DNA from: Alistipes sp.
Lineage (GTDB): Bacteria; Bacteroidota; Bacteroidia; Bacteroidales; Rikenellaceae
DNA length: 64,000 nt
Assembly (NCBI GenBank): GCA_017465575.1
Contig: JAFTVX010000018.1
Span: 57,747-121,746 of the forward strand
Direction: 5' to 3'
Part shown: one piece after another, positions 1 to 64,000 of the stretch
How the letters are laid out: the number at the start of each line of letters is the position of its first letter
Position numbering within the stretch: the first letter of the stretch is position 1
Translations under genes and position numbers: made by a program
Notes under the pieces: generated by a model
The model's input: the letters and a program-made list of their open reading frames with translations, nothing else
Databases searched by the model: none
What the model was told of the DNA's origin: nothing

Positions 1-2
1 TG

Positions 3-695
3 ATGTTCTCAATCAACAATGAGGGTCAAGCTGTGCCCGCAATGCCCTCAAAGTCGAATAGCAAGGTAGGCTTCTCGATTTACGGCGACTCATTTGGTGC
101 TACCAAGACCGACCATATCGCCTTTATCGAGTTGGGCGTAAATACTATTGCCAACCAATCCTACGACCTCTACACGCCCGAGGAGGCTGCTATGTTGCCC
201 TTTAGTCGTAGCTCTCATTATGTGGCACTGAACCCATTGACAATGAGCGTCGCACTAAACAAGAGCCGTTCACTGAGCTTTAATATGGCATTGGGCTTTG
301 CTATCGAGAACTACAAGTTTGCGGGTAAATACTCGATGAAGTATGATGGTGGCATTATGCGACCCATCGAGCTTGATGGCAATATCAAGAAGTCGAAACT
401 TATTGCTACATACCTACATTTCCCCTTCTTGCTAAACTATAACTTTAGCCGTAAGTTCTTTATCGCAGCAGGTGTAAACCTCGATATCTTGATGAACTCA
501 AAGCTGTTCTTCAAGAAGCCTCGAACCTCTATCGATGGCGAAGTAACTCTCAATCCCATACAGGTGGGTGCCACGGCACGCATAGGCTGGGGTAAGCTCT
601 ACGGCTTTGTAAACTACTCTTTTATGGAGATGTTTAAGCGAGATACAGGCCCTGGTGGCAATCGACTTTCGGCTGGTATAGGTCTCTTCTTCTAA
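3..695 (+). CDS. Outer-membrane beta-barrel protein, 5' end cut off by the window
   Basis: The reading frame is open from the first bases and ends at 695. The ATG at 3 is probably internal, because the product lacks a signal peptide and begins in mid-domain. The roughly 230 visible residues alternate hydrophobic and polar positions with many aromatic residues. They end in a Gly-Leu-Phe-Phe C-terminus, as expected of the last strand of a small outer-membrane barrel of the PorT/OMP_b-brl type common in Bacteroidota. It is followed 18 bases later by the DUF4252 genes on the same strand, so it may share their transcript. Ligand and role cannot be read from the sequence; the barrel assignment rests on pattern rather than on a diagnostic motif. 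Confidence 0.6.
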   Translation: MFSINNEGQAVPAMPSKSNSKVGFSIYGDSFGATKTDHIAFIELGVNTIANQSYDLYTPEEAAMLPFSRSSHYVALNPLTMSVALNKSRSLSFNMALGFAIENYKFAGKYSMKYDGGIMRPIELDGNIKKSKLIATYLHFPFLLNYNFSRKFFIAAGVNLDILMNSKLFFKKPRTSIDGEVTLNPIQVGATARIGWGKLYGFVNYSFMEMFKRDTGPGGNRLSAGIGLFF

Positions 696-712
696 TCTAA
701 ATTTTGGTTAAG

Positions 713-1138
713 ATGAAACGGTTTATATTATTTATAATCTTGTGTTTGCCACTATCGGCAATAGCCCAAACCACAAGCTTCAATAAGCTTATGGACAAGT
801 ACTCTTCGATGCAAGATTGTACGACAATCATAATGGAGCAGGAGATGTTGCGCAGTATGGGTGTAACCTCAGGAGTGGATAGTGTTCTTGTAGTCTCGGT
901 AGAGAGCGAGGTTTTGCTTGATAAGTTTAAGGAGGATGTAGCGCTCGCAACCAAAGGGTATAGCGTGATGATGACCGTGAATAGCGGTGGCGAGATGGTT
1001 AAGATCGTTAGTCGTTCCGAAGGTGGCAAGATTAGCGAAATGATTGTGCTGACAATCTCCTCTGACGAAGGTGTAGCAATCCGTGTAACTGGCAATAACC
1101 TTTCGCTAAGCGAGGCGATGACGCTAATTGATATGTAA
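713..1138 (+). CDS. DUF4252-like secreted protein, tandem copy 1
   Basis: This is a small exported protein of about 141 residues. The ATG at 713 is chosen over an upstream TTG because it gives a clean signal peptide (MKRFILF, a hydrophobic core, then AIAQ). The mature part resembles the DUF4252 family of Bacteroidota: a 'KYSSMQDCTTI' segment followed by a 'MEQEMLRSMG' helix, then alternating strands. DUF4252 proteins have no established biochemical function. The bases around the start (TTTGGTTAAG before ATGAAACGG) are nearly repeated at the next gene, as expected if the copies arose by tandem duplication. Probably co-transcribed with the barrel gene upstream and the two paralogues downstream. 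Confidence 0.65.
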   Translation: MKRFILFIILCLPLSAIAQTTSFNKLMDKYSSMQDCTTIIMEQEMLRSMGVTSGVDSVLVVSVESEVLLDKFKEDVALATKGYSVMMTVNSGGEMVKIVSRSEGGKISEMIVLTISSDEGVAIRVTGNNLSLSEAMTLIDM

Positions 1139-1154
1139 CACAATTTTAGTTAAG

Positions 1155-1628
1155 ATGAAACGATTTATTTTGCTGATTGCGTTGCTATTGCCTATGAGTT
1201 TATCTGCGCAGATTCCCGCTATCGAGAAGCTTGGCAAAGAGGCTAAACGCCACAAGGGCGTAGAGTACGAAAGCGTAGGCAGTTTTATGCTTGGCATGGC
1301 ATCGAAGATGGCTGCAAAAGAGCAGCGAGCAACCTTCGAGATGCTCGACCATATCGATATGATTGTCTCGGAGGACAACACCTTTCTCGACACTCTTGAA
1401 CCCCGATTAAAGTCGATTATCGACGATTTAGGCGCATCGTTTATCGGCAAGACCGACGAAGAGAGAGCAACAAACGAAGTTTATGCTGTAAAAAAGGGCG
1501 ACATAATCACCCAGCTTATCATCTTTACAAAGAGCAAAACAAAGGGCTATGCCGTTACCGCAATGACTGGCGAAATACCCGAAAATCGCCTAGGTGAGAT
1601 AGCGAAGCTTAGCCCTCCGAAGAAGTAA
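1155..1628 (+). CDS. DUF4252-like secreted protein, tandem copy 2
   Basis: This predicted exported protein has about 157 residues. Its signal peptide starts at the ATG at 1155 (MKRFILLIALLLP, then SLSAQ); a longer frame beginning at 1128 overlaps the previous gene and adds no sensible sequence. It is the most divergent of the three copies: it is lysine-rich, with a longer central helical part, but keeps the family layout of signal peptide, helix and C-terminal strands. The leader TTTTAGTTAAG before the ATG matches that of copy 1. No catalytic motif is visible. Membership of DUF4252 is inferred from length, export signal and neighbours more than from strong sequence identity. Confidence 0.55.
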   Translation: MKRFILLIALLLPMSLSAQIPAIEKLGKEAKRHKGVEYESVGSFMLGMASKMAAKEQRATFEMLDHIDMIVSEDNTFLDTLEPRLKSIIDDLGASFIGKTDEERATNEVYAVKKGDIITQLIIFTKSKTKGYAVTAMTGEIPENRLGEIAKLSPPKK

Positions 1629-1652
1629 TTTAATAACTTAAAATTAGTTTAT

Positions 1653-2132
1653 ATGAAAAAGTTTATTGTATTGATTGCTATGTTGTTGCCCTTTGGCGCA
1701 ATGGCAACTGTTCCCGAACTGAACGAGATTGTCGACGACTACTCATCTGTCGATGGTGTTACGGTTGTAAACCTTACGGGCGAGATGCTTAAGGCACAGG
1801 CTGGTGCAGCCGCTGCCGATGCAAACAAGTATCTCGAGGATATCGAGTCACTCATCATTCTACAAAGCGACACCGCAAATCTCACAAAGAAGATTTCGAA
1901 GCAGGTGGATAAGGCTCTTAAGGGCGTAAATCTTGAGAGTTTAGTGGATATTCAAGCCGAAAAGGATAACCGCGTTAGAGTATTTGCCAACCGCGATGGC
2001 GAGACGATTGCCGATATTGTAGTCTATGTAACCGATGGCGACGAGGTTGCTTTGATTATGATTTCGGGCACACTCGATGAGTCAATCCTTGGCGATATGC
2101 AGAGTGGAATAAATGGCATCAGCATCGGCTAA
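1653..2132 (+). CDS. DUF4252-like secreted protein, tandem copy 3
   Basis: This exported protein of 159 residues has a signal peptide ending near GAMA. The segments 'DDYSSVDGVTVVNLTGEML' and 'NRDGETIADIVVYVTDGDEVALIMISG' are typical of DUF4252, and this is the clearest family member of the three. Function is unknown; in Bacteroidota such genes often occur in small clusters with envelope proteins. It is the last gene of the block: a strong hairpin at 2154-2179 separates it from the convergent rubrerythrin gene. Confidence 0.7.
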   Translation: MKKFIVLIAMLLPFGAMATVPELNEIVDDYSSVDGVTVVNLTGEMLKAQAGAAAADANKYLEDIESLIILQSDTANLTKKISKQVDKALKGVNLESLVDIQAEKDNRVRVFANRDGETIADIVVYVTDGDEVALIMISGTLDESILGDMQSGINGISIG

Positions 2133-2153
2133 CAAACCTATAAATAGATTGAG

Positions 2154-2179
2154 AAAAGAGGGCTTAACACCCTCTTTTT
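2154..2179. terminator. Bidirectional intrinsic terminator between DUF4252 block and rubrerythrin
   Basis: AAAAGAGGG at 2154-2162 pairs with CCCTCTTTT at 2170-2178 around a seven-base loop. T runs follow on the plus strand and, by symmetry, on the minus strand, so it can end both convergent units. Confidence 0.75.
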
Positions 2180-2186
2180 CTTTTGC

Positions 2187-2768
2187 TTAATAGTTATCTG
2201 CCATAGGTTCGAAATACTTCTGTTCGTGGTCGCACGAAGGACATAGTTTCGGAGCAATAGCACCTCGGACAATATAGCCACAATTGCGACATTGCCAGAT
2301 AATTTCGCCATCACGACGGAAGAAGTCACCATCGGTAAGTCGGCTTAATAGGCGTAGGTAGCGGCGTTCGTGTTCACGCTCCACCTCCGCCACAAAGCGA
2401 AATACGGCCGATATCTTCTGAAAGCCCTCGGCGTGGGCTGTCTCGGCAAACGAGGAGTATAGCACCTCCCACTCTTCGTGCTCGCCCTCGGCAGCAGCAA
2501 TCAAGTTCTCCTTGGTCGAGAGAATGATGCCCGCAGGGAATGTGGCGTGATGAATGGTTGCACTGCCTCCCTCCAAGAACTTAAAGAAGCGCTTGGCGTG
2601 CTCCTTCTCTTGGTCGGCTGTGGTGTTGAAGATGGCGGCAATCTGCTCATAACCATCTTTCGATGCCTGCTTCGCAAAGAAGTTGTAGCGGTTGCGTGCC
2701 TGACTCTCGCCGGCAAATGCCTTCAATAGATTCTCTTCGGTAAGAGTTCCTTTAAGTGTGTTTCTCAT
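2187..2768 (-). CDS. rbr: Rubrerythrin
   Basis: Non-haem di-iron peroxidase of the cytoplasm that reduces hydrogen peroxide in anaerobes, with electrons arriving through its own rubredoxin-like domain. The N-terminal ferritin-like domain shows the iron ligands in GES (Glu21), QEKEH (Glu54, His57) and the later VEREHE motif. The last 35 residues carry two Cys-x2-Cys pairs (CRNC and CPSC) of the rubredoxin domain. The ATG at 2768 gives a standard 193-residue protein beginning MRNTLKGT; the longer frame adds ten residues that do not resemble the family. It stands alone, convergent with the DUF4252 block and divergent from ettA. Presence of this enzyme fits an anaerobic or aerotolerant lifestyle. 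Confidence 0.95.
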   Translation of the reverse strand: MRNTLKGTLTEENLLKAFAGESQARNRYNFFAKQASKDGYEQIAAIFNTTADQEKEHAKRFFKFLEGGSATIHHATFPAGIILSTKENLIAAAEGEHEEWEVLYSSFAETAHAEGFQKISAVFRFVAEVEREHERRYLRLLSRLTDGDFFRRDGEIIWQCRNCGYIVRGAIAPKLCPSCDHEQKYFEPMADNY

Positions 2769-2850
2769 AGTACGATAGAAAAGTTTTACGCTAGTCATTC
2801 AGCAAATTGCAGGCCAAAGCGAGGGTTAAAAACTCGATTAGTGAGGGCTA

Positions 2851-2882
2851 TTTGCTTTTTACCTTAATTTTATCTATCTTTG
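2851..2882 (+). promoter_or_regulatory. Bacteroidota-type promoter of ettA-hisS
   Basis: TTTG at 2851-2854, a 20-base spacer and TATCTTTG at 2875-2882 match the phylum's -33/-7 consensus. The start codon of ettA lies 36 bases further on. Confidence 0.75.
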
Positions 2883-2917
2883 CACACTAATCTTTGAAAC
2901 AATAAATTATACACAAT

Positions 2918-4597
2918 ATGGCAGACGAGAAAATTATATTTTCTATGGTTGGTGTAAGCAAGGTGCTTAACAACAACAAGAAGATTTTGAACAACATCTA
3001 CCTATCGTTCTTCTATGGCGCTAAGATTGGTATCATTGGTCTTAACGGCTCGGGTAAGTCTACCCTTATGAAGATTATCGCAGGTATCGACAAGAGCTTC
3101 CAGGGCGAGGTGGTATTCTCTCCTGGTTACACCGTAGGTTATTTGGAGCAGGAGCCTCAGCTCGACCCTACCAAGACTGTTAAGGAGATTGTTGAGGAGG
3201 GTGCAGCATCTACCGTAGCACTCTTGAAGGAGTACGAGGATATCAATATGAAGCTCTGCGAGCCTATGTCCGACGACGAGATGGCACGCCTTATCGAGCG
3301 TCAGGGCGAGCTTTATGAGAAGATTGATCAGGTGAATGGTTGGGAGCTTGACAGCGTCTTGGAGCGTGCTATGGATGCTCTGCGCTGTCCCGATGGCGAC
3401 CAGCCCGTGAATGTTCTCTCTGGCGGTGAGCGCCGTCGTGTTGCGTTGTGCCGTCTGTTGTTGCAGCAGCCCGATGTCTTGCTTTTGGATGAGCCTACCA
3501 ACCACCTCGATGCCGAGAGTATCGACTGGTTGGAGCAGCACCTTCAGCAGTACAAGGGTACGGTTATTGCCGTTACTCACGACCGTTACTTCCTTGATAA
3601 TGTGGCAGGTTGGATTCTTGAGCTCGACCGTGGTGAGGGTATTCCTTGGAAGGGTAACTACTCTGGCTGGTTGGAGCAGAAGACCCAGCGTATGGCTATG
3701 GAGGAGAAGCAGGAGAGCAAGCGCCGCAAGACCTTGGAGCGTGAGTTGGAGTGGGTGCGTATGTCACCCTCGGGTCGTCACGCCAAGTCGAAGGCTCGTC
3801 TTTCGGCTTACGATAAGATGATGAATGCCGACACCAAGGAGCGTGAGGAGAAGCTCGAGATCTATATCCCCAACGGTCCTCGCTTGGGTGATGTCGTTAT
3901 CGAGGCACAGGGCGTAACGAAGGCGTTTGGCGACCGTGTGCTCTACGAAAACCTTGAGTTCTCGTTGCCCCCCGCAGGTATCGTAGGTGTTATCGGTGCT
4001 AATGGTACAGGTAAGACTACCCTATTCCGTATGATTATGGGCTTGGAGGAGCCTACCTCGGGTTCGTTCCGTGTAGGTCCTACCGTCAAGCTCGCCTATG
4101 TAGACCAGCAACACAAGTCTATCGACCCCGATAAGACTGTTTACGAGGTTATCTCGCAGAACTCCGACCTTATCCAGCTTGGCAACCGCCAGGTTAATGC
4201 CCGTGCCTATGTAGGTCGCTTCAACTTCAACGGTGCCGACCAGGAGAAGAAGTGTGGTGTATTGTCGGGTGGTGAGCGTAACCGTTTACACCTTGCCTTG
4301 GCGCTAAAGGAGCAGGGCAATGTGTTGTTGCTCGATGAGCCTACCAACGATATCGATGTCAACACCTTGCGTGCTTTGGAGGAGGGTCTCGAGAACTTCG
4401 CAGGTTGTGCTGTTGTTATCTCGCACGACCGTTGGTTCTTGGATCGTATCGCAACCCACATCCTCTCGTTCGAGGGCGACTCGAAGGTTGTCTTCTACGA
4501 AGGCTCATACTCGGAGTACGAGGCTTGGAAGAAGGCTCAGGGCGAGGATACTACCCCTAAGCGTGTTAAGTACAAGAAGTTGCTTGCAGAGCAGTAA
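2918..4597 (+). CDS. ettA: ABC-F protein EttA (energy-dependent translational throttle)
   Basis: Soluble ABC-F ATPase that binds the ribosomal E site and gates the first peptide-bond steps according to the ATP/ADP ratio. Two ATPase domains are visible with no membrane segment. The first has Walker A GLNGSGKST (residues 41-49), signature LSGGERRR and Walker B LLLDEPTNHLD. The second has GANGTGKTT, LSGGERNR and LLLDEPTNDID. The basic linker between them contains the 'GRHAKSKAR' stretch typical of EttA. The length of 559 residues is that of the EttA subgroup rather than Uup or resistance-type ABC-F proteins, and the second-domain 'PTNDID' form also fits EttA. It heads a transcription unit with hisS 24 bases downstream. 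Confidence 0.92.
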   Translation: MADEKIIFSMVGVSKVLNNNKKILNNIYLSFFYGAKIGIIGLNGSGKSTLMKIIAGIDKSFQGEVVFSPGYTVGYLEQEPQLDPTKTVKEIVEEGAASTVALLKEYEDINMKLCEPMSDDEMARLIERQGELYEKIDQVNGWELDSVLERAMDALRCPDGDQPVNVLSGGERRRVALCRLLLQQPDVLLLDEPTNHLDAESIDWLEQHLQQYKGTVIAVTHDRYFLDNVAGWILELDRGEGIPWKGNYSGWLEQKTQRMAMEEKQESKRRKTLERELEWVRMSPSGRHAKSKARLSAYDKMMNADTKEREEKLEIYIPNGPRLGDVVIEAQGVTKAFGDRVLYENLEFSLPPAGIVGVIGANGTGKTTLFRMIMGLEEPTSGSFRVGPTVKLAYVDQQHKSIDPDKTVYEVISQNSDLIQLGNRQVNARAYVGRFNFNGADQEKKCGVLSGGERNRLHLALALKEQGNVLLLDEPTNDIDVNTLRALEEGLENFAGCAVVISHDRWFLDRIATHILSFEGDSKVVFYEGSYSEYEAWKKAQGEDTTPKRVKYKKLLAEQ

Positions 4598-4621
4598 TAG
4601 ACTCTATTCATAGACTAAGTT

Positions 4622-5962
4622 ATGGCACAGAAACCATCTATTCCAAAGGGCACGCGCGACTTCTCTCCCGAGGAGATGATGCGCCGTACCTACATCTTCG
4701 ATACAATCAAGAGCGTATTCCGCCTATTTGGTTATGCTCCGCTGGAGACCCCCTCGATGGAGAATCTCTCTACCCTTTTGGGCAAGTATGGCGACGAGGG
4801 CGATAAGCTCCTATTCAAGATTTTGAACTCTGGCGACTATGGCGCAAAGCTCTCGGAGGAGGAGTTGCGTCAGGCATCAAAGATTTCGGAGAAGGGTCTT
4901 CGCTACGACCTCACCGTACCCTTTGCCCGCTATGTCGTACAGCACCAGAACGAGATTGTCTTCCCCTTCAAGCGCTATCAGATTCAGCCCGTATGGCGTG
5001 CTGACCGTCCACAGAAGGGTCGCTATCGTGAGTTCTATCAGTGCGATGTCGATGTTATCGGCTCGAAGTCGCTGTTGAGCGAGGTAGAGTTGGTAGATAT
5101 CGTTGCTCGCGTATTCCGCAAACTCGGCATCTCGGTAACGCTCAAGATGAACAACCGCAAAATATTGTTCGGTATCGCCGAGTCTATTGGTCACGCCGAC
5201 AAGATGATTGATATCACCGTTGCTATCGACAAGCTCGATAAGATTGGCTTGGATAATGTAAAAGCGGAGTTGCGTGAGCGAGGCATCGACGACGAGGCTA
5301 TCGCCAAGCTTCAACCTATCCTTGAGCTCAGCGGCACAAATGCCGAGAAACTCAGCAAACTAAGCGAGGTAATCGGCGCTTCTGAGACTGGCGTTAAGGG
5401 TATCGAGGAGATGCGCACTATCTTCGACAATGTCGAGGCTTTGGGCATCGCTCTTACCCCCGAACTCGACCTCTCGTTGGCTCGTGGTTTGAACTACTAC
5501 ACTGGTGCTATCTTCGAGGTTAAGGCAAACGACTTCCAGATTGGCTCTATCTCGGGTGGTGGTCGCTACGACGACCTTACTGGCATCTTCGGTATGCCCG
5601 GTATGTCGGGCGTCGGCATCTCGTTTGGCGCCGATCGTATCTACGATGTTATGCTCGGTCTAAACCTCTTCCCCGAGGAGTTGGCTTGCTCAACCAAGGT
5701 ACTCTTTACCAACTTTGGCGAAGCAGAGCAGACTGCATCTATGCGCCTTATCTCTCGTCTTCGCGACAAGGGCGTAGCTGCCGAAATCTATCCTGACCAG
5801 GGTAAGATGAAGAAGCAGATGGAGTATGCCAACCGCCGTGCTATCCCCTATGTCGTTATTATCGGCTCGGAGGAGTTGGCCGAGGGTTGCACTACGCTGA
5901 AGGATATGCGCTCGGGCGAGCAGACCAAGTTATCGTTTGACGAGCTTGTAGAGCGATTGTAA
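4622..5962 (+). CDS. hisS: Histidyl-tRNA synthetase
   Basis: Class II aminoacyl-tRNA synthetase that charges tRNA-His with histidine. Visible motifs are the N-terminal PKGTRDFSP, motif 2 around [15 protein letters not shown], the histidine-specific [15 protein letters not shown] block and the motif 3 region GGGRYDDL. The C-terminal 90 residues form the anticodon-binding domain. At 446 residues it is a normal length. Its position 24 bases after ettA suggests co-transcription of two translation factors, with the S41 protease gene only 16 bases further on. Confidence 0.97.
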
Positions 5963-5978
5963 TATTCTGACAGATTAG

Positions 5979-7526
5979 ATGAAACGCTTCGTTATCTTAA
6001 TCGTTAGTTTAGTTGCCTTGTGCGTAAGTGCATCGGCGCAACTTAGCGACCAACAACAGATACAGAAGCTCAACTATCTCTATCAGCAGATACGAAACAA
6101 CTATGTAGATGATGTGCCTCTTGAGCCATTGGTCGAAGAGGCAATCATCGCAACTATCAAGGAGCTTGACCCACACTCAAGCTACCTTTCGAAGGAGGAG
6201 ATGTCGGCATTGCAAAGTCGTCTAAGTGGCGAGTTTGCAGGTGTCGGCATCCGCTATATTATGCACAACGATACGCTCGTAGTGCGCACTACGCTTGATA
6301 ACTCCCCTGCTCGTCGTGCAAAGATTCTTCCTAACGATCGTATAATCACGATTGACAATCGGGATGTTATCGGTATTACGACCGACAGCATCGCTACCCT
6401 TCTGCGAGGTAATCCCAACTCAAAAGTTAGCCTTGGCATTGTTCGTCGTAGCGAGAATAAACCACTGAATATCACACTCCAACGCGATAACATCGAAAGT
6501 AGTGCTATAAGTGCTGCTTTCCGTATTGGCGATATTGGTTATATCTCGGTATCGGCATTCTCAAAGCCCGTAGCCACGGAGTTTTATTCCGCTTACAAGG
6601 CGCTTGGCGATATCAAGAGCCTCGTTGTAGACCTTCGTGATAATGCAGGTGGCGCTATCACCTCGGCAATAGACCTAACTGGGTTGTTTTTGCGTAAGGG
6701 CGATGTTATTGTTAGCACCGAGGGACGAAGCAACACCGTTGTCTACGACAAGAAAAAGGATGGGCCACTGCTCGATATTCCTCTTGTCGTGCTAATCAAT
6801 GAGAATAGTGCCTCGGCAAGCGAGATATTTGCCGGTGCTATTCAAGACCACGACCGTGGCGTTGTTGTTGGCCACACAAGCTTTGGCAAGGGCTTGGTAC
6901 AGCGAGTTCTTGACCTTAAAGATGGCTCGGGTGTCTGCCTTACGACTGCTCGCTACAAGACCCCATCGGGCAGAGTTATTCAGCGCCCATACACTATGGG
7001 CGAGGGCGAGGAGTATATGCAAGATAAGGTGCGCTATATGCACCCCGACTCTATTGCGCACGACGACAAGTTGCTTTTCCGCACCTTAAAGCGCGGTCGC
7101 AAGGTCTATGGCGGTGGCGGTATTACGCCCGATATCTATATTGATATCGACGATATCGTTGTTGCATCTGCTGTTTTGAAGGCGTATGGCGAGGCGATGT
7201 TTGAGCATACGGCAATCGATATCCTCGATAGTTTATCCATAGAGAGTATCATCGAACAATATCCCACCTATAAGGCGTTTAACGATAAGTTCAGGCTCTC
7301 CGATGAGCTAAAAAAGATATTCTATCGCTATGCCGATATAGAGGTAGAAATGCTTTCCACGGTAGATAACGAGTTTATCGAGGCAATGCTTTTGGCGGCC
7401 ATCGCAGAGCCAATTTATGGGGGCTATGCACGACATTATATATATGGTACTTGTTTCGACCCTATGATGCGTCGAGCGATTGCAATTGCAGGCGACGAGG
7501 AGTTAATGCACGATACATTGTTGTAG
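5979..7526 (+). CDS. S41 family carboxy-terminal processing peptidase
   Basis: Exported serine protease of the CtpA/Tsp family that cleaves envelope proteins near their C-termini. A signal peptide (MKRFVIL to ASAQ) is followed by a short helical cap and a PDZ domain at roughly residues 80-165. The protease core follows: Ser279 in SASASE and Lys304 in SFGKG have the same 25-residue spacing as the Ser-Lys dyad of E. coli Tsp. The C-terminal 100 residues are an extra helical part common in Bacteroidota homologues. It sits 16 bases after hisS and may be read from the same transcript. The substrate is unknown. Confidence 0.9.
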   Translation: MKRFVILIVSLVALCVSASAQLSDQQQIQKLNYLYQQIRNNYVDDVPLEPLVEEAIIATIKELDPHSSYLSKEEMSALQSRLSGEFAGVGIRYIMHNDTLVVRTTLDNSPARRAKILPNDRIITIDNRDVIGITTDSIATLLRGNPNSKVSLGIVRRSENKPLNITLQRDNIESSAISAAFRIGDIGYISVSAFSKPVATEFYSAYKALGDIKSLVVDLRDNAGGAITSAIDLTGLFLRKGDVIVSTEGRSNTVVYDKKKDGPLLDIPLVVLINENSASASEIFAGAIQDHDRGVVVGHTSFGKGLVQRVLDLKDGSGVCLTTARYKTPSGRVIQRPYTMGEGEEYMQDKVRYMHPDSIAHDDKLLFRTLKRGRKVYGGGGITPDIYIDIDDIVVASAVLKAYGEAMFEHTAIDILDSLSIESIIEQYPTYKAFNDKFRLSDELKKIFYRYADIEVEMLSTVDNEFIEAMLLAAIAEPIYGGYARHYIYGTCFDPMMRRAIAIAGDEELMHDTLL

Positions 7527-7550
7527 AATATTAGAATTTTGGTAGAAATA

Positions 7551-7582
7551 TTTGGTTGATAAAGAAAATTTATCTATCTTCG
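7551..7582 (+). promoter_or_regulatory. Bacteroidota-type promoter of the PUR-like gene
   Basis: TTTG at 7551-7554 and TATCTTCG at 7575-7582 are separated by 20 bases. The -7 box has one departure (C for T). This promoter lies inside a longer open frame starting at 7552, which supports the ATG at 7621 as the true start. Confidence 0.6.
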
Positions 7583-7620
7583 TTCAACGAAATCCCAATA
7601 TTACTAAACCAAACTTATTT

Positions 7621-7953
7621 ATGGCATTCGACAACAACAACCGTCGTGACCATGACGACTATGGCGAACAGATAACAACAAAGGCCGTACGAGCAGGTAA
7701 GCGCACCTACTTTTTTGATGTTAAGGCTACGCGCGGTGATGACTACTTTTTGACCATCACCGAGTCGCGCAAGCGCACTAACAACGACGGCAGTTCTTCG
7801 TTCTCTCGCCACCAGATATACCTTTACAAGGAGGACTTCGGCAAGTTTATGGAGAGTATCTCGGAGATGATAGATTTCATCAAGGAGCATAAGCCAGAGT
7901 ACTTTGCCGAGCTTGAACGAGCAAAAATCGACGAAGAGTTCGATAACTTATAG
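7621..7953 (+). CDS. PUR-domain (DUF3276) nucleic-acid-binding protein
   Basis: This small basic/acidic protein of 110 residues belongs to the bacterial PUR-alpha-like family (DUF3276), whose Borrelia member BpuR binds DNA and RNA. The recognisable core is 'KRTYFFDVKATRGDDYFLTI' followed by 'SRHQIYLYKEDF', which makes up one PUR repeat (strands then a helix); such proteins dimerise to form the full PUR fold. The start at 7621 follows its own promoter. In Bacteroidota the protein is widespread and abundant, but its target is unknown. A terminator hairpin follows at 7963. Confidence 0.8.
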   Translation: MAFDNNNRRDHDDYGEQITTKAVRAGKRTYFFDVKATRGDDYFLTITESRKRTNNDGSSSFSRHQIYLYKEDFGKFMESISEMIDFIKEHKPEYFAELERAKIDEEFDNL

Positions 7954-7962
7954 CTTTACACA

Positions 7963-7997
7963 GTCTGTCCTACCCCACGGTTCGACAGGCTTTTTTA
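7963..7997 (+). terminator. Intrinsic terminator after the PUR-like gene
   Basis: GTCTGTC (7963-7969) pairs with GACAGGC (7984-7990), one wobble included, and is followed by six T residues. mnmA begins only a few bases later, so mnmA either uses read-through or a promoter overlapping this site. Confidence 0.65.
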
Positions 7998-8004
7998 TTA
8001 TACA

Positions 8005-9018
8005 ATGGAGAGTAAGAGTGTTGTTCTCGGTTTTAGTGGCGGAATAGATAGCCAGAGCGCAGCCCGTCGCCTACGCGATGAGGGCTGGAGGGTTGTTGCG
8101 CTCACTATCAACACCTTGGGCGACGAGGCGATGATGCTTAAGGCACAACGCGCAGCCGAGACATTGGGTATTGAGTGGCTGGGGTACGATGCCTGTAAGC
8201 GCTTCATGAGCGATATCGTCAACTACTTCTGCCGTGAGTATCTCTCTGGTTGCACCCCTGCACCCTGTACTCGATGCAACTCGCTTATCAAGTGGTCGAT
8301 ACTCGCCGAGGTGGCAGACTCTCTTGGAATTAACAAAATCGCTACTGGCCACTACTTCCGTATCGAGCAATACGACGGCAGATATTATGTTGCCAAGGGT
8401 ATTGACCCTGCCAAAGACCAATCCTACTACCTATGGGGTTTGTCGCAAGAGATTTTGAGCCGTGCGATTACCCCAATGGGCGATATGATTAAGAGTGATG
8501 TGAAGCAGAATTTCGAGGATAAGAGCGAGAGTATGGGCATCTGCTTCCTTCGTGGCAAGCACTACTCCGACTTCTTAAGAGAGCGCTGTGGCGAGTTTAG
8601 GTGTGGCGATATTGTGAATTGTGAGGGCGAGGTAGTTTCTCGCCATAATGGCATAGCCCTCTACACCGCTGGTCAGAGGCGTGGTGAAGGTATCCCAGAG
8701 GGTTTAAGGGTGCTTTCGGTAAATGGCGATAGCAACCAAGTTGTTGTAGGAAAAGCGGAACTCTTATATAAACATACGCTTTATATCAACGAGTGTAATA
8801 TCGTGTCCGAAAGCGAGTTGCTAACAGCCAACGATATCACCGTAAAGATTCGTGGTATAGGTCGTAACCCCGAGAAACCCGTAAAGATTGAGCGCTCAAA
8901 TGATGGTTACACTGTAACCACCGACGACCCTGCTTGGGCACCCGCTGTGGGTCAACCTCTGGTTTTCTATCGCAAAAAATTGGTCATTGGTGGAGGAATT
9001 GTTGCGAATTTCAACTAA
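8005..9018 (+). CDS. mnmA: tRNA-specific 2-thiouridylase MnmA
   Basis: Cytoplasmic enzyme that adds sulfur to U34 of tRNA-Lys, -Glu and -Gln using ATP and a persulfide relay. The PP-loop SGGIDS lies near the N-terminus. The first catalytic cysteine is in PAPCTRCN and the second in MGICFL, the usual pair for disulfide-assisted thiolation; the 'TGHY' and 'KDQSYYLW' blocks are also conserved. At 337 residues it is somewhat shorter than E. coli MnmA (368) but complete. Together with mnmE at 27171, the window encodes two of the enzymes that modify the wobble uridine. Confidence 0.93.
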   Translation: MESKSVVLGFSGGIDSQSAARRLRDEGWRVVALTINTLGDEAMMLKAQRAAETLGIEWLGYDACKRFMSDIVNYFCREYLSGCTPAPCTRCNSLIKWSILAEVADSLGINKIATGHYFRIEQYDGRYYVAKGIDPAKDQSYYLWGLSQEILSRAITPMGDMIKSDVKQNFEDKSESMGICFLRGKHYSDFLRERCGEFRCGDIVNCEGEVVSRHNGIALYTAGQRRGEGIPEGLRVLSVNGDSNQVVVGKAELLYKHTLYINECNIVSESELLTANDITVKIRGIGRNPEKPVKIERSNDGYTVTTDDPAWAPAVGQPLVFYRKKLVIGGGIVANFN

Positions 9019-9032
9019 TTATCGTACATTTG
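9002..9032 (+). promoter_or_regulatory. Bacteroidota-type promoter of the DedA-like/aroE unit
   Basis: TTG at 9002-9004, inside the end of mnmA, a 20-base gap, and TACATTTG at 9025-9032. The next ATG is at 9056. Confidence 0.7.
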
Positions 9033-9055
9033 CGCGGATTTAAAAAACGCAAAAT

Positions 9056-9784
9056 ATGATTAGAAAACTATACGATTGGGTATTGTCGTGGAGCGCCAGC
9101 AGATGGGGTTGGCTTGCTCTATTTTTTATGGCGTTATTTGAGGCGAGTTGGTTCCCGCTACCGCCTGATATTCTGCTTATTGCACTCTGCATTGGCGCCA
9201 CACAGCGCTCGTTCCGCTTCGCTACAATCTGTCTTGTAGGCTCGGTACTTGGTGCTGCGCTTGGCTACGGCATTGGTCACTTCTTGTGGGTCACCCCCGC
9301 AGGCGACCCTACCGTTATTGCCAACTTCTTCTACGACCATGTATTCAGTGTCGAGAGCTTCAATAATGTAGGTAACCTCTACGACCGCTTCAACTTCTGG
9401 ATTGTCTTTACCGCAGGCTTCACTCCCCTGCCGTTTAAGCTCTTCACGATTGCTGGCGGTATGTTCAGCATCAACTTCCCGATGTTTATCATCGCATCTA
9501 TCGTATCTCGCGGTATGCGATTCTTCCTTATAGGTTGGCTTATCTGGAAGTTTGGCGCACCTATCAAGACCTTTATCGACAAGTATTTCAATCTGTTGGC
9601 AACGCTTCTTGCAGTGATGCTTATCGGCTTTACCGCCCTCGCTTTCTGGCTCTTTGGCAGTGGCGAGGAGGAGAATACCGAGGTGGCTACAACCGAAGAG
9701 GTGGTAGCCGTTGAGAGTGAGCCAACAGAGAATGATAGCACCTTAACTTTGGAGGAGGCTTCGACATGCGACACCTTGGACTAA
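9056..9784 (+). CDS. YqaA/DedA-like (VTT domain) inner-membrane protein
   Basis: This is a polytopic membrane protein of 242 residues. Hydrophobic segments appear at about residues 17-35, 38-70 and 125-210. The 'FEASWFPLPPDILLIALC' stretch and the later 'GFTPLPFKLFTIAGG' are typical of the YqaA subgroup of DedA/VTT proteins, some of which act in lipid scrambling or membrane homeostasis. The last 35 residues are an unusually acidic tail rich in Glu and Thr, unlike the usual short basic ends. Its 3' end overlaps aroE by 19 bases, implying translational coupling. Confidence 0.8.
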   Translation: MIRKLYDWVLSWSASRWGWLALFFMALFEASWFPLPPDILLIALCIGATQRSFRFATICLVGSVLGAALGYGIGHFLWVTPAGDPTVIANFFYDHVFSVESFNNVGNLYDRFNFWIVFTAGFTPLPFKLFTIAGGMFSINFPMFIIASIVSRGMRFFLIGWLIWKFGAPIKTFIDKYFNLLATLLAVMLIGFTALAFWLFGSGEEENTEVATTEEVVAVESEPTENDSTLTLEEASTCDTLD

Positions 9785-10488
9785 TTGGTCGTAAGCTTGG
9801 TCACTCCTTCTCGGCAAAGTTCTTTAACGGCAAGTTTAAGGCCGAGCAGATAGATGCCGACTACAACCTCTTTGAGATTGAGTCGATTGATATGCTCCCC
9901 TTGTTGGTTAAGGAGCACATGCTTGAGGGCTTCAATGTAACGATTCCCTACAAGGAGAGCGTTATACCCTACCTCGATGAACTCTCGGAGGAGGCAAAGA
10001 CAATTGGCGCTGTAAACTGCGTGGTTATCCGTGATGGCAAGATGGTTGGCCACAACACCGATATTACAGGCATTGAGGCATCGTTGCATTGGCTCGATAT
10101 AGCGCCCGAAGCCAAGGTACTGATTTTGGGTACAGGTGGTGCTTCGAAGGCTGTACAGTATGTTTTGCGCAAGTACGGCATATCATTTACAGTTGTTTCG
10201 CGCGATGAGCAGAAGGGCAATACCACCTACTCAAAGCTTACGGCTGAGGATATCGCCGAGCATAAGATTGTCATCAACACCACACCTCTCGGTATGTCGC
10301 CCGGTGTGGATAGTGCTCCCGAGATTGACTACTCTGCAATAGACGCTGAGCATAAGGTTTTTGACCTTGTCTACAACCCTGCCGAAACGCTCTTCTTAAA
10401 GCGTTGCAAGGAGCAAGGGGCAGCGACGATGGGTGGCATAATGATGTTACAAACACAGGCCATAGCATCGTGGCATCTGTGGAAATAG
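9766..10488 (+). CDS. aroE: Shikimate dehydrogenase
   Basis: NADPH-dependent reduction of 3-dehydroshikimate to shikimate in the route to chorismate and aromatic amino acids. The substrate domain shows GRKLGHSFSAKFF, the catalytic Lys63 in VTIPYKES and Asp99 in GHNTD. The cofactor domain has GTGGASKAV. The C-terminal GGIMMLQTQA helix is also conserved. At 240 residues it is a compact version (E. coli AroE has 272), as is usual in Bacteroidota. It overlaps the DedA-like gene and ends at a strong terminator. Confidence 0.95.
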   Translation: MRHLGLIGRKLGHSFSAKFFNGKFKAEQIDADYNLFEIESIDMLPLLVKEHMLEGFNVTIPYKESVIPYLDELSEEAKTIGAVNCVVIRDGKMVGHNTDITGIEASLHWLDIAPEAKVLILGTGGASKAVQYVLRKYGISFTVVSRDEQKGNTTYSKLTAEDIAEHKIVINTTPLGMSPGVDSAPEIDYSAIDAEHKVFDLVYNPAETLFLKRCKEQGAATMGGIMMLQTQAIASWHLWK

Positions 10489-10496
10489 AAAAAGAA

Positions 10497-10521
10497 ACGA
10501 GGCGGTTGCCTCGTTTTTTTT
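10497..10521. terminator. Terminator between aroE and DUF2007
   Basis: Perfect stem ACGAGGC/GCCTCGT with loop GGTT, followed by eight T residues. An A-rich run on the other side could let it serve the convergent DUF2007 gene as well. Confidence 0.85.
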
Positions 10522-10522
10522 G

Positions 10523-10744
10523 TTACATATCACCTGAACTTAACACCTTGTCGGCCTCGTCGTAATCCTCTGCCCGCACCATTAAGCGTGCGGGAAAGGC
10601 GCCTGTTGCATAGATTGTAGACATAAACTCGCCATGGATTACCGACTCTATGCCGGCGCTATCCAATACCGACTTAGCAATCTCTGCCTCGACGGGGCTG
10701 TTGTACTCTCGTACACGCTTCAATGTATCGCCACTCTCTCCCAT
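10523..10744 (-). CDS. DUF2007 small protein
   Basis: This soluble protein of 73 residues has the pattern 'SPVEAEIAKSVLDSAGIESVIHGE' followed by 'RLMVRAEDYDEADKVL'. That matches the DUF2007 family (putative signal-transducing protein), a small alpha/beta fold related to PII-like ferredoxin-type domains. The function of the family is not established. It lies alone, convergent with aroE and divergent from dnaE. Confidence 0.75.
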   Translation of the reverse strand: MGESGDTLKRVREYNSPVEAEIAKSVLDSAGIESVIHGEFMSTIYATGAFPARLMVRAEDYDEADKVLSSGDM

Positions 10745-10833
10745 AATCGTAATATTTTAAGGTTTTGGTAAAGTTAACACTTTTTTCCTTAAAAAAGCAA
10801 TCATCATACTATTTTTATCAGAAAAATTATCGC

Positions 10834-10841
10834 TATATTTG
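10834..10841 (+). promoter_or_regulatory. -7 box of dnaE promoter
   Basis: TATATTTG lies 21 bases before the dnaE ATG. No good TTG is visible 20 bases upstream, so only the -7 element is claimed. Confidence 0.5.
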
Positions 10842-10862
10842 TACACTTAATTTTATCTCTAT

Positions 10863-13800
10863 ATGCGTCAGTTTGTACACCTACATGTTCACTCGCAGTA
10901 TTCACTGCTTGATGGCCAGGCAAGTATTCCAAAACTTGTCGACAAGGCCATTACTGACGGCATGCCTGGCATCGCCATTACCGACCACGGTAACATGTTC
11001 GGTGTCAAGGAGTTCTTTAACTATGTAAATAAGAAGAATGGCGCACGACGCGATAAGATTAAGTCGCTAAAAGCACTTGTTGAGCGCTTGGAGAATGGCA
11101 CAGCCTCGGCCGAGGAGATGGGCGATGATGCATCGGCATCGTTGGCTAAGGCGCGTGCCGAATTGGATAGTCTACCCAAGGCCGACTTCAAGGGTATCAT
11201 CGGTTGCGAGGTCTATGTGGCACACCGTCGCCTCTTCAACAAAGATGGCAAACAGGACCAGAGTGGCTACCACCTTATCTTGTTGGCCAAGAATATGACT
11301 GGCTACAAGAACCTTATCAAAATTGTTTCGAAGGCCTATACCGAGGGCTTCTATATGCGTCCCCGCACCGACCGAGTAGAGATTGAGAAGTACCACGAGG
11401 GTCTTATCTGCTGCTCGGCATGTATCGGTGGCGAGGTGCCCCGACATATCCGCGAAGATAGGTTCGATGAAGCCGAGGAGGCTATCCGCTGGTATAAGAA
11501 TCTCTTTGGCGACGACTACTACCTTGAGCTTCAGCTTCACAAGGCTACTGTTGAGCGTGCCAACCACGAGGCTTACCATGTGCAGTTGAAGGTCAACGAA
11601 TATCTTAAGCAGTACGCTGATAAATACGGCATTAAACTCGTCTGCACCAACGATGTTCACTTCGTTGAAGAGGAGCATGCCGAGGCACACGACCGCCTTA
11701 TCTGTCTTGGTACAGGTAAGGACCTCGACGATCCAAAGCGTATGCTCTACTCTAAGCAGGAGTGGATGAAGACTACGGCCGAGATGGCTGCTATCTTCGA
11801 CGATGTCCCCGAGGCGTTGGATAACACGGTCGAGGTGTGCAACAAGGTCGAAAGCTACTCTATCGACCATGCACCCATTATGCCCACCTTCGCCATTCCC
11901 GAGGAGTTTGGCACAGAGGAGGGCTATCGTCAGAAATATACTGAGCAGGACCTCTTCGACGAGTTTACACGCGACGAGAATGGCAATGTCGTGATGGAGG
12001 AGGCTGATGCTAAGAAAAAGATTGATAAACTTGGTGGTTACGACAAGTTATATCGTATAAAGCTTGAGGCAGACTATCTCGCAAAACTCGCCATGGATGG
12101 TGCACATAAGCGCTATGGCGATGAGCTTGACGAGGAGACCCAGACACGCCTTAAGTTCGAGCTTCATATTATGAAGACAATGGGTTTCCCGGGCTACTTC
12201 CTTATCGTGCAGGACTTTATTCGTGCTGCCCGCGAGGAGTTGGATGTCTCGGTAGGCCCTGGCCGTGGCTCGGCTGCGGGTTCAGCGGTAGCTTACTGCC
12301 TCGGTATCACGCAGATTGACCCCATTAAGTACGACTTGCTGTTTGAGCGATTCCTAAATCCTGACCGTATCTCGTTGCCCGATATCGATATCGACTTCGA
12401 CGATGATGGCCGTGGCCGTGTGCTTAACTGGGTAACGCAGAAGTATGGCAAGGAGAAGGTGGCGCATATCATCACCTACGGCACTATGGCTACGAAGATG
12501 GCATTGAAGGATGTCGCTCGTGTGCAGAAGTTGCCTATCCCCGTGTCGAACCAGCTCTGCAAGTGGGTTCCCGACCGTATTCCCGACCCCAACGACAAGG
12601 ATAAGCTTCTGAAGATTAACCTTAAAAATGCTATCAACGCTGTTCCCGAGTTGAAGGCTGCTGAGGAGTCCGACGACCCCGCTATGCGCGATACTATTAA
12701 GTACGCCAAGATTCTCGAAGGCAATGTTCGTGGCACGGGTGTACACGCTTGTGGCACCATTATCTGTCGTGATGATATCACCGACTGGGTGCCTGTAAGT
12801 ACGGCTGTCGATAAGGAGACGGGCGAGAATATGCTCGTTACGCAGTACGAGGGCTCGGTGATTGAGGATACGGGACTTATCAAAATGGACTTCCTCGGCT
12901 TGAAGACTCTCTCAATTATCAAAGATGCTGTCGAGACCGTCGAGCAAACCCACGGCGTAAAGATTGATATCGATAATATACCTATCGACGATAGGAAGAC
13001 ATACGAACTCTACTGCAAGGGTGGCACTATCGGCACCTTCCAGTTTGAGTCGCCAGGTATGCAGAAGTACCTTAGAGAGTTGCAGCCCTCGACTTTCGAG
13101 GATTTGATTGCGATGAACGCACTGTATCGTCCTGGCCCGATGGACTATATTCCCGACTTTATCGACCGTAAGCACGGGCGCAAACCTATTGTCTACGATA
13201 TCCCCATCATGGAGCGATATTTGAAGGATACCTACGGCATTACGGTATATCAAGAGCAGGTGATGCTTCTCTCGCGATTGTTGGGTAACTTTACGCGAGG
13301 TGAGTCGGATACCCTGCGTAAGGCGATGGGTAAGAAGATTAAGTCGAAGCTTGACGAGCTGAAGCCCAAGTTTATTGCGGGTGGTAAGTCGAATGGCCAC
13401 GACGAGAAGGTCTTGGAGAAGATATGGGCCGACTGGGAGAAGTTCGCATCGTACGCCTTCAACAAGTCGCACGCCACATGCTATTCGTGGGTTGCCTACC
13501 AGACAGCCTACATCAAGGCGCACTATCCCTCGGAGTATATGGCGACGGTCTTGAGCCGTAACCTTAATGATATCAAGCAGGTTACGACCTATATGACCGA
13601 GTGCAAGAGCATGGGCATTGCCGTTCTTGGCCCCGATGTTAATGAGTCGAAAGTGAAGTTCTCGACCAACAAGAAGGGAGATGTACGCTTTGGCTTGGCA
13701 GCTATCAAGGGTGTCGGTGAGGCAGCATCCGAGAGCATCGTTAACGAACGAGAGCAGAATGGCGCTTATAAGTCGATTTATGATTTCATGGAGCGTGTCA

Positions 13801-14699
13801 ACTATGCCGTGGTTAACCGTAAGTGTTTGGAGAATATGGCCAATGCTGGCTGTTTCGACTCGCTTATCGACTTCAACCGTTCGCGCTTCTTTGCCGAGGA
13901 TCAGAGTGGTGTCGCCTTCCTCGAGCAGCTTATTCGCTATGGTCAGCGTGTTCAGCAAGATAAGCAGAATGCCCAGCAGAGCCTCTTCGGTATGGCTATG
14001 GATGCAGGCTTCGCTATTCAGCAACCGCGTGTTCCCGTTGCCGAGGATTGGAATAACCTGACGATTCTTAACCGTGAGCGTGAGGTTATCGGTCTCTACC
14101 TCTCGTCGCACCCTCTCGACCGCTTTGGCTTTATCTTGCGCAAGATGTGTCAGGCGAAGTTGGGTAACCTCGAAGACCTAAAGCCCTACGACGGTATGGA
14201 GATAGCTGTGGCGGGCATCGTTACAGATGTTACGAACCTTACGACGAAGGACAACCGCCGATATGCTCGCTTCAAGATGGAGGACTACGAGACGGGCCAC
14301 GAGTTTACGCTTTTTAGCAAGGATTACGAGAAGTTTGGCCTTATGATTGAGGTCAATAACTTCCTCTTTATCCGTGGCCGTGTGCAGACCCGACCCTATC
14401 GTGAGCCTGCCGAGTTGGAGTTTAAGATTGTGTCGATTCAGCACCTTGCCGAGGTAGCCGAGAGCATCTCGAATATCCGTATCGACTTGGATATCAACGA
14501 GATTTCGACTACGCTTACAGATATGCTTCAAGAGCGTATCGAGGCCACGCCAGGCAAGACGAATGTGGGTATTACTGTCCACGACTATACCGAGGATATT
14601 AAGGTAAAACTTAAATCGAAGCAGTTCCGCATAGAGCCTACAACGGAGTTTATGGAGTTCTTGGAGCTTAACGAGCTAAACTACACAATAAGCATATAA
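10863..14699 (+). CDS. dnaE: DNA polymerase III alpha subunit
   Basis: This is the replicative polymerase catalytic subunit, 1278 residues. The N-terminal PHP domain begins 'HVHSQYSLLDG' and retains several metal-ligand histidines and acidic residues (TDHGNM, CTNDVHF), so it may still bind metal. The palm carries the catalytic aspartates in PDIDIDFDDDGR and the GPGRGSAAGS motif. The finger region 'YRPGPMDYIPDFI', the helix-hairpin-helix region and a C-terminal OB fold ('EIAVAGIVTDVTNLTTKDNRRYARFKMED') follow. Compared with E. coli DnaE (1160) the N-terminal third contains charged insertions, for example around residues 60-100 and 335-360. It is a single-gene unit by its own promoter, and trxA follows 63 bases later. 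Confidence 0.97.
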   Translation: MRQFVHLHVHSQYSLLDGQASIPKLVDKAITDGMPGIAITDHGNMFGVKEFFNYVNKKNGARRDKIKSLKALVERLENGTASAEEMGDDASASLAKARAELDSLPKADFKGIIGCEVYVAHRRLFNKDGKQDQSGYHLILLAKNMTGYKNLIKIVSKAYTEGFYMRPRTDRVEIEKYHEGLICCSACIGGEVPRHIREDRFDEAEEAIRWYKNLFGDDYYLELQLHKATVERANHEAYHVQLKVNEYLKQYADKYGIKLVCTNDVHFVEEEHAEAHDRLICLGTGKDLDDPKRMLYSKQEWMKTTAEMAAIFDDVPEALDNTVEVCNKVESYSIDHAPIMPTFAIPEEFGTEEGYRQKYTEQDLFDEFTRDENGNVVMEEADAKKKIDKLGGYDKLYRIKLEADYLAKLAMDGAHKRYGDELDEETQTRLKFELHIMKTMGFPGYFLIVQDFIRAAREELDVSVGPGRGSAAGSAVAYCLGITQIDPIKYDLLFERFLNPDRISLPDIDIDFDDDGRGRVLNWVTQKYGKEKVAHIITYGTMATKMALKDVARVQKLPIPVSNQLCKWVPDRIPDPNDKDKLLKINLKNAINAVPELKAAEESDDPAMRDTIKYAKILEGNVRGTGVHACGTIICRDDITDWVPVSTAVDKETGENMLVTQYEGSVIEDTGLIKMDFLGLKTLSIIKDAVETVEQTHGVKIDIDNIPIDDRKTYELYCKGGTIGTFQFESPGMQKYLRELQPSTFEDLIAMNALYRPGPMDYIPDFIDRKHGRKPIVYDIPIMERYLKDTYGITVYQEQVMLLSRLLGNFTRGESDTLRKAMGKKIKSKLDELKPKFIAGGKSNGHDEKVLEKIWADWEKFASYAFNKSHATCYSWVAYQTAYIKAHYPSEYMATVLSRNLNDIKQVTTYMTECKSMGIAVLGPDVNESKVKFSTNKKGDVRFGLAAIKGVGEAASESIVNEREQNGAYKSIYDFMERVNYAVVNRKCLENMANAGCFDSLIDFNRSRFFAEDQSGVAFLEQLIRYGQRVQQDKQNAQQSLFGMAMDAGFAIQQPRVPVAEDWNNLTILNREREVIGLYLSSHPLDRFGFILRKMCQAKLGNLEDLKPYDGMEIAVAGIVTDVTNLTTKDNRRYARFKMEDYETGHEFTLFSKDYEKFGLMIEVNNFLFIRGRVQTRPYREPAELEFKIVSIQHLAEVAESISNIRIDLDINEISTTLTDMLQERIEATPGKTNVGITVHDYTEDIKVKLKSKQFRIEPTTEFMEFLELNELNYTISI

Positions 14700-14762
14700 T
14701 CGTTTATATTAGATAAACTTAACTAATTTACTAATTTATAACATTTTAAAACATTATTTATT

Positions 14763-15077
14763 ATGGCACTTAACATTACAAAGGAGAACTACGAGCAGAT
14801 TTTGGCTGAGGGTAAGCCCGTTGTTATCGATTTCTGGGCAACATGGTGCGGTCCTTGCCGTATGATTTCACCCATCATTGAGGAGCTTGCTGAGGAGTAC
14901 GAGGGCAAGGTTCTTATCGGCAAGTGCGATGTAGATGCTAACGACGATGTTGTTGCACAGTACATGGTTCGTAACATTCCTACTATCGTTTTCCTTAAGG
15001 ACGGCAAGCAGGTAGACAAGCATGTAGGTGCTGGTACCAAGGAGCAGATCAAGGCTAAGATTGACGCTTTGCTCTAA
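14763..15077 (+). CDS. trxA: Thioredoxin
   Basis: Small cytoplasmic dithiol reductant of 104 residues with the canonical active site WCGPC and the cis-proline segment 'RNIPTIVFLKDG'. No signal peptide is present, so it acts in the cytoplasm rather than as an envelope thioredoxin of the kind common in Bacteroidota. An AT-rich 63-base gap separates it from dnaE; no clear -7 box is visible there. It ends at a perfect 11-bp hairpin. Confidence 0.96.
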   Translation: MALNITKENYEQILAEGKPVVIDFWATWCGPCRMISPIIEELAEEYEGKVLIGKCDVDANDDVVAQYMVRNIPTIVFLKDGKQVDKHVGAGTKEQIKAKIDALL

Positions 15078-15098
15078 TCTTTGATACACACATAAGCG

Positions 15099-15130
15099 AA
15101 GACCGACCACGCAAAATGGTCGGTCTTTCT
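15099..15130. terminator. Terminator between trxA and pstB
   Basis: Perfect 11-bp stem AAGACCGACCA/TGGTCGGTCTT with a seven-base loop (15099-15127), then a short T-rich stretch. It lies between convergent genes and may serve both. Confidence 0.75.
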
Positions 15131-15179
15131 GTTATTTTAACCACCTAATTTTCAGCAGTCGTATCAGTTTTAGGTAGCA

Positions 15180-15947
15180 TCAGCCCATCTTGCCCGTAAG
15201 GTAGGCCTTGGTGCGTTCGTCTGAGGGGTTAGAGAACATCGTAGCGGTGTCGCCATACTCAACCAACTCACCCAAGTACATAAACATAGACTTCGACGAT
15301 ATACGCATCGCCTGTCCCATATTGTGGGTTACAATCAAGATGGTTACCTCCTTTTGAAGCACCTGCATCAGTTGCTCGATATGCGCCGTGGCGATTGGAT
15401 CGAGTGCCGAAGTTGGCTCATCCATAAGCAAGATATCGGGTTTTAGTGCCAACGCGCGGGCGATGCAGAGACGCTGTTGCTGACCACCAGAGAGGAATGT
15501 TCCCTTCTTGTTCAACACATCCTTAACCTCATCCCACAATGCAACACTTCGTAGGCAGCGTTCCACCGTTTCATCTTTCTCGGTCTTCGATAGGCGAATA
15601 CCATTAAGCGTATAGCCCGATAGCACATTGTCGTAGATGCTCATCGTCGGAAATGGCGCAGGTCGCTGAAAGACCATACCCACCCTACGGCGTACATCGA
15701 TAGGCTCCATCGAGAGGATATTCTCGCCATTGAGCAATATCTCGCCATCAACACGAATGTTGGGATATAGGTTGTGCATAAGGTTTACGGCACGCAATAG
15801 TGTTGATTTGCCACATCCCGAGGGTCCCATTATGGCAGTTATCGTATTTCTGTCGATGGCAGCCGATACATACTTTACCGCCATCGTCTGCTTGGTGTAC
15901 GACACGCAAGTCTTATTAAACTCTAATATAGGTTTTACTGATTCCAT
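15180..15947 (-). CDS. pstB: Phosphate ABC transporter ATP-binding protein PstB
   Basis: ATPase of the high-affinity phosphate importer. At 255 residues it is standard length, with Walker A GPSGCGKST, a Q-loop in VFQRPAPF, signature LSGGQQQR and Walker B ILLMDEPTSALDP; the H-loop is in VTHNMGQA. It overlaps the 3' end of pstA by 13 bases and is the last gene of the pst operon. In many bacteria phoU follows here; in this genome the next gene is the convergent trxA, so phoU is absent from the cluster. Confidence 0.96.
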   Translation of the reverse strand: MESVKPILEFNKTCVSYTKQTMAVKYVSAAIDRNTITAIMGPSGCGKSTLLRAVNLMHNLYPNIRVDGEILLNGENILSMEPIDVRRRVGMVFQRPAPFPTMSIYDNVLSGYTLNGIRLSKTEKDETVERCLRSVALWDEVKDVLNKKGTFLSGGQQQRLCIARALALKPDILLMDEPTSALDPIATAHIEQLMQVLQKEVTILIVTHNMGQAMRISSKSMFMYLGELVEYGDTATMFSNPSDERTKAYLTGKMG

Positions 15948-16801
15948 CTCTTTGCAAGATATTTAGCCGTAAGATTTAATGTTAAAACAAATAATAACAA
16001 GAAGAGCGATGCGCCCCAAATCAACTCTTGCAGGTTGGGGTCGTTGAAGAACTCCCAAATAAGCAGGGGTACAGCTGAAATTGGCTTATCGACCGCAAAG
16101 CGGATAAACGAGCAGCCGAGGGCGGTAAACATCAGAGGTGCGGTCTCGCCAATCACACGCGAGATAGCTAACAAAATACCTGTAAAGATACCTCCGAAGG
16201 CTGCGGGAAGTTGTACTTTAAGCATCACACGCGCACGATTGCCACCAAGTGCCAAGCCAGCCTCTTTGAGCGATGCGGGGAGAATCTTCAGAGTCTCCTC
16301 GGTAGAGCGAATAATAAGAGGAAGCATCATAACGAAGAGTGCCACACTACCAGCGATTGCCGAGTAACCCTTCATCGGCACAACGACCCAAATATAGACC
16401 ACGATGCCGATAATTACCGAGGGTGTACCTTGCAGTAAGTCCGTGAGATAGCTCACGGTCTGTGCAAATCGATTTTTGGGGTTTTCTGCTAAAAAAGCAC
16501 CGCACAAGATACCTATGGGCACAGCCACAACGGCGGCCATACCGAGCATCAACATCGTACCGATAATGCCGTTTGCGATACCGCCCGGTATAGGCTCGCC
16601 AGCCTCGATAGCCTTCATTGCCTTATACGCTGTAGGCGTAGGCTCGGTAAGGAACGACCACGATAGTTGGTCGTATCCACGCCAAAAGACCTCGCCCAAG
16701 ATGGCGAACAGCGGAATTGCCGTAAGGGCGGCCAATAGACATACTCCCCACTTTAACGCCTTATCCTTTGCCAAGCGATTTCTAATTTTCAATTTATCCA
16801 T
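15935..16801 (-). CDS. pstA: Phosphate ABC transporter permease PstA
   Basis: Inner-membrane permease of 288 residues with about six hydrophobic segments and the cytoplasmic EAA-type loop 'EAGLALGGNRARVMLKVQLPAA' that contacts PstB. The 'QGTPSVIIGIVVYIW' segment is typical of PstA. It is two bases from pstC upstream and overlaps pstB downstream, so translation is likely coupled. Confidence 0.94.
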   Translation of the reverse strand: MDKLKIRNRLAKDKALKWGVCLLAALTAIPLFAILGEVFWRGYDQLSWSFLTEPTPTAYKAMKAIEAGEPIPGGIANGIIGTMLMLGMAAVVAVPIGILCGAFLAENPKNRFAQTVSYLTDLLQGTPSVIIGIVVYIWVVVPMKGYSAIAGSVALFVMMLPLIIRSTEETLKILPASLKEAGLALGGNRARVMLKVQLPAAFGGIFTGILLAISRVIGETAPLMFTALGCSFIRFAVDKPISAVPLLIWEFFNDPNLQELIWGASLFLLLFVLTLNLTAKYLAKRWNQ

Positions 16802-16803
16802 AG

Positions 16804-17661
16804 TTATGCTATTCTTGCTCGTTTAATCATTATTTTGCCTATCATATTGATAAACGCCGTAATCATAAAGAGTATCAGACCGATAGCAATCAGCGAGGAG
16901 AGGCGCAAATCATCAGCTTCGCCAAATTGGTTGGCGATGATTGATGCCATAGAGTTGCCCGTTGAGGTGATTGAGTCGGGAATGTTATTGGTATTACCGA
17001 TAAGCATAGTTACGGTCATCGTCTCGCCTAAGGCACGACCAATTGCCAAGATATACGACGAGAAGATTCCCGAGCCAGCCACGGGAAATACCACCTTGCG
17101 GATAACCTCGGCACGGGTTGCACCAAGACTGTATGCGCCCTCTTTTAGGTCGTTAGGCACCATCTTGATAAACTCTGCACTGAGCGAGGCGGCGTAGGGC
17201 ACAATCATAATTGCCAAGACCAATGAGGCGGTCAATATGCCTGAACCTTGTGGCGAGATATTGAGTGCCATAATTAGTGGACGCAGGGTGTAGAAGCCCC
17301 ACAAGCCATAGATTATCGAGGGGATACCTGCTAAAAGGTCGGTTACGGTGCTTAGTATAGCGGCGATGCGTGTGCCCTTGAAGTACTCGCCTACGAACAA
17401 TGCCACGGGGAGTGAGAATGGTATGCAGAAGATGAGGGCCAACAGCGTAGTCATCAGCGTACCTGTGATAAAGGGCAAGGCTCCATACTGCTCCGAGCCC
17501 TCGGTATAACTCCACTCCGACGAGGTCAGAAATTTGAAGAATCCGAAGTGTTCGAACGCCTCATAAGCGTCAGTGACGAGGGCGTAGACTACGCCCCCGC
17601 ACACTACGGGCATTATCAATGCCGCTACGAACAATAGAATGTTATATAACTTATCGTTCAT
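16804..17661 (-). CDS. pstC: Phosphate ABC transporter permease PstC
   Basis: This is the second permease of the phosphate importer, 285 residues, with multiple transmembrane helices. It has the coupling loop 'EGAYSLGATRAEVIRKVVFPVA' and the family segment 'AGIPSIIYGLWGF'. It pairs with PstA to form the channel. The gene starts nine bases after the end of pstS and ends two bases before pstA, and belongs to the same operon. Confidence 0.94.
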   Translation of the reverse strand: MNDKLYNILLFVAALIMPVVCGGVVYALVTDAYEAFEHFGFFKFLTSSEWSYTEGSEQYGALPFITGTLMTTLLALIFCIPFSLPVALFVGEYFKGTRIAAILSTVTDLLAGIPSIIYGLWGFYTLRPLIMALNISPQGSGILTASLVLAIMIVPYAASLSAEFIKMVPNDLKEGAYSLGATRAEVIRKVVFPVAGSGIFSSYILAIGRALGETMTVTMLIGNTNNIPDSITSTGNSMASIIANQFGEADDLRLSSLIAIGLILFMITAFINMIGKIMIKRARIA

Positions 17662-17670
17662 CGCTTACTA

Positions 17671-18732
17671 TTAAATAAGTACCGAGACACCGTTATATGT
17701 TACGGTCTTTAAGTTCGTAAGGCTCAACTCCTTTGCCTTGGGAGGTAGCGGTGCATAGTGCACATCGATTGTTATGTGCTGTGCCTCGTCTGATAAGATA
17801 TACTTCAGCAAATCGAGTGTTGCCTCTGCCTGCTCCTTCGAACGGTCGGAGTAATTCTGCTCCTTGTAGATAATCATCCAAGTGAATGTCGAGATGGGGT
17901 ATGCACCCACAGCATCGGCATTAGTAATCGAACAACGAGTATCGGCGGGGATTTCGCCCATTGCTGCTGCCGAGATGCTTGCTGTTGAGGGCAATACAAA
18001 CTCACCTCTTGGGTTCTGAATGCGGGCGTATGGTATCTTCTGCGCAAAGGCATACTCCGAGCCAACATAGCCGATTGTATTCTTTGTCTGCTTGATGATG
18101 CCCGCTACGCCGGGGTTGCCCTTGGCAGCCTGTCCAACGGGGAAGTTTACCGATTTGCCAGCACCAAACTTCTCGCGCCACATTGCGCTCGCCTTCGTAA
18201 GGTAGTCGGTGAATACGAATGTCGTACCCGAACCATCTGAGCGATAGACAGGGATAATAGCCTCTTCGGGGAGCTCGACATCTGGGTTGAGAGCAGCCAA
18301 ACGCTCATCGTTCCACATCGTGATGTTGCCTGCAAAGATATCGGCGATAACCTCGCCCGAGAGTCTTAACTCCTTGATACCGTCGAGGTTGTATGCCAAA
18401 ACCACAGCACCCATACAAGTTGGGATATGCACCACGGCATCCATCTCTGCCATCTCCTTATCCGAGAGGAAGGCATCGCTACCAGCGAAATCCACAATCT
18501 TGTCGCGAAGGTTGCGCACACCACCGCCCGAACCGATGCCACCATAGGCTACCTGGTCGCCCTTTACTTGGGCAAACTGCTCGAAAACCACATTATAGAA
18601 GGGCAAGGGGAATGTTGCTCCTGCGCCCGAAAGCTCCTGAGGCTCACGACCTCTGTTCTGGGTGTTATCGCCACAACCGACAACTGTAAGTGCGGCAACA
18701 AATGTCAAAACTGATAACAAAAACTTTTTCAT
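17671..18732 (-). CDS. pstS: Periplasmic phosphate-binding lipoprotein PstS
   Basis: Phosphate-binding component of the Pst system, 353 residues. The N-terminus is a lipoprotein signal with the lipobox cysteine at residue 20 (VVGC). The phosphate-site motifs of PstS are visible: 'GAGATFPLPFY' at the N-terminal lobe, 'GIGSGGGVRNL', 'FAGSDAFLSD' and 'YRSDGSGTTFVFTDYL'. It is preceded by the porin gene (29-base gap) and followed by pstC. Confidence 0.96.
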   Translation of the reverse strand: MKKFLLSVLTFVAALTVVGCGDNTQNRGREPQELSGAGATFPLPFYNVVFEQFAQVKGDQVAYGGIGSGGGVRNLRDKIVDFAGSDAFLSDKEMAEMDAVVHIPTCMGAVVLAYNLDGIKELRLSGEVIADIFAGNITMWNDERLAALNPDVELPEEAIIPVYRSDGSGTTFVFTDYLTKASAMWREKFGAGKSVNFPVGQAAKGNPGVAGIIKQTKNTIGYVGSEYAFAQKIPYARIQNPRGEFVLPSTASISAAAMGEIPADTRCSITNADAVGAYPISTFTWMIIYKEQNYSDRSKEQAEATLDLLKYILSDEAQHITIDVHYAPLPPKAKELSLTNLKTVTYNGVSVLI

Positions 18733-18761
18733 AATACTTTATATATTAGATATTTGTACTC

Positions 18762-19742
18762 TTAAAATCCGAAATAACAGTTGATATATGCCGAGTAGCC
18801 ATACTTAGCGCCAGCGGCCTTGGGCATACTCATTCTGAAATTAGGGGCAATCTTCACATACTTACCCAACTTAAACTGCGCACCGAGGATAGCCGCAGCC
18901 TCATCTTTTGCGATGTTCCAATCATCGTTTGAGTATAGGTCGTCAAAGCGGGCATAGATATCGGCGAACTTTGCAACCTTAACCGAAGCGAACACCGAGT
19001 AGCCATACTGGTCGGCATCATTGGTGTAGCCCGCATTCCACATATGGTTATACTCTGCACCAATCGTAAATTTGTCGTGCTTATATCCCGCAAATACTGC
19101 CAAATTACCGATACACCTTTTGCTCTTATCGCCACTCTCGTTCAGACCTCCATAGAGACGAATCTGGAAGCCCTTAACGGGGGTTAGCGTAACGCCAAGA
19201 CCATAGTTGAAACCATCAATCTTCTGAATCTTTTTGTAGCCCTCGCCATTTACGATAATTGCATCAGCCGAAATCCAGTCTGCAAACTTATAGGCTACCG
19301 AGATGCCCAAATCGGCACTACTACCAAACTTGTACTGGTCTTGGAACGACTTCATAATGTAGCGGTAGCCCCAGAACTTCTCCTGAAAGTTGAACTGCGT
19401 GGTCGAGATAAGACCGCCGTTGAGTGTCAAGCCTCCCTTTTTCCACGACACCATAGCGTTCTTAACATAGGCAATGCGCTGATAATCATCTACGCTTGAT
19501 GATTTGCCAATATCCATCACCGCCTTTGCCGATAGTCCGTTGCCAAAGTTGTATTCGTAGCCGAAGTAGCTGCGCTCCAACTCAAAGCCTCGATTCTCGT
19601 TATCGGCGCCAAAGCCTGTGTGGAAATTTGCCATCACCTGAACAATCGCTTTGCCCTTGGGCTCCTCCTTCGTAACATCTTGCGCCTTTGCGCCGATGCT
19701 GATGCAGGCTAAAAGACCTGCCAAGATTACCTTTGTTTTCAT
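18762..19742 (-). CDS. Outer-membrane porin, probably for phosphate
   Basis: Predicted outer-membrane barrel of 326 residues beginning at the ATG at 19742 with a signal peptide (MKTKVILAG to GAKAQ). The mature protein has regularly spaced amphipathic strands, Tyr/Phe-rich turns and a terminal Phe (INCYFGF), all typical of porins. Its place as first gene of the pst operon, next to a PhoBR-like pair, argues for phosphate uptake through the outer membrane, analogous to OprP/OprO. That role is inferred from context; no anion-selective motif can be read by eye. A TACTTTTG -7 box lies on the minus strand at 19769-19776, before the ATG. Confidence 0.75.
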   Translation of the reverse strand: MKTKVILAGLLACISIGAKAQDVTKEEPKGKAIVQVMANFHTGFGADNENRGFELERSYFGYEYNFGNGLSAKAVMDIGKSSSVDDYQRIAYVKNAMVSWKKGGLTLNGGLISTTQFNFQEKFWGYRYIMKSFQDQYKFGSSADLGISVAYKFADWISADAIIVNGEGYKKIQKIDGFNYGLGVTLTPVKGFQIRLYGGLNESGDKSKRCIGNLAVFAGYKHDKFTIGAEYNHMWNAGYTNDADQYGYSVFASVKVAKFADIYARFDDLYSNDDWNIAKDEAAAILGAQFKLGKYVKIAPNFRMSMPKAAGAKYGYSAYINCYFGF

Positions 19743-19768
19743 TTTTCTGTCCTTTAAATTTGACACTG

Positions 19769-19776
19769 CAAAAGTA
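19769..19776 (-). promoter_or_regulatory. -7 box of the porin-pstSCAB operon
   Basis: Minus-strand TACTTTTG, 26 bases before the porin start. No matching -33 element is seen at the usual distance, as would suit an activator-dependent promoter. Confidence 0.45.
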
Positions 19777-19901
19777 TCGGCAGCAGGTTTCATAAATATT
19801 TCAAAAAAGTTAGAGTTTCGTGAAATGAATGTTCCAAGAGACGATTGTTACATTTTTGTTAAATCTCGTTTTTGTGGGTACAATTGTTAGCCAAATTTCC
19901 A

Positions 19902-19909
19902 TACCTTTG
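19902..19909 (+). promoter_or_regulatory. -7 box of the PhoB-PhoR-like operon
   Basis: TACCTTTG lies 22 bases before the ATG of the response regulator. The -33 element is not at the normal 20-base spacing. The 189-base region shared with the divergent porin promoter is the natural place for a regulator site. Confidence 0.5.
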
Positions 19910-19931
19910 CATAGTAAATTATAATAGGTAT

Positions 19932-20630
19932 ATGGCTCGTATATTGATAGTAGATGATGAGGAGACCCTATGCGAGGTATTGAAAATTAACCTCGAAAAT
20001 GAGGGATATGATGTAGATACGGCATTTAGTGCAGAGCAGGCATTGGGCTATAATCTAAAAGAGTATTCGCTTATCTTGCTCGATATTATGATGGGCGAGA
20101 TTAGCGGAATTAAGATGGCAAAGATGCTTAAAAGCGATGTTGCCACGGCTGATATTCCTATTATCTTCTGCACGGCACGCGACACGGAAGACGATATGAT
20201 TATGGGGTTAAACCTCGGTGCCGACGACTATATTATGAAACCCTATACCGTGCGCAATGTGATTGCTCGCGTAAAAAGTGTTCTGCGGCGAACAGCCACC
20301 AGCCATAAAAACATAGGAAGCGCCCCCACCGAAAAACCCAACCAATTGGTCGTTGATGGCTTGTGCCTCGATTTGGAGTTTAAGCGTTGCACGGTCGATG
20401 GCGAGGAGGTTAGGTTAGCACGCAAGGAGTTTGAGTTGCTCGCCTATCTTATCAAGCATCGTGGAAAGATATGTTCGCGTGAGCAAATTCTAAGCCGTGT
20501 ATGGAGCGATGAGGTGGTAGTCCTCGACCGCACCATCGATGTCAATATCACCCGTTTACGCTCAAAGATTGGTGTGTACGGCTCATATATAGTAACCCGT
20601 TCAGGCTTTGGCTATGGCTTCCGAGACTAA
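19932..20630 (+). CDS. OmpR/PhoB-family response regulator
   Basis: DNA-binding response regulator of 232 residues. The receiver domain has acidic residues Asp8 and Asp9, the phospho-acceptor Asp51 (LILLDIMM) and Lys103 (MKP). The C-terminal winged helix (about 140-232) shows 'EFELLAYLIKHRGKICSREQIL' and 'DRTIDVNITRLRSKI', the PhoB-type recognition region. The ATG at 19932 follows a -7 box, ruling out the 20-residue upstream extension. Position divergent from the pst operon suggests it is the phosphate regulator, though the family is large and the assignment rests on context. Confidence 0.85.
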   Translation: MARILIVDDEETLCEVLKINLENEGYDVDTAFSAEQALGYNLKEYSLILLDIMMGEISGIKMAKMLKSDVATADIPIIFCTARDTEDDMIMGLNLGADDYIMKPYTVRNVIARVKSVLRRTATSHKNIGSAPTEKPNQLVVDGLCLDLEFKRCTVDGEEVRLARKEFELLAYLIKHRGKICSREQILSRVWSDEVVVLDRTIDVNITRLRSKIGVYGSYIVTRSGFGYGFRD

Positions 20631-21912
20631 AATATCGTTCCACAAACGGCTATTCTTGATGTTGCTCGCCTTTTCGTGGGCGATGGTGCTCTGCTTTGTG
20701 GGTTTCCAATATATCCGTGAGAAGGAGTATAAGTCGGAGTTTCTGAATGCACAACTGCAACAATACAACCGCCATCTGCTCGACACCGTTGAGGAGGGAT
20801 TGCCCTATGAGGATTATATCGCCACACACGACAAACCCTTTGACGATGTGCGAATATCTATTATAACGCTCTCGGGTGCCGTGGTCTACGACAACGCCAT
20901 TTCGCTCGACTCACTCGACAACCACCGAGATCGCCCCGAGGTAGCAACAGCCTTGGCACAAGGTGAGGGACACCATATCAGCCGACAATCGGCAAGCGAT
21001 GGTCGCGAATACTTCTACTCGGCAACACGAGGAGAGCGAGTTGTAGTCCGCACCGCTATACCATATTCCAGCACCTTGCACGACCTGCTCGAGGCAGACT
21101 GGTCATTCCTTGTGGTGATGATATCTATTGCCTTGGCAATGAGCGTTGTAGCATACTTCACCACTCGTCGTCTCGGCAAGGATATCGAGCGCGTTAATCG
21201 TTATGAGGCGGAGCAAGAGCGAACCCGTCTTAAACGACAACTTACTAATAACATTAACCACGAACTGAAAACCCCCGTAGCATCTATCCAAGTGTGCCTC
21301 GAAACATTGCTCTCGGGGATAGCGCTGAGCGACGAAAAGCGACAAGAACTTATCGAGCGCTGCTATGCACACAACGACCGTCTTCGCCGACTGCTCAACG
21401 ATGTGTCGCTTATTACGCGAATGGAGGATGGTAGTGCGCTAATCAACCGCGAGAAGGTGGTAATCAACGAGATAATAGGCGAGGTTGCTGAGGAGTTGTC
21501 GGTTATGCCCGAGGAGGAACGCTTGATGCTCCATACCGATTTTAATGATAAGGTTATCATCGATGGCAACCCTTCGTTAATTGGCTCTATCTTCCGCAAC
21601 CTAACCGAGAATGCTATCGCCTATTCCGAGGGCAAAAATATCTATATCTCGTTGCTTGAAAACAACGATAATATGTGCTGTATCCGCTTTGAGGACGACG
21701 GCAAGGGTGTTGAGCCAAGACATTTGCCACACCTCTTCGAACGATTCTATCGTGTGGACAAGGGTCGCTCGCGCCAGAAGGGAGGCACGGGACTCGGCCT
21801 TGCAATCGTAAAGCACGCCGTTCAGTTCCACGGTGGCACAATTACAGTAGTTAATCGCCCAAATGGTGGCTTAAGATTTGATTTTATACTGAACAAACAC
21901 GGCATACAATAG
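20614..21912 (+). CDS. PhoR-like sensor histidine kinase
   Basis: Membrane sensor kinase of 432 residues from the ATG at 20614, which overlaps the response-regulator gene by 17 bases. Two transmembrane helices (about 12-33 and 163-185) bracket an extracytoplasmic domain of about 130 residues. The H-box NINHELKTP places the phospho-accepting His at 216. The ATP-binding N, G1 and G2 boxes are seen in 'NLTENAIAYS', 'DDGKGVEP' and 'KGGTGLGLAIVKH'. It forms the partner of the preceding regulator. Unlike E. coli PhoR it has a large periplasmic domain, so it may sense something directly; phosphate is the best guess from the neighbours. Confidence 0.85.
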   Translation: MASETKISFHKRLFLMLLAFSWAMVLCFVGFQYIREKEYKSEFLNAQLQQYNRHLLDTVEEGLPYEDYIATHDKPFDDVRISIITLSGAVVYDNAISLDSLDNHRDRPEVATALAQGEGHHISRQSASDGREYFYSATRGERVVVRTAIPYSSTLHDLLEADWSFLVVMISIALAMSVVAYFTTRRLGKDIERVNRYEAEQERTRLKRQLTNNINHELKTPVASIQVCLETLLSGIALSDEKRQELIERCYAHNDRLRRLLNDVSLITRMEDGSALINREKVVINEIIGEVAEELSVMPEEERLMLHTDFNDKVIIDGNPSLIGSIFRNLTENAIAYSEGKNIYISLLENNDNMCCIRFEDDGKGVEPRHLPHLFERFYRVDKGRSRQKGGTGLGLAIVKHAVQFHGGTITVVNRPNGGLRFDFILNKHGIQ

Positions 21913-21944
21913 GTTCATTCGCGATGTATGCTCTTAACAGGTGC

Positions 21945-22742
21945 CTACTCTATAACGGCATTTTCTAAATCCTCTTTGTGCGTTGTGTCAATCTTGAAGA
22001 AGAAGCGGATAATATGGCCGAAACCGAGGGCTACAACTACCAACGATACAGCATAAACAATTAGGAATGATGACGACGAACTAAATAGGTCGGTAATGCC
22101 CTCGCCACGATACGATAGCACGGTGAGCGAATAGGCTACAGCATTGTTGCAGATATGCAGGATTATAGGCATTATTATCGAGCGAGTCGAGATATAGAAA
22201 TAGCTGAGTATCAATCCAGCAACAAAGGCATCTAAAGCAACAACGAAGCTACCGTGAGCAGCTGCGAACATCAGCGATGAGAGCACCACGGCCAATGAGA
22301 GAGGCATCTCACGACGGAAGATAGAGATAAGCCTACCACGAAAGATTAGCTCCTCGAGAATAGGCGCAACAACGACCGCCATAATCAATGTCCACTCTCC
22401 CTCGGGGAAGGTGCGAATATCTGTGTCGAGCCACTCCGAAAGAGGCGATGTAGCCACCGATGCCGCAACAAGAAGAATAACACCCATCAGCACCTTTGTG
22501 GGGTTAAAGCCTGCACCACGCCACCCTACCGACGGCAGCTCACCACACGCCACGCGCTCATACGCCATCAGCAACAGCAAGAGTGTGAGCGATATAGAGA
22601 CATTAACTAATGCAAAACATAAGTCATTATCCACTGTCGAAATGCCTATTGTGCGAGCAATAGTGCTGACACCAAACGATGCTACGAACGAGATAGCCAC
22701 AAAGGCTACGATATGTAGTGTTATGCGAAGTAATCTTTTCAT
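21945..22742 (-). CDS. CPBP-family intramembrane metalloprotease
   Basis: Polytopic membrane protein of 265 residues with the CAAX-protease/bacteriocin-processing (CPBP, Abi) signature: EELIFRGR, then 'FAAAHGS' and 'ILHICNNA' carrying the likely metal-binding histidines. About seven hydrophobic helices are visible. The ATG at 22742 is chosen because a -7 box (TATCTTTG, minus strand, 22771-22778) lies between it and the upstream ATG at 22790, which would be outside the transcript. The substrate is unknown. It is convergent with the sensor kinase gene and divergent from parA. Confidence 0.85.
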   Translation of the reverse strand: MKRLLRITLHIVAFVAISFVASFGVSTIARTIGISTVDNDLCFALVNVSISLTLLLLLMAYERVACGELPSVGWRGAGFNPTKVLMGVILLVAASVATSPLSEWLDTDIRTFPEGEWTLIMAVVVAPILEELIFRGRLISIFRREMPLSLAVVLSSLMFAAAHGSFVVALDAFVAGLILSYFYISTRSIIMPIILHICNNAVAYSLTVLSYRGEGITDLFSSSSSFLIVYAVSLVVVALGFGHIIRFFFKIDTTHKEDLENAVIE

Positions 22743-22770
22743 ACCGAAGGGGCGTAAAACAAATTTCAAA

Positions 22771-22778
22771 CAAAGATA
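22771..22778 (-). promoter_or_regulatory. -7 box deciding the start of the CPBP gene
   Basis: Minus-strand TATCTTTG, 28 bases upstream of the ATG at 22742. Its position excludes the longer reading frame. Confidence 0.6.
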
Positions 22779-22822
22779 GGTAAATTTCATTGAAAAGAGG
22801 TGGTAAATCCGATAAAAATTAC

Positions 22823-22830
22823 TATTTTTG
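22823..22830 (+). promoter_or_regulatory. -7 box of the parAB operon
   Basis: TATTTTTG, 42 bases before the parA ATG at 22873. It overlaps the ATG-less upstream part of the open frame, so the 15-residue extension is rejected. No -33 element is evident. Confidence 0.5.
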
Positions 22831-22872
22831 TCCGTTAATATAGATAAGTGTATAGTAAGAAGAGGTACTCAA

Positions 22873-23637
22873 ATGGGTAAAGTTGTAGCATTGGCTAATC
22901 AGAAAGGTGGTGTAGGTAAGACCACTACGGCAATCAACCTTGCAGCTGCTGTGGCGCTGTTGGGCAAAAAGGTATTATTAATTGATGCTGACCCCCAGGC
23001 AAATGCCACATCGGGTCTTGGTTTCGACATCAACCAAGCGGGTACATACGAGTGCTTGGTGGGCGATAAGCGTGCCGAGGAGGTTATCCTCCACTCCGAA
23101 GATATCAAGAAGCTCTGGGTGTTGCCCTCGTCTATTAACCTTGTAGCCGCCGATACCGAGCTCTCGACAATGGAGGGTGCACACACTCGAATGAAGGAGA
23201 TTATCGACTCGGTGCGCGATAGCTACGACTATATCTTTATCGACTGCTCGCCCTCGTTGGGCTTTACTACGGTGAATATCCTCACAGCTGCCGACTCAGT
23301 CCTTGTGCCGGTGCAGTGCGAGTATTTGGCGCTGGAGGGATTGAGCAAGTTGCTCAACACCATCAAGATGATTAAGAGTCGCCTTAATCCTGCGCTCGAT
23401 ATCGAGGGCTTCGTGCTTACGATGTATATGCGCAACAGGCTCAACAATCAGGTTGTTAGCGAGGTACGCGAGCACTTTGGCGCACTTACCTACGACACCA
23501 TCATCCAGCGTAATATTCGCTTGGGCGAGGCACCCTCGCACGGCAAGCCTATTATGCTCTACGACGCTTCGGCATCAGGTTCGGTGAACTACCTGAACCT
23601 TGCGCGCGAGTTTTTGAAACGAAACAGAAAAAAGTAA
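22873..23637 (+). CDS. parA: Chromosome-partitioning ATPase ParA
   Basis: Deviant Walker-type ATPase of 254 residues that drives chromosome segregation with ParB. The P-loop KGGVGKTT spans residues 11-18, and Walker A' LLIDADPQAN and Walker B FIDCSPSLG are present. It is a chromosomal Soj-type protein without the N-terminal helix-turn-helix of plasmid ParA. It begins an operon with parB nine bases downstream. I could not find a 16-bp palindrome of the usual parS type in this window. Confidence 0.95.
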   Translation: MGKVVALANQKGGVGKTTTAINLAAAVALLGKKVLLIDADPQANATSGLGFDINQAGTYECLVGDKRAEEVILHSEDIKKLWVLPSSINLVAADTELSTMEGAHTRMKEIIDSVRDSYDYIFIDCSPSLGFTTVNILTAADSVLVPVQCEYLALEGLSKLLNTIKMIKSRLNPALDIEGFVLTMYMRNRLNNQVVSEVREHFGALTYDTIIQRNIRLGEAPSHGKPIMLYDASASGSVNYLNLAREFLKRNRKK

Positions 23638-23646
23638 CAACAATAT

Positions 23647-24519
23647 ATGGCAACACAATCAAAACGAGGTTTAGGCAGAGGTCTTGATGCCCTATTCGGT
23701 ATCGACAACCCCACTCAGCAGTCGAAGCCTATGGCAGAGATGGCCGAGGTGGCAATCTCGCTTATCGACCCCAACCCCCAACAGCCCCGTGTATCGTTCG
23801 ACGAGGAGGCATTGGCCGAACTATCATCTTCGATATCACAACTCGGCGTTATTCAGCCTATTACGCTCCGTAAGCAGAAGGTTGGTCGCTATACCATTAT
23901 CAGCGGTGAAAGGCGTTGGCGTGCTTCGCAGATGGCAGGTCTTGAAACTCTGCCTGCCTATATCCGCGAGGTAGATGACGAGAATCTCCACGCTATGGCC
24001 CTTGTTGAGAATATCCAGCGCCAAGACCTCAATGCCATAGAGGTTGCACTCGGCATGCGCCGTTTGATTGAGGAGTGCGGTCTTACGCAGGAGGCCATGG
24101 CTGAGAAGGTGGGCAAGAAGCGCTCTACGGTAGCCAACTATATGCGTCTGTTGAGCCTTCCTGAGGAGGTACAGTTGGCTCTCAAAGAGGGTCTTATCTC
24201 GATGGGCCATGCCAAAGCTATTGCGGGTATCGACGGTGAGAATCAGCTCAAGGCGTTGAAGAAGTGCATAAAGCGTGGTTTGTCTGTTCGTCAGGCCGAG
24301 GCTTTGGCTCAGAAGTTGGCCGAAAAACCCTCGGAGTCAGCTTCGGAAGAGGAGGAGTACCCCGAGTCTTACAACCGTCTTGTAGAGGCCTTGGAGCGTC
24401 TTTTCTCGGAGAGCTTCTCTATCAAGCGCACCAAGAGTGGCGGTAGCCGTATCACTATCGAGTGCGAGAACGACCAGGAGGTTGAGCAACTTATCAAGCG
24501 TTTAGCCAAAATAAAGTAA
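23647..24519 (+). CDS. parB: Chromosome-partitioning protein ParB
   Basis: CTPase clamp and parS-binding protein of 290 residues. The conserved boxes are 'NPQQPR' with 'LAELSSSI' (nuclease-like fold), 'ISGERRWRAS' (CTP-binding GERR motif) and 'LVENIQRQDLNAIE'. The helix-turn-helix is around 'LTQEAMAEKVGKKRSTVANYMRL' (about residues 135-160). The C-terminal 45 residues form the dimerisation domain. It sits between parA and the DUF5683 gene in what looks like one operon running to mnmE. Confidence 0.95.
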   Translation: MATQSKRGLGRGLDALFGIDNPTQQSKPMAEMAEVAISLIDPNPQQPRVSFDEEALAELSSSISQLGVIQPITLRKQKVGRYTIISGERRWRASQMAGLETLPAYIREVDDENLHAMALVENIQRQDLNAIEVALGMRRLIEECGLTQEAMAEKVGKKRSTVANYMRLLSLPEEVQLALKEGLISMGHAKAIAGIDGENQLKALKKCIKRGLSVRQAEALAQKLAEKPSESASEEEEYPESYNRLVEALERLFSESFSIKRTKSGGSRITIECENDQEVEQLIKRLAKIK

Positions 24520-24542
24520 CACCGAAAAGCGTTATATAGCGA

Positions 24543-25766
24543 ATGAAGCTAAGTAAGGTCATAGTAGCGTTGTTCCTCGCAGTGGTTTGTGCCGTTGCGG
24601 GTGGCGATGTCGTGGCTCAGGAGATAAACCTCAGCCGTGAGCGTCTGCGTGGCAATGTGCGCACCATCAACAATGGTGGCTTGGTGCCTATCGACTCGGC
24701 AAAGTTACGCCGTGAGGCTGCCGAGCGTGCTGCACGCCGTGACTCGCTCTACTACCTATTCCTTGACTCTCTTGGCTCGTTGACGAACGAAAATTATGCA
24801 GGGCTATCGGAGAAGTCGCGTGACTCGGTGCGCAAGATTGTAGCTCAGCGTGCACATCGCGACTCTGCCCGTATCAGCCGTGGCGACAGCATCTCGCCCG
24901 ACGGCAAGCGTATTCGTCTAAATAAGCGTGGCGAGGTGCGCCAGCCCTTCATTAGTGACTCTATGGGTCTATCAAAGGTGTGCTGGTTATCGCTACCCTT
25001 GCCCGGTTTTGGCCAAATCTACAATAAGCAGTATTGGAAACTCGGCGTGCTCTACCCTGTTGTAGGCGCCTCGGTCGGTATGTTCGTCTACGAGAACAAG
25101 CAGTACAAACCTTTCAAAAAGCAGTACGACCAATATCTTATCGACCATGGCTATATGCGTACCGAGGAGCTTGATAAGATTCAGACTCAGATGATTCGCC
25201 ACAACACACGCCGACAGATATATGCAGGCTTGGCGATTGCATCGTACATCTACTTTATCGGCGATGCTGCGGTGAACTACGCCACCAACGAGGTGTCGCA
25301 TGTCAAGAAGGCAACTACCCTCTCGACCATCTGTCCAGGTGCTGGTCAGGTCTACAATAAGAGCTATTGGCGTGTGCCTATCGTCTTGGGCGGTCTTGCC
25401 TCGACAATCTACACCATCGACTGGAACAATCGTGGTTATCAGCGTTTCAAGACGGCATATACCCTGCTTGCCGACTACGAGAAGAACCCTGGCAACTACC
25501 CCAATGGCGCTCCCGATGAATTCCGAGGAGCCTACTCTTCGACATTCCTCAAAAACCTAAAGGATAGCTATCGTCGTAACCGTGATCTATGTATAATCCT
25601 CACGGCGGGTGTCTATCTATTGCAGATTATCGATGCCCATGTTGATGCGCACCTTCAGGACTACGACATCTCGGACGACCTTACGATGAATGTCGAGCCA
25701 TACTTTGATTACACAGCCGTAGGCACGAAACCAACCCTCGGCTTCAATATGAGTTTGAAATTCTAA
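24543..25766 (+). CDS. DUF5683 envelope protein with duplicated motif
   Basis: Exported protein of 407 residues with a signal peptide ending near VVAQ. A charged, Arg/Ser-rich region (about 35-140) leads into the DUF5683 part. There the motif LPGFGQIYNKQYW is repeated later as CPGAGQVYNKSYW, each followed by a hydrophobic helix pair, indicating an internal duplication. The C-terminus (GFNMSLKF) looks like a terminal barrel strand. DUF5683 proteins are found throughout Bacteroidota next to parAB and a LysM transglycosylase, as here, but have no proven role; a link between chromosome segregation and the envelope is conceivable but unproven. Confidence 0.75.
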   Translation: MKLSKVIVALFLAVVCAVAGGDVVAQEINLSRERLRGNVRTINNGGLVPIDSAKLRREAAERAARRDSLYYLFLDSLGSLTNENYAGLSEKSRDSVRKIVAQRAHRDSARISRGDSISPDGKRIRLNKRGEVRQPFISDSMGLSKVCWLSLPLPGFGQIYNKQYWKLGVLYPVVGASVGMFVYENKQYKPFKKQYDQYLIDHGYMRTEELDKIQTQMIRHNTRRQIYAGLAIASYIYFIGDAAVNYATNEVSHVKKATTLSTICPGAGQVYNKSYWRVPIVLGGLASTIYTIDWNNRGYQRFKTAYTLLADYEKNPGNYPNGAPDEFRGAYSSTFLKNLKDSYRRNRDLCIILTAGVYLLQIIDAHVDAHLQDYDISDDLTMNVEPYFDYTAVGTKPTLGFNMSLKF

Positions 25767-25770
25767 ACCA

Positions 25771-27168
25771 ATGAAGATTTCCATTTTACGATATCTTTTA
25801 GCGCTTGTGTGTGCTGTTATCGTCGTTGTGCCAAGTTATGCCCTCGACAACGATAAACGCCCCAAGAAGCGCCGACAGCACAAAGAGTACACCTCGCCAG
25901 AGGAGATTGAAGCTAAGGAGGATAGTTTGCGTATGATACGAGGCGAGGAGGTTGTGGAGATTACTGAGCTAGCCACAGAGCCCTCCGCAGAGCCTCGACA
26001 GAACACCCCTCAGCAGATTGATTCGCTACTCGCTATGTGGCGCACAACAACCACCAAGGCGAGCTATGAGCGTTACTTCGACGAGTTTGTGAATGTCACC
26101 GAGCCTATTGACCCAAAGGCCGATAGCGCCGATTCGCTTTACATCGCTCGTCTAAATGCACTTATGTCGCCTGTGCCTATGCACTACAACCACGAAGTGC
26201 GTGCCGCTATTGAGCGATTCTCTTCGGCTGGCTATGCCGAGAAGATGTCGTATGCCTACCACTACTTCCCGATGATTGAGGAGGAGCTAATAAATGCAGG
26301 CCTCCCCGTCGAACTTCGTGCTATGGTCATCATCGAGTCGGGCCTAAATCCTCTCGCCACATCGCGTGCTGGAGCCAAGGGCTTGTGGCAGTTTATGCCC
26401 CGAACTGGCAAGGAGTATGGCTTGGAGATTAACTCTATGGTCGATGAGCGCTGTAACCCTCTGCTTGCTACGCGCGCTGCATGTAAGTATCTGAAAAATA
26501 TGTACGATATGTATGGCGACTGGACCTTGGCTATCGCATCGTACAATTGTGGTCCAGGCAATGTGAACAAGGCTATCACTCGCTCGGGAGGCAACCGCGA
26601 GAGCTACAAGGGCGACTTCTGGGATATATACTACAACCTTCCCCGCGAAACACGCAGCTATGTACCCCTCTTTATGGGCGCTACCTACGCCTTTGCCTAC
26701 CACGAAGCACACGGTATTAGATACGACACACCTCCCGTGCCATTGGCTGTCGATACGGTGATGATTAACCGTCCCTTGCACCTCGAGCAGGTATCTTCGA
26801 CTATCGATGTCGACCTTGAGCTGCTCAAGATGCTTAATCCGCAGTACACATTGCAGATTATCCCTGCAACGACTAAGAGCTACGCCTTGACCCTGCCCAC
26901 CGAGCGACTTACCGACTTTATTGCTAACGAGGATGCTATCCACGCCAAGGATTCGTTGTACCTTAAGGAGTATCTCGTTCCCGAAAATATCGAGAAGAAG
27001 AAGAGTACACCTCCCCCTGCAAAGTACCACACCGTGAAAAAGGGTGAGACCCTTGGTGCTATTGCTCGTCGTTATGGCAAGACTGTAAAACAGCTAATGA
27101 ATTGGAACGGCATACGCAATGCTAATACCCTGCGTATCGGTCAGCGCATTAGGGTTAGCGCCAACTAA
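25771..27168 (+). CDS. MltD-like lytic transglycosylase with LysM domain
   Basis: Exported peptidoglycan-cleaving enzyme of 465 residues. After a signal peptide (to about residue 24) and a charged linker, the SLT domain carries the catalytic Glu189 in IIESGLNP, then 'GAKGLWQFMP' and 'ASYNCGPGNVNKAI'. A C-terminal LysM repeat (about 420-463, 'YHTVKKGETLGAIARRYG') binds glycan strands. Architecture matches MltD with one LysM instead of two. It is four bases after DUF5683 and two bases before mnmE, so all are probably co-transcribed. Confidence 0.9.
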   Translation: MKISILRYLLALVCAVIVVVPSYALDNDKRPKKRRQHKEYTSPEEIEAKEDSLRMIRGEEVVEITELATEPSAEPRQNTPQQIDSLLAMWRTTTTKASYERYFDEFVNVTEPIDPKADSADSLYIARLNALMSPVPMHYNHEVRAAIERFSSAGYAEKMSYAYHYFPMIEEELINAGLPVELRAMVIIESGLNPLATSRAGAKGLWQFMPRTGKEYGLEINSMVDERCNPLLATRAACKYLKNMYDMYGDWTLAIASYNCGPGNVNKAITRSGGNRESYKGDFWDIYYNLPRETRSYVPLFMGATYAFAYHEAHGIRYDTPPVPLAVDTVMINRPLHLEQVSSTIDVDLELLKMLNPQYTLQIIPATTKSYALTLPTERLTDFIANEDAIHAKDSLYLKEYLVPENIEKKKSTPPPAKYHTVKKGETLGAIARRYGKTVKQLMNWNGIRNANTLRIGQRIRVSAN

Positions 27169-27170
27169 TT

Positions 27171-28523
27171 ATGAATATCAACTCCATCGATACTTCAACA
27201 ACAATTATCGCCCCTGCAACCGCAGTGGGCGGTGCTGTTATGGTCGTTCGCCTAAGCGGTACGCGCGCTATCGAGATTGCCGATAGGCTCTTTCGAGGTC
27301 GTCAGCGCTTGGCAGATTCCGATGGCTATACACTCCACTATGGTCGTATTGTCGACCAAGATGAGCAGACCATCGACGATGTTGTTGTTTCCCTCTTCCG
27401 TGCCCCGCACTCATATACGGGCGACGACACGGTGGAGATTACGCTCCACGGCTCGGAGTATATCACCGCTACCCTACTTCGCCTCGCTATCGAGTATGGC
27501 GCTACGATGGCTACGGCTGGCGAGTTTACACGCCGTGCCTTTCTTGCCGGCAAGATGGATTTGAGCCGTGCAGAGGCTGTGGCTGACATTATCGCTTCGG
27601 ACTCTCGTTGGTCGCACCATGTGGCATCTACGCAGATGCGTGGTGGTTATTCGGCAAAGTTGGGCGAACTGCGCAAGGAGTTGTTGCGCCTATGCTCACT
27701 CTTGGAGCTTGAACTCGACTTCTCGGAGGAGGATGTGGAGTTTGCCGACCGCAAGCAGCTGAGCGAAATCCTCACGCGTATCGGCGAGCAGATAGAGTCG
27801 TTGCGTGGCTCGTTTGCCCTCGGCAATGCCCTTAAAAGTGGTATTAGCGTGGCTATCGTCGGCGAGCCTAATGTCGGCAAGAGTACCCTGCTAAACGCAC
27901 TTATCGAGGAAGATAGAGCTATGGTCTCGGATATCGCTGGCACTACGCGCGATACCATCGAGGCATCTACCATAATCGATGGCATCCGCTTCCGCTTTGT
28001 CGATACCGCTGGTCTGCGAACTACCGATGATAAACTCGAACAGATGGGCATCGAGCGTACCCGACGAGCAATAGACAGGGCAAATATTATCGTGCATATC
28101 GCATCGGCGGAGTGCCCAGAGTTCAAAGATATCGACCTCAATGCCGAACAACACTATATCAAGGTTATCAATAAGATAGATAGAGTCAATTCAACTGATG
28201 CTCTACCTTGTGATGCGCTGCATATCTCGGCAAAGCAGAGTATCGGCATCGATGCTTTGCGCTCAAAACTGCGCTCAACGGCGAACACATCTAACCTTCG
28301 CTCAAACGATATCGTCGTATCGAATATGCGCCACTATGAGGCATTGACCTCAGCTAACGAAGCATTGCAGAACGCCCAAAATGCGCTCACAGCAAATCTC
28401 CCCGCCGACCTTATTTCGGAGGACATCCGCACCATTATCCACCACCTCGGCGAAATCACCGGCGCCATCACCTCCGACGACATCCTCCACTCCATCTTCT
28501 CCAAATTCTGCATCGGGAAGTAA
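27171..28523 (+). CDS. mnmE: tRNA modification GTPase MnmE
   Basis: GTPase that with MnmG installs the carboxymethylaminomethyl group on U34 of several tRNAs. The 450 residues comprise an N-terminal folate-binding domain ('DTSTTIIAPATAVGGAVMVVRLSG'-like start) and a helical domain. Within the helical domain lies the G domain, with P-loop GEPNVGKST, 'DIAGTTRDTIE', DTAG and NKID. The C-terminal CIGK motif is intact. The other wobble-uridine gene, mnmA, is at 8005. Downstream composition changes abruptly to AT-rich. Confidence 0.95.
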   Translation: MNINSIDTSTTIIAPATAVGGAVMVVRLSGTRAIEIADRLFRGRQRLADSDGYTLHYGRIVDQDEQTIDDVVVSLFRAPHSYTGDDTVEITLHGSEYITATLLRLAIEYGATMATAGEFTRRAFLAGKMDLSRAEAVADIIASDSRWSHHVASTQMRGGYSAKLGELRKELLRLCSLLELELDFSEEDVEFADRKQLSEILTRIGEQIESLRGSFALGNALKSGISVAIVGEPNVGKSTLLNALIEEDRAMVSDIAGTTRDTIEASTIIDGIRFRFVDTAGLRTTDDKLEQMGIERTRRAIDRANIIVHIASAECPEFKDIDLNAEQHYIKVINKIDRVNSTDALPCDALHISAKQSIGIDALRSKLRSTANTSNLRSNDIVVSNMRHYEALTSANEALQNAQNALTANLPADLISEDIRTIIHHLGEITGAITSDDILHSIFSKFCIGK

Positions 28524-28572
28524 ACAGGCAATCATTTGAGTATTTGATTATTGTAGCTAACAACCGAATAAT

Positions 28573-29283
28573 ATGTTACCTGAAGAGTATGAAAAATATG
28601 TAGCTGGGATATTCCATGAAAGAGGATATCATACAGTTATAACCCCTTTATCTGGAGACTGGGGTATTGATGTGTTTGCGACAAAAGGAAATGAGAAAAT
28701 TGCTATACAAGCAAAAATGTATGGACATACATCGCGAAAAGTAAATAGGGCTGTAATTATGCAACTATATGGAGCAATGGCCTACCACGACTGCACTAAG
28801 GCAGTACTTGCTACTGATGGAGAATTGCTTGATGATGCCTATATAGTTGCTAAAAAACTTGGAATAGAGGTTCTTTATACAGCAAAGAACAACTCACTCC
28901 AAAGACATTCAACTCATAAAATAGACAATGTTGTGAGCCATGTAAATACAATAAAAGACGGTTATCCTTCTTTTGGGGAAATGTGGAATAATCATATTCT
29001 GCCACTCAAAGGCAGAACATTGTATAACACAAGAGGCGGAAACCAACTTATTGACATAAATATATCTGGAATAACACGTTGTACATCCTCAGGCAAAATA
29101 AGCCACATTAATATTGAAGCTTTTCGCTTTGCCTATAACGAATTGTTATCCAAAGGATATGTTACAAGAGACTATATTAATCAACAAGTTGACGGAAGAT
29201 GCTCATCTGGTGTTGTCCTTATTTTAAGTCAACTTTCTTTTGTTACCATTGAACAAAATCCTCTGACATTGAAATTAAAGTAA
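28573..29283 (+). CDS. Mrr-like restriction endonuclease, orphan
   Basis: Protein of 236 residues with an N-terminal Mrr-type PD-(D/E)xK nuclease domain: 'YEKYVAGIFHERGYHTVITP' precedes catalytic Asp33 (GIDVFA) and Gln46-x-Lys48 (IQAKMY). This layout suggests a type IV-like enzyme that cuts modified DNA. The C-terminal half (about 115-236) is not recognised; it contains a segment resembling a winged-helix or specificity module ('LSKGYVTRDYINQQVDGRCSS'). The gene is clearly more AT-rich than the housekeeping genes around it, with many AAA and ATA codons. It has no methyltransferase beside it, as expected of modification-dependent nucleases or of an isolated acquired gene. Confidence 0.75.
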   Translation: MLPEEYEKYVAGIFHERGYHTVITPLSGDWGIDVFATKGNEKIAIQAKMYGHTSRKVNRAVIMQLYGAMAYHDCTKAVLATDGELLDDAYIVAKKLGIEVLYTAKNNSLQRHSTHKIDNVVSHVNTIKDGYPSFGEMWNNHILPLKGRTLYNTRGGNQLIDINISGITRCTSSGKISHINIEAFRFAYNELLSKGYVTRDYINQQVDGRCSSGVVLILSQLSFVTIEQNPLTLKLK

Positions 29284-29353
29284 TATAAAATTACTTAGCA
29301 TTATATGGATAATTTACAATTATATATACCTTCCGAAAGTGGAATATGATTTT

Positions 29354-29665
29354 ATGGTAGGCAAGTATAAGGTTGTTACGCTGTGCGGGAGCACAAAGTT
29401 TAAGGAGCAGTTTATTGAGGCGCAGAAGCGACTGACGCTCGAAGGAAATATCGTGATTTCGGTCGGGCTATTTGGTCACAGCGGTGATAATGAGGTGTGG
29501 ACCGAGGGCACTAAGGCGATGCTTGACGATATGCACAAGCGCAAAATAGATATGGCTGACGAGATATTTGTCGTAAATGTCGGTGGCTACATCGGCGAAA
29601 GCACCCGCAGCGAGATAGCCTACGCCGAAGCAAAAGGCATCGCAGTCCGCTACTTGGAGGAGTAG
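29354..29665 (+). CDS. Nucleoside 2-deoxyribosyltransferase-like protein
   Basis: Small protein of 103 residues. The segments 'VVTLCGSTKFKEQFIEAQKRL', 'ISVGLFGH' and 'KIDMADEIFVVNVGGYIGESTRSEI' match a Rossmann-like family near nucleoside deoxyribosyltransferases (also annotated DUF4406). The 'GESTRSEI' block supplies the serine and glutamate of the presumed glycosidase/transferase site. The ATG at 29354 is preferred to a GTG at 29339. Base composition is typical of the chromosome, unlike its AT-rich neighbours on either side. The reaction is not established for this subgroup; hydrolysis or transfer on a nucleotide is a reasonable guess. Confidence 0.65.
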   Translation: MVGKYKVVTLCGSTKFKEQFIEAQKRLTLEGNIVISVGLFGHSGDNEVWTEGTKAMLDDMHKRKIDMADEIFVVNVGGYIGESTRSEIAYAEAKGIAVRYLEE

Positions 29666-29705
29666 GTATTGTTATGCCGTATCTAACCATCTAAAGAGCA
29701 CCCGA

Positions 29706-30269
29706 ATGAATAAAAATGTATATGTATTAGAGTGGTATGGGCCATTCTCAAGTCCTACAGAAGTAATAGAATGGGAATCTAAGAATATAGGGGATGGAAA
29801 AACATACCTATATATAATCAAGGGAAAGAAATATGCAAAACGCAATTTCTCTTACTATTGTGGGCAAGCATACAAACAATCATCTGGAAAACGAATCACT
29901 AATAAAGGTCATCATATAAACGAAGTAATTGATAGACCTAACCATATATCGATATGGGTGGCAAAGTTCCAAAATATTAAGCCATCGAAAGGAGATGTTA
30001 ATCTTGTCGAAAAGCTAATTACTTCCGTATTCTCTCAGGCAGTTGTTGCCGATGAAAAATGCATACTAAACCAAACAAATAAATTGAGGCCAAGACATCT
30101 TGTATATCTTATCAACGAATGGTATTATGAGAATGGCGAGCCTATATATCACACAAAAAAAGGTTCTATTCCCGATATGTTACATGATGTACTAATATGC
30201 TATCCCCACGAAGACTCAGCGAGCATATACGGAAATAGAAAAATACATTATCTAAATGAATTAAAATAA
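29706..30269 (+). CDS. GIY-YIG-like protein, divergent
   Basis: AT-rich gene for 187 residues without signal peptide. The arrangement 'TYLYII' then 'YYCGQAY', a histidine in 'KGHHI', Glu in 'VEKLI' and 'LNQTNK' follows the order of the GIY-YIG nuclease fold (GIY, YIG, Arg/His, catalytic Glu, LN). The first motif is degenerate (YLY instead of GIY), and the usual arginine after YIG may be the Arg in 'KRITNK'. This is a pattern match by eye only; no second domain is recognised. It could be an inactive or specialised nuclease. It ends just before a terminator hairpin at 30298. Confidence 0.5.
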   Translation: MNKNVYVLEWYGPFSSPTEVIEWESKNIGDGKTYLYIIKGKKYAKRNFSYYCGQAYKQSSGKRITNKGHHINEVIDRPNHISIWVAKFQNIKPSKGDVNLVEKLITSVFSQAVVADEKCILNQTNKLRPRHLVYLINEWYYENGEPIYHTKKGSIPDMLHDVLICYPHEDSASIYGNRKIHYLNELK

Positions 30270-30297
30270 AACACTAACCATATTATGAAAACGACAA

Positions 30298-30335
30298 AAG
30301 TAAACCACCACAAAATCGGGTGGTTTGCTTTGTTA
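30298..30335 (+). terminator. Terminator after the accessory genes
   Basis: AAGTAAACCACC (30298-30309) pairs with GGTGGTTTGCTT (30319-30330) with one wobble; a T-rich stretch follows. Confidence 0.7.
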
Positions 30336-30412
30336 TTTATTGGTTGTCGGTGGTTAAATTCATAGGGGTTTCAAACAAACGACTATTCCCGTCATGACAC
30401 TTTGACACGGAG

Positions 30413-30451
30413 TGTTCGTTCGTTCTTTTTCATAGGGAAAACGGACGAACA
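30413..30451. repeat. Inverted repeat in the intergenic region before the GH20 gene end
   Basis: TGTTCGTTCGTT (30413-30424) is matched by AACGGACGAACA (30440-30451), 11 of 12 bases complementary, around a 15-base centre. It lies between the accessory genes and the 3' end of the GH20 gene and may be a terminator or a remnant. The remainder of the 210-base gap shows nothing else. Confidence 0.5.
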
Positions 30452-30480
30452 ATGCGACAGCTCTTAGGAGGTTAAATAGC

Positions 30481-32646
30481 TCACAACATCGGCCAGATTG
30501 TGGGCGGTTGGATAGATACCCACTCAGCTCCATTGCCCTGCGAGGTGCAGGTGATGCGCACCGACTTTATGGGGCGCTCGGGGTATTCGATAAAGAACAT
30601 ACCACACTCCAACTCCCCTACTCGCTCATAGGTTCTGCCATCGTACGATAGTTCGATATAGCCATTCTCGAAGATAAAGCGAGGCAACTGGAAGTTACCC
30701 GTGGCGACCTTCATACGGCGACACTTGACTGGCGTATCGAAGGTAAACATCACCCAGTCGCCAACATCCGCAGCACGCGCGGTACGAGCCAAACGACCAT
30801 AACTTTGTGCCTTCTCAAACGAGAAGTTCTCCCTATCGCCCATCGACGAAGTGATAGTAAACGGAGGAGTTATCGTCCTGAAGTGCTCAGACACTCCCGC
30901 CTCGGGCGACATAGCCTCACCACGACGCGCGACAAACGAATACTCCGCAGGCTTATCCGTTGCGATAGGCTCGGTATAGAGCATCTCGGTAGTCATCGGC
31001 TCACGACGATAGTAGATATCGCTACCATCATCCGTAGTTGCCGAAAGCAAGCCATTAGCAAACTCCACCTTAGGAGGCATTAGGCGGTAGGCAACGCCCA
31101 TTCTATCCAATCTCGCGTAGTGGTCAACCATCTTACGATAGAACGCCTCGACATTGCGCTCATCGCTATTCACCCAACAAATCTCGGCAAGAGCCACAAG
31201 GCGCGGTAAGGTCATATAGTGCAGATAACGAGCATTTTCGGGGTTGCGCGATGCGTATGCCTCCGAGAAGAACGATGCCTCGAAGCCGAGGACATTTTTG
31301 CTCTCCTCCTCGGTAAAGCCAACTCCCGGAAGCGTAAAGTTATAGACCTTAGAATAGTCGAAAACCGCCGCCCAGTCGTGACCTGGTTCGCGGGGCGTCT
31401 GCTTCATATCGAAGTAGAAGTATTGACCCGGCATCACCACGGTAGAATAGCCCTCACGCGCCGATGCACGGCACTCCTTGATGCCCTCCCAGCCATATAC
31501 GCGGGTATCGTCAGCGAGCTTTCCGCCCTCGATAGCCTCATTCCAAACAGCTGGGTGCTTGCCATATTTAGCCAAAATATCGGTTAGGCGCGACATAAAG
31601 TAGCGCTGTAACTCGCTCTCGTCGGTCATTCCGTTTTTACGCATAAAAGCCTGACAATCGGGACAACGGCGCCACTGCGACATATCGACCTCATCGCCAC
31701 CAATATGAATATAGGGCGTGGGGAATAGCTCGCAGACCTCTTTGAGGATATCCTCCAAAAGTGTGTAGTTCGCCTCCTTTGTAGGGCAGAATGCCGAGCG
31801 AGTGTCGTAGCCAAAGGCTCGCGACTTGTTTGGCTCGTAGTTGCACAAAATCTCGGGGTGCATAGTCGCCATACATAGGCTATGACCAGGCAAATCAATC
31901 TCGGGGATAACCTCGATATTGCGCACCGCAGCGTAGGCGATAATCTCGCGCATATCATCTTGGGTATAGTAACCACCCCATCGCTCGTTCCACTTGCCAT
32001 AGCGAGGCCATATGGGAGAGTCGCCACCACGGAAGCCACCTACCTCAGCGAGTTCGGGGTGTGACTTTATCTCCAAACGCCACGCCTCGTCGTCGGTAAG
32101 GTGTAGGCGCAGGTTGTTAATCTTGTGCAGAGCCAAGAGGTCGATAAACTCCATTATCGCCTCCTTCGTTATCCAAGTACGGCAAGGGTCGAGCATAAAG
32201 CCTCGATGCGAGTAGCGAGGAGCATCGTCTATCGTGCAACAATCAACGACTGTGGGCAACTGCAAAGAGCGAGAATAGACCTCATCGGGCAGAAGTTGCA
32301 GAAGCGTTGCCACACCATTAAATACTCCGCCATAGTCGCCACCGCTAACTATGATATTATATTCGCTAATTGTAACAGAGTACTCTTCAGTACCATCCTC
32401 CAAACCATAGCACAGCAAAATATCTATTGCATCTGCCTCTGCCTCAATACCAAGATAGTCGGCAAGGTAGTGAGCGATAGGCTCCAACTTATCGTTAGAC
32501 CAACCTATTCGGCAATCCTTATTAAGGGTAAACACGCCACCAAGAGGCTTATACTCTCGCGGTGTAGGGATAATCGTAGGCTCTTGTGCCACAGCGCCAC
32601 AAATGGCAAATAGCAGAGTTATTAGTGTTAAAAATCGCATTCGCAT
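30481..32646 (-). CDS. GH20 beta-N-acetylhexosaminidase
   Basis: Exported glycoside hydrolase of 721 residues that removes terminal N-acetylglucosamine or N-acetylgalactosamine from glycans. A signal peptide (to about residue 21) is followed by the small GH20b domain (about 24-140). The catalytic barrel has the Asp318-Glu319 pair in HIGGDEVD, 'GFMLDPCRTW' and 'WNEAIEGG'. The C-terminal 190 residues form a chitobiase-C-like piece and a discoidin-like (F5/8-type) carbohydrate-binding domain. The second Met (residue 3) could equally be the start. It is separated from the nuclease locus upstream by a terminator, so it is probably an independent unit; mucin or host glycans are likely substrates. 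Confidence 0.9.
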   Translation of the reverse strand: MRMRFLTLITLLFAICGAVAQEPTIIPTPREYKPLGGVFTLNKDCRIGWSNDKLEPIAHYLADYLGIEAEADAIDILLCYGLEDGTEEYSVTISEYNIIVSGGDYGGVFNGVATLLQLLPDEVYSRSLQLPTVVDCCTIDDAPRYSHRGFMLDPCRTWITKEAIMEFIDLLALHKINNLRLHLTDDEAWRLEIKSHPELAEVGGFRGGDSPIWPRYGKWNERWGGYYTQDDMREIIAYAAVRNIEVIPEIDLPGHSLCMATMHPEILCNYEPNKSRAFGYDTRSAFCPTKEANYTLLEDILKEVCELFPTPYIHIGGDEVDMSQWRRCPDCQAFMRKNGMTDESELQRYFMSRLTDILAKYGKHPAVWNEAIEGGKLADDTRVYGWEGIKECRASAREGYSTVVMPGQYFYFDMKQTPREPGHDWAAVFDYSKVYNFTLPGVGFTEEESKNVLGFEASFFSEAYASRNPENARYLHYMTLPRLVALAEICWVNSDERNVEAFYRKMVDHYARLDRMGVAYRLMPPKVEFANGLLSATTDDGSDIYYRREPMTTEMLYTEPIATDKPAEYSFVARRGEAMSPEAGVSEHFRTITPPFTITSSMGDRENFSFEKAQSYGRLARTARAADVGDWVMFTFDTPVKCRRMKVATGNFQLPRFIFENGYIELSYDGRTYERVGELECGMFFIEYPERPIKSVRITCTSQGNGAEWVSIQPPTIWPML

Positions 32647-32662
32647 AGCTCGATATTTTCTA

Positions 32663-32670
32663 CAAATGTA
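32663..32670 (-). promoter_or_regulatory. -7 box of the GH20 gene
   Basis: Minus-strand TACATTTG, 16 bases before the first ATG at 32646, so the leader is very short. No clear -33 element. Confidence 0.5.
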
Positions 32671-32687
32671 GCAAAAAGTTTTGATGT

Positions 32688-32725
32688 AAAAAAGCGACTA
32701 ATCGGAAACAAGTCCAATTAGTCGC
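32688..32725 (-). terminator. Terminator ending the nuclease/TonB operon
   Basis: On the minus strand GCGACTAATT pairs with ATTAGTCGC (32694-32702 with 32716-32725) and is followed by a run of U residues (A run at 32688-32693 on the plus strand). It lies just after the DUF5689 gene. Confidence 0.8.
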
Positions 32726-32745
32726 TCTCAATCAACTGTTGGCGA

Positions 32746-33981
32746 TTACATTGTATCAATCTCGCCCTCCTCGTCAATCCAAGGCACGGTCTTCATATCC
32801 TCGGTAGTCATTGCCTCGACCTGCTCGTCGGTAAGCAATGCTGCCTCGCCATTTGCGAACTCGATATCCGAGAAGCTGCTGATGGTAAGCTGATACGAAG
32901 CGTAGTCATCGGCGTTGCCCACATAGTCCGAACGCTGAGCGTAGATGCCATAGATAGCCGTGATGGTAGCCTTCTCGCCATCCTTGCAGACATTACGACG
33001 AGCAAAGCGCGAGTAGCCACTTGTGCGGAGTGCATAGACGCCATTTGCCGAGCAAACCGTAGCCGAAGGGTTGTAGGTAAACAACACCGAGCCATAAAGG
33101 CTACGACCTGTAATCTCCTCCTTGAAAGCCCACTGATACCAGCCCTTCGATACCGTAGGTCGAGGGTCGGTATAGAGCCAACTGGGATAGATATTCTCAA
33201 ACGAGCCACTCTTCATTGCAGGGTTGGTTACGCCATCCTGATTGGGAACACCGGCATAGCGACACTCCAAATCCTCGAAGCGAATCAAGCGACCAAACAT
33301 CTGCTCACGGCTCTTGTTGTTGGGGAATACGGTCTTGTAGTTATCGGGCGTAACGGTGATAATATCCACCGACCTGGGGTCTGCCTTCCACTCATCGTAC
33401 GAACCAACCACCAACTCCGAAGGCTCGCCAGCAAAGACATACTGGTCGATAACCTCCTGAAGTTCGATATTTGAGTTGGCATAGTACTTATGCTCACCCG
33501 CCTTGTTCCAAGACTCCGAGGGAGCGCCACCCAACGAGAGCATCATACGATAGTTGCCAAGATACAAGCCCGAAAGACGGACATATACCCACGAGCCATA
33601 CTTATAGCGAAGGCCTACATTATTGTTGAGTTTAAGCTCGATACCTGCAGTGTGGTCCTGGATATGCAACGACTTATAGACATTACCCTCCTCGTCGTTC
33701 GAAATAACCTTACCCTTGATATAGACATCACGACCAACAAAGATATCCTCGCCAACAAGCTTGTAAATAGTATTGTTCCAACCGCTATTTACGCCCGTAT
33801 TGCTGATTGTGCCAAAGGCATCTTTAAGCTCCTTGATTGTGATATACTCTGCATCGGGGAACTGCGCCTCAAACGACGAATCGCTAAATATGGGGCGAGG
33901 CTCAACCGACTCAAACTTTTCGTAACAGCCAACTGCCAAGAGTGCGATGGCAAGTAGTGCAAAAATCTTATTAATTTTCAT
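32746..33981 (-). CDS. DUF5689-family lipoprotein
   Basis: Predicted surface or periplasmic lipoprotein of 411 residues with lipobox cysteine at residue 19 (AVGC). After 'YITIKELKDAF', the part at about 75-155 ('DVYIKGKVISNDEEGNVYKSLHIQDHTAGIELKL') has the layout of the DUF5689 domain, an OB-like fold related to nucleic-acid-binding YhcR modules. The C-terminal half has no recognised domain but is rich in aromatics ('YQWAFKEEI'). As last gene of the operon behind the TonB-dependent receptor it occupies the position a SusD-like partner would take, so it may present ligand to the receptor. That role is inferred. Confidence 0.75.
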   Translation of the reverse strand: MKINKIFALLAIALLAVGCYEKFESVEPRPIFSDSSFEAQFPDAEYITIKELKDAFGTISNTGVNSGWNNTIYKLVGEDIFVGRDVYIKGKVISNDEEGNVYKSLHIQDHTAGIELKLNNNVGLRYKYGSWVYVRLSGLYLGNYRMMLSLGGAPSESWNKAGEHKYYANSNIELQEVIDQYVFAGEPSELVVGSYDEWKADPRSVDIITVTPDNYKTVFPNNKSREQMFGRLIRFEDLECRYAGVPNQDGVTNPAMKSGSFENIYPSWLYTDPRPTVSKGWYQWAFKEEITGRSLYGSVLFTYNPSATVCSANGVYALRTSGYSRFARRNVCKDGEKATITAIYGIYAQRSDYVGNADDYASYQLTISSFSDIEFANGEAALLTDEQVEAMTTEDMKTVPWIDEEGEIDTM

Positions 33982-34000
33982 ATTTCAAACCTTTTAGCTG

Positions 34001-36928
34001 TTAGAATCTAAAGTAAATGTTAAGATAGTAGTTGATACCATTCATATAGAAGTACTTCGAGTCGAAGCGCGAATATGTGGTAGGCTTCTTGGTGATTACC
34101 ATCTCGCCATCAGCATTGGGGAAGATGATAGGATCAGAAAGCTTATTCAGACGCATCTGCTCGTAACCACCAGTACGGATACGCTGGTTATTAAGGATAT
34201 TGTTTACCTGAAGGCTGAAGCCGAGGGTATACTTATACTTAATACGGAAGTTCTTGCCGATGCTTGCGCTAAGAGTGTAGGCATTACCCAAGTCCTCCTG
34301 GGCACGAATCTCGTCGATAATGCCCACTACATAGGCCTTCTGACGACCAGTCTCAAGGTTATTCCAGTCGTAGATACGCTTAATCTCGTTAGCGAGATAG
34401 TCGGTACGGTACATAGGGTTCATCGAGAGGTACAGGCGGTCGTAGTAGTTGAAGTCCACCGATGCAAACCAGTTGTTAGGGCCACGGAAATTAAGACCCA
34501 CATTGATAGCGGTTTGAGGTGTGCTCTCAACCTTCATACCCTTCCAGTTAACACGGCTGTGAACGACATCTGTAGCCGAGTTGTCGATCATCTGCGTAAA
34601 TTCGGGGTTCGAGGTGTAGATATAGTCGCCAAGGCTCACTGCACCCTGCAACGACAAGCCCCAAGCAATAGGCACGCTCAAACCGAGCTCAACACCCATA
34701 TAGCGCTTATCGATACCCGACATTGCGAAGTTGGTAAACGAGCTCTGAGTATCGTCATAGAACGAGATAACCTTCGACTGGTCGAGCATCTGGGTATAGT
34801 ATGCCGAAAGACGAGCACGCACCCAAGGCAAGCGGAGGTTATAGGTAAGGTCTACGCCATAAATCTTCTCTGCATCCAAGCCTGGGGTAATCTGATTACG
34901 GGTACGAGCCGAAACAAAGGCATTGTTGAACATCGTGGGGTTCTGCATAGCCGTAGCGTTGAGCTCCAAAGAGTGAGCACCCGAGAACTGATAGCGAAGA
35001 TTTACCTTGCCCTTATATGTAAGGTTGTTAATCTTCTCCGAATTGCCCAACGAGGTCATGCCGATATTGCCATTGGCATTGCTATTCTGGAACAAGCCCT
35101 TCTCCCAAAGGCCCTCACGCCAGATAGACGAGAAGCCTACCTCGGCGCCAATATTTGCCGAGAAGCCACCTGCTGACACCTCGTACATAGCCCAGAGCTG
35201 ACCCTGGCGCACATGTGCGTAGTAGTCGTAGCCATACTTGTCGCCCTCCTTCACGGCCTGTGCCTGACCATGCTCGCGATAGTATGCCATATTGTTCTGA
35301 TACGACTCGGCATTGCTACCAAAGTCGCGCTCTGCAAACTTATCTACATCCAACCAGTAGTCGCCACCGAGCAAATCCTTAACCGTCGAGTAGTACTCGG
35401 TGCGGTTGATGCGGGCACGAACACCAGCAGTAAGTTTCGAGCCACCACGGAAGATATGGTTGAGCTGTGCAGCGAAGTTGTAGTCAATCTGGTCGGTGTG
35501 GCGCTCCTCAATCATAGCCACAGCACGATGTCCCTCGCCATAGCGATTATCTACATCGCCCATCTTGTTATCCTGAATGATGCCGTCGAAGTCGATATAG
35601 CCGTTCCAGTTGCGGGTGTACTCGATAAACTTAGCACGGTCGGTCTCGATGTCGGTCTCAGTAAACTGCAAAGGATAACCATTTGCCTCGGCAAAGTTGT
35701 TGAGCATCAAGCGACGACCCAAGCGGTCGCCATAGTACGAAGGCAACACGCGGTAGTAGTCGGGGCGTGGATCCTCACCCTTATACCAGGTAAGTGCCGA
35801 GTAGCCATTAAAGCCAAAGCGCACCGAGGTAGCCACCGATAGAGCCGTATTCTCCGATATCTGCCAGTTGTAGTTAAGCATCGCAATAGGCTCGTGCGAA
35901 CGACGAACACGGGCATTACGCTCCTTGCCTGCCTGCAAGCCGACATTGGGGTTGTAGTAGTTATTGCCCCAAAGGTCGTATGCCTCCTGTGTTGATGCCT
36001 GCTGTGCGCCACGCTGTGTGGGAGCACCCATAACCATCAACGATAGGCGATGCTTGTCGTTGAAGACCTTCTCTGCAGAAGCAAAGTAGCCGTAGGCATT
36101 GTAGTAAACGCCATTGACATAGCCGTGGTCACCCTGTCGTGTTGAGAACGAGAAGCCATACGACCAGCCGTTATCCAGCTGACCCGAAGCATAGCTTACC
36201 ATAACACGATAGCGGTAGAGCTGCATAGAGTTTACGACCGACGAACGGAAGCCCTTGCGAAGCTGCGAAGCACGGGCATTGATATTCGTAGTACCTGCCA
36301 CGCCACCCAAGCCGTAGTCCGAAGTCTGCAAGCCCGATGTGTTCTCCTGGTTGCGTGTAGCATCATTAAGACCACTCCACAACGACCAAGGACCATAGCC
36401 CGTAAGAGCATCGTTGAAGCGGATACCGTTAAGATAGACATCCTGATACTGCGAGTCGTAGCCACGAACATTGAAGCGCATCTCCGAGAAGCGGTACGAA
36501 GCAATGTTGTTGAACAAATCCTTAGATGCCGAGAGCGCCGAGGGCATAGACTGCGTATCACCCGCCGACTCCACATCGGTATCGAGCTCAGCAAATGCCG
36601 AGTCATCGACAGCAACAACTGCCGCAGGCACCATAACCACCTGCTGCATATCGTGAACAAGCTCCTTGACACGCACCATAACGCTCAACTCCTCAAATTC
36701 GGGAGCCTCGAAGCGAAGGAGGTACTGACCAGGCTCAAGACCCTCAATCAAGAACTCACCATCGCTGTTGGTCGTCGTGTTGATTGCCACGCCATCAACC
36801 GAGATTGCTACCCCACTGATTGGCTGACGGTCTTCACGCGACACGATAGTACCCTTCATACCACCCTGCTGCGCAAAGGCTGCAAAGCTAAGAAGCGTAC
36901 AAAACATTGTCAGTAAAAATCTCTTCAT
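34001..36928 (-). CDS. TonB-dependent outer-membrane receptor
   Basis: Large receptor of 975 residues. A signal peptide (to AFAQ at residue 20) is followed by a carboxypeptidase-regulatory-like domain (about 22-100, 'GTIVSREDRQPISGVAISVDG'). The plug comes next ('FSEMRFNVRGYDSQYQDVYLNGIRFND'), then a long beta-barrel of Tyr/Asn-rich strands ending in IYFRF. It resembles SusC-type architecture in having the N-terminal extension but no susD gene is adjacent. Placed in the same operon as two nucleases and OB-fold lipoproteins, it probably imports nucleic-acid fragments, nucleotides or nucleosides, energised by TonB-ExbBD. The substrate is inferred from neighbours only. Confidence 0.9.
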   Translation of the reverse strand: MKRFLLTMFCTLLSFAAFAQQGGMKGTIVSREDRQPISGVAISVDGVAINTTTNSDGEFLIEGLEPGQYLLRFEAPEFEELSVMVRVKELVHDMQQVVMVPAAVVAVDDSAFAELDTDVESAGDTQSMPSALSASKDLFNNIASYRFSEMRFNVRGYDSQYQDVYLNGIRFNDALTGYGPWSLWSGLNDATRNQENTSGLQTSDYGLGGVAGTTNINARASQLRKGFRSSVVNSMQLYRYRVMVSYASGQLDNGWSYGFSFSTRQGDHGYVNGVYYNAYGYFASAEKVFNDKHRLSLMVMGAPTQRGAQQASTQEAYDLWGNNYYNPNVGLQAGKERNARVRRSHEPIAMLNYNWQISENTALSVATSVRFGFNGYSALTWYKGEDPRPDYYRVLPSYYGDRLGRRLMLNNFAEANGYPLQFTETDIETDRAKFIEYTRNWNGYIDFDGIIQDNKMGDVDNRYGEGHRAVAMIEERHTDQIDYNFAAQLNHIFRGGSKLTAGVRARINRTEYYSTVKDLLGGDYWLDVDKFAERDFGSNAESYQNNMAYYREHGQAQAVKEGDKYGYDYYAHVRQGQLWAMYEVSAGGFSANIGAEVGFSSIWREGLWEKGLFQNSNANGNIGMTSLGNSEKINNLTYKGKVNLRYQFSGAHSLELNATAMQNPTMFNNAFVSARTRNQITPGLDAEKIYGVDLTYNLRLPWVRARLSAYYTQMLDQSKVISFYDDTQSSFTNFAMSGIDKRYMGVELGLSVPIAWGLSLQGAVSLGDYIYTSNPEFTQMIDNSATDVVHSRVNWKGMKVESTPQTAINVGLNFRGPNNWFASVDFNYYDRLYLSMNPMYRTDYLANEIKRIYDWNNLETGRQKAYVVGIIDEIRAQEDLGNAYTLSASIGKNFRIKYKYTLGFSLQVNNILNNQRIRTGGYEQMRLNKLSDPIIFPNADGEMVITKKPTTYSRFDSKYFYMNGINYYLNIYFRF

Positions 36929-36942
36929 ATATTATAAGTGTA

Positions 36943-37974
36943 TTATTTGCCGATATAGATATATACGGGGAAGTGGTCGCTAAAGCCATTCTGAAAGTCA
37001 TTCGTAACGAAGGTACGCAAGGGATAACCCTTGTATTGACCCTCCTGCTGAAGCATATACGAACGAGTGAAGATATTGCCATAGAACTTCTTGCCCTTAA
37101 TGAGGCGCAACTCACCCTCCTTGGCATTCACCAAATTCTCCGTAACGCAGATATTGTCGAACAGATTCCACGCATCCTGATATGCCAAAGTGCCGAGACC
37201 TGCACGCAACATAGCATTGTAGGGATTAAAGAAGTCGCCCTCTGTCAACTCCTTAACCTTGCCCTTAGCGCCCATAGTCTTTACAAGGCTTGCATCGGTA
37301 GCATCATCGTTGAAGTCGCCCATAACGATAACCTTGGTTGCGGGGTTATTGGCAAGAAGCGAATCCTTAATCTCGCGAATCTGCTTGGCACAAGCATCAC
37401 GCTTGAACTGCGATGCCTCCTTGCCACCAAGGCGTGAGGGCCAGTGTGAAACAAGGAAGTAGAAGGGCTCGCCATCGATTGTACCCCACATCGTAACGAG
37501 GTCACGGGTGCGGAAATCGGGCAACTCCTCAACAACAAGCTTGATATTCTCCGAGCCCTCGAGTTTGAAGACATCGGCACGATACAAGAACGCTACATCG
37601 ACACCACGGGCATCAGGTGAGTCGTAGTGGCAGATGCGGTAGTTAGCGCCCTTCAACTTGGGCTGTGAGATAAGGTCCTCAAGCACCGAACGATTCTCAA
37701 TCTCCGAAACACCGATAACGATGGGATAATCCTTCTGAATAGCGGCGATATCGAACAACACGCGCTCCATATTCGAGAGCTTCTTCTGATATTTAATCTC
37801 GTTCCACTGCTTTGCACCTTGGGGCGTAAACTCCTCGTCGTGGGTCTCGGGATCGTCGTAAATATCAAACAGGTTCTCGAGGTTGTAGAAGACCACGGTG
37901 TAGGGCTTCTCTTGTGCAATGGCCGATGCCACAACAAAGAGGGCTACACATAGCATTAAAAATTGTCGTTTCAT
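36943..37974 (-). CDS. Secreted endonuclease/exonuclease/phosphatase-family enzyme
   Basis: Exported metal-dependent phosphoesterase of 343 residues with a signal peptide to SAIAQ (residue 21). The EEP (DNase I-like) motifs are intact: YNLENLFD (Asn31, Glu33), GVSEIENR, GVDVAFLYR, SHWPS, GDFND and the terminal SDHFPV. These supply the metal-binding Glu and the catalytic Asp/His pair. The family includes DNases, phosphatases and exonucleases. In this operon a DNase or nucleotide-phosphate-removing role is likely. It starts 31 bases after the NUC1 gene and ends 14 bases before the receptor gene. Confidence 0.88.
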   Translation of the reverse strand: MKRQFLMLCVALFVVASAIAQEKPYTVVFYNLENLFDIYDDPETHDEEFTPQGAKQWNEIKYQKKLSNMERVLFDIAAIQKDYPIVIGVSEIENRSVLEDLISQPKLKGANYRICHYDSPDARGVDVAFLYRADVFKLEGSENIKLVVEELPDFRTRDLVTMWGTIDGEPFYFLVSHWPSRLGGKEASQFKRDACAKQIREIKDSLLANNPATKVIVMGDFNDDATDASLVKTMGAKGKVKELTEGDFFNPYNAMLRAGLGTLAYQDAWNLFDNICVTENLVNAKEGELRLIKGKKFYGNIFTRSYMLQQEGQYKGYPLRTFVTNDFQNGFSDHFPVYIYIGK

Positions 37975-38005
37975 ATAAAGTTTATTACAAGTTATTCATT
38001 TTAGG

Positions 38006-39208
38006 TTAGTTTACACCCCACTCCGAAGGCACAATCGTACTCTTAACCTTCTCCTCGATGCTATCGTCGAGCATAGGGAAGAAAGTAAATCCCGTCTTCT
38101 CTTCCAACTCCGAAATAGAGATGCAGTCCGCCTCGGTTATCGAGGTGTTGTCGCCCGTATTGGCGTGCTTGAGCCAAAAGACGATGCCACGCACTGCATT
38201 AGCATCTTTAACCTCGTCGATACGCAAGCCAGTATTACCCTTCTTGGTACGCAACAGAGCCTTATAGTAGTAAGTCGGCGTAGGACATACATTGCCCGAG
38301 CGGTCGGTGGTTTGGCTCTCGATTGATGAGTCGTGCTCGCCCTCGAAGTAGGCACCAGTAACGACATAGAGCGTATCGCTACAAACCATATTACGCACTC
38401 TGCCCTCCAAAACGCCCCACTTATTCTGGTTGAAGTTACCCTGCTGAGGGGTCATATTCGTAGCGTAGAAGGTCTGGTCCATCATCTCCTGCGAACACTT
38501 GCGGTCGGCAGCAGGAATCTGGTGACCACGGTCATACCAGCCGTTGTACGACTTATAGAGGTTAGCTTGGTCGGATGTGCTAACCATAGGGTCGTAGCCA
38601 AACGAGCTATAATCGCGGTCGCCCTCGCCCGACATGTGCGACGAGTGCAACGGATAGGCAACCCACAACGATGCACGCACCGAGGGGTCGAAGCAGTAGC
38701 TATAGTTGCGGGCATTATCCTTGATGCCGAGCTTGCCGTAATGGGTATTAAAGATATAGTCGTTCTCATTTTTGCAAACGGGCAACTCCGCCCACTCACG
38801 CTCCATAGCCACGCTTGTGTCGTAGCTAAGTTGTGTAAAGTAGCCAGTATATTGGTTGCCGTCAGAGAACTCAACACTTACCTCTGCTGAACGCTCCTTG
38901 CCCGACGAGTTCTTATCGAAGTAGATATAGATAACCTTATCGACGGTTGTCATGGTGTCGGTCAAAGTGGTTACTCCGCCGGTGAAGGTGGCCCAATCGC
39001 CCTCCGACTTGATGGCTACCGAATAAGCAGTACCCTGTTGTGCACGCAGCACCACAGCGCAGTTAGTCGATGTGCCCTTAACTGTCGTAGTCGTAAGTTT
39101 GGCTTCTGAGACTATCTTCTCTACCTTCACATCATCACAACCAATCGTCATAAGCGCGCATAAAGCAACGCTAAACATCACAAATATCTTCTTCACCTTA
39201 TTCAACAT
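38006..39208 (-). CDS. NUC1 DNA/RNA non-specific endonuclease lipoprotein with BACON-like domain
   Basis: Lipoprotein of 400 residues (lipobox cysteine 24, TIGC). Residues about 30-128 form a BACON-like beta-sandwich ('KSEGDWATFTG', 'ERSAEVSVEFSDG', ending in Phe-Thr-Gln). The remainder is a DNA/RNA non-specific endonuclease of the Serratia type with the catalytic DRGH at 226-229 and the metal-ligand Asn in 'NMTPQQGNFNQNKW'. Such enzymes cut single- and double-stranded DNA and RNA with a single Mg2+. Membrane anchoring suggests action at the cell surface. The hairpin at 39259-39285 precedes it in the operon mRNA. Confidence 0.92.
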   Translation of the reverse strand: MLNKVKKIFVMFSVALCALMTIGCDDVKVEKIVSEAKLTTTTVKGTSTNCAVVLRAQQGTAYSVAIKSEGDWATFTGGVTTLTDTMTTVDKVIYIYFDKNSSGKERSAEVSVEFSDGNQYTGYFTQLSYDTSVAMEREWAELPVCKNENDYIFNTHYGKLGIKDNARNYSYCFDPSVRASLWVAYPLHSSHMSGEGDRDYSSFGYDPMVSTSDQANLYKSYNGWYDRGHQIPAADRKCSQEMMDQTFYATNMTPQQGNFNQNKWGVLEGRVRNMVCSDTLYVVTGAYFEGEHDSSIESQTTDRSGNVCPTPTYYYKALLRTKKGNTGLRIDEVKDANAVRGIVFWLKHANTGDNTSITEADCISISELEEKTGFTFFPMLDDSIEEKVKSTIVPSEWGVN

Positions 39209-39258
39209 ATCTTGGTTTGGTTTTCTCTCTTCTTAATGGTTTGATTATCCCCTCGCCC

Positions 39259-39285
39259 ACTTGGGTGGGACTACCCCACCCAAGT
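39259..39285 (-). other. Stable intercistronic hairpin before the nuclease gene
   Basis: Perfect 11-bp inverted repeat ACTTGGGTGGG/CCCACCCAAGT around the loop ACTAC. It is not followed by a U run on the minus strand, so it is not a standard terminator. It lies in the 98-base gap between the OB-fold lipoprotein and the nuclease and may shield the upstream mRNA end or reduce downstream expression. Confidence 0.65.
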
Positions 39286-39306
39286 ATTCGGCAACGAGAA
39301 AAAGTT

Positions 39307-42300
39307 TTACTCGTAGTAAACAGTAAGGCTATTCATACGAACCTGTGCGCTGAGTTCAGCCACAGAGTATGATGTAGCAGCTGCAGGAAGAGTAACAGTT
39401 ACGATGCTTCCATCAACAGTTACTGTACCTGAGGTAATAGAGTTCTGCAAGTTAGTAGCATATGTACCGTTGTTACACGCAAACTCAATCTTGGTCATAG
39501 TCTTCTCACCCTCTACCTTAAGGCTTGAGCTCTTGTAAAAACGAGCAGGTGCTGAGTAGTCAGCCACATTGCTTGTTGAACTAGCCTTGTCGTTGGTGAG
39601 CTTAACGCCATTCTGCTCCCAAACCTGCTGCTCGGTAGTAAACGATGTGCGGTTAGCGACATCAGCAAAAGACAAGGTTGCTGAGTTAGCGGGAGCCTCG
39701 GGAGTCTCACCTACTACATGCGAAACATAAACACCACTACCTACCTGAGGCTCGTCGTTGTATGAAGTGCGAACACCACGCATAGTGAGCGTATCACCCT
39801 CCTTAAGACCAAGTGAGGTAAATACCTTGTTACCATCAGCATCGTAGATACCATAAACATATACGGTACCTGTCTCATCCTGAAGGTCAAAGTTGCCGTA
39901 GTTGGTATTTGCTACATTCTTGATAACACCAGTAAGCTCATATACGGTGTCGCCCTCTGCTGCAGCCAAGAACTCGGCAACGGTTACCTTCTGAACCTCA
40001 CCGGGAGTAGGCTCGGGCTCGGTAGTACCGCCATCAGCAGCGGTAACCTCCGAAATCATAGTATTTACATACTTGCCACCAGAGAAGCCAATAGTCCAAC
40101 CCTTAACCAAGATCTTCTGACCATCCAACGATGCATCAACAGTACCCTCGATAACATATGCCAACGAGCCAACAGCGGTAGCAGCGCCATCAACGGTAAC
40201 ATTGTAGTAGTAGCCGCTGATTGCCAAAGTACCAGTGTACTCAACATACTGGATAACGGGGTTAGAGAGGTAAGCATCCATAGCAGCGCCGTCCATTACG
40301 GTAGCCGTAGGATATGTGTACGATGTCGAGCCAGTAACGGTTACGGTAGGAGTAGCTACCTGACGCAAACCACCATAAGTAGCCATAGCACCCTCTACCT
40401 TTACAACATCGCCAACCTTGGCGTCAACAGCAGAGCCAACATATACGAGCAACTTGCCAGTAGCATCCTCTACCAATACACCACGCGAGTAAACACCGAT
40501 AACGGTAGCGTTCTCGATAACGATAGCAGTATTATCAGCAGCAGCGATAGCCTCAGCAACGGTTACAGTACCCTCGGGAGTAACTGGATTCTCGGGCTCA
40601 TCGTTGCCACCCTCGTCGTTAATAGGCTCATCGGTAAGCTTAACACCGCAAACGATAGCACGAGCGTAAGAGATAGTAGCATCAGCCGAAGTAAGCTCGA
40701 AGTTAGCATCTGTAGAGAACTCGATAGTCGAAGTCTCCTTCAAACCAGAAAGCTTAACAGAGTAGTGGTCTGAATCAGCAAAAGTCAAAGCGGTAAAAGG
40801 AGGATTGCCAGTTGCGCCATCGTTAGGAGCAATCTCCAAAGTCTGGGTAGCACCACCATCAACACGGAAGTAGAGTTTTGCATCGCCACCCTTCCAAGCA
40901 ACAGCATAGAGGTTGAGATACTTATCGCCAGATACGCCTACAGCAGCCGATGTGAACAAACCAGTCTGCTTGCCCTTACCAAGCTTGAAACCAGTTGCGG
41001 CAGAACCATCGATAGTGGTTGTGCCAAGGCTGTAAACAGCATTTGTTGAGTCATCGGTTGAGCATACGAATGCAACATCCGAAGCATAGGGACCCTCTGC
41101 AGGCTCGGGAGTAGGCTCCTCGCCACCCTCACCAGGAACCAACGATACGAAGATAGCATCCTTACCCTGAGGAGTGCCGTTGTATGATGTACGAACGGTC
41201 TGAACGGTGATAGTGTCGCCTACCTTTGCGCCAGACTCTGCCCAGTACTTCTGCTCGCCAGTGGGAGAGCTAAGACCGTAGATAAGAACCTCACCAGTAC
41301 CATCGTTAAGGTAGAAGTTACCGTATGTGGTATTGGTTACATTGGTAATCTCACCAGTAAGCTCGTAAACGGTAGAGTCCTCAGCAGCCTCCAAAAACTC
41401 AGCAACGGTTACCTTCTTAACCTCTACGGGCTCGGGAGCCTCTACATTGTCGAGGTCGATAGCCTGACCACCGTTACCTGTGTAGAGCTTAACATCGTCG
41501 AGACGATATACGCTTGCTACATCAGCAGCAAACTTGAGGTAGAGAGTCTCGGGAACAGCGTTCAAAGTGAACTCTGCGGTAGCCACATTCCAACGACCGC
41601 CCTCGGTACCTGCGAAGGTGTACTCCTTAATCTCAACCCAGCCGTTGCCGTCCTTCGAAGCGTAGATATGGAACTCCTCGTTCTTAAATGTGCTATCGCC
41701 ATCCTGAGTATACTTCTCCGAACCGAAGGTAAGCTTAAGGTTAGTCTGTCCCTCAGCCAAGGTGATGTTGTTCACCTGGAAGTAAGCCGATGAGCCGAAG
41801 AAGATGTTGTTAGAGCCCGAACCAGCATAGTCAGAGTACTGGCTATCAGATGTAGAGTTAGCACGAACCGAAACACCCTTACCCGAGTAGGTTACATTAT
41901 CCGAAGCAGGACCCTCAGCATTAGCGAACTGGGGAAACTGGTCGATGTAGGGCCAAGATGAGCCAGAGCCATAGGTATTGGTTGCCTCCTCACCATCGAA
42001 GTTATCGCCATAGAGCAACTCCTCCTCTACGGTAGGAGTCTCGCTTGCAGACTGCGATACGGTAATCTTCTTGGTATCCCAGTTGCCATACTCCTTGTGG
42101 AGAGCAATAACCTTAACGATAGCGGTACGCACAGCGCCCGACTCGTTCATAGCAACTGCAACGGTAAGTGTAGCATCACCCTTACCAGCAGCGGGGGTAA
42201 CAGTAAGCCAGTCGGCATCGTCAACCTCGACCTTCCAGTCGGCATTGGCGGTAAGCTCGACACTCTGGCTACCCTCCTCCATCGTAAAGTTCAATGATGT

Positions 42301-42426
42301 AGCAGAAACCTCCACCTTGGGGTCTGCAACAACATCATCGCCCTTATCCTCGCAAGCTACAAAGCCAAGAGCAGAGCCCAAGACCATAGCTACGGCGAAG
42401 AAAGACTTGAAAAGTTTGTTTGCCAT
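39307..42426 (-). CDS. Large surface lipoprotein with BACON domain and YhcR-type OB folds
   Basis: Lipoprotein of 1039 residues (lipobox cysteine 25, FVAC). Visible parts in order: BACON domain (about 37-127); a discoidin/anchor-like beta-sandwich (138-318); an OB-like domain (338-430); a second beta-sandwich (450-598); further OB-like domains (620-700 and 726-792); another (812-905); and a C-terminal beta domain (915-1039). The first and last OB domains are close copies of each other (VAEFL, VYELTG, NYGNF/TYGNF, then RTSYN). OB folds of this type occur in the B. subtilis nuclease YhcR and bind nucleic acid. No catalytic motif is seen, so binding of DNA or RNA at the surface is the likely task. 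It is the first gene of the operon. Confidence 0.8.
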   Translation of the reverse strand: MANKLFKSFFAVAMVLGSALGFVACEDKGDDVVADPKVEVSATSLNFTMEEGSQSVELTANADWKVEVDDADWLTVTPAAGKGDATLTVAVAMNESGAVRTAIVKVIALHKEYGNWDTKKITVSQSASETPTVEEELLYGDNFDGEEATNTYGSGSSWPYIDQFPQFANAEGPASDNVTYSGKGVSVRANSTSDSQYSDYAGSGSNNIFFGSSAYFQVNNITLAEGQTNLKLTFGSEKYTQDGDSTFKNEEFHIYASKDGNGWVEIKEYTFAGTEGGRWNVATAEFTLNAVPETLYLKFAADVASVYRLDDVKLYTGNGGQAIDLDNVEAPEPVEVKKVTVAEFLEAAEDSTVYELTGEITNVTNTTYGNFYLNDGTGEVLIYGLSSPTGEQKYWAESGAKVGDTITVQTVRTSYNGTPQGKDAIFVSLVPGEGGEEPTPEPAEGPYASDVAFVCSTDDSTNAVYSLGTTTIDGSAATGFKLGKGKQTGLFTSAAVGVSGDKYLNLYAVAWKGGDAKLYFRVDGGATQTLEIAPNDGATGNPPFTALTFADSDHYSVKLSGLKETSTIEFSTDANFELTSADATISYARAIVCGVKLTDEPINDEGGNDEPENPVTPEGTVTVAEAIAAADNTAIVIENATVIGVYSRGVLVEDATGKLLVYVGSAVDAKVGDVVKVEGAMATYGGLRQVATPTVTVTGSTSYTYPTATVMDGAAMDAYLSNPVIQYVEYTGTLAISGYYYNVTVDGAATAVGSLAYVIEGTVDASLDGQKILVKGWTIGFSGGKYVNTMISEVTAADGGTTEPEPTPGEVQKVTVAEFLAAAEGDTVYELTGVIKNVANTNYGNFDLQDETGTVYVYGIYDADGNKVFTSLGLKEGDTLTMRGVRTSYNDEPQVGSGVYVSHVVGETPEAPANSATLSFADVANRTSFTTEQQVWEQNGVKLTNDKASSTSNVADYSAPARFYKSSSLKVEGEKTMTKIEFACNNGTYATNLQNSITSGTVTVDGSIVTVTLPAAATSYSVAELSAQVRMNSLTVYYE

Positions 42427-42520
42427 AATGTTTTGTTTTTTAATGGTTTATAAAAATATTTGGTTGTTTTGTTAAAACCGTATTTCGCTTATTGTGCTAT
42501 TTTACACATTAAGTCAACCA

Positions 42521-42528
42521 CAAATATA
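42521..42528 (-). promoter_or_regulatory. -7 box of the nucleic-acid locus
   Basis: Minus-strand TATATTTG, 94 bases before the ATG of the first gene at 42426. The region upstream is extremely AT-rich and no firm -33 element can be singled out. Confidence 0.5.
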
Positions 42529-42558
42529 GGGCTAAATAGTCAAACAAAAAAATATAAA

Positions 42559-42619
42559 GTGATAAAAAATTCGTTAAATTTTTATTACACGAAATTTTCA
42601 CACTTATCACAAGTGATAA
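42559..42619. promoter_or_regulatory. Candidate operator: GTGATAA half-sites
   Basis: GTGATAA occurs at 42559-42565 and 42613-42619, and its complement TTATCAC at 42604-42610. The last two form a perfect palindrome with a two-base centre. The sites lie between the divergent promoters of the OB-fold lipoprotein and ruvB, where a regulator could act on the former. No regulator gene is nearby, so this is only suggestive. Confidence 0.35.
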
Positions 42620-42633
42620 TATATAACTAAAAG

Positions 42634-42664
42634 TTGCGTATTTCGATGTAAAATTGTATATTTG
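42634..42664 (+). promoter_or_regulatory. Bacteroidota-type promoter of ruvB
   Basis: TTG at 42634-42636, a 20-base gap and TATATTTG at 42657-42664, 47 bases before the ATG at 42712. Confidence 0.75.
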
Positions 42665-42711
42665 CAAAAGAATAAAAAAGGTTGATTTACCACTATACTT
42701 TTTTGCTCACT

Positions 42712-43725
42712 ATGGGAGTTGATAGAAACTTACGAAACATCGAGAGCGACAAGGAGTTTGAGAGCCGCATACGCCCACAAGAGTTGCGTAATTTTGCGGG
42801 TCAGGATAAGATTGTCGCCAACCTCAAGATATTTATCAAGGCGGCACTTATGCGTGGCGACTCACTCGACCACACACTTCTCCACGGCCCTCCGGGATTA
42901 GGTAAGACGACGCTTGCAAATATCATCGCCAACGAGATGGGGGCACAGCTAAAAGTTACATCGGGACCAGTTCTCGACAAACCTGGCGACCTGGCTGGAT
43001 TGCTTACAAATCTCAACCCTGGCGATGTGCTCTTTATCGATGAGATTCACCGACTTAGCCCCATTGTAGAGGAGTATCTCTACTCGGCGATGGAGGACTA
43101 CAAAATTGATATTGTCTTGGACAAGGGCCCCGCAGCACGCAGCATCCAGATTGAGTTAGCGCCATTTACACTTGTCGGTGCTACGACACGCAGTGGTCTG
43201 CTTACAGCACCTCTTCGTGCCCGCTTTGGCATCACCTGCCACTTGGAGTATTACGACGCTCCCGTATTATCGGATATCGTGAAGCGCTCGGCATCAATTC
43301 TCGATATCTCAATTGATGATGATGCCGCTTTGGAGATTGCTTTGCGCTCGCGTGGCACACCGCGTATTGCCAACGCCCTACTGCGCCGTGTTCGTGACTT
43401 TGCGATGGTCGAGGGAGAGGGTCATATCGATGTAGATATCACGCGCGTTGCCCTCTCGGCACTCAATATCGATGCTCGCGGTCTTGACCAGATGGATAAC
43501 AAGATTTTGTCAACCATCATCGAGAAGTTCAACGGTGGTCCTGTGGGTCTTAACACCGTAGCGACAGCCGTTAGCGAGGAGGCTGGCACTATCGAGGAGG
43601 TCTACGAGCCATTCCTTATTAAAGAGGGTTTCTTAAAGCGCACACCCCGTGGTCGTGAGGCAACAGAACTCGCCTACCGCCACCTCGGCTATACCTACAC
43701 CCGCGAGGAGCAATCGCTGTTCTAA
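42712..43725 (+). CDS. ruvB: Holliday junction branch-migration ATPase RuvB
   Basis: Hexameric AAA+ motor that drives branch migration with RuvA. At 337 residues it is standard length, with Walker [10 protein letters not shown], Walker B DEIH, '[18 protein letters not shown]' (sensor I and arginine-finger region) and the C-terminal winged helix. The ATG at 42712 (MGVDRN) is preferred over a TTG at 42682 that would add ten unrelated residues. It is a single-gene unit with its own promoter and terminator. Confidence 0.97.
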
Positions 43726-43744
43726 CGATATGCAACTACAAAAC

Positions 43745-43795
43745 AAATGCTGCTATCTAAAGGTTTAACAACCAATAGATAGCAGCATTTATATT
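43745..43795 (+). terminator. Terminator of ruvB
   Basis: Perfect 14-bp stem AAATGCTGCTATCT (43745-43758) with AGATAGCAGCATTT (43777-43790), followed by a TA-rich tail. Confidence 0.75.
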
Positions 43796-43820
43796 AAGTC
43801 TAAGCGCAGTTGATAATGGA

Positions 43821-43909
43821 TTTAGGGAGGTTAGAGAATTTAGTGAATTTAAGGAAGAGCGTTACCGATATTTATCCCTAAGCTCCTTACATTTCTTAAA
43901 CTCCCTAAA
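43821..43909. repeat. Imperfect inverted repeat of low-complexity TTTAGGGAG sequence
   Basis: TTTAGGGAG (43821-43829) is complementary to CTCCCTAAA (43901-43909), and the sequence inside each arm is partly complementary too. It fills most of the gene-free stretch after ruvB, together with the ruvB terminator before it and the nested repeat after it. No open frame of note is present. Confidence 0.5.
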
Positions 43910-43936
43910 AAACCGCCTTCCAAAGGACAGAGACCC

Positions 43937-44062
43937 AATTTGTTGTCATAAGGGGTTTAATTTGGTCTCGACATGAAGAAGCCCGGATGGGACATACTTG
44001 GCGTATTTCCCATTCGGGCTTCTGACTGAGAGGCCGAAGTAGGCCCCTTATCACAACAAATT
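43937..44062. repeat. 126-bp nested inverted repeat (possible MITE or structured RNA)
   Basis: The 19-base ends, 43937-43955 and 44044-44062, are complementary at 18 of 19 positions. Inside, 43977-43992 and 44008-44023 form a second 16-bp stem with one wobble and a partly paired loop. The right end stops one base from the stop codon of the V-ATPase proteolipid gene. There is also an alternative pairing (43931-43941 with 43959-43969, 10 of 11) that excludes the outer stem. No transposase gene or target duplication is visible. Confidence 0.7.
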
Positions 44063-44063
44063 A

Positions 44064-44513
44064 TTAGATTGCTGATGAGATAAGGAATGTCGCAGCAACA
44101 CCCAAGATAGCATAAAGCTCAGGGAACGCAGCAAGGATAAGTGTCTTACCCATAACATCGTTACCGTTACCGATAGCAGCGATACCGTTAGCACAAACCT
44201 TTGCCTGGAACAAAGCAGAAGCCAAGCAAACGATAGCCATCAAAAGACCAGCACCAAAGATACCAACTGCAGTAAGCATAGACATATCGGCAGCAATCTT
44301 CGAAGCAACCATAAAGTAACCTACGAAACCGTAGAGACCCTGTGAACCGGGAAGAGCCGAGAGAATCATGTAGCTACCGAAGGCACCACCATTCTTCTTC
44401 AAAGCACCTACAGATGCCATACCGCAACGAGCAGTACCAACAGCAGAAGCCAAACCTGATACACCGACCATAAGGACAACGCCTACATAGGCCAAAATTA
44501 AAGCTGAACTCAT
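44064..44513 (-). CDS. ntpK: V-type ATPase proteolipid subunit K
   Basis: Membrane rotor subunit of 149 residues with four hydrophobic helices, equivalent to two fused c-type hairpins. The ion-binding carboxylate is Glu132 in FPELYAI. Residues Leu54, Ser57, Gln58 and Gln103 occupy the places of the Na+ ligands Leu61, Thr64, Gln65 and Gln110 of Enterococcus hirae NtpK, all displaced by exactly seven, as is Glu139. This suggests Na+ as coupling ion. Last gene of the V-ATPase operon, 40 bases after subunit I; the nested repeat at 43937-44062 follows. Confidence 0.95.
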   Translation of the reverse strand: MSSALILAYVGVVLMVGVSGLASAVGTARCGMASVGALKKNGGAFGSYMILSALPGSQGLYGFVGYFMVASKIAADMSMLTAVGIFGAGLLMAIVCLASALFQAKVCANGIAAIGNGNDVMGKTLILAAFPELYAILGVAATFLISSAI

Positions 44514-44553
44514 AATTTTAAAAATGTTTTAATTGTTAATTATAATTTGTTTG

Positions 44554-46395
44554 TTATTTTATTTTACGCACAGGATCGAATGAGCGCTGACCCATCTCGA
44601 AACCTGCATTCTTATAAAACTCGACAAATGTCAAACGCATAGGGTGAACAAATGACGAGATTGCCGACATAAAGAGGTTGATACCATGACCGATAAGCAA
44701 GATGGCACTTGCCGCTACAATCTGAATAGCAACAACATACCAAGGCGAGCCATCGATACCCGCATCAAGACCCGAAAGACCCAATGCCAACGAGTTGAAT
44801 ACCTGTGCCAACACACCACCCGAAAGACCGATAGCGAACAATCGGATATAGCTGAGCACATCGCTCAACAGGCCAGTGATGTTGTTGTAGGCATCCCACA
44901 AACCAGCGCCAAAGTTGATAAGCGGGTTGCGCTTGATGTTGTTGAGCAAGAGCATCAACACCGCACCGACACCCACGCAAGCATAGAATACTGGCGACGA
45001 AGCGTCGAAGCCGGGGATAGCAAGACCAAACATTGGCAAACCAACCGCCAACGAGCCCGAGAGAAGGATAATAAACCAACCTAACAGACCGAATGTCGAG
45101 GTAATGCCGAAGAGCTTTGCCTGCATCCAAATGTTGATAGCCATACCCACCAAAATCTGGAACACACCGATTGCCAACGAAATCGAGAAGAACTGATTCT
45201 GGAAATCTAGGAACTTGATAACGGGGGCATAGTCCGAAATCGCCAAGCCGAAGAACGAATTGGCATAGAAGCCAAACGCCACGGTTGCAGATGCACAGAC
45301 AATAGAGAGCCAAGCTGCCTGACGGAGCTTCTCGCCACCCTTCCAGAGGAGTGTCAAGCCCAAGCTAAGCAAGACAAGACCATAGCCAGCATCGCACAAG
45401 CAGATGGCGAAGAATAGCATATAGAAGGGACCGAAAATCGGTGTAAGGTCGAGTGTACCGTACTTAGGCAAGGCATACATCGCACCGATAAGCTCAAAGA
45501 GCTTGGCAAACTTATTGTTCTTAAGCTTCACAGGAGCCTCATCGTCGATGGTAGCATCACGCTTCATATAGACAAGGTTGGGGTACTCCTCCAACATCTT
45601 ATCCACCTTCTCGGCGGTGTCGGCCTCAGCCCAACCCTCCAAGACGATAAGTTCGCCATCGGCCTCGCGCTGTGCTGTAGCATCAACCTTCAAGCCCTGC
45701 AACTGCTCCTTGATAGCGGCTGCGTTATCCTCGATAAGAGCCACCGAAGCGGCAGCACGCGAGAACGAAGCATCGAGAGCCTTGTCTGCCGCTGCAAGCT
45801 CGGCAATCTCAGCCTTTGTAGCCTCGCTATCCTTCGCAGGAAGGCGAACCTCCTGACCATCGACAACAACAGCCGAAGAGTCGGTAGCGACAACAACGAA
45901 GTAGACAGCCGACTGGGTGCGAGCAATCTCCGAGATGGTCATCGTCTCGCTCCACTCATCAACCATCTTATTGAAGGTCGAAGGCTGAGTGGTGAAGTAG
46001 CGAAGTGTAACGCCACGCTCGGCGAGCTTTGTGATATTCTCTTCAGAGTAGCGACCCCAAGGTGCGATATCGTCAGCGATCTTCTGCAAACGCGCCATCT
46101 CCTGCTGAAGACGAGTGCGCTCCTCACGGGCAGCAACATAGGCATCGTATGCCTCCTCACCATTGGCAAAGAGCTGTGCATTAGCATCATACTCGGCTGA
46201 CTTCGAGAAGTTCTTGAGGTAGTCGACTGCCTTATTGTGTGCCTCGATAGACTGCAACACTGCACGGTCGTTCTCCGAAGGCTCCCAACCCGAGGTGGTG
46301 ATATCGACCAAGCCGAGTTCACGCAACTCGTTGATAAAGCGCTCCTGCTCACCAGCATAGAGCACGATATCGTAGCGAATCATCTTACTAATCAT
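44554..46395 (-). CDS. ntpI: V-type ATPase subunit I (a-type stator)
   Basis: Membrane stator subunit of 613 residues. The N-terminal 320 residues are a charged, coiled-coil-rich cytoplasmic arm. The C-terminal half holds about eight transmembrane helices, including the segment 'LLSDVLSYIRLFAIGLSGGVLA' with the conserved Arg that faces the rotor carboxylate. It couples ion flow across the membrane to rotation of the K ring. The gene overlaps the end of the subunit D gene by eight bases. Confidence 0.93.
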   Translation of the reverse strand: MISKMIRYDIVLYAGEQERFINELRELGLVDITTSGWEPSENDRAVLQSIEAHNKAVDYLKNFSKSAEYDANAQLFANGEEAYDAYVAAREERTRLQQEMARLQKIADDIAPWGRYSEENITKLAERGVTLRYFTTQPSTFNKMVDEWSETMTISEIARTQSAVYFVVVATDSSAVVVDGQEVRLPAKDSEATKAEIAELAAADKALDASFSRAAASVALIEDNAAAIKEQLQGLKVDATAQREADGELIVLEGWAEADTAEKVDKMLEEYPNLVYMKRDATIDDEAPVKLKNNKFAKLFELIGAMYALPKYGTLDLTPIFGPFYMLFFAICLCDAGYGLVLLSLGLTLLWKGGEKLRQAAWLSIVCASATVAFGFYANSFFGLAISDYAPVIKFLDFQNQFFSISLAIGVFQILVGMAINIWMQAKLFGITSTFGLLGWFIILLSGSLAVGLPMFGLAIPGFDASSPVFYACVGVGAVLMLLLNNIKRNPLINFGAGLWDAYNNITGLLSDVLSYIRLFAIGLSGGVLAQVFNSLALGLSGLDAGIDGSPWYVVAIQIVAASAILLIGHGINLFMSAISSFVHPMRLTFVEFYKNAGFEMGQRSFDPVRKIK

Positions 46396-47005
46396 TGTTG
46401 GGCTCCTCCATAGCCTCGGCTTGCGCCTGACGAGTTTTCACAATCTTCTGTGCCGACTTACTGAGGTTCTCCTCGTCCTCCATAAATCGCTTAATCTTTC
46501 GTATGGCATCCTCATAACCAGGTATCTGCACCTTTTCGTAGAGGTTTACCTTCTGAGTAGTTTTGCGTCGCGCATAGTCCAAAAGTGTCATCTTGCGGTT
46601 GTAGACCTCGAACTCGATACCGAGCTCGGACATCTGCTTCAGGACACGAATACCCTCGGCATACCATACAGGTGCCGAGAATAGGTCGTACTCCTTCTCC
46701 TCATATACAACACTCTTTAATACGGGTATACGCACGCCCGCAATCTTCTGAGTCGAAAGTTCGACATCTTTGATGCGGATTAGGTCACAATCAAACTCTC
46801 CCCACAGCTGCACCATGTAGTCATACTCGGCAACGAGTTTGTCGAGCTGCTCGCGGTATTGCTGTGCAGAGTCCTTCGCACGCTTAACCTCCGAACGCAA
46901 TGCACTCTCCTTACTCTTGATGGTAGGCAAGGCATTCTTTCGGATTTTGAGCTGTTTGTTCAGCTCACCGAGCGAGGTCTTGTTATATTGAAATTTGATT
47001 GCCAT
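46388..47005 (-). CDS. ntpD: V-type ATPase subunit D (central stalk)
   Basis: Cytoplasmic central-shaft subunit of 205 residues consisting largely of two long helices with a short beta region ('KIAGVRIPVLKSV') between them. The N-terminal 'NKTSLGELNKQLKIRKNALPTIKSKESALRSE'-type helix and the basic C-terminal helix are typical of the family. It connects the A3B3 head with the membrane rotor. No separate F subunit gene is recognised in the operon. Confidence 0.88.
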   Translation of the reverse strand: MAIKFQYNKTSLGELNKQLKIRKNALPTIKSKESALRSEVKRAKDSAQQYREQLDKLVAEYDYMVQLWGEFDCDLIRIKDVELSTQKIAGVRIPVLKSVVYEEKEYDLFSAPVWYAEGIRVLKQMSELGIEFEVYNRKMTLLDYARRKTTQKVNLYEKVQIPGYEDAIRKIKRFMEDEENLSKSAQKIVKTRQAQAEAMEEPNND

Positions 47006-47014
47006 AAGCTATTA

Positions 47015-48334
47015 TTATGCTTTCCAATATTTCTCCGAGAGCTCCTGCTTGATGCTAACCTCACCCTTCGAGAAGTACTTAGCAAAGAGCGACCAAGCGG
47101 TATCGAGCATCTGCTCAATCTCGATATTAACATCGATAGAGAGCAACTTCTCTGAGTAGTCGTGAGCAAACTTCAATGCACGCTCATCGTAGTCCGAAAG
47201 GTCGAAACCGTTCTCCAACTTGGTCTTCGCGTTGGCAGCATCGGCATACAGACGAACGCAGGCATTCATAACCTGGGGGTGATCCTCGCGGGTCTTCTTA
47301 CCGATAACGAGCTGCTTAAGACGCGACAACGAACGGAAGGGGTCAACGATAACCTTACCAGTATCCGAGTCGTTACGCAAGAAGAGCTGACCCTCGGTGA
47401 TATAACCCGTATTATCGGGAATAGCGTGGGTGATATCGCCACCAGACAAGGTAGTTACGGCGATGATGGTGATAGAACCACCATTGGGCAACTGCACAGC
47501 CTTCTCGTAAATCTTTGCAAGGTCAGAATAGAGCGAACCAGGCATAGAGTCCTTAGAAGGAATCTGGTCCATACGGTTAGACACGATAGCCAAAGCATCG
47601 GCATAAAGGGTCATATCGGTAAGCAACACGAGAACCTTCTCGCCCTTATCTACTGCGAAGTACTCAGCAGCGGTAAGTGCCATATCGGGAACGAGCAATC
47701 GCTCCACGGGAGGGTTGTCGGTGGTATTTACGAACGATACGATACGGTCCAAAGCACCTGCATTCTCGAATACCTGCTTGAAGTACAAGAAGTCATCGTT
47801 CGTAAGACCCATACCGCCCAAGATAATCTTGTCGGCCTTAGCACGCAATGCCACATTTGCCATCACGGCGTTATAAGGCTGGTCGGGGTCAGCGAAGAAG
47901 GGAATCTTCTGACCAGACACGATGGTGTTGTTAAGGTCGATACCCGCGATACCAGTAGCGATAAGTTCCGAAGGCTGAATACGACGGAAGGGGTTCACAG
48001 TAGGACCACCAATCTCGCGTGCCTCACCCTCAATCTGCTCGCCACCCTCGAGGGGCTCGCCATAAGCGTTGAAGAAACGACCTGCCAAGGCGTCAGATAC
48101 GCGCAACTTGGGAGGCTCGCCGTGGAAGATAACCTCCGAGTCGGTCGAAAGACCCTCGGTACCAGCAAACACCTGAAGTGTTACCTTCTCACCCATAATC
48201 TTTACCACCTGAGCAAGGCGACCACCTACGGTAGCAAGCTCGTCGTTACCAACACCCGATGCACGCAAAGTGATGGTAGCCTTGGTGATATTATCAATCT
48301 TTGTATATACTTTCTGAAATGCTCTTGTTGTCAT
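47015..48334 (-). CDS. ntpB: V-type ATPase subunit B
   Basis: Non-catalytic nucleotide-site subunit of the A3B3 head, 439 residues. It aligns by eye with V-type B subunits ('GRFFNAYGEPLEGG', 'GIAGIDLNNTIVSGQKIPFFADPDQPYN', 'SLYSDLAKIYEKA'). It lacks a P-loop GxxGxGKT, as expected for subunit B. It lies 12 bases after subunit A and nine bases before subunit D. Confidence 0.95.
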   Translation of the reverse strand: MTTRAFQKVYTKIDNITKATITLRASGVGNDELATVGGRLAQVVKIMGEKVTLQVFAGTEGLSTDSEVIFHGEPPKLRVSDALAGRFFNAYGEPLEGGEQIEGEAREIGGPTVNPFRRIQPSELIATGIAGIDLNNTIVSGQKIPFFADPDQPYNAVMANVALRAKADKIILGGMGLTNDDFLYFKQVFENAGALDRIVSFVNTTDNPPVERLLVPDMALTAAEYFAVDKGEKVLVLLTDMTLYADALAIVSNRMDQIPSKDSMPGSLYSDLAKIYEKAVQLPNGGSITIIAVTTLSGGDITHAIPDNTGYITEGQLFLRNDSDTGKVIVDPFRSLSRLKQLVIGKKTREDHPQVMNACVRLYADAANAKTKLENGFDLSDYDERALKFAHDYSEKLLSIDVNIEIEQMLDTAWSLFAKYFSKGEVSIKQELSEKYWKA

Positions 48335-48346
48335 AACTTGTCCTCC

Positions 48347-50104
48347 TTATTTTGCAAGTTTCTCGTTTACCAAAGCCTCGATCTTCTGCTTGAACGAATC
48401 AAACTGCTCCGACTTCCACTCCGAGTAGTTCATCTGACGGAACAAGTAGATAAGCTCCTTGAAGTACTTTGAACACTCCTCGAAATCGGCCAAGTCGAAC
48501 GACTTACGGCAGATATCCAATACCATATTATACATAACCTGCTGACGCTCGATGGGGCAGTTGGCATCGATAGAGTCGAAGGCATCCTGCTGCAAGATTA
48601 CAGAGTCAACCAACTCGCTCTTCCAGAAACGCTCATGGTACTCAACGGGCACACCGTCGTCACCCAAGATGTTAATCTGGTCGTTAGCCTCCTTACCACG
48701 CTGAACGATGGTCTTACCCTCATAAACGGCATCAACCCAGTTCTTCTCGATATGCTCGTCGAGGTACTCGCGAATCTCGGGGTACTCCAAATACTTAGAG
48801 TATGAGTCGAGGGGATCGATAGCGGGATAACGCTTAGAGTCTGCACGGCTCTGCGACAAAGCGTAGAAGCAACGAGCAGCCTTCTTTGTAGACTCCGTAA
48901 CAGGCTCTTTAAGGTTACCACCCGCGGGAGATACGGTACCGAGGAAGGTTACCGAACCAGTAGCGCCATTGTTGAGCTTAACCAAGCCTGCACGAGCGTA
49001 GAAGTTCGAGATAACTGCCGAGAGGTCCATAGGGAACGCATCCTGACCAGGAAGCTCCTCCAAACGGTTAGACATCTCACGCAATGCCTGAGCCCAACGC
49101 GATGTAGAGTCAGCCATTACCAACACCTTCAAGCCCATCGAACGGTAGTACTCACCGATGGTCATACCAGTATATACTGATGCCTCACGGGCAGCAACGG
49201 GCATATTCGAAGTGTTACAGATGATGATGGTACGCTCCATAAGCTTGTGACCAGTACGGGGGTCTACCAACTCGGGGAACTCTGCGAAGATCTCCACAAC
49301 CTCGTTTGCACGCTCACCACAAGCAACGATGATAATCACATCGGCATCTGCCTGCTTTGAGATAGCGTGCTGAAGCACGGTCTTACCTGCACCGAAGGGG
49401 CCAGGGATAAAGCCTGTACCACCCTCTGCCAAGGGGTTGAAGGTATCGATAGCACGAACACCAGTCTCCATAACGCGCGAGGGACGGGGCTTCTCGGTAA
49501 AGCAACGGATAGCCTGCTTAACGGGCCACTTCTGCACCATTGTGATGTTGTAGTCGTTGCCATCAGCATCCGAAACAACAGCGATAGTGTCGGTTACCTT
49601 GTACTCGCCAGCAGCAACAACGCTCTTAACGGTGTAGTTGCCCTGCATAACGAAGGGAACCATAATCTTGTGCATCACCCACTGCTCCTTAACCTCACCA
49701 AGCCAAGCACCAGCTGTTACCTTGTCGCCAGCCTTAGCAAGGGGTGTAAATGCCCACTTAGCCTCGAAGTCGATGGGGTCGGTGATAGAACCACGGTTGA
49801 TGAACAAACCGTCCATCTTCTCCAAGTCGTTCTGCAAACCATCGTAGTTACGAGAGAGAAGACCGGGAGCCAAAGTAGCCTCGAGCATATGACCCTCGAA
49901 CTCTACCTTGTCGCCAATCTTAAGACCTCGCGTGCTGTCGTAAACCTGAACATAGGCCTCATCGCCTATGACCTTGATGACCTCGGCCATCATACGGGTT
50001 TCTCCGCAATAAACATAGCATATCTCGTTCTGACCCACCGCGCCATCAACCTTGGCAATAACGATGTTCGAGATAATACCATTTACTCGTCCTAATGTTT
50101 TCAT
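48347..50104 (-). CDS. ntpA: V-type ATPase catalytic subunit A
   Basis: Catalytic ATPase subunit of 585 residues with the P-loop GPFGAGKT at 235-242, the family-specific non-homologous insert region (about 115-190) and 'ADSTSRWAQALREMSNRLEELPGQDAFP'. It hydrolyses or makes ATP coupled to ion transport. The gene follows DUF2764 by 14 bases in the operon. Confidence 0.97.
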   Translation of the reverse strand: MKTLGRVNGIISNIVIAKVDGAVGQNEICYVYCGETRMMAEVIKVIGDEAYVQVYDSTRGLKIGDKVEFEGHMLEATLAPGLLSRNYDGLQNDLEKMDGLFINRGSITDPIDFEAKWAFTPLAKAGDKVTAGAWLGEVKEQWVMHKIMVPFVMQGNYTVKSVVAAGEYKVTDTIAVVSDADGNDYNITMVQKWPVKQAIRCFTEKPRPSRVMETGVRAIDTFNPLAEGGTGFIPGPFGAGKTVLQHAISKQADADVIIIVACGERANEVVEIFAEFPELVDPRTGHKLMERTIIICNTSNMPVAAREASVYTGMTIGEYYRSMGLKVLVMADSTSRWAQALREMSNRLEELPGQDAFPMDLSAVISNFYARAGLVKLNNGATGSVTFLGTVSPAGGNLKEPVTESTKKAARCFYALSQSRADSKRYPAIDPLDSYSKYLEYPEIREYLDEHIEKNWVDAVYEGKTIVQRGKEANDQINILGDDGVPVEYHERFWKSELVDSVILQQDAFDSIDANCPIERQQVMYNMVLDICRKSFDLADFEECSKYFKELIYLFRQMNYSEWKSEQFDSFKQKIEALVNEKLAK

Positions 50105-50118
50105 TCGTATATTTACTT

Positions 50119-50961
50119 TTATTGTTTATTCACAAGCTCCTTGCTGTCAAGTTCCTGCATCAGACGCTCCAACATACGGCGACCAACCTCGGGCGAAAGC
50201 ATATTCCAGCGAGCCACGATATTGACCTTGACAAGATATGAGAGGATATAGTTGATATTGAAGAAGTCGAAAACGACGATATCCTCGGCCTCCGCCCAAC
50301 GGATAGCATCAATCTTGCGCTCCTTCTCAACAATGTTGCGTTCGTCGCTAACGGCAGCGATAACAGAGTCGATATACTGCAACTCGCCACGAAGGCCAAA
50401 GTCGGCAGCCGACGAACGGGTAAGTTGCTCGACAACCTCGCCTCGACCTACGACAACATCGGCAATCGAGCGGTTTGCCTCACGGGCAGCCACCGCAGCG
50501 GCGATGTTACGAAGGTTGCGGTCGAACTCGCCCCAAGCCTTGAGGAATGAGCACTTCGACTTTTCAAGACCGAGATAGTAGGCCTCGAAAACGGCACGCT
50601 CAAAGCGGTCGTTGAGTGCTACCTCATCGTCGCGCTCCTCGTCGTCAGCCTCGTTGTAGCGCTTAACCACCTCCGAAACCGCCTTGGGAAGCTTCGAGTA
50701 GCAACGCTCCGAGAATACCGCCTCGACCTCCTCCTTCGACAAGTTGCCGAGAGGGTTGTGACGGTCACGACCTGCGTGCGCAGCGATGATATTTTCGCAA
50801 TCGTAGTAGGCGTACAACTCGCGTACGGCACGACGATCCGAATCCGATATCGCCTCGAGAATCTCATCACGGATTTCTGCGACATCGAAGCCTTTGGCAT
50901 CGGATTCCAAGGTCCACTCCTTAAGACCCGCTACCAAAAAATAGTACTCCTTAGAGAACAT
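50119..50961 (-). CDS. DUF2764 protein, V-ATPase subunit C-like
   Basis: Soluble protein of 280 residues, mostly alpha-helical and rich in charged residues, beginning 'FSKEYYFLVAGLKEW'. DUF2764 genes sit between subunits E and A in V-ATPase operons of Bacteroidota, Chlamydiae and spirochaetes, where a subunit C gene would otherwise be found. It probably serves as the collar/stalk adaptor joining the rotor to the central shaft. That equivalence is inferred from gene order; no sequence motif proves it. Confidence 0.85.
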   Translation of the reverse strand: MFSKEYYFLVAGLKEWTLESDAKGFDVAEIRDEILEAISDSDRRAVRELYAYYDCENIIAAHAGRDRHNPLGNLSKEEVEAVFSERCYSKLPKAVSEVVKRYNEADDEERDDEVALNDRFERAVFEAYYLGLEKSKCSFLKAWGEFDRNLRNIAAAVAAREANRSIADVVVGRGEVVEQLTRSSAADFGLRGELQYIDSVIAAVSDERNIVEKERKIDAIRWAEAEDIVVFDFFNINYILSYLVKVNIVARWNMLSPEVGRRMLERLMQELDSKELVNKQ

Positions 50962-50963
50962 AA

Positions 50964-51575
50964 CTACTTAAAGAGCATGTTAGACACCTTCTCGCGGAGA
51001 TACTCCTTAAAGAGAGCATCGAAGCTCTCGTCAGTAAACGAGATGTAGTAGCCGCCATTCTTCTCGCCAACCTTGAAGCCGGTCTTAACCTCCTTAGAGT
51101 AGCCAACCTCTACGCCAGCCTTCATCAACTCAGCCGAAGCCTTCTCGATAGCTGCGTCGAGCTCAGCCTTCTTTGCCTCGGGCAACAAAGCCTTGAGCGA
51201 AACATCGGTAGTTGCTGCGTTCCAGTTCTGGGCAACAGCCAAAAGCATATCCTTGATAAAGGCAGCATCTACCGCAGCAGCCTTCGTAGCCTCGCCAGTG
51301 GTCTTAGCAACGATAGCCTCAGCCAACTCCGACTTAATCTTCGATACAGCCTGACGGCCTGCGAGGGCAATCTCGGTCATTGCGTTCTTGGCAATATCCT
51401 CGGCGCGAGCCTCAGCAGCCTTAGCGACAGCATCTGCCTCGGCCTTAGCCTCTGCGAGAATCTTTGCCGCCTCTGCCTTTGCCTCGGCAACAAGACGATC
51501 AGCCTCCGAACGGCCCTTCTCCAAGCCCTCGTTATAGAGCTTTTGGGTAAGCTCCTGAAGTTTGTTGTTCTCCAT
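50964..51575 (-). CDS. ntpE: V-type ATPase subunit E (peripheral stalk)
   Basis: Peripheral-stalk subunit of 203 residues. The N-terminal 110 residues are a long Ala/Glu/Lys-rich helix ('EAKAEAAKILAEAKAEADAV'), followed by a globular alpha/beta C-terminal domain ending 'SFDALFKEYLREKVSNMLFK'. It is the first gene of the seven-gene operon and is preceded by a good promoter at 51695-51726. Partner subunit G was not found in the operon. Confidence 0.9.
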   Translation of the reverse strand: MENNKLQELTQKLYNEGLEKGRSEADRLVAEAKAEAAKILAEAKAEADAVAKAAEARAEDIAKNAMTEIALAGRQAVSKIKSELAEAIVAKTTGEATKAAAVDAAFIKDMLLAVAQNWNAATTDVSLKALLPEAKKAELDAAIEKASAELMKAGVEVGYSKEVKTGFKVGEKNGGYYISFTDESFDALFKEYLREKVSNMLFK

Positions 51576-51694
51576 AGTTTTAATTGTTTTAGATTATATT
51601 TTCGTAAATAATTATTCCGTTTGTATCTATCCTCTTTATGCCACTTTTCACCTACTTAAAACACGCGCATAAGCTATGTGCATAAAAATTCTCA

Positions 51695-51726
51695 CAAATG
51701 TATACTATTTTTTTGAAGAGTGCAAA
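51695..51726 (-). promoter_or_regulatory. Promoter of the V-ATPase operon
   Basis: On the minus strand TTTG (plus 51723-51726), a 20-base gap, and TACATTTG (plus 51695-51702). The predicted leader is about 110 bases before the ATG at 51575. Confidence 0.75.
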
Positions 51727-51793
51727 CTTTTTACCTCATTATTTTCCAATAAAATAACCAATATTACAGCAACTATCATTTACATTCGGAGAG

Positions 51794-51825
51794 TTTGGTA
51801 TTTGAAAAATAAATTTATATCTTTG
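51794..51825 (+). promoter_or_regulatory. Promoter of the ROK kinase, giving a near-leaderless mRNA
   Basis: TTTG at 51794-51797, 20 bases, TATCTTTG at 51818-51825. The ATG is at 51834, only eight bases after the box, so the transcript should begin within a few bases of the start codon. Confidence 0.75.
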
Positions 51826-51833
51826 CCTTAACT

Positions 51834-52928
51834 ATGAGAAACAACACACCCAACAACGCCATTGTCGTTACGCTTGACGCCGGTGGCACCAACTTTGTCT
51901 TTGGCGCAATGCGCAACTACGAGGTTATTGGCGAGTCTATCACCTTGCCCTCTTCGGCGCACGACCTTGACAAGTGCTTAACCACTCTTATTGAGGGTTT
52001 TACAAAGATTATCTCAACTCTTCCCGAGAAGCCCGTGGCTATCAGCTTTGCCTTCCCTGGACCAGCTGATTATCGCAACGGCATTATCGGAGGATACCTT
52101 CCCAATTTCCCATCGTTCCGCGATGGCGTAGCTCTCGGTCCTATGCTCGAGGAGAAGTTTGGCATCCCCGTATTCATCAACAACGATGCTGACCTCTTTG
52201 CCTATGGCGAGGCTGCGGGTGGCGCACTACCCCGCATCAACCAAAAGCTTGAGGCTATGGGCGTAGCAAAGCGCTGTCATAACCTTTTGGGCTATACCTT
52301 CGGCACAGGCTTCGGCTTTGGCTTCGTAATGGACGGCAAGCTCAATCTTGGCGACAACTCGTGCGTTGAGACCTTCTGCCTGAAACATCGCGACACTCCG
52401 CAATTTATCGTCGAGGATGGTGTGTCAATCCGTGCAATCAAGCGTGTATATCGCGAGCTTTCGGGCGACGAGAGAGCATTGGAACCCTACGATATCTACC
52501 GCATTGCCGAGGGCGAGATTGAGGGCAATAGCGAGGCAGCGAAGGAGAGTTTCGCAACACTTGGTCGAGTGGCTGGTGATGCGATGGCAACTGCTGCAAC
52601 TTTGATGGACGGAATCGTCGTTATTGGCGGTGGTTTGACAGGCGCTTCGAAGTACTTTATGCCCGCACTTTTGGCCGAGATGCGAGGCGAGATTGAGACT
52701 ATGTCTGGCGACAAACTCAACCGTGTGCAGATGAAGGTATACAATCTTGACAACGAGGCTGAGTTCAAGGAGTTTGCAGAGGGTAACTCAACCAAAATCA
52801 AGGTATATGGAAGCGACCGCAAGGTGGTCTACGACCCCGTAAAACGCATCGGCGTAACGCTCTCGGAAATTGGCGCAAGCAGAGCCGTTTCGTTAGGTGC
52901 TTACCTCTACGCTTTGGACAATATCTAA
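51834..52928 (+). CDS. ROK-family sugar kinase
   Basis: Cytoplasmic kinase of 364 residues with the ROK phosphate-binding DAGGTNFVFG at the N-terminus, 'INNDADLFAYGE' with the catalytic Asp, and 'YTFGTGFGFGFV'. The third domain contains 'GIVVIGGGLTGA'. The CxCGxxGC zinc-binding motif typical of ROK proteins is absent; the equivalent area reads 'NSCVETFCLKH'. The longer C-terminus (about 60 residues after the GGG block) is also unusual. Glucose, N-acetylglucosamine or N-acetylmannosamine are possible substrates. It is a monocistronic unit ending at the hairpin at 52948. Confidence 0.82.
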   Translation: MRNNTPNNAIVVTLDAGGTNFVFGAMRNYEVIGESITLPSSAHDLDKCLTTLIEGFTKIISTLPEKPVAISFAFPGPADYRNGIIGGYLPNFPSFRDGVALGPMLEEKFGIPVFINNDADLFAYGEAAGGALPRINQKLEAMGVAKRCHNLLGYTFGTGFGFGFVMDGKLNLGDNSCVETFCLKHRDTPQFIVEDGVSIRAIKRVYRELSGDERALEPYDIYRIAEGEIEGNSEAAKESFATLGRVAGDAMATAATLMDGIVVIGGGLTGASKYFMPALLAEMRGEIETMSGDKLNRVQMKVYNLDNEAEFKEFAEGNSTKIKVYGSDRKVVYDPVKRIGVTLSEIGASRAVSLGAYLYALDNI

Positions 52929-52947
52929 CAGAGAGAAATGAGCATAA

Positions 52948-52980
52948 AAAATGGAGTTTTTCACAACTCCATTTCTTTTG
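52948..52980. terminator. Terminator between the ROK gene and the aminotransferase-like gene
   Basis: AAATGGAGTT (52948-52957) pairs with AACTCCATTT (52965-52974), followed by a T-rich stretch. The stop codon of the convergent gene lies inside the loop. Confidence 0.75.
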
Positions 52981-53719
52981 TTACCCTTGCCGAAACAGTC
53001 GAAAGCAGTCGATGATTTCCTATCTTCGAGAGTGCCGTTACCGACATAATATCGACCATAAAAATCTCATCGATTTGTTCCAACGAGCCAGCAGGGATAT
53101 CGCGAACAACAAGTTCGAAACCTGCACGCTCGATAGCCGCTTTTGCCATACAATACTCCACCGTTTCAAACTCCTCAGGAGTATAGACTTTTGTGCGATG
53201 AGCAACAAATATTGGCGACCAAGGACGACTAATAAGATTAAATGATTTATCTACCAATACAGCCCTCTCGCCACCAAACATTCTAACACATCTATCGAGA
53301 AATTCATCGTTAGCAACAGATACTGAAGTTTGAGTTAAGGTAGACGGTTTATCAGCCTCATAAACAACACCTTCAAAGCGCTTAGCACGAAGATAAACGC
53401 CCTCGCCAAAAGTAGGTGTTTCGACCGTAAACGAGAGTTCGCCACGACAGTTTAGGCGAATTGCCACAGGGCAACTTAGCGAGGTCGATACACGCGAATG
53501 TTCAAGCAATGACACGATAATATCGCGGGCATCAGCGCCACTACATAACGATGCCAAGCCAAATAAACGCTCGGAGTCGTAACGCAAAATTTCGAGGTGC
53601 TCGTCGATATGATAGACCGTGCGTGAAAGGGTGTGCACCCTCTGCATAACAAAGGGGGCATCGTGGTGCAGAGCCGAGGCCTCAACCACCCTACCATCTA
53701 TCCACGCCAAAAGTCGCAT
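52961..53719 (-). CDS. Class IV aminotransferase-like protein lacking the catalytic lysine
   Basis: Protein of 252 residues with the fold-type IV layout of branched-chain aminotransferases and aminodeoxychorismate lyases: a short N-terminal lobe, then 'GGERAVLVDKSFNLI' matching the 'GADEALLLD..G.V' block, and 'SPIFVAHRTKVYTP' matching 'SNIFFVKDGKLYTP'. By alignment to D-amino-acid aminotransferase the PLP lysine should lie 18 residues before the GG pair, but Thr131 is found there. The 'EGTSSN' phosphate loop is also altered. It may bind a ligand without PLP or be degenerate. It is the last gene of the murB-tilS-holA operon, two bases after holA. Confidence 0.6.
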   Translation of the reverse strand: MRLLAWIDGRVVEASALHHDAPFVMQRVHTLSRTVYHIDEHLEILRYDSERLFGLASLCSGADARDIIVSLLEHSRVSTSLSCPVAIRLNCRGELSFTVETPTFGEGVYLRAKRFEGVVYEADKPSTLTQTSVSVANDEFLDRCVRMFGGERAVLVDKSFNLISRPWSPIFVAHRTKVYTPEEFETVEYCMAKAAIERAGFELVVRDIPAGSLEQIDEIFMVDIMSVTALSKIGNHRLLSTVSARVTKEMEL

Positions 53720-53721
53720 AG

Positions 53722-54804
53722 CTACTGCAATGTAAAGATTTTAAGCAACAACTCTTTAAGTAGTTCACCACCATCTAAGCCACCGTTATCGACACCCTTA
53801 CTCTTGGCATCATACTCGCGCAACAGGCCGAGAATATTGAATACTCGGCGATTGGGCCAACGGCCGACATTGGCTTTAAGTTCCTTAACCACAAACGAGT
53901 TATTGGCTCTAATCTGGCGCATTAGCTCCATATCGTTAGGGAATGCTACGCCACGCTTACGCGAGAGCCACATTAGATAATTAAGCAGAAAAAGCTGTTG
54001 AAATAATCCAAATAACACTGTGATAGTCAGCGTAATAGGATAACTTTTTGGATTATGACCAAAGTGGTCAGCAATACGCATAGCTCGAGCCATATCCTGC
54101 TTCAAGACCGCATCGTTAAGCTCAAAGGTATTAAACTCTTTAGATAACCCAATATATTGCTCTATATGTGAGTCAGTTACAATATTCTGACCTTCGGGCA
54201 TCGAAACTTTGAGTTTGTCTATCTGATTGACCATACGGCCAATATCCATACCTACATACTCTTTGAGCATCGCCATAGCCTTAGCATCGAGACGAAGGCC
54301 AACACCGGCGATATATCTCTGCAACCAACTATCAATCTCATAGTCGCGAGGGCGCACCGACTCAAAGACACAGCCCGACTTCTGGCAACTCTTGTAGAAC
54401 GAAGTGCGTTTGTCGATACCTCTACCCTGCTCCTTATTCTTATAACAAACAATCAGGATTGTTGTCGCCTGAGGTTGCTGGGTATAGAGGTGAAGATTAT
54501 CTATCTTCTGCATCATCTGCGCCTCACGCACGATAACCACTTGATAGGAGCCCATCATAGGCATCTGACGGCATAGCATCACCACTTTACCGGCATCGAC
54601 ATCGGCACCATAGACGGTTAACTGATTAAACGATCGCTCAGCTTCGTTGAGAATAGTCTCGGCAAGGCGGTCGGCAATGGCATCGATAAAGTAGCCCTCA
54701 TCGCCCGAAAGCAGATAGATAGGAGCAAAGCGTCGTGCCTCGATATCTGCCATAATAGCATCGAAGCTCGTCATACAATCGCTAAATTTTATCGTCTTTG
54801 CCAT
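53722..54804 (-). CDS. holA: DNA polymerase III delta subunit
   Basis: Clamp-loader wrench subunit of 360 residues that opens the beta clamp. The N-terminal AAA+-like domain shows 'APIYLLSGDEGYFIDAIADRL' and 'YQVVIVREAQMM', lacking a functional P-loop as usual for delta. The middle 'YVGMDIGRMVNQIDKL' helix-loop and C-terminal collar domain follow. The gene is in an operon with tilS (19-base gap) and the aminotransferase-like gene. Confidence 0.9.
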   Translation of the reverse strand: MAKTIKFSDCMTSFDAIMADIEARRFAPIYLLSGDEGYFIDAIADRLAETILNEAERSFNQLTVYGADVDAGKVVMLCRQMPMMGSYQVVIVREAQMMQKIDNLHLYTQQPQATTILIVCYKNKEQGRGIDKRTSFYKSCQKSGCVFESVRPRDYEIDSWLQRYIAGVGLRLDAKAMAMLKEYVGMDIGRMVNQIDKLKVSMPEGQNIVTDSHIEQYIGLSKEFNTFELNDAVLKQDMARAMRIADHFGHNPKSYPITLTITVLFGLFQQLFLLNYLMWLSRKRGVAFPNDMELMRQIRANNSFVVKELKANVGRWPNRRVFNILGLLREYDAKSKGVDNGGLDGGELLKELLLKIFTLQ

Positions 54805-54823
54805 AGCGTTGAGTTATAGTGTT

Positions 54824-56167
54824 TTAGATATTATCGCGAACGATTTTTAATACATTTTCGGTCTTCTTCGTTATGCAGAATCTATCGTCGAGTCTACGGC
54901 CTACAACCCAGACGATATCATCACCAGAGAGCAGAACAAACTGACGGTTCTTCTCCACCAACGACACCTTCTTATCTATAAGGTAGTCGCTAAGTTTCTT
55001 GCGGCCACTCATACCAAGCGGAATAAACCAGTCGCCCTCGCGCCAACGACGCACCTTGAGGGGAAATTGGAGTTTATCGGCATCGAGCAACGCCACATTA
55101 TCGCCCATATCCAAGGTCTCAATAAAGTCGATATCGCAATACTCGTAGAACAACACCGAGCCACCAGCATAGGAGCGAATCATCGAACGGTCTACAAGAG
55201 TTTCGCAGTCGTCATCTTCGGCAACAGCCGCCACGACAATCTTCTGACGGTCCACAACGGCCACCCAGTCGCGCGAATAGAAGCGCCTGCCCGTAGCCTC
55301 GTTATCCAGGGCGTGGCAGAGCAAATCGACAACATCGCCCTTGAAGCCAAACTGAGCACTTAAGATCTCATATATAATAAAGTTGCGCGGAAGCGAAGAA
55401 TCGATGCGGTCGATATGAAGCGTATAGATACCAGACTGCTCCTCGACAACCTGGCGTTTAATCATCTCCATAGATGCCGTTACAAACTCCTGTGCTTGGC
55501 TTAGGCGCGAGATATTACGGCGCATAATCGTCGTAAACTGCGGATTTATCTCCTTGAGCATCGGCACAAGACCAAGACGCACCTTGTTGCGAAGATACTT
55601 CGTAGAGCGATTTGACGAATCCTCTCTAAAGGGTATGCGGTGAGCAATCGCAAAGTCATGAATATCCTTGCGTGTAGCAAACATCAGAGGGCGGACAATA
55701 CGGCCAACTTGAGCATTGATACCGGTCAGGCCACGCAAGCCCGTACCTCGTAACATATTGATAAAGAATGTTTCGATAGAGTCGTTGATATGGTGTGCAA
55801 TGGCGATAACCGAGTAGCCGTGTTCATCGCACAGCGACTTAAACCACGCATAACGCAGACGGCGTGCAGCCATCTCCATCGACTCGCCCGTGCGTGCCAT
55901 CTCGGCAGTGGTATCGAAGCTCGCATTGTAGAACTCCACGCCAAGGCGCTTGGCCTCACGCTCAACCATAACCTCATCTTCGTCGCTCTCCTTGCCACGC
56001 AACTGGAAGTTGCAGTGAGCAACACCGAACTGATAGCCCGCAGCCGCCGTTAGCGACATTAGGACCATAGAGTCAACACCGCCCGACACAGCAAGCAGCA
56101 CCTTATCGTTATGCGAAAACAACTCGTTCTCGCTTACATATTTCTCAAATTCTTCGAGTAGATACAT
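54824..56167 (-). CDS. tilS: tRNA(Ile)-lysidine synthetase
   Basis: Essential enzyme that converts C34 of the CAU anticodon of one tRNA-Ile to lysidine using ATP and lysine. The 447 residues begin with the PP-loop SGGVDSM, followed by 'VAHCNFQLRGKESDEDE' and 'AIAHHINDSIETF', all diagnostic. The C-terminal substrate-recognition domains (about 210-447) are present, including 'LSGRKKLSDYLIDKK'-type sequence. It starts one base after murB ends and is transcribed with it. Confidence 0.95.
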   Translation of the reverse strand: MYLLEEFEKYVSENELFSHNDKVLLAVSGGVDSMVLMSLTAAAGYQFGVAHCNFQLRGKESDEDEVMVEREAKRLGVEFYNASFDTTAEMARTGESMEMAARRLRYAWFKSLCDEHGYSVIAIAHHINDSIETFFINMLRGTGLRGLTGINAQVGRIVRPLMFATRKDIHDFAIAHRIPFREDSSNRSTKYLRNKVRLGLVPMLKEINPQFTTIMRRNISRLSQAQEFVTASMEMIKRQVVEEQSGIYTLHIDRIDSSLPRNFIIYEILSAQFGFKGDVVDLLCHALDNEATGRRFYSRDWVAVVDRQKIVVAAVAEDDDCETLVDRSMIRSYAGGSVLFYEYCDIDFIETLDMGDNVALLDADKLQFPLKVRRWREGDWFIPLGMSGRKKLSDYLIDKKVSLVEKNRQFVLLSGDDIVWVVGRRLDDRFCITKKTENVLKIVRDNI

Positions 56168-56168
56168 C

Positions 56169-57182
56169 TTACAAAATGTTTACCTCGGGAGAGATTTCGA
56201 TGCCAAACTTCTCCTTAACAGCATCGCACACCATCTTCGAGAGGCGGATAACATCGTCGCCCGTAGCGCCACCATGGTTTACGAGTACCAAAGCCTGACG
56301 CTCGTGAACACCCACCGAGCCAGAGCGATAACCCTTTAAGCCTGCCTTGTCGATAAGCCAACCTGCTGCCAACTTAACCTTATCGGGCGAGTTGGGTACA
56401 GGGTACTTAGGCATCTCTGGGTACTCTCTCAACAACGCCTCGGCAACCTCCGCACCAACAATAGGATTCTTAAAGAAACTACCCGCATTACCCAACACCT
56501 TGGGGTCGGGAAGTTTGCTTGCACGAATAGCACAGATAGCCTCACGGATATTTTGAAGTGTAGCGCCACCACGCTTCTCAACCTCCGAAATAACATCGCC
56601 ATAGCCAAGGTTGGGCTTCGCCGTACGATGCAACTCAAACTCCACAGCAAGGATAATTGCTACGCCTTTAAGTTCGTGCTTGAAGACGCTCTCACGATAG
56701 GCAAACGAGCAATCCTTATTCTCCAAACGCACAACATCTAACTTACTGGTATCGAAATACTCAACAACGGTTATCGCATCTTTTGCTTCAGCTCCGTAAG
56801 CGCCAATATTTTGCACTGGCGCAGCACCCACCGAACTCGGTATTGCCGAGAGATTCTCGATACCCCACAAGCCCTGCTCTACACTCCAAGCAACGAGCTC
56901 GTCCCAATCATATCCAGCCTCGACACGGATATTCACCCTCTCGCCATCGTCGGCCAAAATCTCGATACGGCGACCAACATGCGTAATAAGCACACCATCG
57001 TAATCCTTAGTAAAGAGAGTATTGTTGCCGGCACCGAGAACATACCACTTCTCAGGTCGCTCTTCGGCAAAGAGTTGGCGAAGGTCATCAGCACCCTCCA
57101 CCTCGACAAGTGTAGATGCCATTTGTCGAACGCCAAAACTATTGCGCTCAACGAGATTTATGTTGTGATAAATGCGTTTCAT
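56169..57182 (-). CDS. murB: UDP-N-acetylenolpyruvoylglucosamine reductase
   Basis: Flavoenzyme of peptidoglycan precursor synthesis that reduces the enolpyruvyl group to lactyl. It has 337 residues with FAD-binding 'YVLGAGNNTLF', 'SAIPSSVGAAPVQNIGAYG' and the catalytic serine in 'GNAGSFFKNP'; a C-terminal Glu in SPEVNIL completes the site. Its size and motifs fit type I MurB, as in E. coli. First gene of the operon murB-tilS-holA-aminotransferase-like. The -7 box lies only four bases before the ATG, so the mRNA is probably leaderless. Confidence 0.95.
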   Translation of the reverse strand: MKRIYHNINLVERNSFGVRQMASTLVEVEGADDLRQLFAEERPEKWYVLGAGNNTLFTKDYDGVLITHVGRRIEILADDGERVNIRVEAGYDWDELVAWSVEQGLWGIENLSAIPSSVGAAPVQNIGAYGAEAKDAITVVEYFDTSKLDVVRLENKDCSFAYRESVFKHELKGVAIILAVEFELHRTAKPNLGYGDVISEVEKRGGATLQNIREAICAIRASKLPDPKVLGNAGSFFKNPIVGAEVAEALLREYPEMPKYPVPNSPDKVKLAAGWLIDKAGLKGYRSGSVGVHERQALVLVNHGGATGDDVIRLSKMVCDAVKEKFGIEISPEVNIL

Positions 57183-57183
57183 A

Positions 57184-57214
57184 TTGCAAAGTTACAAAAT
57201 TTTTACTAACTTTG
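57184..57214 (+). promoter_or_regulatory. Promoter of DUF4301, overlapping the murB promoter
   Basis: TTG at 57184-57186, 20 bases, TAACTTTG at 57207-57214. The ATG is at 57288. Confidence 0.7.
57187..57194 (-). promoter_or_regulatory. -7 box of the murB operon
   Basis: Minus-strand TAACTTTG, four bases before the murB ATG (57182). It lies directly beside the -33 element of the divergent DUF4301 promoter, so the two polymerase sites cannot be occupied together. Confidence 0.65.
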
Positions 57215-57287
57215 AAAGTTGAAATGCGAATATCGCACATTCGACCTATCTAAAACTGCCAAAACAATAACTAAAACCTATAAATCT

Positions 57288-58721
57288 ATGTTTACACAGC
57301 AAGACATTGCTCAGATTGAGGCTCGCGGATTGAGCGTCGCTGAGGTGGAAAAGCAGATTGAAAACTTCCGCAAAGGCTTTCCTTCGTTGCCTGTGGTTCG
57401 TGCAGCATCGGGCGGTGATGGCGTAAAGCAACTTACCGACGAGGAGCTCAAGGCGGCTGAGGCTCTCTATGAGGCTGAGGTCAAGAACCTTAAAACTGTA
57501 AAGTTTGTACCCGCTTCGGGCGCAGCTACCCGTATGTTTAAAGAGCTCTTTGAATATGTCAACGACGACAAGCGCACAGCAGGCATCGACAAGCTTATCA
57601 CCAACCTCGAGAAGTTTGCCTTCTTCCCCGAATTGGCGAAGTATTTGAAACCCCAGATTGACGACAAGGACACCGTTCGCAACATCATCATCGATGGCTT
57701 GCAGTATGGCGCAAAGCCTAAGGGATTGGTTACTTTCCACGCCTATAAAGAGGGTGGTCGCAAGCCCGTCGAGGAGCATTTGGTAGAGGCAGCACTCTAC
57801 GCATCAGATGGCAAGAGCGCCACTATCCACTTTACCGTATCGCCTGAGCATCAGGAGGGTTTCGAGGCTCTTCTCAAGGAGCGCCAGAGCTACTATGAGG
57901 ATAAGTTTGGTGTTAAGTTCAATGTATCGTTCTCGCAGCAGAGCCCTGCAACCGACACTATCGCCGTTAACCCCGACAACACACCTTTCCGCACCGACGA
58001 TGGCAAACTCTTGTTCCGCCCTGCAGGTCATGGCGCACTTATTACTAATCTCGATAAACTCAATGCCGACATCATCTTCGTTAAGAATATCGACAATGTA
58101 ACCACCGACGAGCGCAAGGCCGACACCATCACCTATAAGCGCGTTTTGGCTGGTGAGTTGTTGCGCTTGCAGAAGCGCTCGTTCGAGTTGCTCAAAGCAC
58201 TCAACGAGGGCAAAGATGTCGAGGCTGAGGCTAAGGCGTTCCTCGCCGAGGAGCTTTGCTGCAAGTTGCCCGCAGATGCATCACGCGAGTTGGTTGTAAA
58301 GACTCTCGACCGCCCCATCCGCGTTTGCGGCATGGTTAAGAATGAGGGCGAGCCCGGTGGTGGCCCATTCTGGGTACGCGATGACGAGGGTCGTGAGCAG
58401 TTGCAGATTGCCGAGTCGAGCCAGATTTCAAAGGAGGATATCCACCTTATGAAGGAGGCAACACACTTCAACCCCGTAGACCTTATTTGCAGTCCTAAGC
58501 GTTACGATGGTTCGAAGTATGACCTTACGCAGTATACCGACCCCAAGACAGGTTTTATCTCGTCGAAGTCGGCAGGTGGTCGTGAGCTTCGCGCACAGGA
58601 GTTGCCAGGTCTTTGGAACGGTGCAATGGCCAACTGGAACACCCTCTTTGTAGAGGTACCCATCACGACATTCTCACCCGTAAAGGTTGTCAACGATTTG
58701 TTGCGTCCCGAGCACCAGTAA
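57288..58721 (+). CDS. DUF4301-family protein
   Basis: Cytoplasmic protein of 477 residues. The ATG at 57288 (MFTQQDIAQI) is used because the upstream 23 codons lie in the promoter leader. Segments such as 'FVPASGAATRMFKEL', 'KPVEEHLVEAALY' and 'RVCGMVKNEGEPGGGPFWV' characterise DUF4301. The 'GAATRM' part recalls the nucleotide-binding GxG..(T/S)RM loop of sugar-nucleotidyltransferases, so a nucleotidyltransferase-type fold is possible, but no function is established. It is a single-gene unit ending at a terminator at 58748. Confidence 0.85.
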   Translation: MFTQQDIAQIEARGLSVAEVEKQIENFRKGFPSLPVVRAASGGDGVKQLTDEELKAAEALYEAEVKNLKTVKFVPASGAATRMFKELFEYVNDDKRTAGIDKLITNLEKFAFFPELAKYLKPQIDDKDTVRNIIIDGLQYGAKPKGLVTFHAYKEGGRKPVEEHLVEAALYASDGKSATIHFTVSPEHQEGFEALLKERQSYYEDKFGVKFNVSFSQQSPATDTIAVNPDNTPFRTDDGKLLFRPAGHGALITNLDKLNADIIFVKNIDNVTTDERKADTITYKRVLAGELLRLQKRSFELLKALNEGKDVEAEAKAFLAEELCCKLPADASRELVVKTLDRPIRVCGMVKNEGEPGGGPFWVRDDEGREQLQIAESSQISKEDIHLMKEATHFNPVDLICSPKRYDGSKYDLTQYTDPKTGFISSKSAGGRELRAQELPGLWNGAMANWNTLFVEVPITTFSPVKVVNDLLRPEHQ

Positions 58722-58747
58722 TCGGCTCACAGCGAGCAAAATAGACA

Positions 58748-58790
58748 AAGAGTCCCGAGTAGTTAGCGCTATTCGGGATTCTTCGTTTTC
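58748..58790 (+). terminator. Terminator of DUF4301
   Basis: GAGTCCCGAGTAG (58750-58762) pairs with CTATTCGGGATTC (58769-58781) with two wobbles, followed by a T-rich tail. Confidence 0.7.
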
Positions 58791-58874
58791 GGAGCACGGC
58801 GATAGGCTTGCTACCCCACATCAACACAGTCAATCAGTTAGGCTTTTCACATAGTGAAAAAAGTTCGAAATCGT

Positions 58875-58906
58875 TTTGCTATTTCAGAATTTAATTCGTA
58901 TCTTTG
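58875..58906 (+). promoter_or_regulatory. Promoter of gyrB
   Basis: TTTG at 58875-58878, 20 bases, TATCTTTG at 58899-58906; the ATG at 58944 follows. The rest of the 220-base gap before gyrB holds the DUF4301 terminator and nothing else visible. Confidence 0.75.
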
Positions 58907-58919
58907 TGCGTTTTAGTAA

Positions 58920-60905
<1,986 letters not shown>

Positions 60906-60966
60906 TATTTTAAACTAAAGAGGGGTTGCGCCGTTGGTGTGACCCCTTGCTATAAACCACCAAACT

Positions 60967-61584
60967 ATGAAAGTTACTGTTATTGGTGTTGCAGGTGGCA
61001 CTGGCTCGGGTAAGTCGACCTTGGTAAAGAAGCTCCAAGAGGCATTCCAGGATGCCGATGTTGCAACACTCTGCCACGACTACTACTATAAGGCGCACCC
61101 CGAACTCACATACGAGGAGCGCACAAAGCTCAACTACGACCACCCTGCTGCCTTCGACACAGATATGCTTGTCGAGCACATCCGAGCGCTTAAGTCAAAT
61201 GTGCCCATCGAGCACCCTGTATACTCGTTCGTGGACCACAACCGCACCGACGAGCGAGTTATGGTTAAGCCATCAAGGGTGATTATCGTCGATGGAATCT
61301 TGATTTTCGAGAATAAGGAGTTGCGCGAATTGATGGATATCAAGGTCTTTGTGGATACCGATGCCGATATACGCCTTGCTCGCCGTATCTTGCGTGATGT
61401 GTGCGAGCGTGGTCGTACCATGCAGTCGGTGATTGACCAATACACAACGACCGTAAAGCCTATGCACGAGGAGTTTGTGGAGCCTTCGAAGAAGCACGCC
61501 GATGTGATTATTCCCGAGGGTGGTTTCAACTCGGTGGCTGTGGGTATGCTTATCGAGAATATCCGCTCGCTAATCAAGGAGTAA
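60967..61584 (+). CDS. udk: Uridine kinase
   Basis: Phosphorylates uridine and cytidine in pyrimidine salvage. The 205 residues contain the P-loop GGTGSGKST, 'HDYYYKAHPELTYEER' and 'NYDHPAAFDTDML' (nucleoside-site region), 'VIIVDGILIF' and 'RLARRILRDVCERGR'. It follows gyrB by 61 bases and may share its transcript. Functionally it could use nucleosides provided by the nucleic-acid locus at 32746-42426, but the two are not linked. Confidence 0.95.
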   Translation: MKVTVIGVAGGTGSGKSTLVKKLQEAFQDADVATLCHDYYYKAHPELTYEERTKLNYDHPAAFDTDMLVEHIRALKSNVPIEHPVYSFVDHNRTDERVMVKPSRVIIVDGILIFENKELRELMDIKVFVDTDADIRLARRILRDVCERGRTMQSVIDQYTTTVKPMHEEFVEPSKKHADVIIPEGGFNSVAVGMLIENIRSLIKE

Positions 61585-61607
61585 GAAAAAGGCCGACCAA
61601 GTCGACC
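61584..61607 (-). terminator. Terminator of the VanX-like gene
   Basis: On the minus strand AGGTCGAC and GTCGGCCT form a stem (one mismatch) around a three-base loop, followed by a U-rich run. It lies between convergent genes. Confidence 0.6.
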
Positions 61608-61614
61608 TAACATA

Positions 61615-62337
61615 TCAGAAATCTAACAGTCGGTAGCGCTCTCGCGTTGCCGACATTGTTTTTATCTCCTCGAAGTGCCACCACTCACGGCGATAGGGAT
61701 ATAGACCCGCCTCGTGCATCACCTCGATAAGGAGTAGACGGTTGTGGGCTGCCTCCTCGGAGATTATTCCCTGCTCGACCTGCCACTTAGCATAGTCGCG
61801 ATAGACCTTAACGGTGCGTGTCGAGGCATCTGCACTATCTGCTGTACCCTTAACATAGGCAGCCTTGGTGAAGTCATCAAAGCCAGCACCCATATCTAAC
61901 GGCTCACCATCAAGCGTAGCTATGGTAAGGTCTACTGCCACGCCATAGTTGTGTCTTCCGCCTCGTGTGCCATCTGCCACGAAGCTTTCGAATTCTGTAC
62001 CCTCGACCACACGGCGCATAGCACGCTGAACGCTAATCGGGCGTGCAGCATCGTAGATAAGGAGCGTATACTCAGGATGTCGCTCACGCAAAATCTGCTG
62101 TGCTCGCGCCACACGACGGGCAAACGACTCCTCAAAATATGCCTTCTCCAACTCGCCATACATATCTACGCCCACGAAGTTATCCTCGGTTGAATACTTT
62201 AAATCAACAAGTATATCGTTCGAAAGCGTTGTGATATCAACAAGGCCATAGGCACGCATTGAGCTATCGAAGCACTCTTGCGCCACTGCCGATAGATGTA
62301 GCGCAAAGATTGAGAGTAAAGGTAAGAGTCGTTTCAT
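61615..62337 (-). CDS. D-Ala-D-Ala dipeptidase, VanX/DdpX family
   Basis: Exported zinc dipeptidase (peptidase family M15D) of 240 residues from the ATG at 62337, with a signal peptide to SAVAQ. The metal ligands His129 and Asp136 lie in GRHNYGVAVD and His221 in EWWHFE, with catalytic Glu218; His-Asp and Glu-His spacings equal those of VanX. Arg98 or Arg99 in 'DAARPIS' corresponds to the VanX transition-state arginine. A signal peptide and lack of van ligase genes argue for recycling of cell-wall dipeptide rather than vancomycin resistance. The promoter -7 box is four bases before the ATG. Confidence 0.9.
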   Translation of the reverse strand: MKRLLPLLSIFALHLSAVAQECFDSSMRAYGLVDITTLSNDILVDLKYSTEDNFVGVDMYGELEKAYFEESFARRVARAQQILRERHPEYTLLIYDAARPISVQRAMRRVVEGTEFESFVADGTRGGRHNYGVAVDLTIATLDGEPLDMGAGFDDFTKAAYVKGTADSADASTRTVKVYRDYAKWQVEQGIISEEAAHNRLLLIEVMHEAGLYPYRREWWHFEEIKTMSATRERYRLLDF

Positions 62338-62341
62338 AGAG

Positions 62342-62349
62342 CAAAGGTA
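62342..62349 (-). promoter_or_regulatory. -7 box of the VanX-like gene
   Basis: Minus-strand TACCTTTG, four bases before the ATG at 62337, which predicts a leaderless mRNA. It also rules out the start at 62352. Confidence 0.6.
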
Positions 62350-62390
62350 CAAAAAAAGAGCAAAGAGAAAAATCTTTGCTCATTTTTCAG

Positions 62391-62456
62391 TTATTAGTTA
62401 TTAGTTTTTAGAGTTGTTCTAACAACTAACAACTAACAACTATTAACTAACAACTT
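62391..62456. repeat. Low-complexity repeat with AACAACT units
   Basis: AACAACT is repeated exactly three times at 62421-62441, with looser copies up to 62456. A complementary-looking TTATTAG/TTAGTT stretch lies at 62391-62409. It is located between the VanX-like promoter and the end of the next gene. Confidence 0.7.
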
Positions 62457-62460
62457 ATCC

Positions 62461-63270
62461 TTACGCCTCGTTAATCATAGAGTACTCACCCTCGTAGACT
62501 ACAATATGACGCTCCTCTACATCACCGATATAGAGTGTAACATCCAAAGTTACCTTGCCCTCCTCGATGATTAGCTGACCCTTCTCGTAGCTAATCTGAG
62601 CCTCAGATGATGCAAAGCCCTGGTCGTCGTTAATCTGATACCAGCTATAGGTATCGGTAAATGTGCCAGCAAAACCCGAGCTTGACTTGTCGAAGTCGTA
62701 TGTGCCAAGGGGTACATTAACATTCTCGGTATCTGCGGGCGCCTCGTCGAGGAAGAGGTCAACAAGATAGTAGCGTCCATTAGGCACACTAAACATATTT
62801 GAGCTATCCAAGCCGAGGTCTGAGAAGATAAGGTAGTAGTTGTACAAACCTGACTGAATACCGTAGTACTTACCAGTAAGATCGAAATCGGTGATAGTCT
62901 TCTGAGTAGGTGCAGGATTCTCGGCCTGCTTGATGGTAATCGTGAATGCAAGCTTATTATTGTACAATACGGTAATCTCACCCGAACGCTTCTCCTCAAG
63001 AGGGTTCTGCTCTACATTGTACATAATCTTGCCCATCTGCTTGTAGTCAAAGCCACCAATCCAATCAACATTAGCAGTAGCCTCTACCGTAGCACCCTCC
63101 ACGGGATTAACATAATCAAAGGTTATAAAACCCATTGATGAGCCACAACCAACACTAACAACCTCCTGAGAGGTCAACTTAATAGCCTGACTACCCTCCT
63201 CTACGATGTTGTTCTCACATGATGTAAGGAGCATAGCAAAGATGCAGAAAATAGAAAATAAACGCTTCAT
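62461..63270 (-). CDS. BACON-like lipoprotein of unknown role
   Basis: Lipoprotein of 269 residues with lipobox cysteine at about 18 (LTSC). The part at about 30-115 ('ATVEATANVDWIGGF', 'EEKRSGEITVLYNNK', ending 'FTITIKQ') follows the BACON-domain pattern. The remainder (about 125-269) is an all-beta domain without recognised motif, containing 'GRYYLVDLFLD' and 'YEKGQLIIEEGKVTLDVTLY'. Proteins of this layout are common on Bacteroidota surfaces; ligand unknown. It is a single-gene unit preceded by a TATCTTTG box. Confidence 0.75.
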   Translation of the reverse strand: MKRLFSIFCIFAMLLTSCENNIVEEGSQAIKLTSQEVVSVGCGSSMGFITFDYVNPVEGATVEATANVDWIGGFDYKQMGKIMYNVEQNPLEEKRSGEITVLYNNKLAFTITIKQAENPAPTQKTITDFDLTGKYYGIQSGLYNYYLIFSDLGLDSSNMFSVPNGRYYLVDLFLDEAPADTENVNVPLGTYDFDKSSSGFAGTFTDTYSWYQINDDQGFASSEAQISYEKGQLIIEEGKVTLDVTLYIGDVEERHIVVYEGEYSMINEA

Positions 63271-63308
63271 TGTTATAGTTTTAGATTATTGATTTTCAAA
63301 TCACGGGA

Positions 63309-63316
63309 CAAAGATA
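63309..63316 (-). promoter_or_regulatory. -7 box of the BACON-like lipoprotein
   Basis: Minus-strand TATCTTTG, 38 bases before the ATG at 63270. Confidence 0.55.
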
Positions 63317-63411
63317 GCAAAAATTTACAAATGAGTAATGAAGCAGGCTAAAATAGGGAGTAATATTCCAAAGAATAACATGTAAGTAGAGCAGTTGATA
63401 AATAGTGCTAA

Positions 63412-63931
63412 GGTCGAAGTGTAGCGATTTGGGGTAAGACACAAGGTGGCGAGAGCATTAGGGGATCAGTCAGAAATTCCAGTGGGGTAATAATAAACTC
63501 GTCATCCCGAGGGAGGGCACCTTAATAGGGTCAGATGAGCAAATAGCAACTATGCCCGACCGTGGGAATCTACCGCTGTTTATGGGCGGTGGGTTGCGGT
63601 ATCAGCAAGGTCGTTGACAATGGTAGATTGCCGCGGAATTGCATAGACCCCACAAGGTATCACTACCGCTACAAAATGCAATTCCTCGCAATGACGGAGT
63701 GTATAGTATTTTTGTTCTCCACCTAAATTTACGACAGAGCCGCAATAGGATTTAGCCTGTGGGTGTTGGGGTGTGGCTTTCCGAGCTTGCTCGTATAGAG
63801 CCATACCGCAACGCACACTACGACCAAAGGTCGGCTCTCGCCAACCACAAAAAACCAAACACAAAAAAAAGAGAGAAACTATCGTTCCTCTCTTCGTGTA
63901 CCCAGAGCCGAGGGTCGAAGTGCAGCGACTT
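63412..63931. repeat. Gene-free region with scattered short repeats
   Basis: The 730 bases from 63271 to the window end contain no convincing gene. GGTCGAAGTGTAGCGATTT (63412-63430) recurs as GGTCGAAGTGCAGCGACTT (63913-63931). The second copy runs into the hairpin GCGACTT/AAGTCGC, and a further dyad GACCTC/GAGGTC lies at 63977-63991. The segment at 63500-63696 is listed separately. Confidence 0.55.
63500..63696. repeat. 197-bp segment flanked by imperfect CGTCAT...GAGG inverted repeats
   Basis: CGTCATCCCGAGG at 63500-63512 is matched by CCTCGCAATGACG (63684-63696), complementary at 11 of 13 bases. Inside, GGAATTGCAT (63635-63644) and ATGCAATTCC (63676-63685) form a perfect 10-bp inverted repeat. 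The pattern resembles a dispersed intergenic repeat element. Confidence 0.6.
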
Positions 63932-64000
63932 CTAAGTCGCAAACTCGCGCGGATACCGCTTTAAAAAAACAGCGCAGACCTCTCGGAGGTCGAGCAATAA

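Follow-up and report, generated by a model that had tools for sequence, protein, structure and literature searches.

A candidate TonB-dependent nucleic acid import operon in Alistipes sp. related to a transformation locus of Riemerella anatipestifer

How DNA crosses the outer membrane of Bacteroidota is an open question. In P. gingivalis, according to the available portion of one report (PMC11532111), import of DNA into the periplasm is unclear, type II and type IV secretion systems have not been identified, and the conjugation pilus is not involved in DNA import. The question is addressed here through a five-gene operon of Alistipes sp., located within the 64 000-nucleotide stretch of contig JAFTVX010000018.1 that was analysed (the window).

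All five genes lie on the minus strand and encode, in order of transcription, a BACON/OB lipoprotein, a NUC1 nuclease, an EEP enzyme, a TonB-dependent receptor and a DUF5689 lipoprotein, with intergenic gaps, computed from the ORF coordinates, of 98, 31, 14 and 19 bp. The preliminary description of the locus had reported five same-strand genes with one start region and one terminator; the coordinates were borne out, and the genes are tightly packed and end at one hairpin. The candidate terminator (32694-32725, minus strand), 3' of the DUF5689 gene, is a hairpin of approximately 13 pairs, one of them G-U, followed by a T run; it was found by eye and is absent from the list of an automated promoter and terminator scan, the sites of which were no commoner than in shuffled sequences (14 versus 14.9, and 11 versus 10.8). 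Upstream of the BACON/OB gene, TATATTTG (42521..42528, minus strand) is a weak candidate for a Bacteroidetes-type -7 element, judged by what we take to be the consensus, and no convincing -33 element stands beside it. Rfam gave no match within 14 kb. A GH20 gene (30481-32646) lies beyond the hairpin and is probably a separate transcription unit, because the terminator follows the DUF5689 gene.

The NUC1 lipoprotein (400 aa; 38006..39208, minus strand) is a DNA/RNA non-specific endonuclease that matches Endonuclease_NS (PF01223) above the cut-off, at 134.5 bits, and carries both a lipobox and a DRGH motif. Across 44 loci RGH is present in every case and the complete DRGH in 28, that of the window among them. 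The protein aligns with solved chains of EndoG and EXOG, which are the closest by sequence, and with those of other nucleases. EndA/NucA-type nucleases, which serve DNA entry in Gram-positive competence, offer a parallel as surface nucleases adjoining DNA uptake, although NUC1 differs from them in being a lipoprotein on a Gram-negative surface with EndoG and EXOG as its nearest solved relatives. The EEP enzyme (343 aa; 36943..37974, minus strand) matches Exo_endo_phos_3 (PF19580) over its whole length at 378.9 bits; its motifs NLENLFD, SEIENR, RGVDVA, SHWPSR, GDFNDD and SDHFP are intact, so that the earlier statement that both enzymes retain their motifs holds, and by sequence it has no match in the PDB. 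The association of OB-type folds with an EEP domain acting together recalls the extracellular DNases ExeM, NucH and YhcR, in which the two kinds of domain are fused in one protein; in the Alistipes operon they are split over separate genes, and the EEP enzyme scores 31.8 bits against the ExeM/NucH model NF033681, far under its cut-off of 300. A simple pattern rule confirmed the lipoboxes described for the BACON/OB, NUC1 and DUF5689 proteins and assigned to the EEP enzyme a type I-like signal peptide and no lipobox. The preliminary description had not claimed a lipobox for the EEP enzyme, which, with such a signal, probably resides in the periplasm and not, as in the earlier view of a surface system, outside the cell.

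The first gene of the operon encodes a surface lipoprotein of 1039 aa (39307..42426, minus strand) with a BACON domain (Pfam, 41 bits) and the lipobox FVAC-EDKGDD, and this product is a candidate nucleic acid binding protein. Its OB matches in Pfam are sub-threshold (tRNA_anti-codon, E 1.3e-4). Three OB-like repeats, all on the minus strand, were delimited with hmmsearch, namely repeat 1 (41128..41421; E 4e-30 when this repeat itself seeded the model), repeat 2 (40324..40575; E 1.4e-19 with a model seeded on that repeat) and repeat 3 (39706..39996), which overlaps the sub-threshold tRNA_anti-codon match at residues 831-894; repeats 1 and 3 are 58 % identical. By sequence the protein matched the PDB through its BACON domain only, the rest giving E values of 0.2 or worse.

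The last gene encodes the DUF5689 lipoprotein (411 aa; 32746..33981, minus strand; PF18942, 98.3 bits, with lipobox), a counterpart of the R. anatipestifer protein RA0C_RS04920. Its best DUF5689 stretch (33484..33843, minus strand; Pfam residues 47-166) has a profile match to the OB repeats. Alignment of the DUF5689 profile with the OB repeats of all BACON/OB proteins by HHalign gave 97 %, a figure that took in BACON/OB proteins with DUF5689 domains of their own (18 of 43, as judged with our model); with these excluded the value was 88 % (E 3.4e-6). The match to the three repeats of the Alistipes operon alone was weak (37 %, E 3.6e-4), with five column shuffles of that comparison reaching at most 0.6 %. 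A Pfam OB nucleic-acid-binding family is matched by seven of 29 DUF5689 proteins. These profile comparisons lend moderate support to the suggestion that DUF5689 is OB-related. The DUF5689 protein alone gave no match to the PDB by sequence, and the DUF5689 profile gave weak C-terminal matches to gingipain (best E 8e-4).

The receptor (975 aa; 34001..36928, minus strand) matches CarbopepD_reg_2 in Pfam at 47.6 bits, with TonB Plug sub-threshold at 20.9 bits against a cut-off of 23.9, and its matches to the PDB by sequence are to the N-terminal domain only, one SusC-homolog domain included. The locus had been likened to a polysaccharide utilization locus, and it does share with SusCD systems the logic of a TonB-dependent receptor, a partner surface lipoprotein and a surface hydrolase. 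However, no SusD family appears among the Pfam matches of the five proteins, an NCBIfam scan of the receptor returned a single unrelated N-terminal match and none to a SusC/RagA model (which that library presumably contains), the hydrolases are nucleases, and the glycosidase lies outside the transcription unit. The reading as a polysaccharide utilization locus was dropped because of the missing SusD and SusC/RagA matches.

A genetic precedent is found in R. anatipestifer, a bacterium of ducks. According to the available part of PMC8459023, natural transformation there strictly requires both the receptor RA0C_RS04915 and its neighbour, the DUF5689 protein RA0C_RS04920, no transformants being obtained after markerless deletion of both genes. 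The paper terms the two a possible new machinery; it is inconsistent on distribution, describing homologues as widespread in Bacteroidetes yet that of RS04915 as present only in Flavobacteriaceae. In the available part of a second paper, transformation was lowered in TonBA and TonBB mutants, the effect of TonBB being put down to iron (PMC8383284). The preliminary description had known of no characterized system with exactly this composition; the receptor-DUF5689 pair was characterized genetically in 2021. We took the R. anatipestifer locus from strain CCUG25054 by way of the published comEC primer, the strain of PMC8459023 being ATCC 11845. The genes there run recA, dinB, sdhBAC, comEC, two genes, EEP, receptor and DUF5689. 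With RecA (04870) and ComEC (04895) as anchors, this order agrees with the RA0C_RS numbering and identifies the receptor as RS04915 and the DUF5689 gene as RS04920. In a genome search, the best R. anatipestifer match of the Alistipes receptor was this RS04915 counterpart (289 bits; next 92), and the two align end to end over 1008 columns (340 bits, 28 % identity). With the R. anatipestifer receptor as query, the operon receptor scored 336 bits and the two other Alistipes-genome receptors compared 142 and 133. A receptor tree places Alistipes and R. anatipestifer-type receptors in one clade of 101 (support 0.94). As judged by similarity and tree, the operon's receptor is the orthologue of RS04915. 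The EEP enzymes also correspond (236 bits, 36 %), and the DUF5689 proteins do so more weakly (49 bits over 159 aa, N-terminal only). The loci share an orthologous receptor, an adjacent DUF5689 lipoprotein and an adjacent EEP enzyme, the last encoded divergently in R. anatipestifer but co-directionally in the Alistipes operon. PF01223 had no match in the R. anatipestifer genome searched, the ORFs of the stretch retrieved included no BACON/OB gene, and the available parts of the two transformation papers (PMC8459023, PMC8383284) name no BACON/OB protein; two of the five operon parts, NUC1 and BACON/OB, are without precedent.

The receptor was present in 22 of 37 same-class genomes of a phylum sample, Alistipes sp. 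included (the 106 unlisted non-matching genomes being taken, from list order, as outside the class), in 93 of 198 genomes of an order sample and, patchily, in 49 of 62 genomes of the genus. Loci were read for 20 of the 21 non-own matches in the phylum sample, for 40 of 92 in the order sample (one, L100, holding a paralogue only) and, in the family, for 40 of the 70 non-own genomes in which the receptor match reached 500 bits or more (71, by a count made by eye, when Alistipes sp. is added). A DUF5689 gene starts no more than 100 bp downstream of the receptor at 16/20, 39/39 and 40/40 fetched loci of the phylum, order and family rings, rates that may be flattered by the choice of loci on score and contig room; the adjacency exceeds chance, and in two loci (L043 and L044) one gene intervenes. 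The next typed gene upstream of the receptor encodes an EEP enzyme at 14/20, 30/39 and 39/40 loci of the same rings, untyped genes between typed ones being skipped in these counts. In two of the alignments (A1 and A2) the window protein was trimmed by its first codon in place of the stop, and a third (A3) begins within an ORF, which we take to have a negligible effect. In the family, 37 of the 40 loci retrieved have NUC1 and BACON/OB genes with this core, and the five-gene layout recurs at 4 of 39 order-sample loci; the two additional genes occur in one receptor clade (46 leaves, support 1.0). Conservation of the gene set had been proposed earlier as a check: the EEP/receptor-DUF5689 core recurs class-wide, and NUC1 and BACON/OB genes were added to it in one branch. 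Outside the family, Endonuclease I is encoded near the core on the strand of the receptor at 5 of 59 loci (PF04231 in the one scanned). Two genomes of another order in the same class (L041 and L042) have receptors near that of R. anatipestifer, at 1455 and 1384 bits against a self score of 2156, from which the class would probably be Bacteroidia and the window would fall outside Flavobacteriales.

We consider it probable that the operon encodes an outer-membrane import machine for DNA, and possibly also for RNA, that is energized by TonB. Capture, cleavage and TonB-driven import of nucleic acid had already been proposed, and this part of the earlier interpretation is strengthened by the R. anatipestifer homology, by the class-wide linkage of receptor and EEP enzyme and by the occurrence of Endonuclease I elsewhere. 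Nucleic acid would be captured by the surface OB-type lipoproteins (the BACON/OB and DUF5689 proteins) and cleaved by the surface NUC1 lipoprotein; the receptor, partnered specifically by DUF5689, would draw the piece across the outer membrane via TonB, and the EEP enzyme would process it in the periplasm. From there the piece may either enter transformation by way of an HHH protein and ComEC or be broken down as nutrient. For Alistipes sp., we infer the ligand, the direction of transport, the roles of NUC1, EEP and BACON/OB proteins and the fate of the DNA. A surface nuclease would also shorten transforming DNA, which is a point against reading the operon as an importer.

It is quite possible, at a little under even chances, that the operon serves nutrition only, an ancestral DNA-uptake core having turned in this branch to scavenging, by surface cutting of extracellular DNA or RNA and oligonucleotide import, for phosphate, nitrogen or nucleosides, with no transformation. 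The occurrence of NUC1 and BACON/OB in one well-supported receptor clade and the absence of NUC1 from R. anatipestifer fit this explanation, as do seven receptor-bearing genomes without ComEC (both sampled genomes of one family included) and a report, available in part, of marine Bacteroidota as degraders of eDNA (PMC8289736). Against it, the available parts of the R. anatipestifer papers yielded no report of a feeding use of these genes (PMC8459023, PMC8383284), and the Alistipes genome encodes ComEC, DprA and a multi-HHH (ComEA-like) membrane protein, the last related to that of R. anatipestifer. Moreover, no nucleotidase, nucleoside hydrolase or nucleoside transporter was found in the 10 annotated of the 22 commonest neighbour clusters; together with the lack of SusD and SusC matches and a precedent that lies in transformation, this leaves the nutritional role first suggested by analogy with polysaccharide utilization unsupported.

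Pneumococcal EndA is a nuclease of DNA uptake, generating ends or single strands, and NUC1 might be its analogue in a system devoted to gene exchange alone, an explanation that we regard as rather unlikely. Orthology of the receptor to an essential transformation gene speaks for it. So does the absence of a Pfam lactamase-type domain from ComEC both of the Alistipes genome and of R. anatipestifer, since a separate nuclease may then be needed. However, R. anatipestifer transforms even though PF01223 was not found in the genome searched, and over the 198 order genomes the ComEC profile is unassociated with the receptor; it lends no support to transformation because ComEC is nearly universal (187/198), with the receptor (86/93) or without it (101/105). 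Both genomes of another receptor-bearing family had no HHH_3 match. HHH_3 (PF12836) was rejected as a ComEA marker in the order, where 192 of 198 genomes match and proteins of approximately 710 aa, which we assume to be Tex-like, head the matches listed.

BACON domains are frequently linked to glycan or mucin binding, and the GH20 hexosaminidase gene that follows the operon in the window does so too in two near relatives; DUF5689 genes also adjoin receptor paralogues (L088 and L100). The receptor might accordingly import a glycan, peptide or metal complex, with the nucleases as bystanders or clearing eDNA. We think this improbable: the GH20 gene stands behind the hairpin terminator and beside the operon at only 3 of 41 family loci, the window's included, the receptor-EEP link is class-wide, no SusD or SusC-family match was obtained, and the receptor orthologue is essential for R. 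anatipestifer transformation (PMC8459023, available part). Surface defence or remodelling of biofilm eDNA, in which the two exported nuclease-type enzymes of this single operon would destroy phage or matrix DNA, is very improbable, as a conserved dedicated receptor would be unexpected for pure destruction and PADLOC gave no model match for any of the five proteins (5/5 scanned), on which ground an anti-phage system was dropped.

Returning to DNA import, it is tempting to speculate, with a little less than even confidence, that Bacteroidota have a class-wide, pilus-independent DNA importer for both gene exchange and feeding, in which a TonB-driven receptor is combined with a lipoprotein lid of OB type and an EEP enzyme of the periplasm. 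Different branches would have recruited surface nucleases to it, gut relatives NUC1 along with a multi-OB capture protein and others Endonuclease I. With the receptor in 93 of the 198 order genomes, linked to DUF5689 and to an enzyme of nuclease type, the question of outer-membrane passage gains specific genes, a source of energy and possible nuclease steps, which bears on gene exchange and on eDNA use in the gut, and DUF5689 gains a probable role. If the class-wide importer exists, it could fill the outer-membrane step in P. gingivalis, and one machine would supply both nutrients and transforming DNA.

The gene layout proposed in the preliminary description, five same-strand genes with one terminator, was borne out. 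All five ORFs lie on the minus strand within 42426–32746 and encode, in transcription order, a BACON/OB lipoprotein (1039 aa), a NUC1 lipoprotein (400 aa, 38006–39208), an EEP enzyme (343 aa), a TonB-dependent receptor (975 aa) and a DUF5689 lipoprotein (411 aa), separated by gaps of 98, 31, 14 and 19 bp. Pfam confirms the BACON, PF01223, PF19580 and DUF5689 domains; in the receptor it recognizes a CarboxypepD domain at the N terminus and a plug match that stays below threshold. After the DUF5689 gene, a hairpin and T run (32694–32725) closes the unit ahead of a same-strand GH20 hexosaminidase gene (30481–32646); among other family loci, GH20 lies within 5 kb downstream of the operon in L101 and L103 only. 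The surrounding genome is a 1.95-Mb draft of 47 contigs.

The receptor–DUF5689 core of this operon is already known from Riemerella anatipestifer; the five-gene form is new. In a transposon screen in that species, the one paper on DUF5689 found in the open-access PMC literature, RA0C_RS04915 codes for a CarboxypepD-domain protein of the outer membrane and RA0C_RS04920 for a DUF5689 protein; markerless deletion of either left no detectable transformants, and both were placed at the outer membrane in the authors' speculative model of DNA entry (PMC8459023). The same paper describes homologues of both genes as widespread in Bacteroidetes, citing a supplementary table, yet elsewhere gives the RS04915 homologue as found in Flavobacteriaceae only (PMC8459023). 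A second study reports lower transformation in TonBA or TonBB mutants, the TonBB effect being ascribed to iron (PMC8383284). Among the papers listed by searches of the open-access PMC literature, preprints excluded, we found none tying the receptor–DUF5689 core to Bacteroidales and no description of the five-gene set.

Using a 23-base comEC primer (PMC8383284), which matched a single contig of strain CCUG25054 (the published work used ATCC 11845), we located the corresponding locus; a receptor search gave a full-length match on that contig, followed by DUF5689. The ORF order, recA, dinB, sdhB, sdhA, sdhC, comEC, two genes, EEP (on the strand opposite to the receptor), receptor and DUF5689, agrees with the published numbers, which rise in steps of five (RecA RS04870, ComEC RS04895, EEP RS04910, RS04915, RS04920), and on gene count and domains we equate the CCUG25054 receptor and DUF5689 genes with RS04915 and RS04920. 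In pairwise comparison with the window, the receptors align end to end (340 bits, 28% identity), the EEP enzymes score 236 bits (36%) and the DUF5689 proteins 49 bits, over the N-terminal part only. The RS04915-type receptor is the best match of the window receptor in the R. anatipestifer genome (289 bits vs 92 for the next), and in the reverse comparison the window receptor scored 336 bits vs 142 and 133 for the two other receptors of its genome that were compared. A tree of 107 receptors, rooted on one included paralogue, places both in a clade of 101 that leaves out the included paralogues (support 0.94). Receptor orthology groups the window operon with the core of R. anatipestifer. A search for PF01223 in the R. 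anatipestifer genome gave no match. In that locus, the start of a gene that we take, from its first residues, to be Cas9-like lies some 1.4 kb away from DUF5689 (L012:17211–19501).

With a profile built on both receptors (E ≤ 1e-60), the phylum sample gave matches in 22 of its 148 genomes (own genome included), and these all fall within the same class, to which 37 of the sampled genomes belong. In the order sample 93 of 198 genomes matched (one through a paralogue only), and in the family sample 118 of 150 did, where only 71 reached at least 500 bits and the remainder were a shorter paralogue. Within the genus the distribution is patchy (at least 500 bits in 49/62 genomes). Among 20 loci of other orders, 16 have a DUF5689 gene within 100 bp downstream of the receptor, and in 19 it is the next typed gene; all 39 loci of other families of the order and all 40 family loci have one within 100 bp. 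EEP lies within 500 bp upstream in 14/20, 29/39 and 39/40 of these loci, respectively; it is divergent in all 14 from other orders and in 26 of the 30 loci from other families in which it was typed as next, and co-directional in the family. Conservation of the gene set in relatives, which the preliminary description had left to be looked for, was found: the five-gene order occurs in 37/40 family loci, 4/39 other loci of the order and 0/20 loci of other orders. The five-gene loci, and two more that carry NUC1 and BACON/OB downstream, all fall within a single clade of 46 receptors (support 1.0), for which the simplest reading is a single gain; L140, the sole family locus that does not group there, has no five-gene order. 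In three family relatives (L134, L135, L136) the operon contains two NUC1 genes in succession.

The preliminary description likened the set to a polysaccharide utilization locus. Its layout does resemble that of SusCD systems, yet tests of SusCD family membership place the operon outside. Among 29 receptor relatives, 10 matched the plug model and one the TonB barrel model. Of 29 partner lipoproteins, all match DUF5689, 7 the Pfam OB nucleic-acid-binding family and 1 the lamin tail domain. Compared by HHalign with the OB repeats of all BACON/OB proteins, DUF5689 gave 97% (E 5e-11), a figure that is partly circular because some of these proteins bear DUF5689 domains (a match in 5/11); against 37 repeats from 19 proteins free of such domains it gave 88% (E 3.4e-6), and against the window's three repeats alone 37% (E 3.6e-4), with five column shuffles at ≤0.6%. 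By simple rules applied to stop-to-stop frames, a lipobox is present in 40/43 BACON/OB, 33/44 NUC1 and 90/101 DUF5689 proteins; of 87 EEP proteins, 10 have a lipobox and 75 a type I-like signal. The EEP motifs scarcely vary (SDH in 87/87). In the NUC1 DRGH motif, RGH is present in 44/44; the first residue is D in 28, the window (38006–39208) among them, and the other 16, within L107–L138, have A, N, S, V, Q or T instead. Human EXOG has S at this position.

Ten representatives from the 22 commonest neighbour clusters were annotated; most are of housekeeping types, and none of the ten is a nucleoside-use gene. One cluster is a DUF6359 lipoprotein and another Endonuclease I (PF04231, 159.8 bits), assigned by a Pfam scan of one member and BLAST clustering of the others. 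Of 59 loci outside the family, five (L050, L086, L089, L090, L091) have a member of the latter cluster near the core and on the same strand as the receptor, in the order receptor, DUF5689, lipoprotein, nuclease in L089 and L091 (L091:3744–10501). This appears to be another nuclease-bearing form of the core, and a second family of nucleases near it speaks for nucleic acid as the substrate.

The window's genome also holds a shorter receptor paralogue (806 aa, L015:6222–8642, contig G000:C27), in which no CarboxypepD domain was seen, and, away from it, two small DUF5689 lipoproteins encoded in tandem (L013:7224–8727, G000:C7). Genome G261 (L100) has two DUF5689 genes close to a related receptor, so that a second receptor–DUF5689 system probably exists in the family. 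In L088, receptor systems stand back to back: across the EEP gene lies another receptor, accompanied by a DUF5689 gene of its own.

The window's genome has ComEC, DprA and a membrane-anchored multi-HHH protein related (81 bits, 24%) to that of R. anatipestifer, which is taken to be RS02645. In both genomes ComEC shows the DUF4131 and Competence domains, and a lactamase domain was seen in neither; in the window's genome the gene immediately upstream of comEC encodes a lactamase fold on its own (L016:135–2331). In the order sample 187 of 198 genomes have ComEC, 86/93 of those with a receptor match and 101/105 of those without, a distribution that fails to link the receptor with transformation. 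It is missing from seven receptor-bearing genomes; drafts may miss it, but the seven include both sampled genomes of one family. HHH_3 gave no match in two genomes of another receptor-bearing family.

Judged from sequence, the operon most likely encodes a TonB-energized importer that brings nucleic acid across the outer membrane, and we consider such import fairly probable. The OB-type lipoproteins would capture nucleic acid, which NUC1 would trim outside the cell; the receptor and DUF5689 protein would translocate it, EEP would work in the periplasm, and the product may be passed to ComEC or to catabolism.
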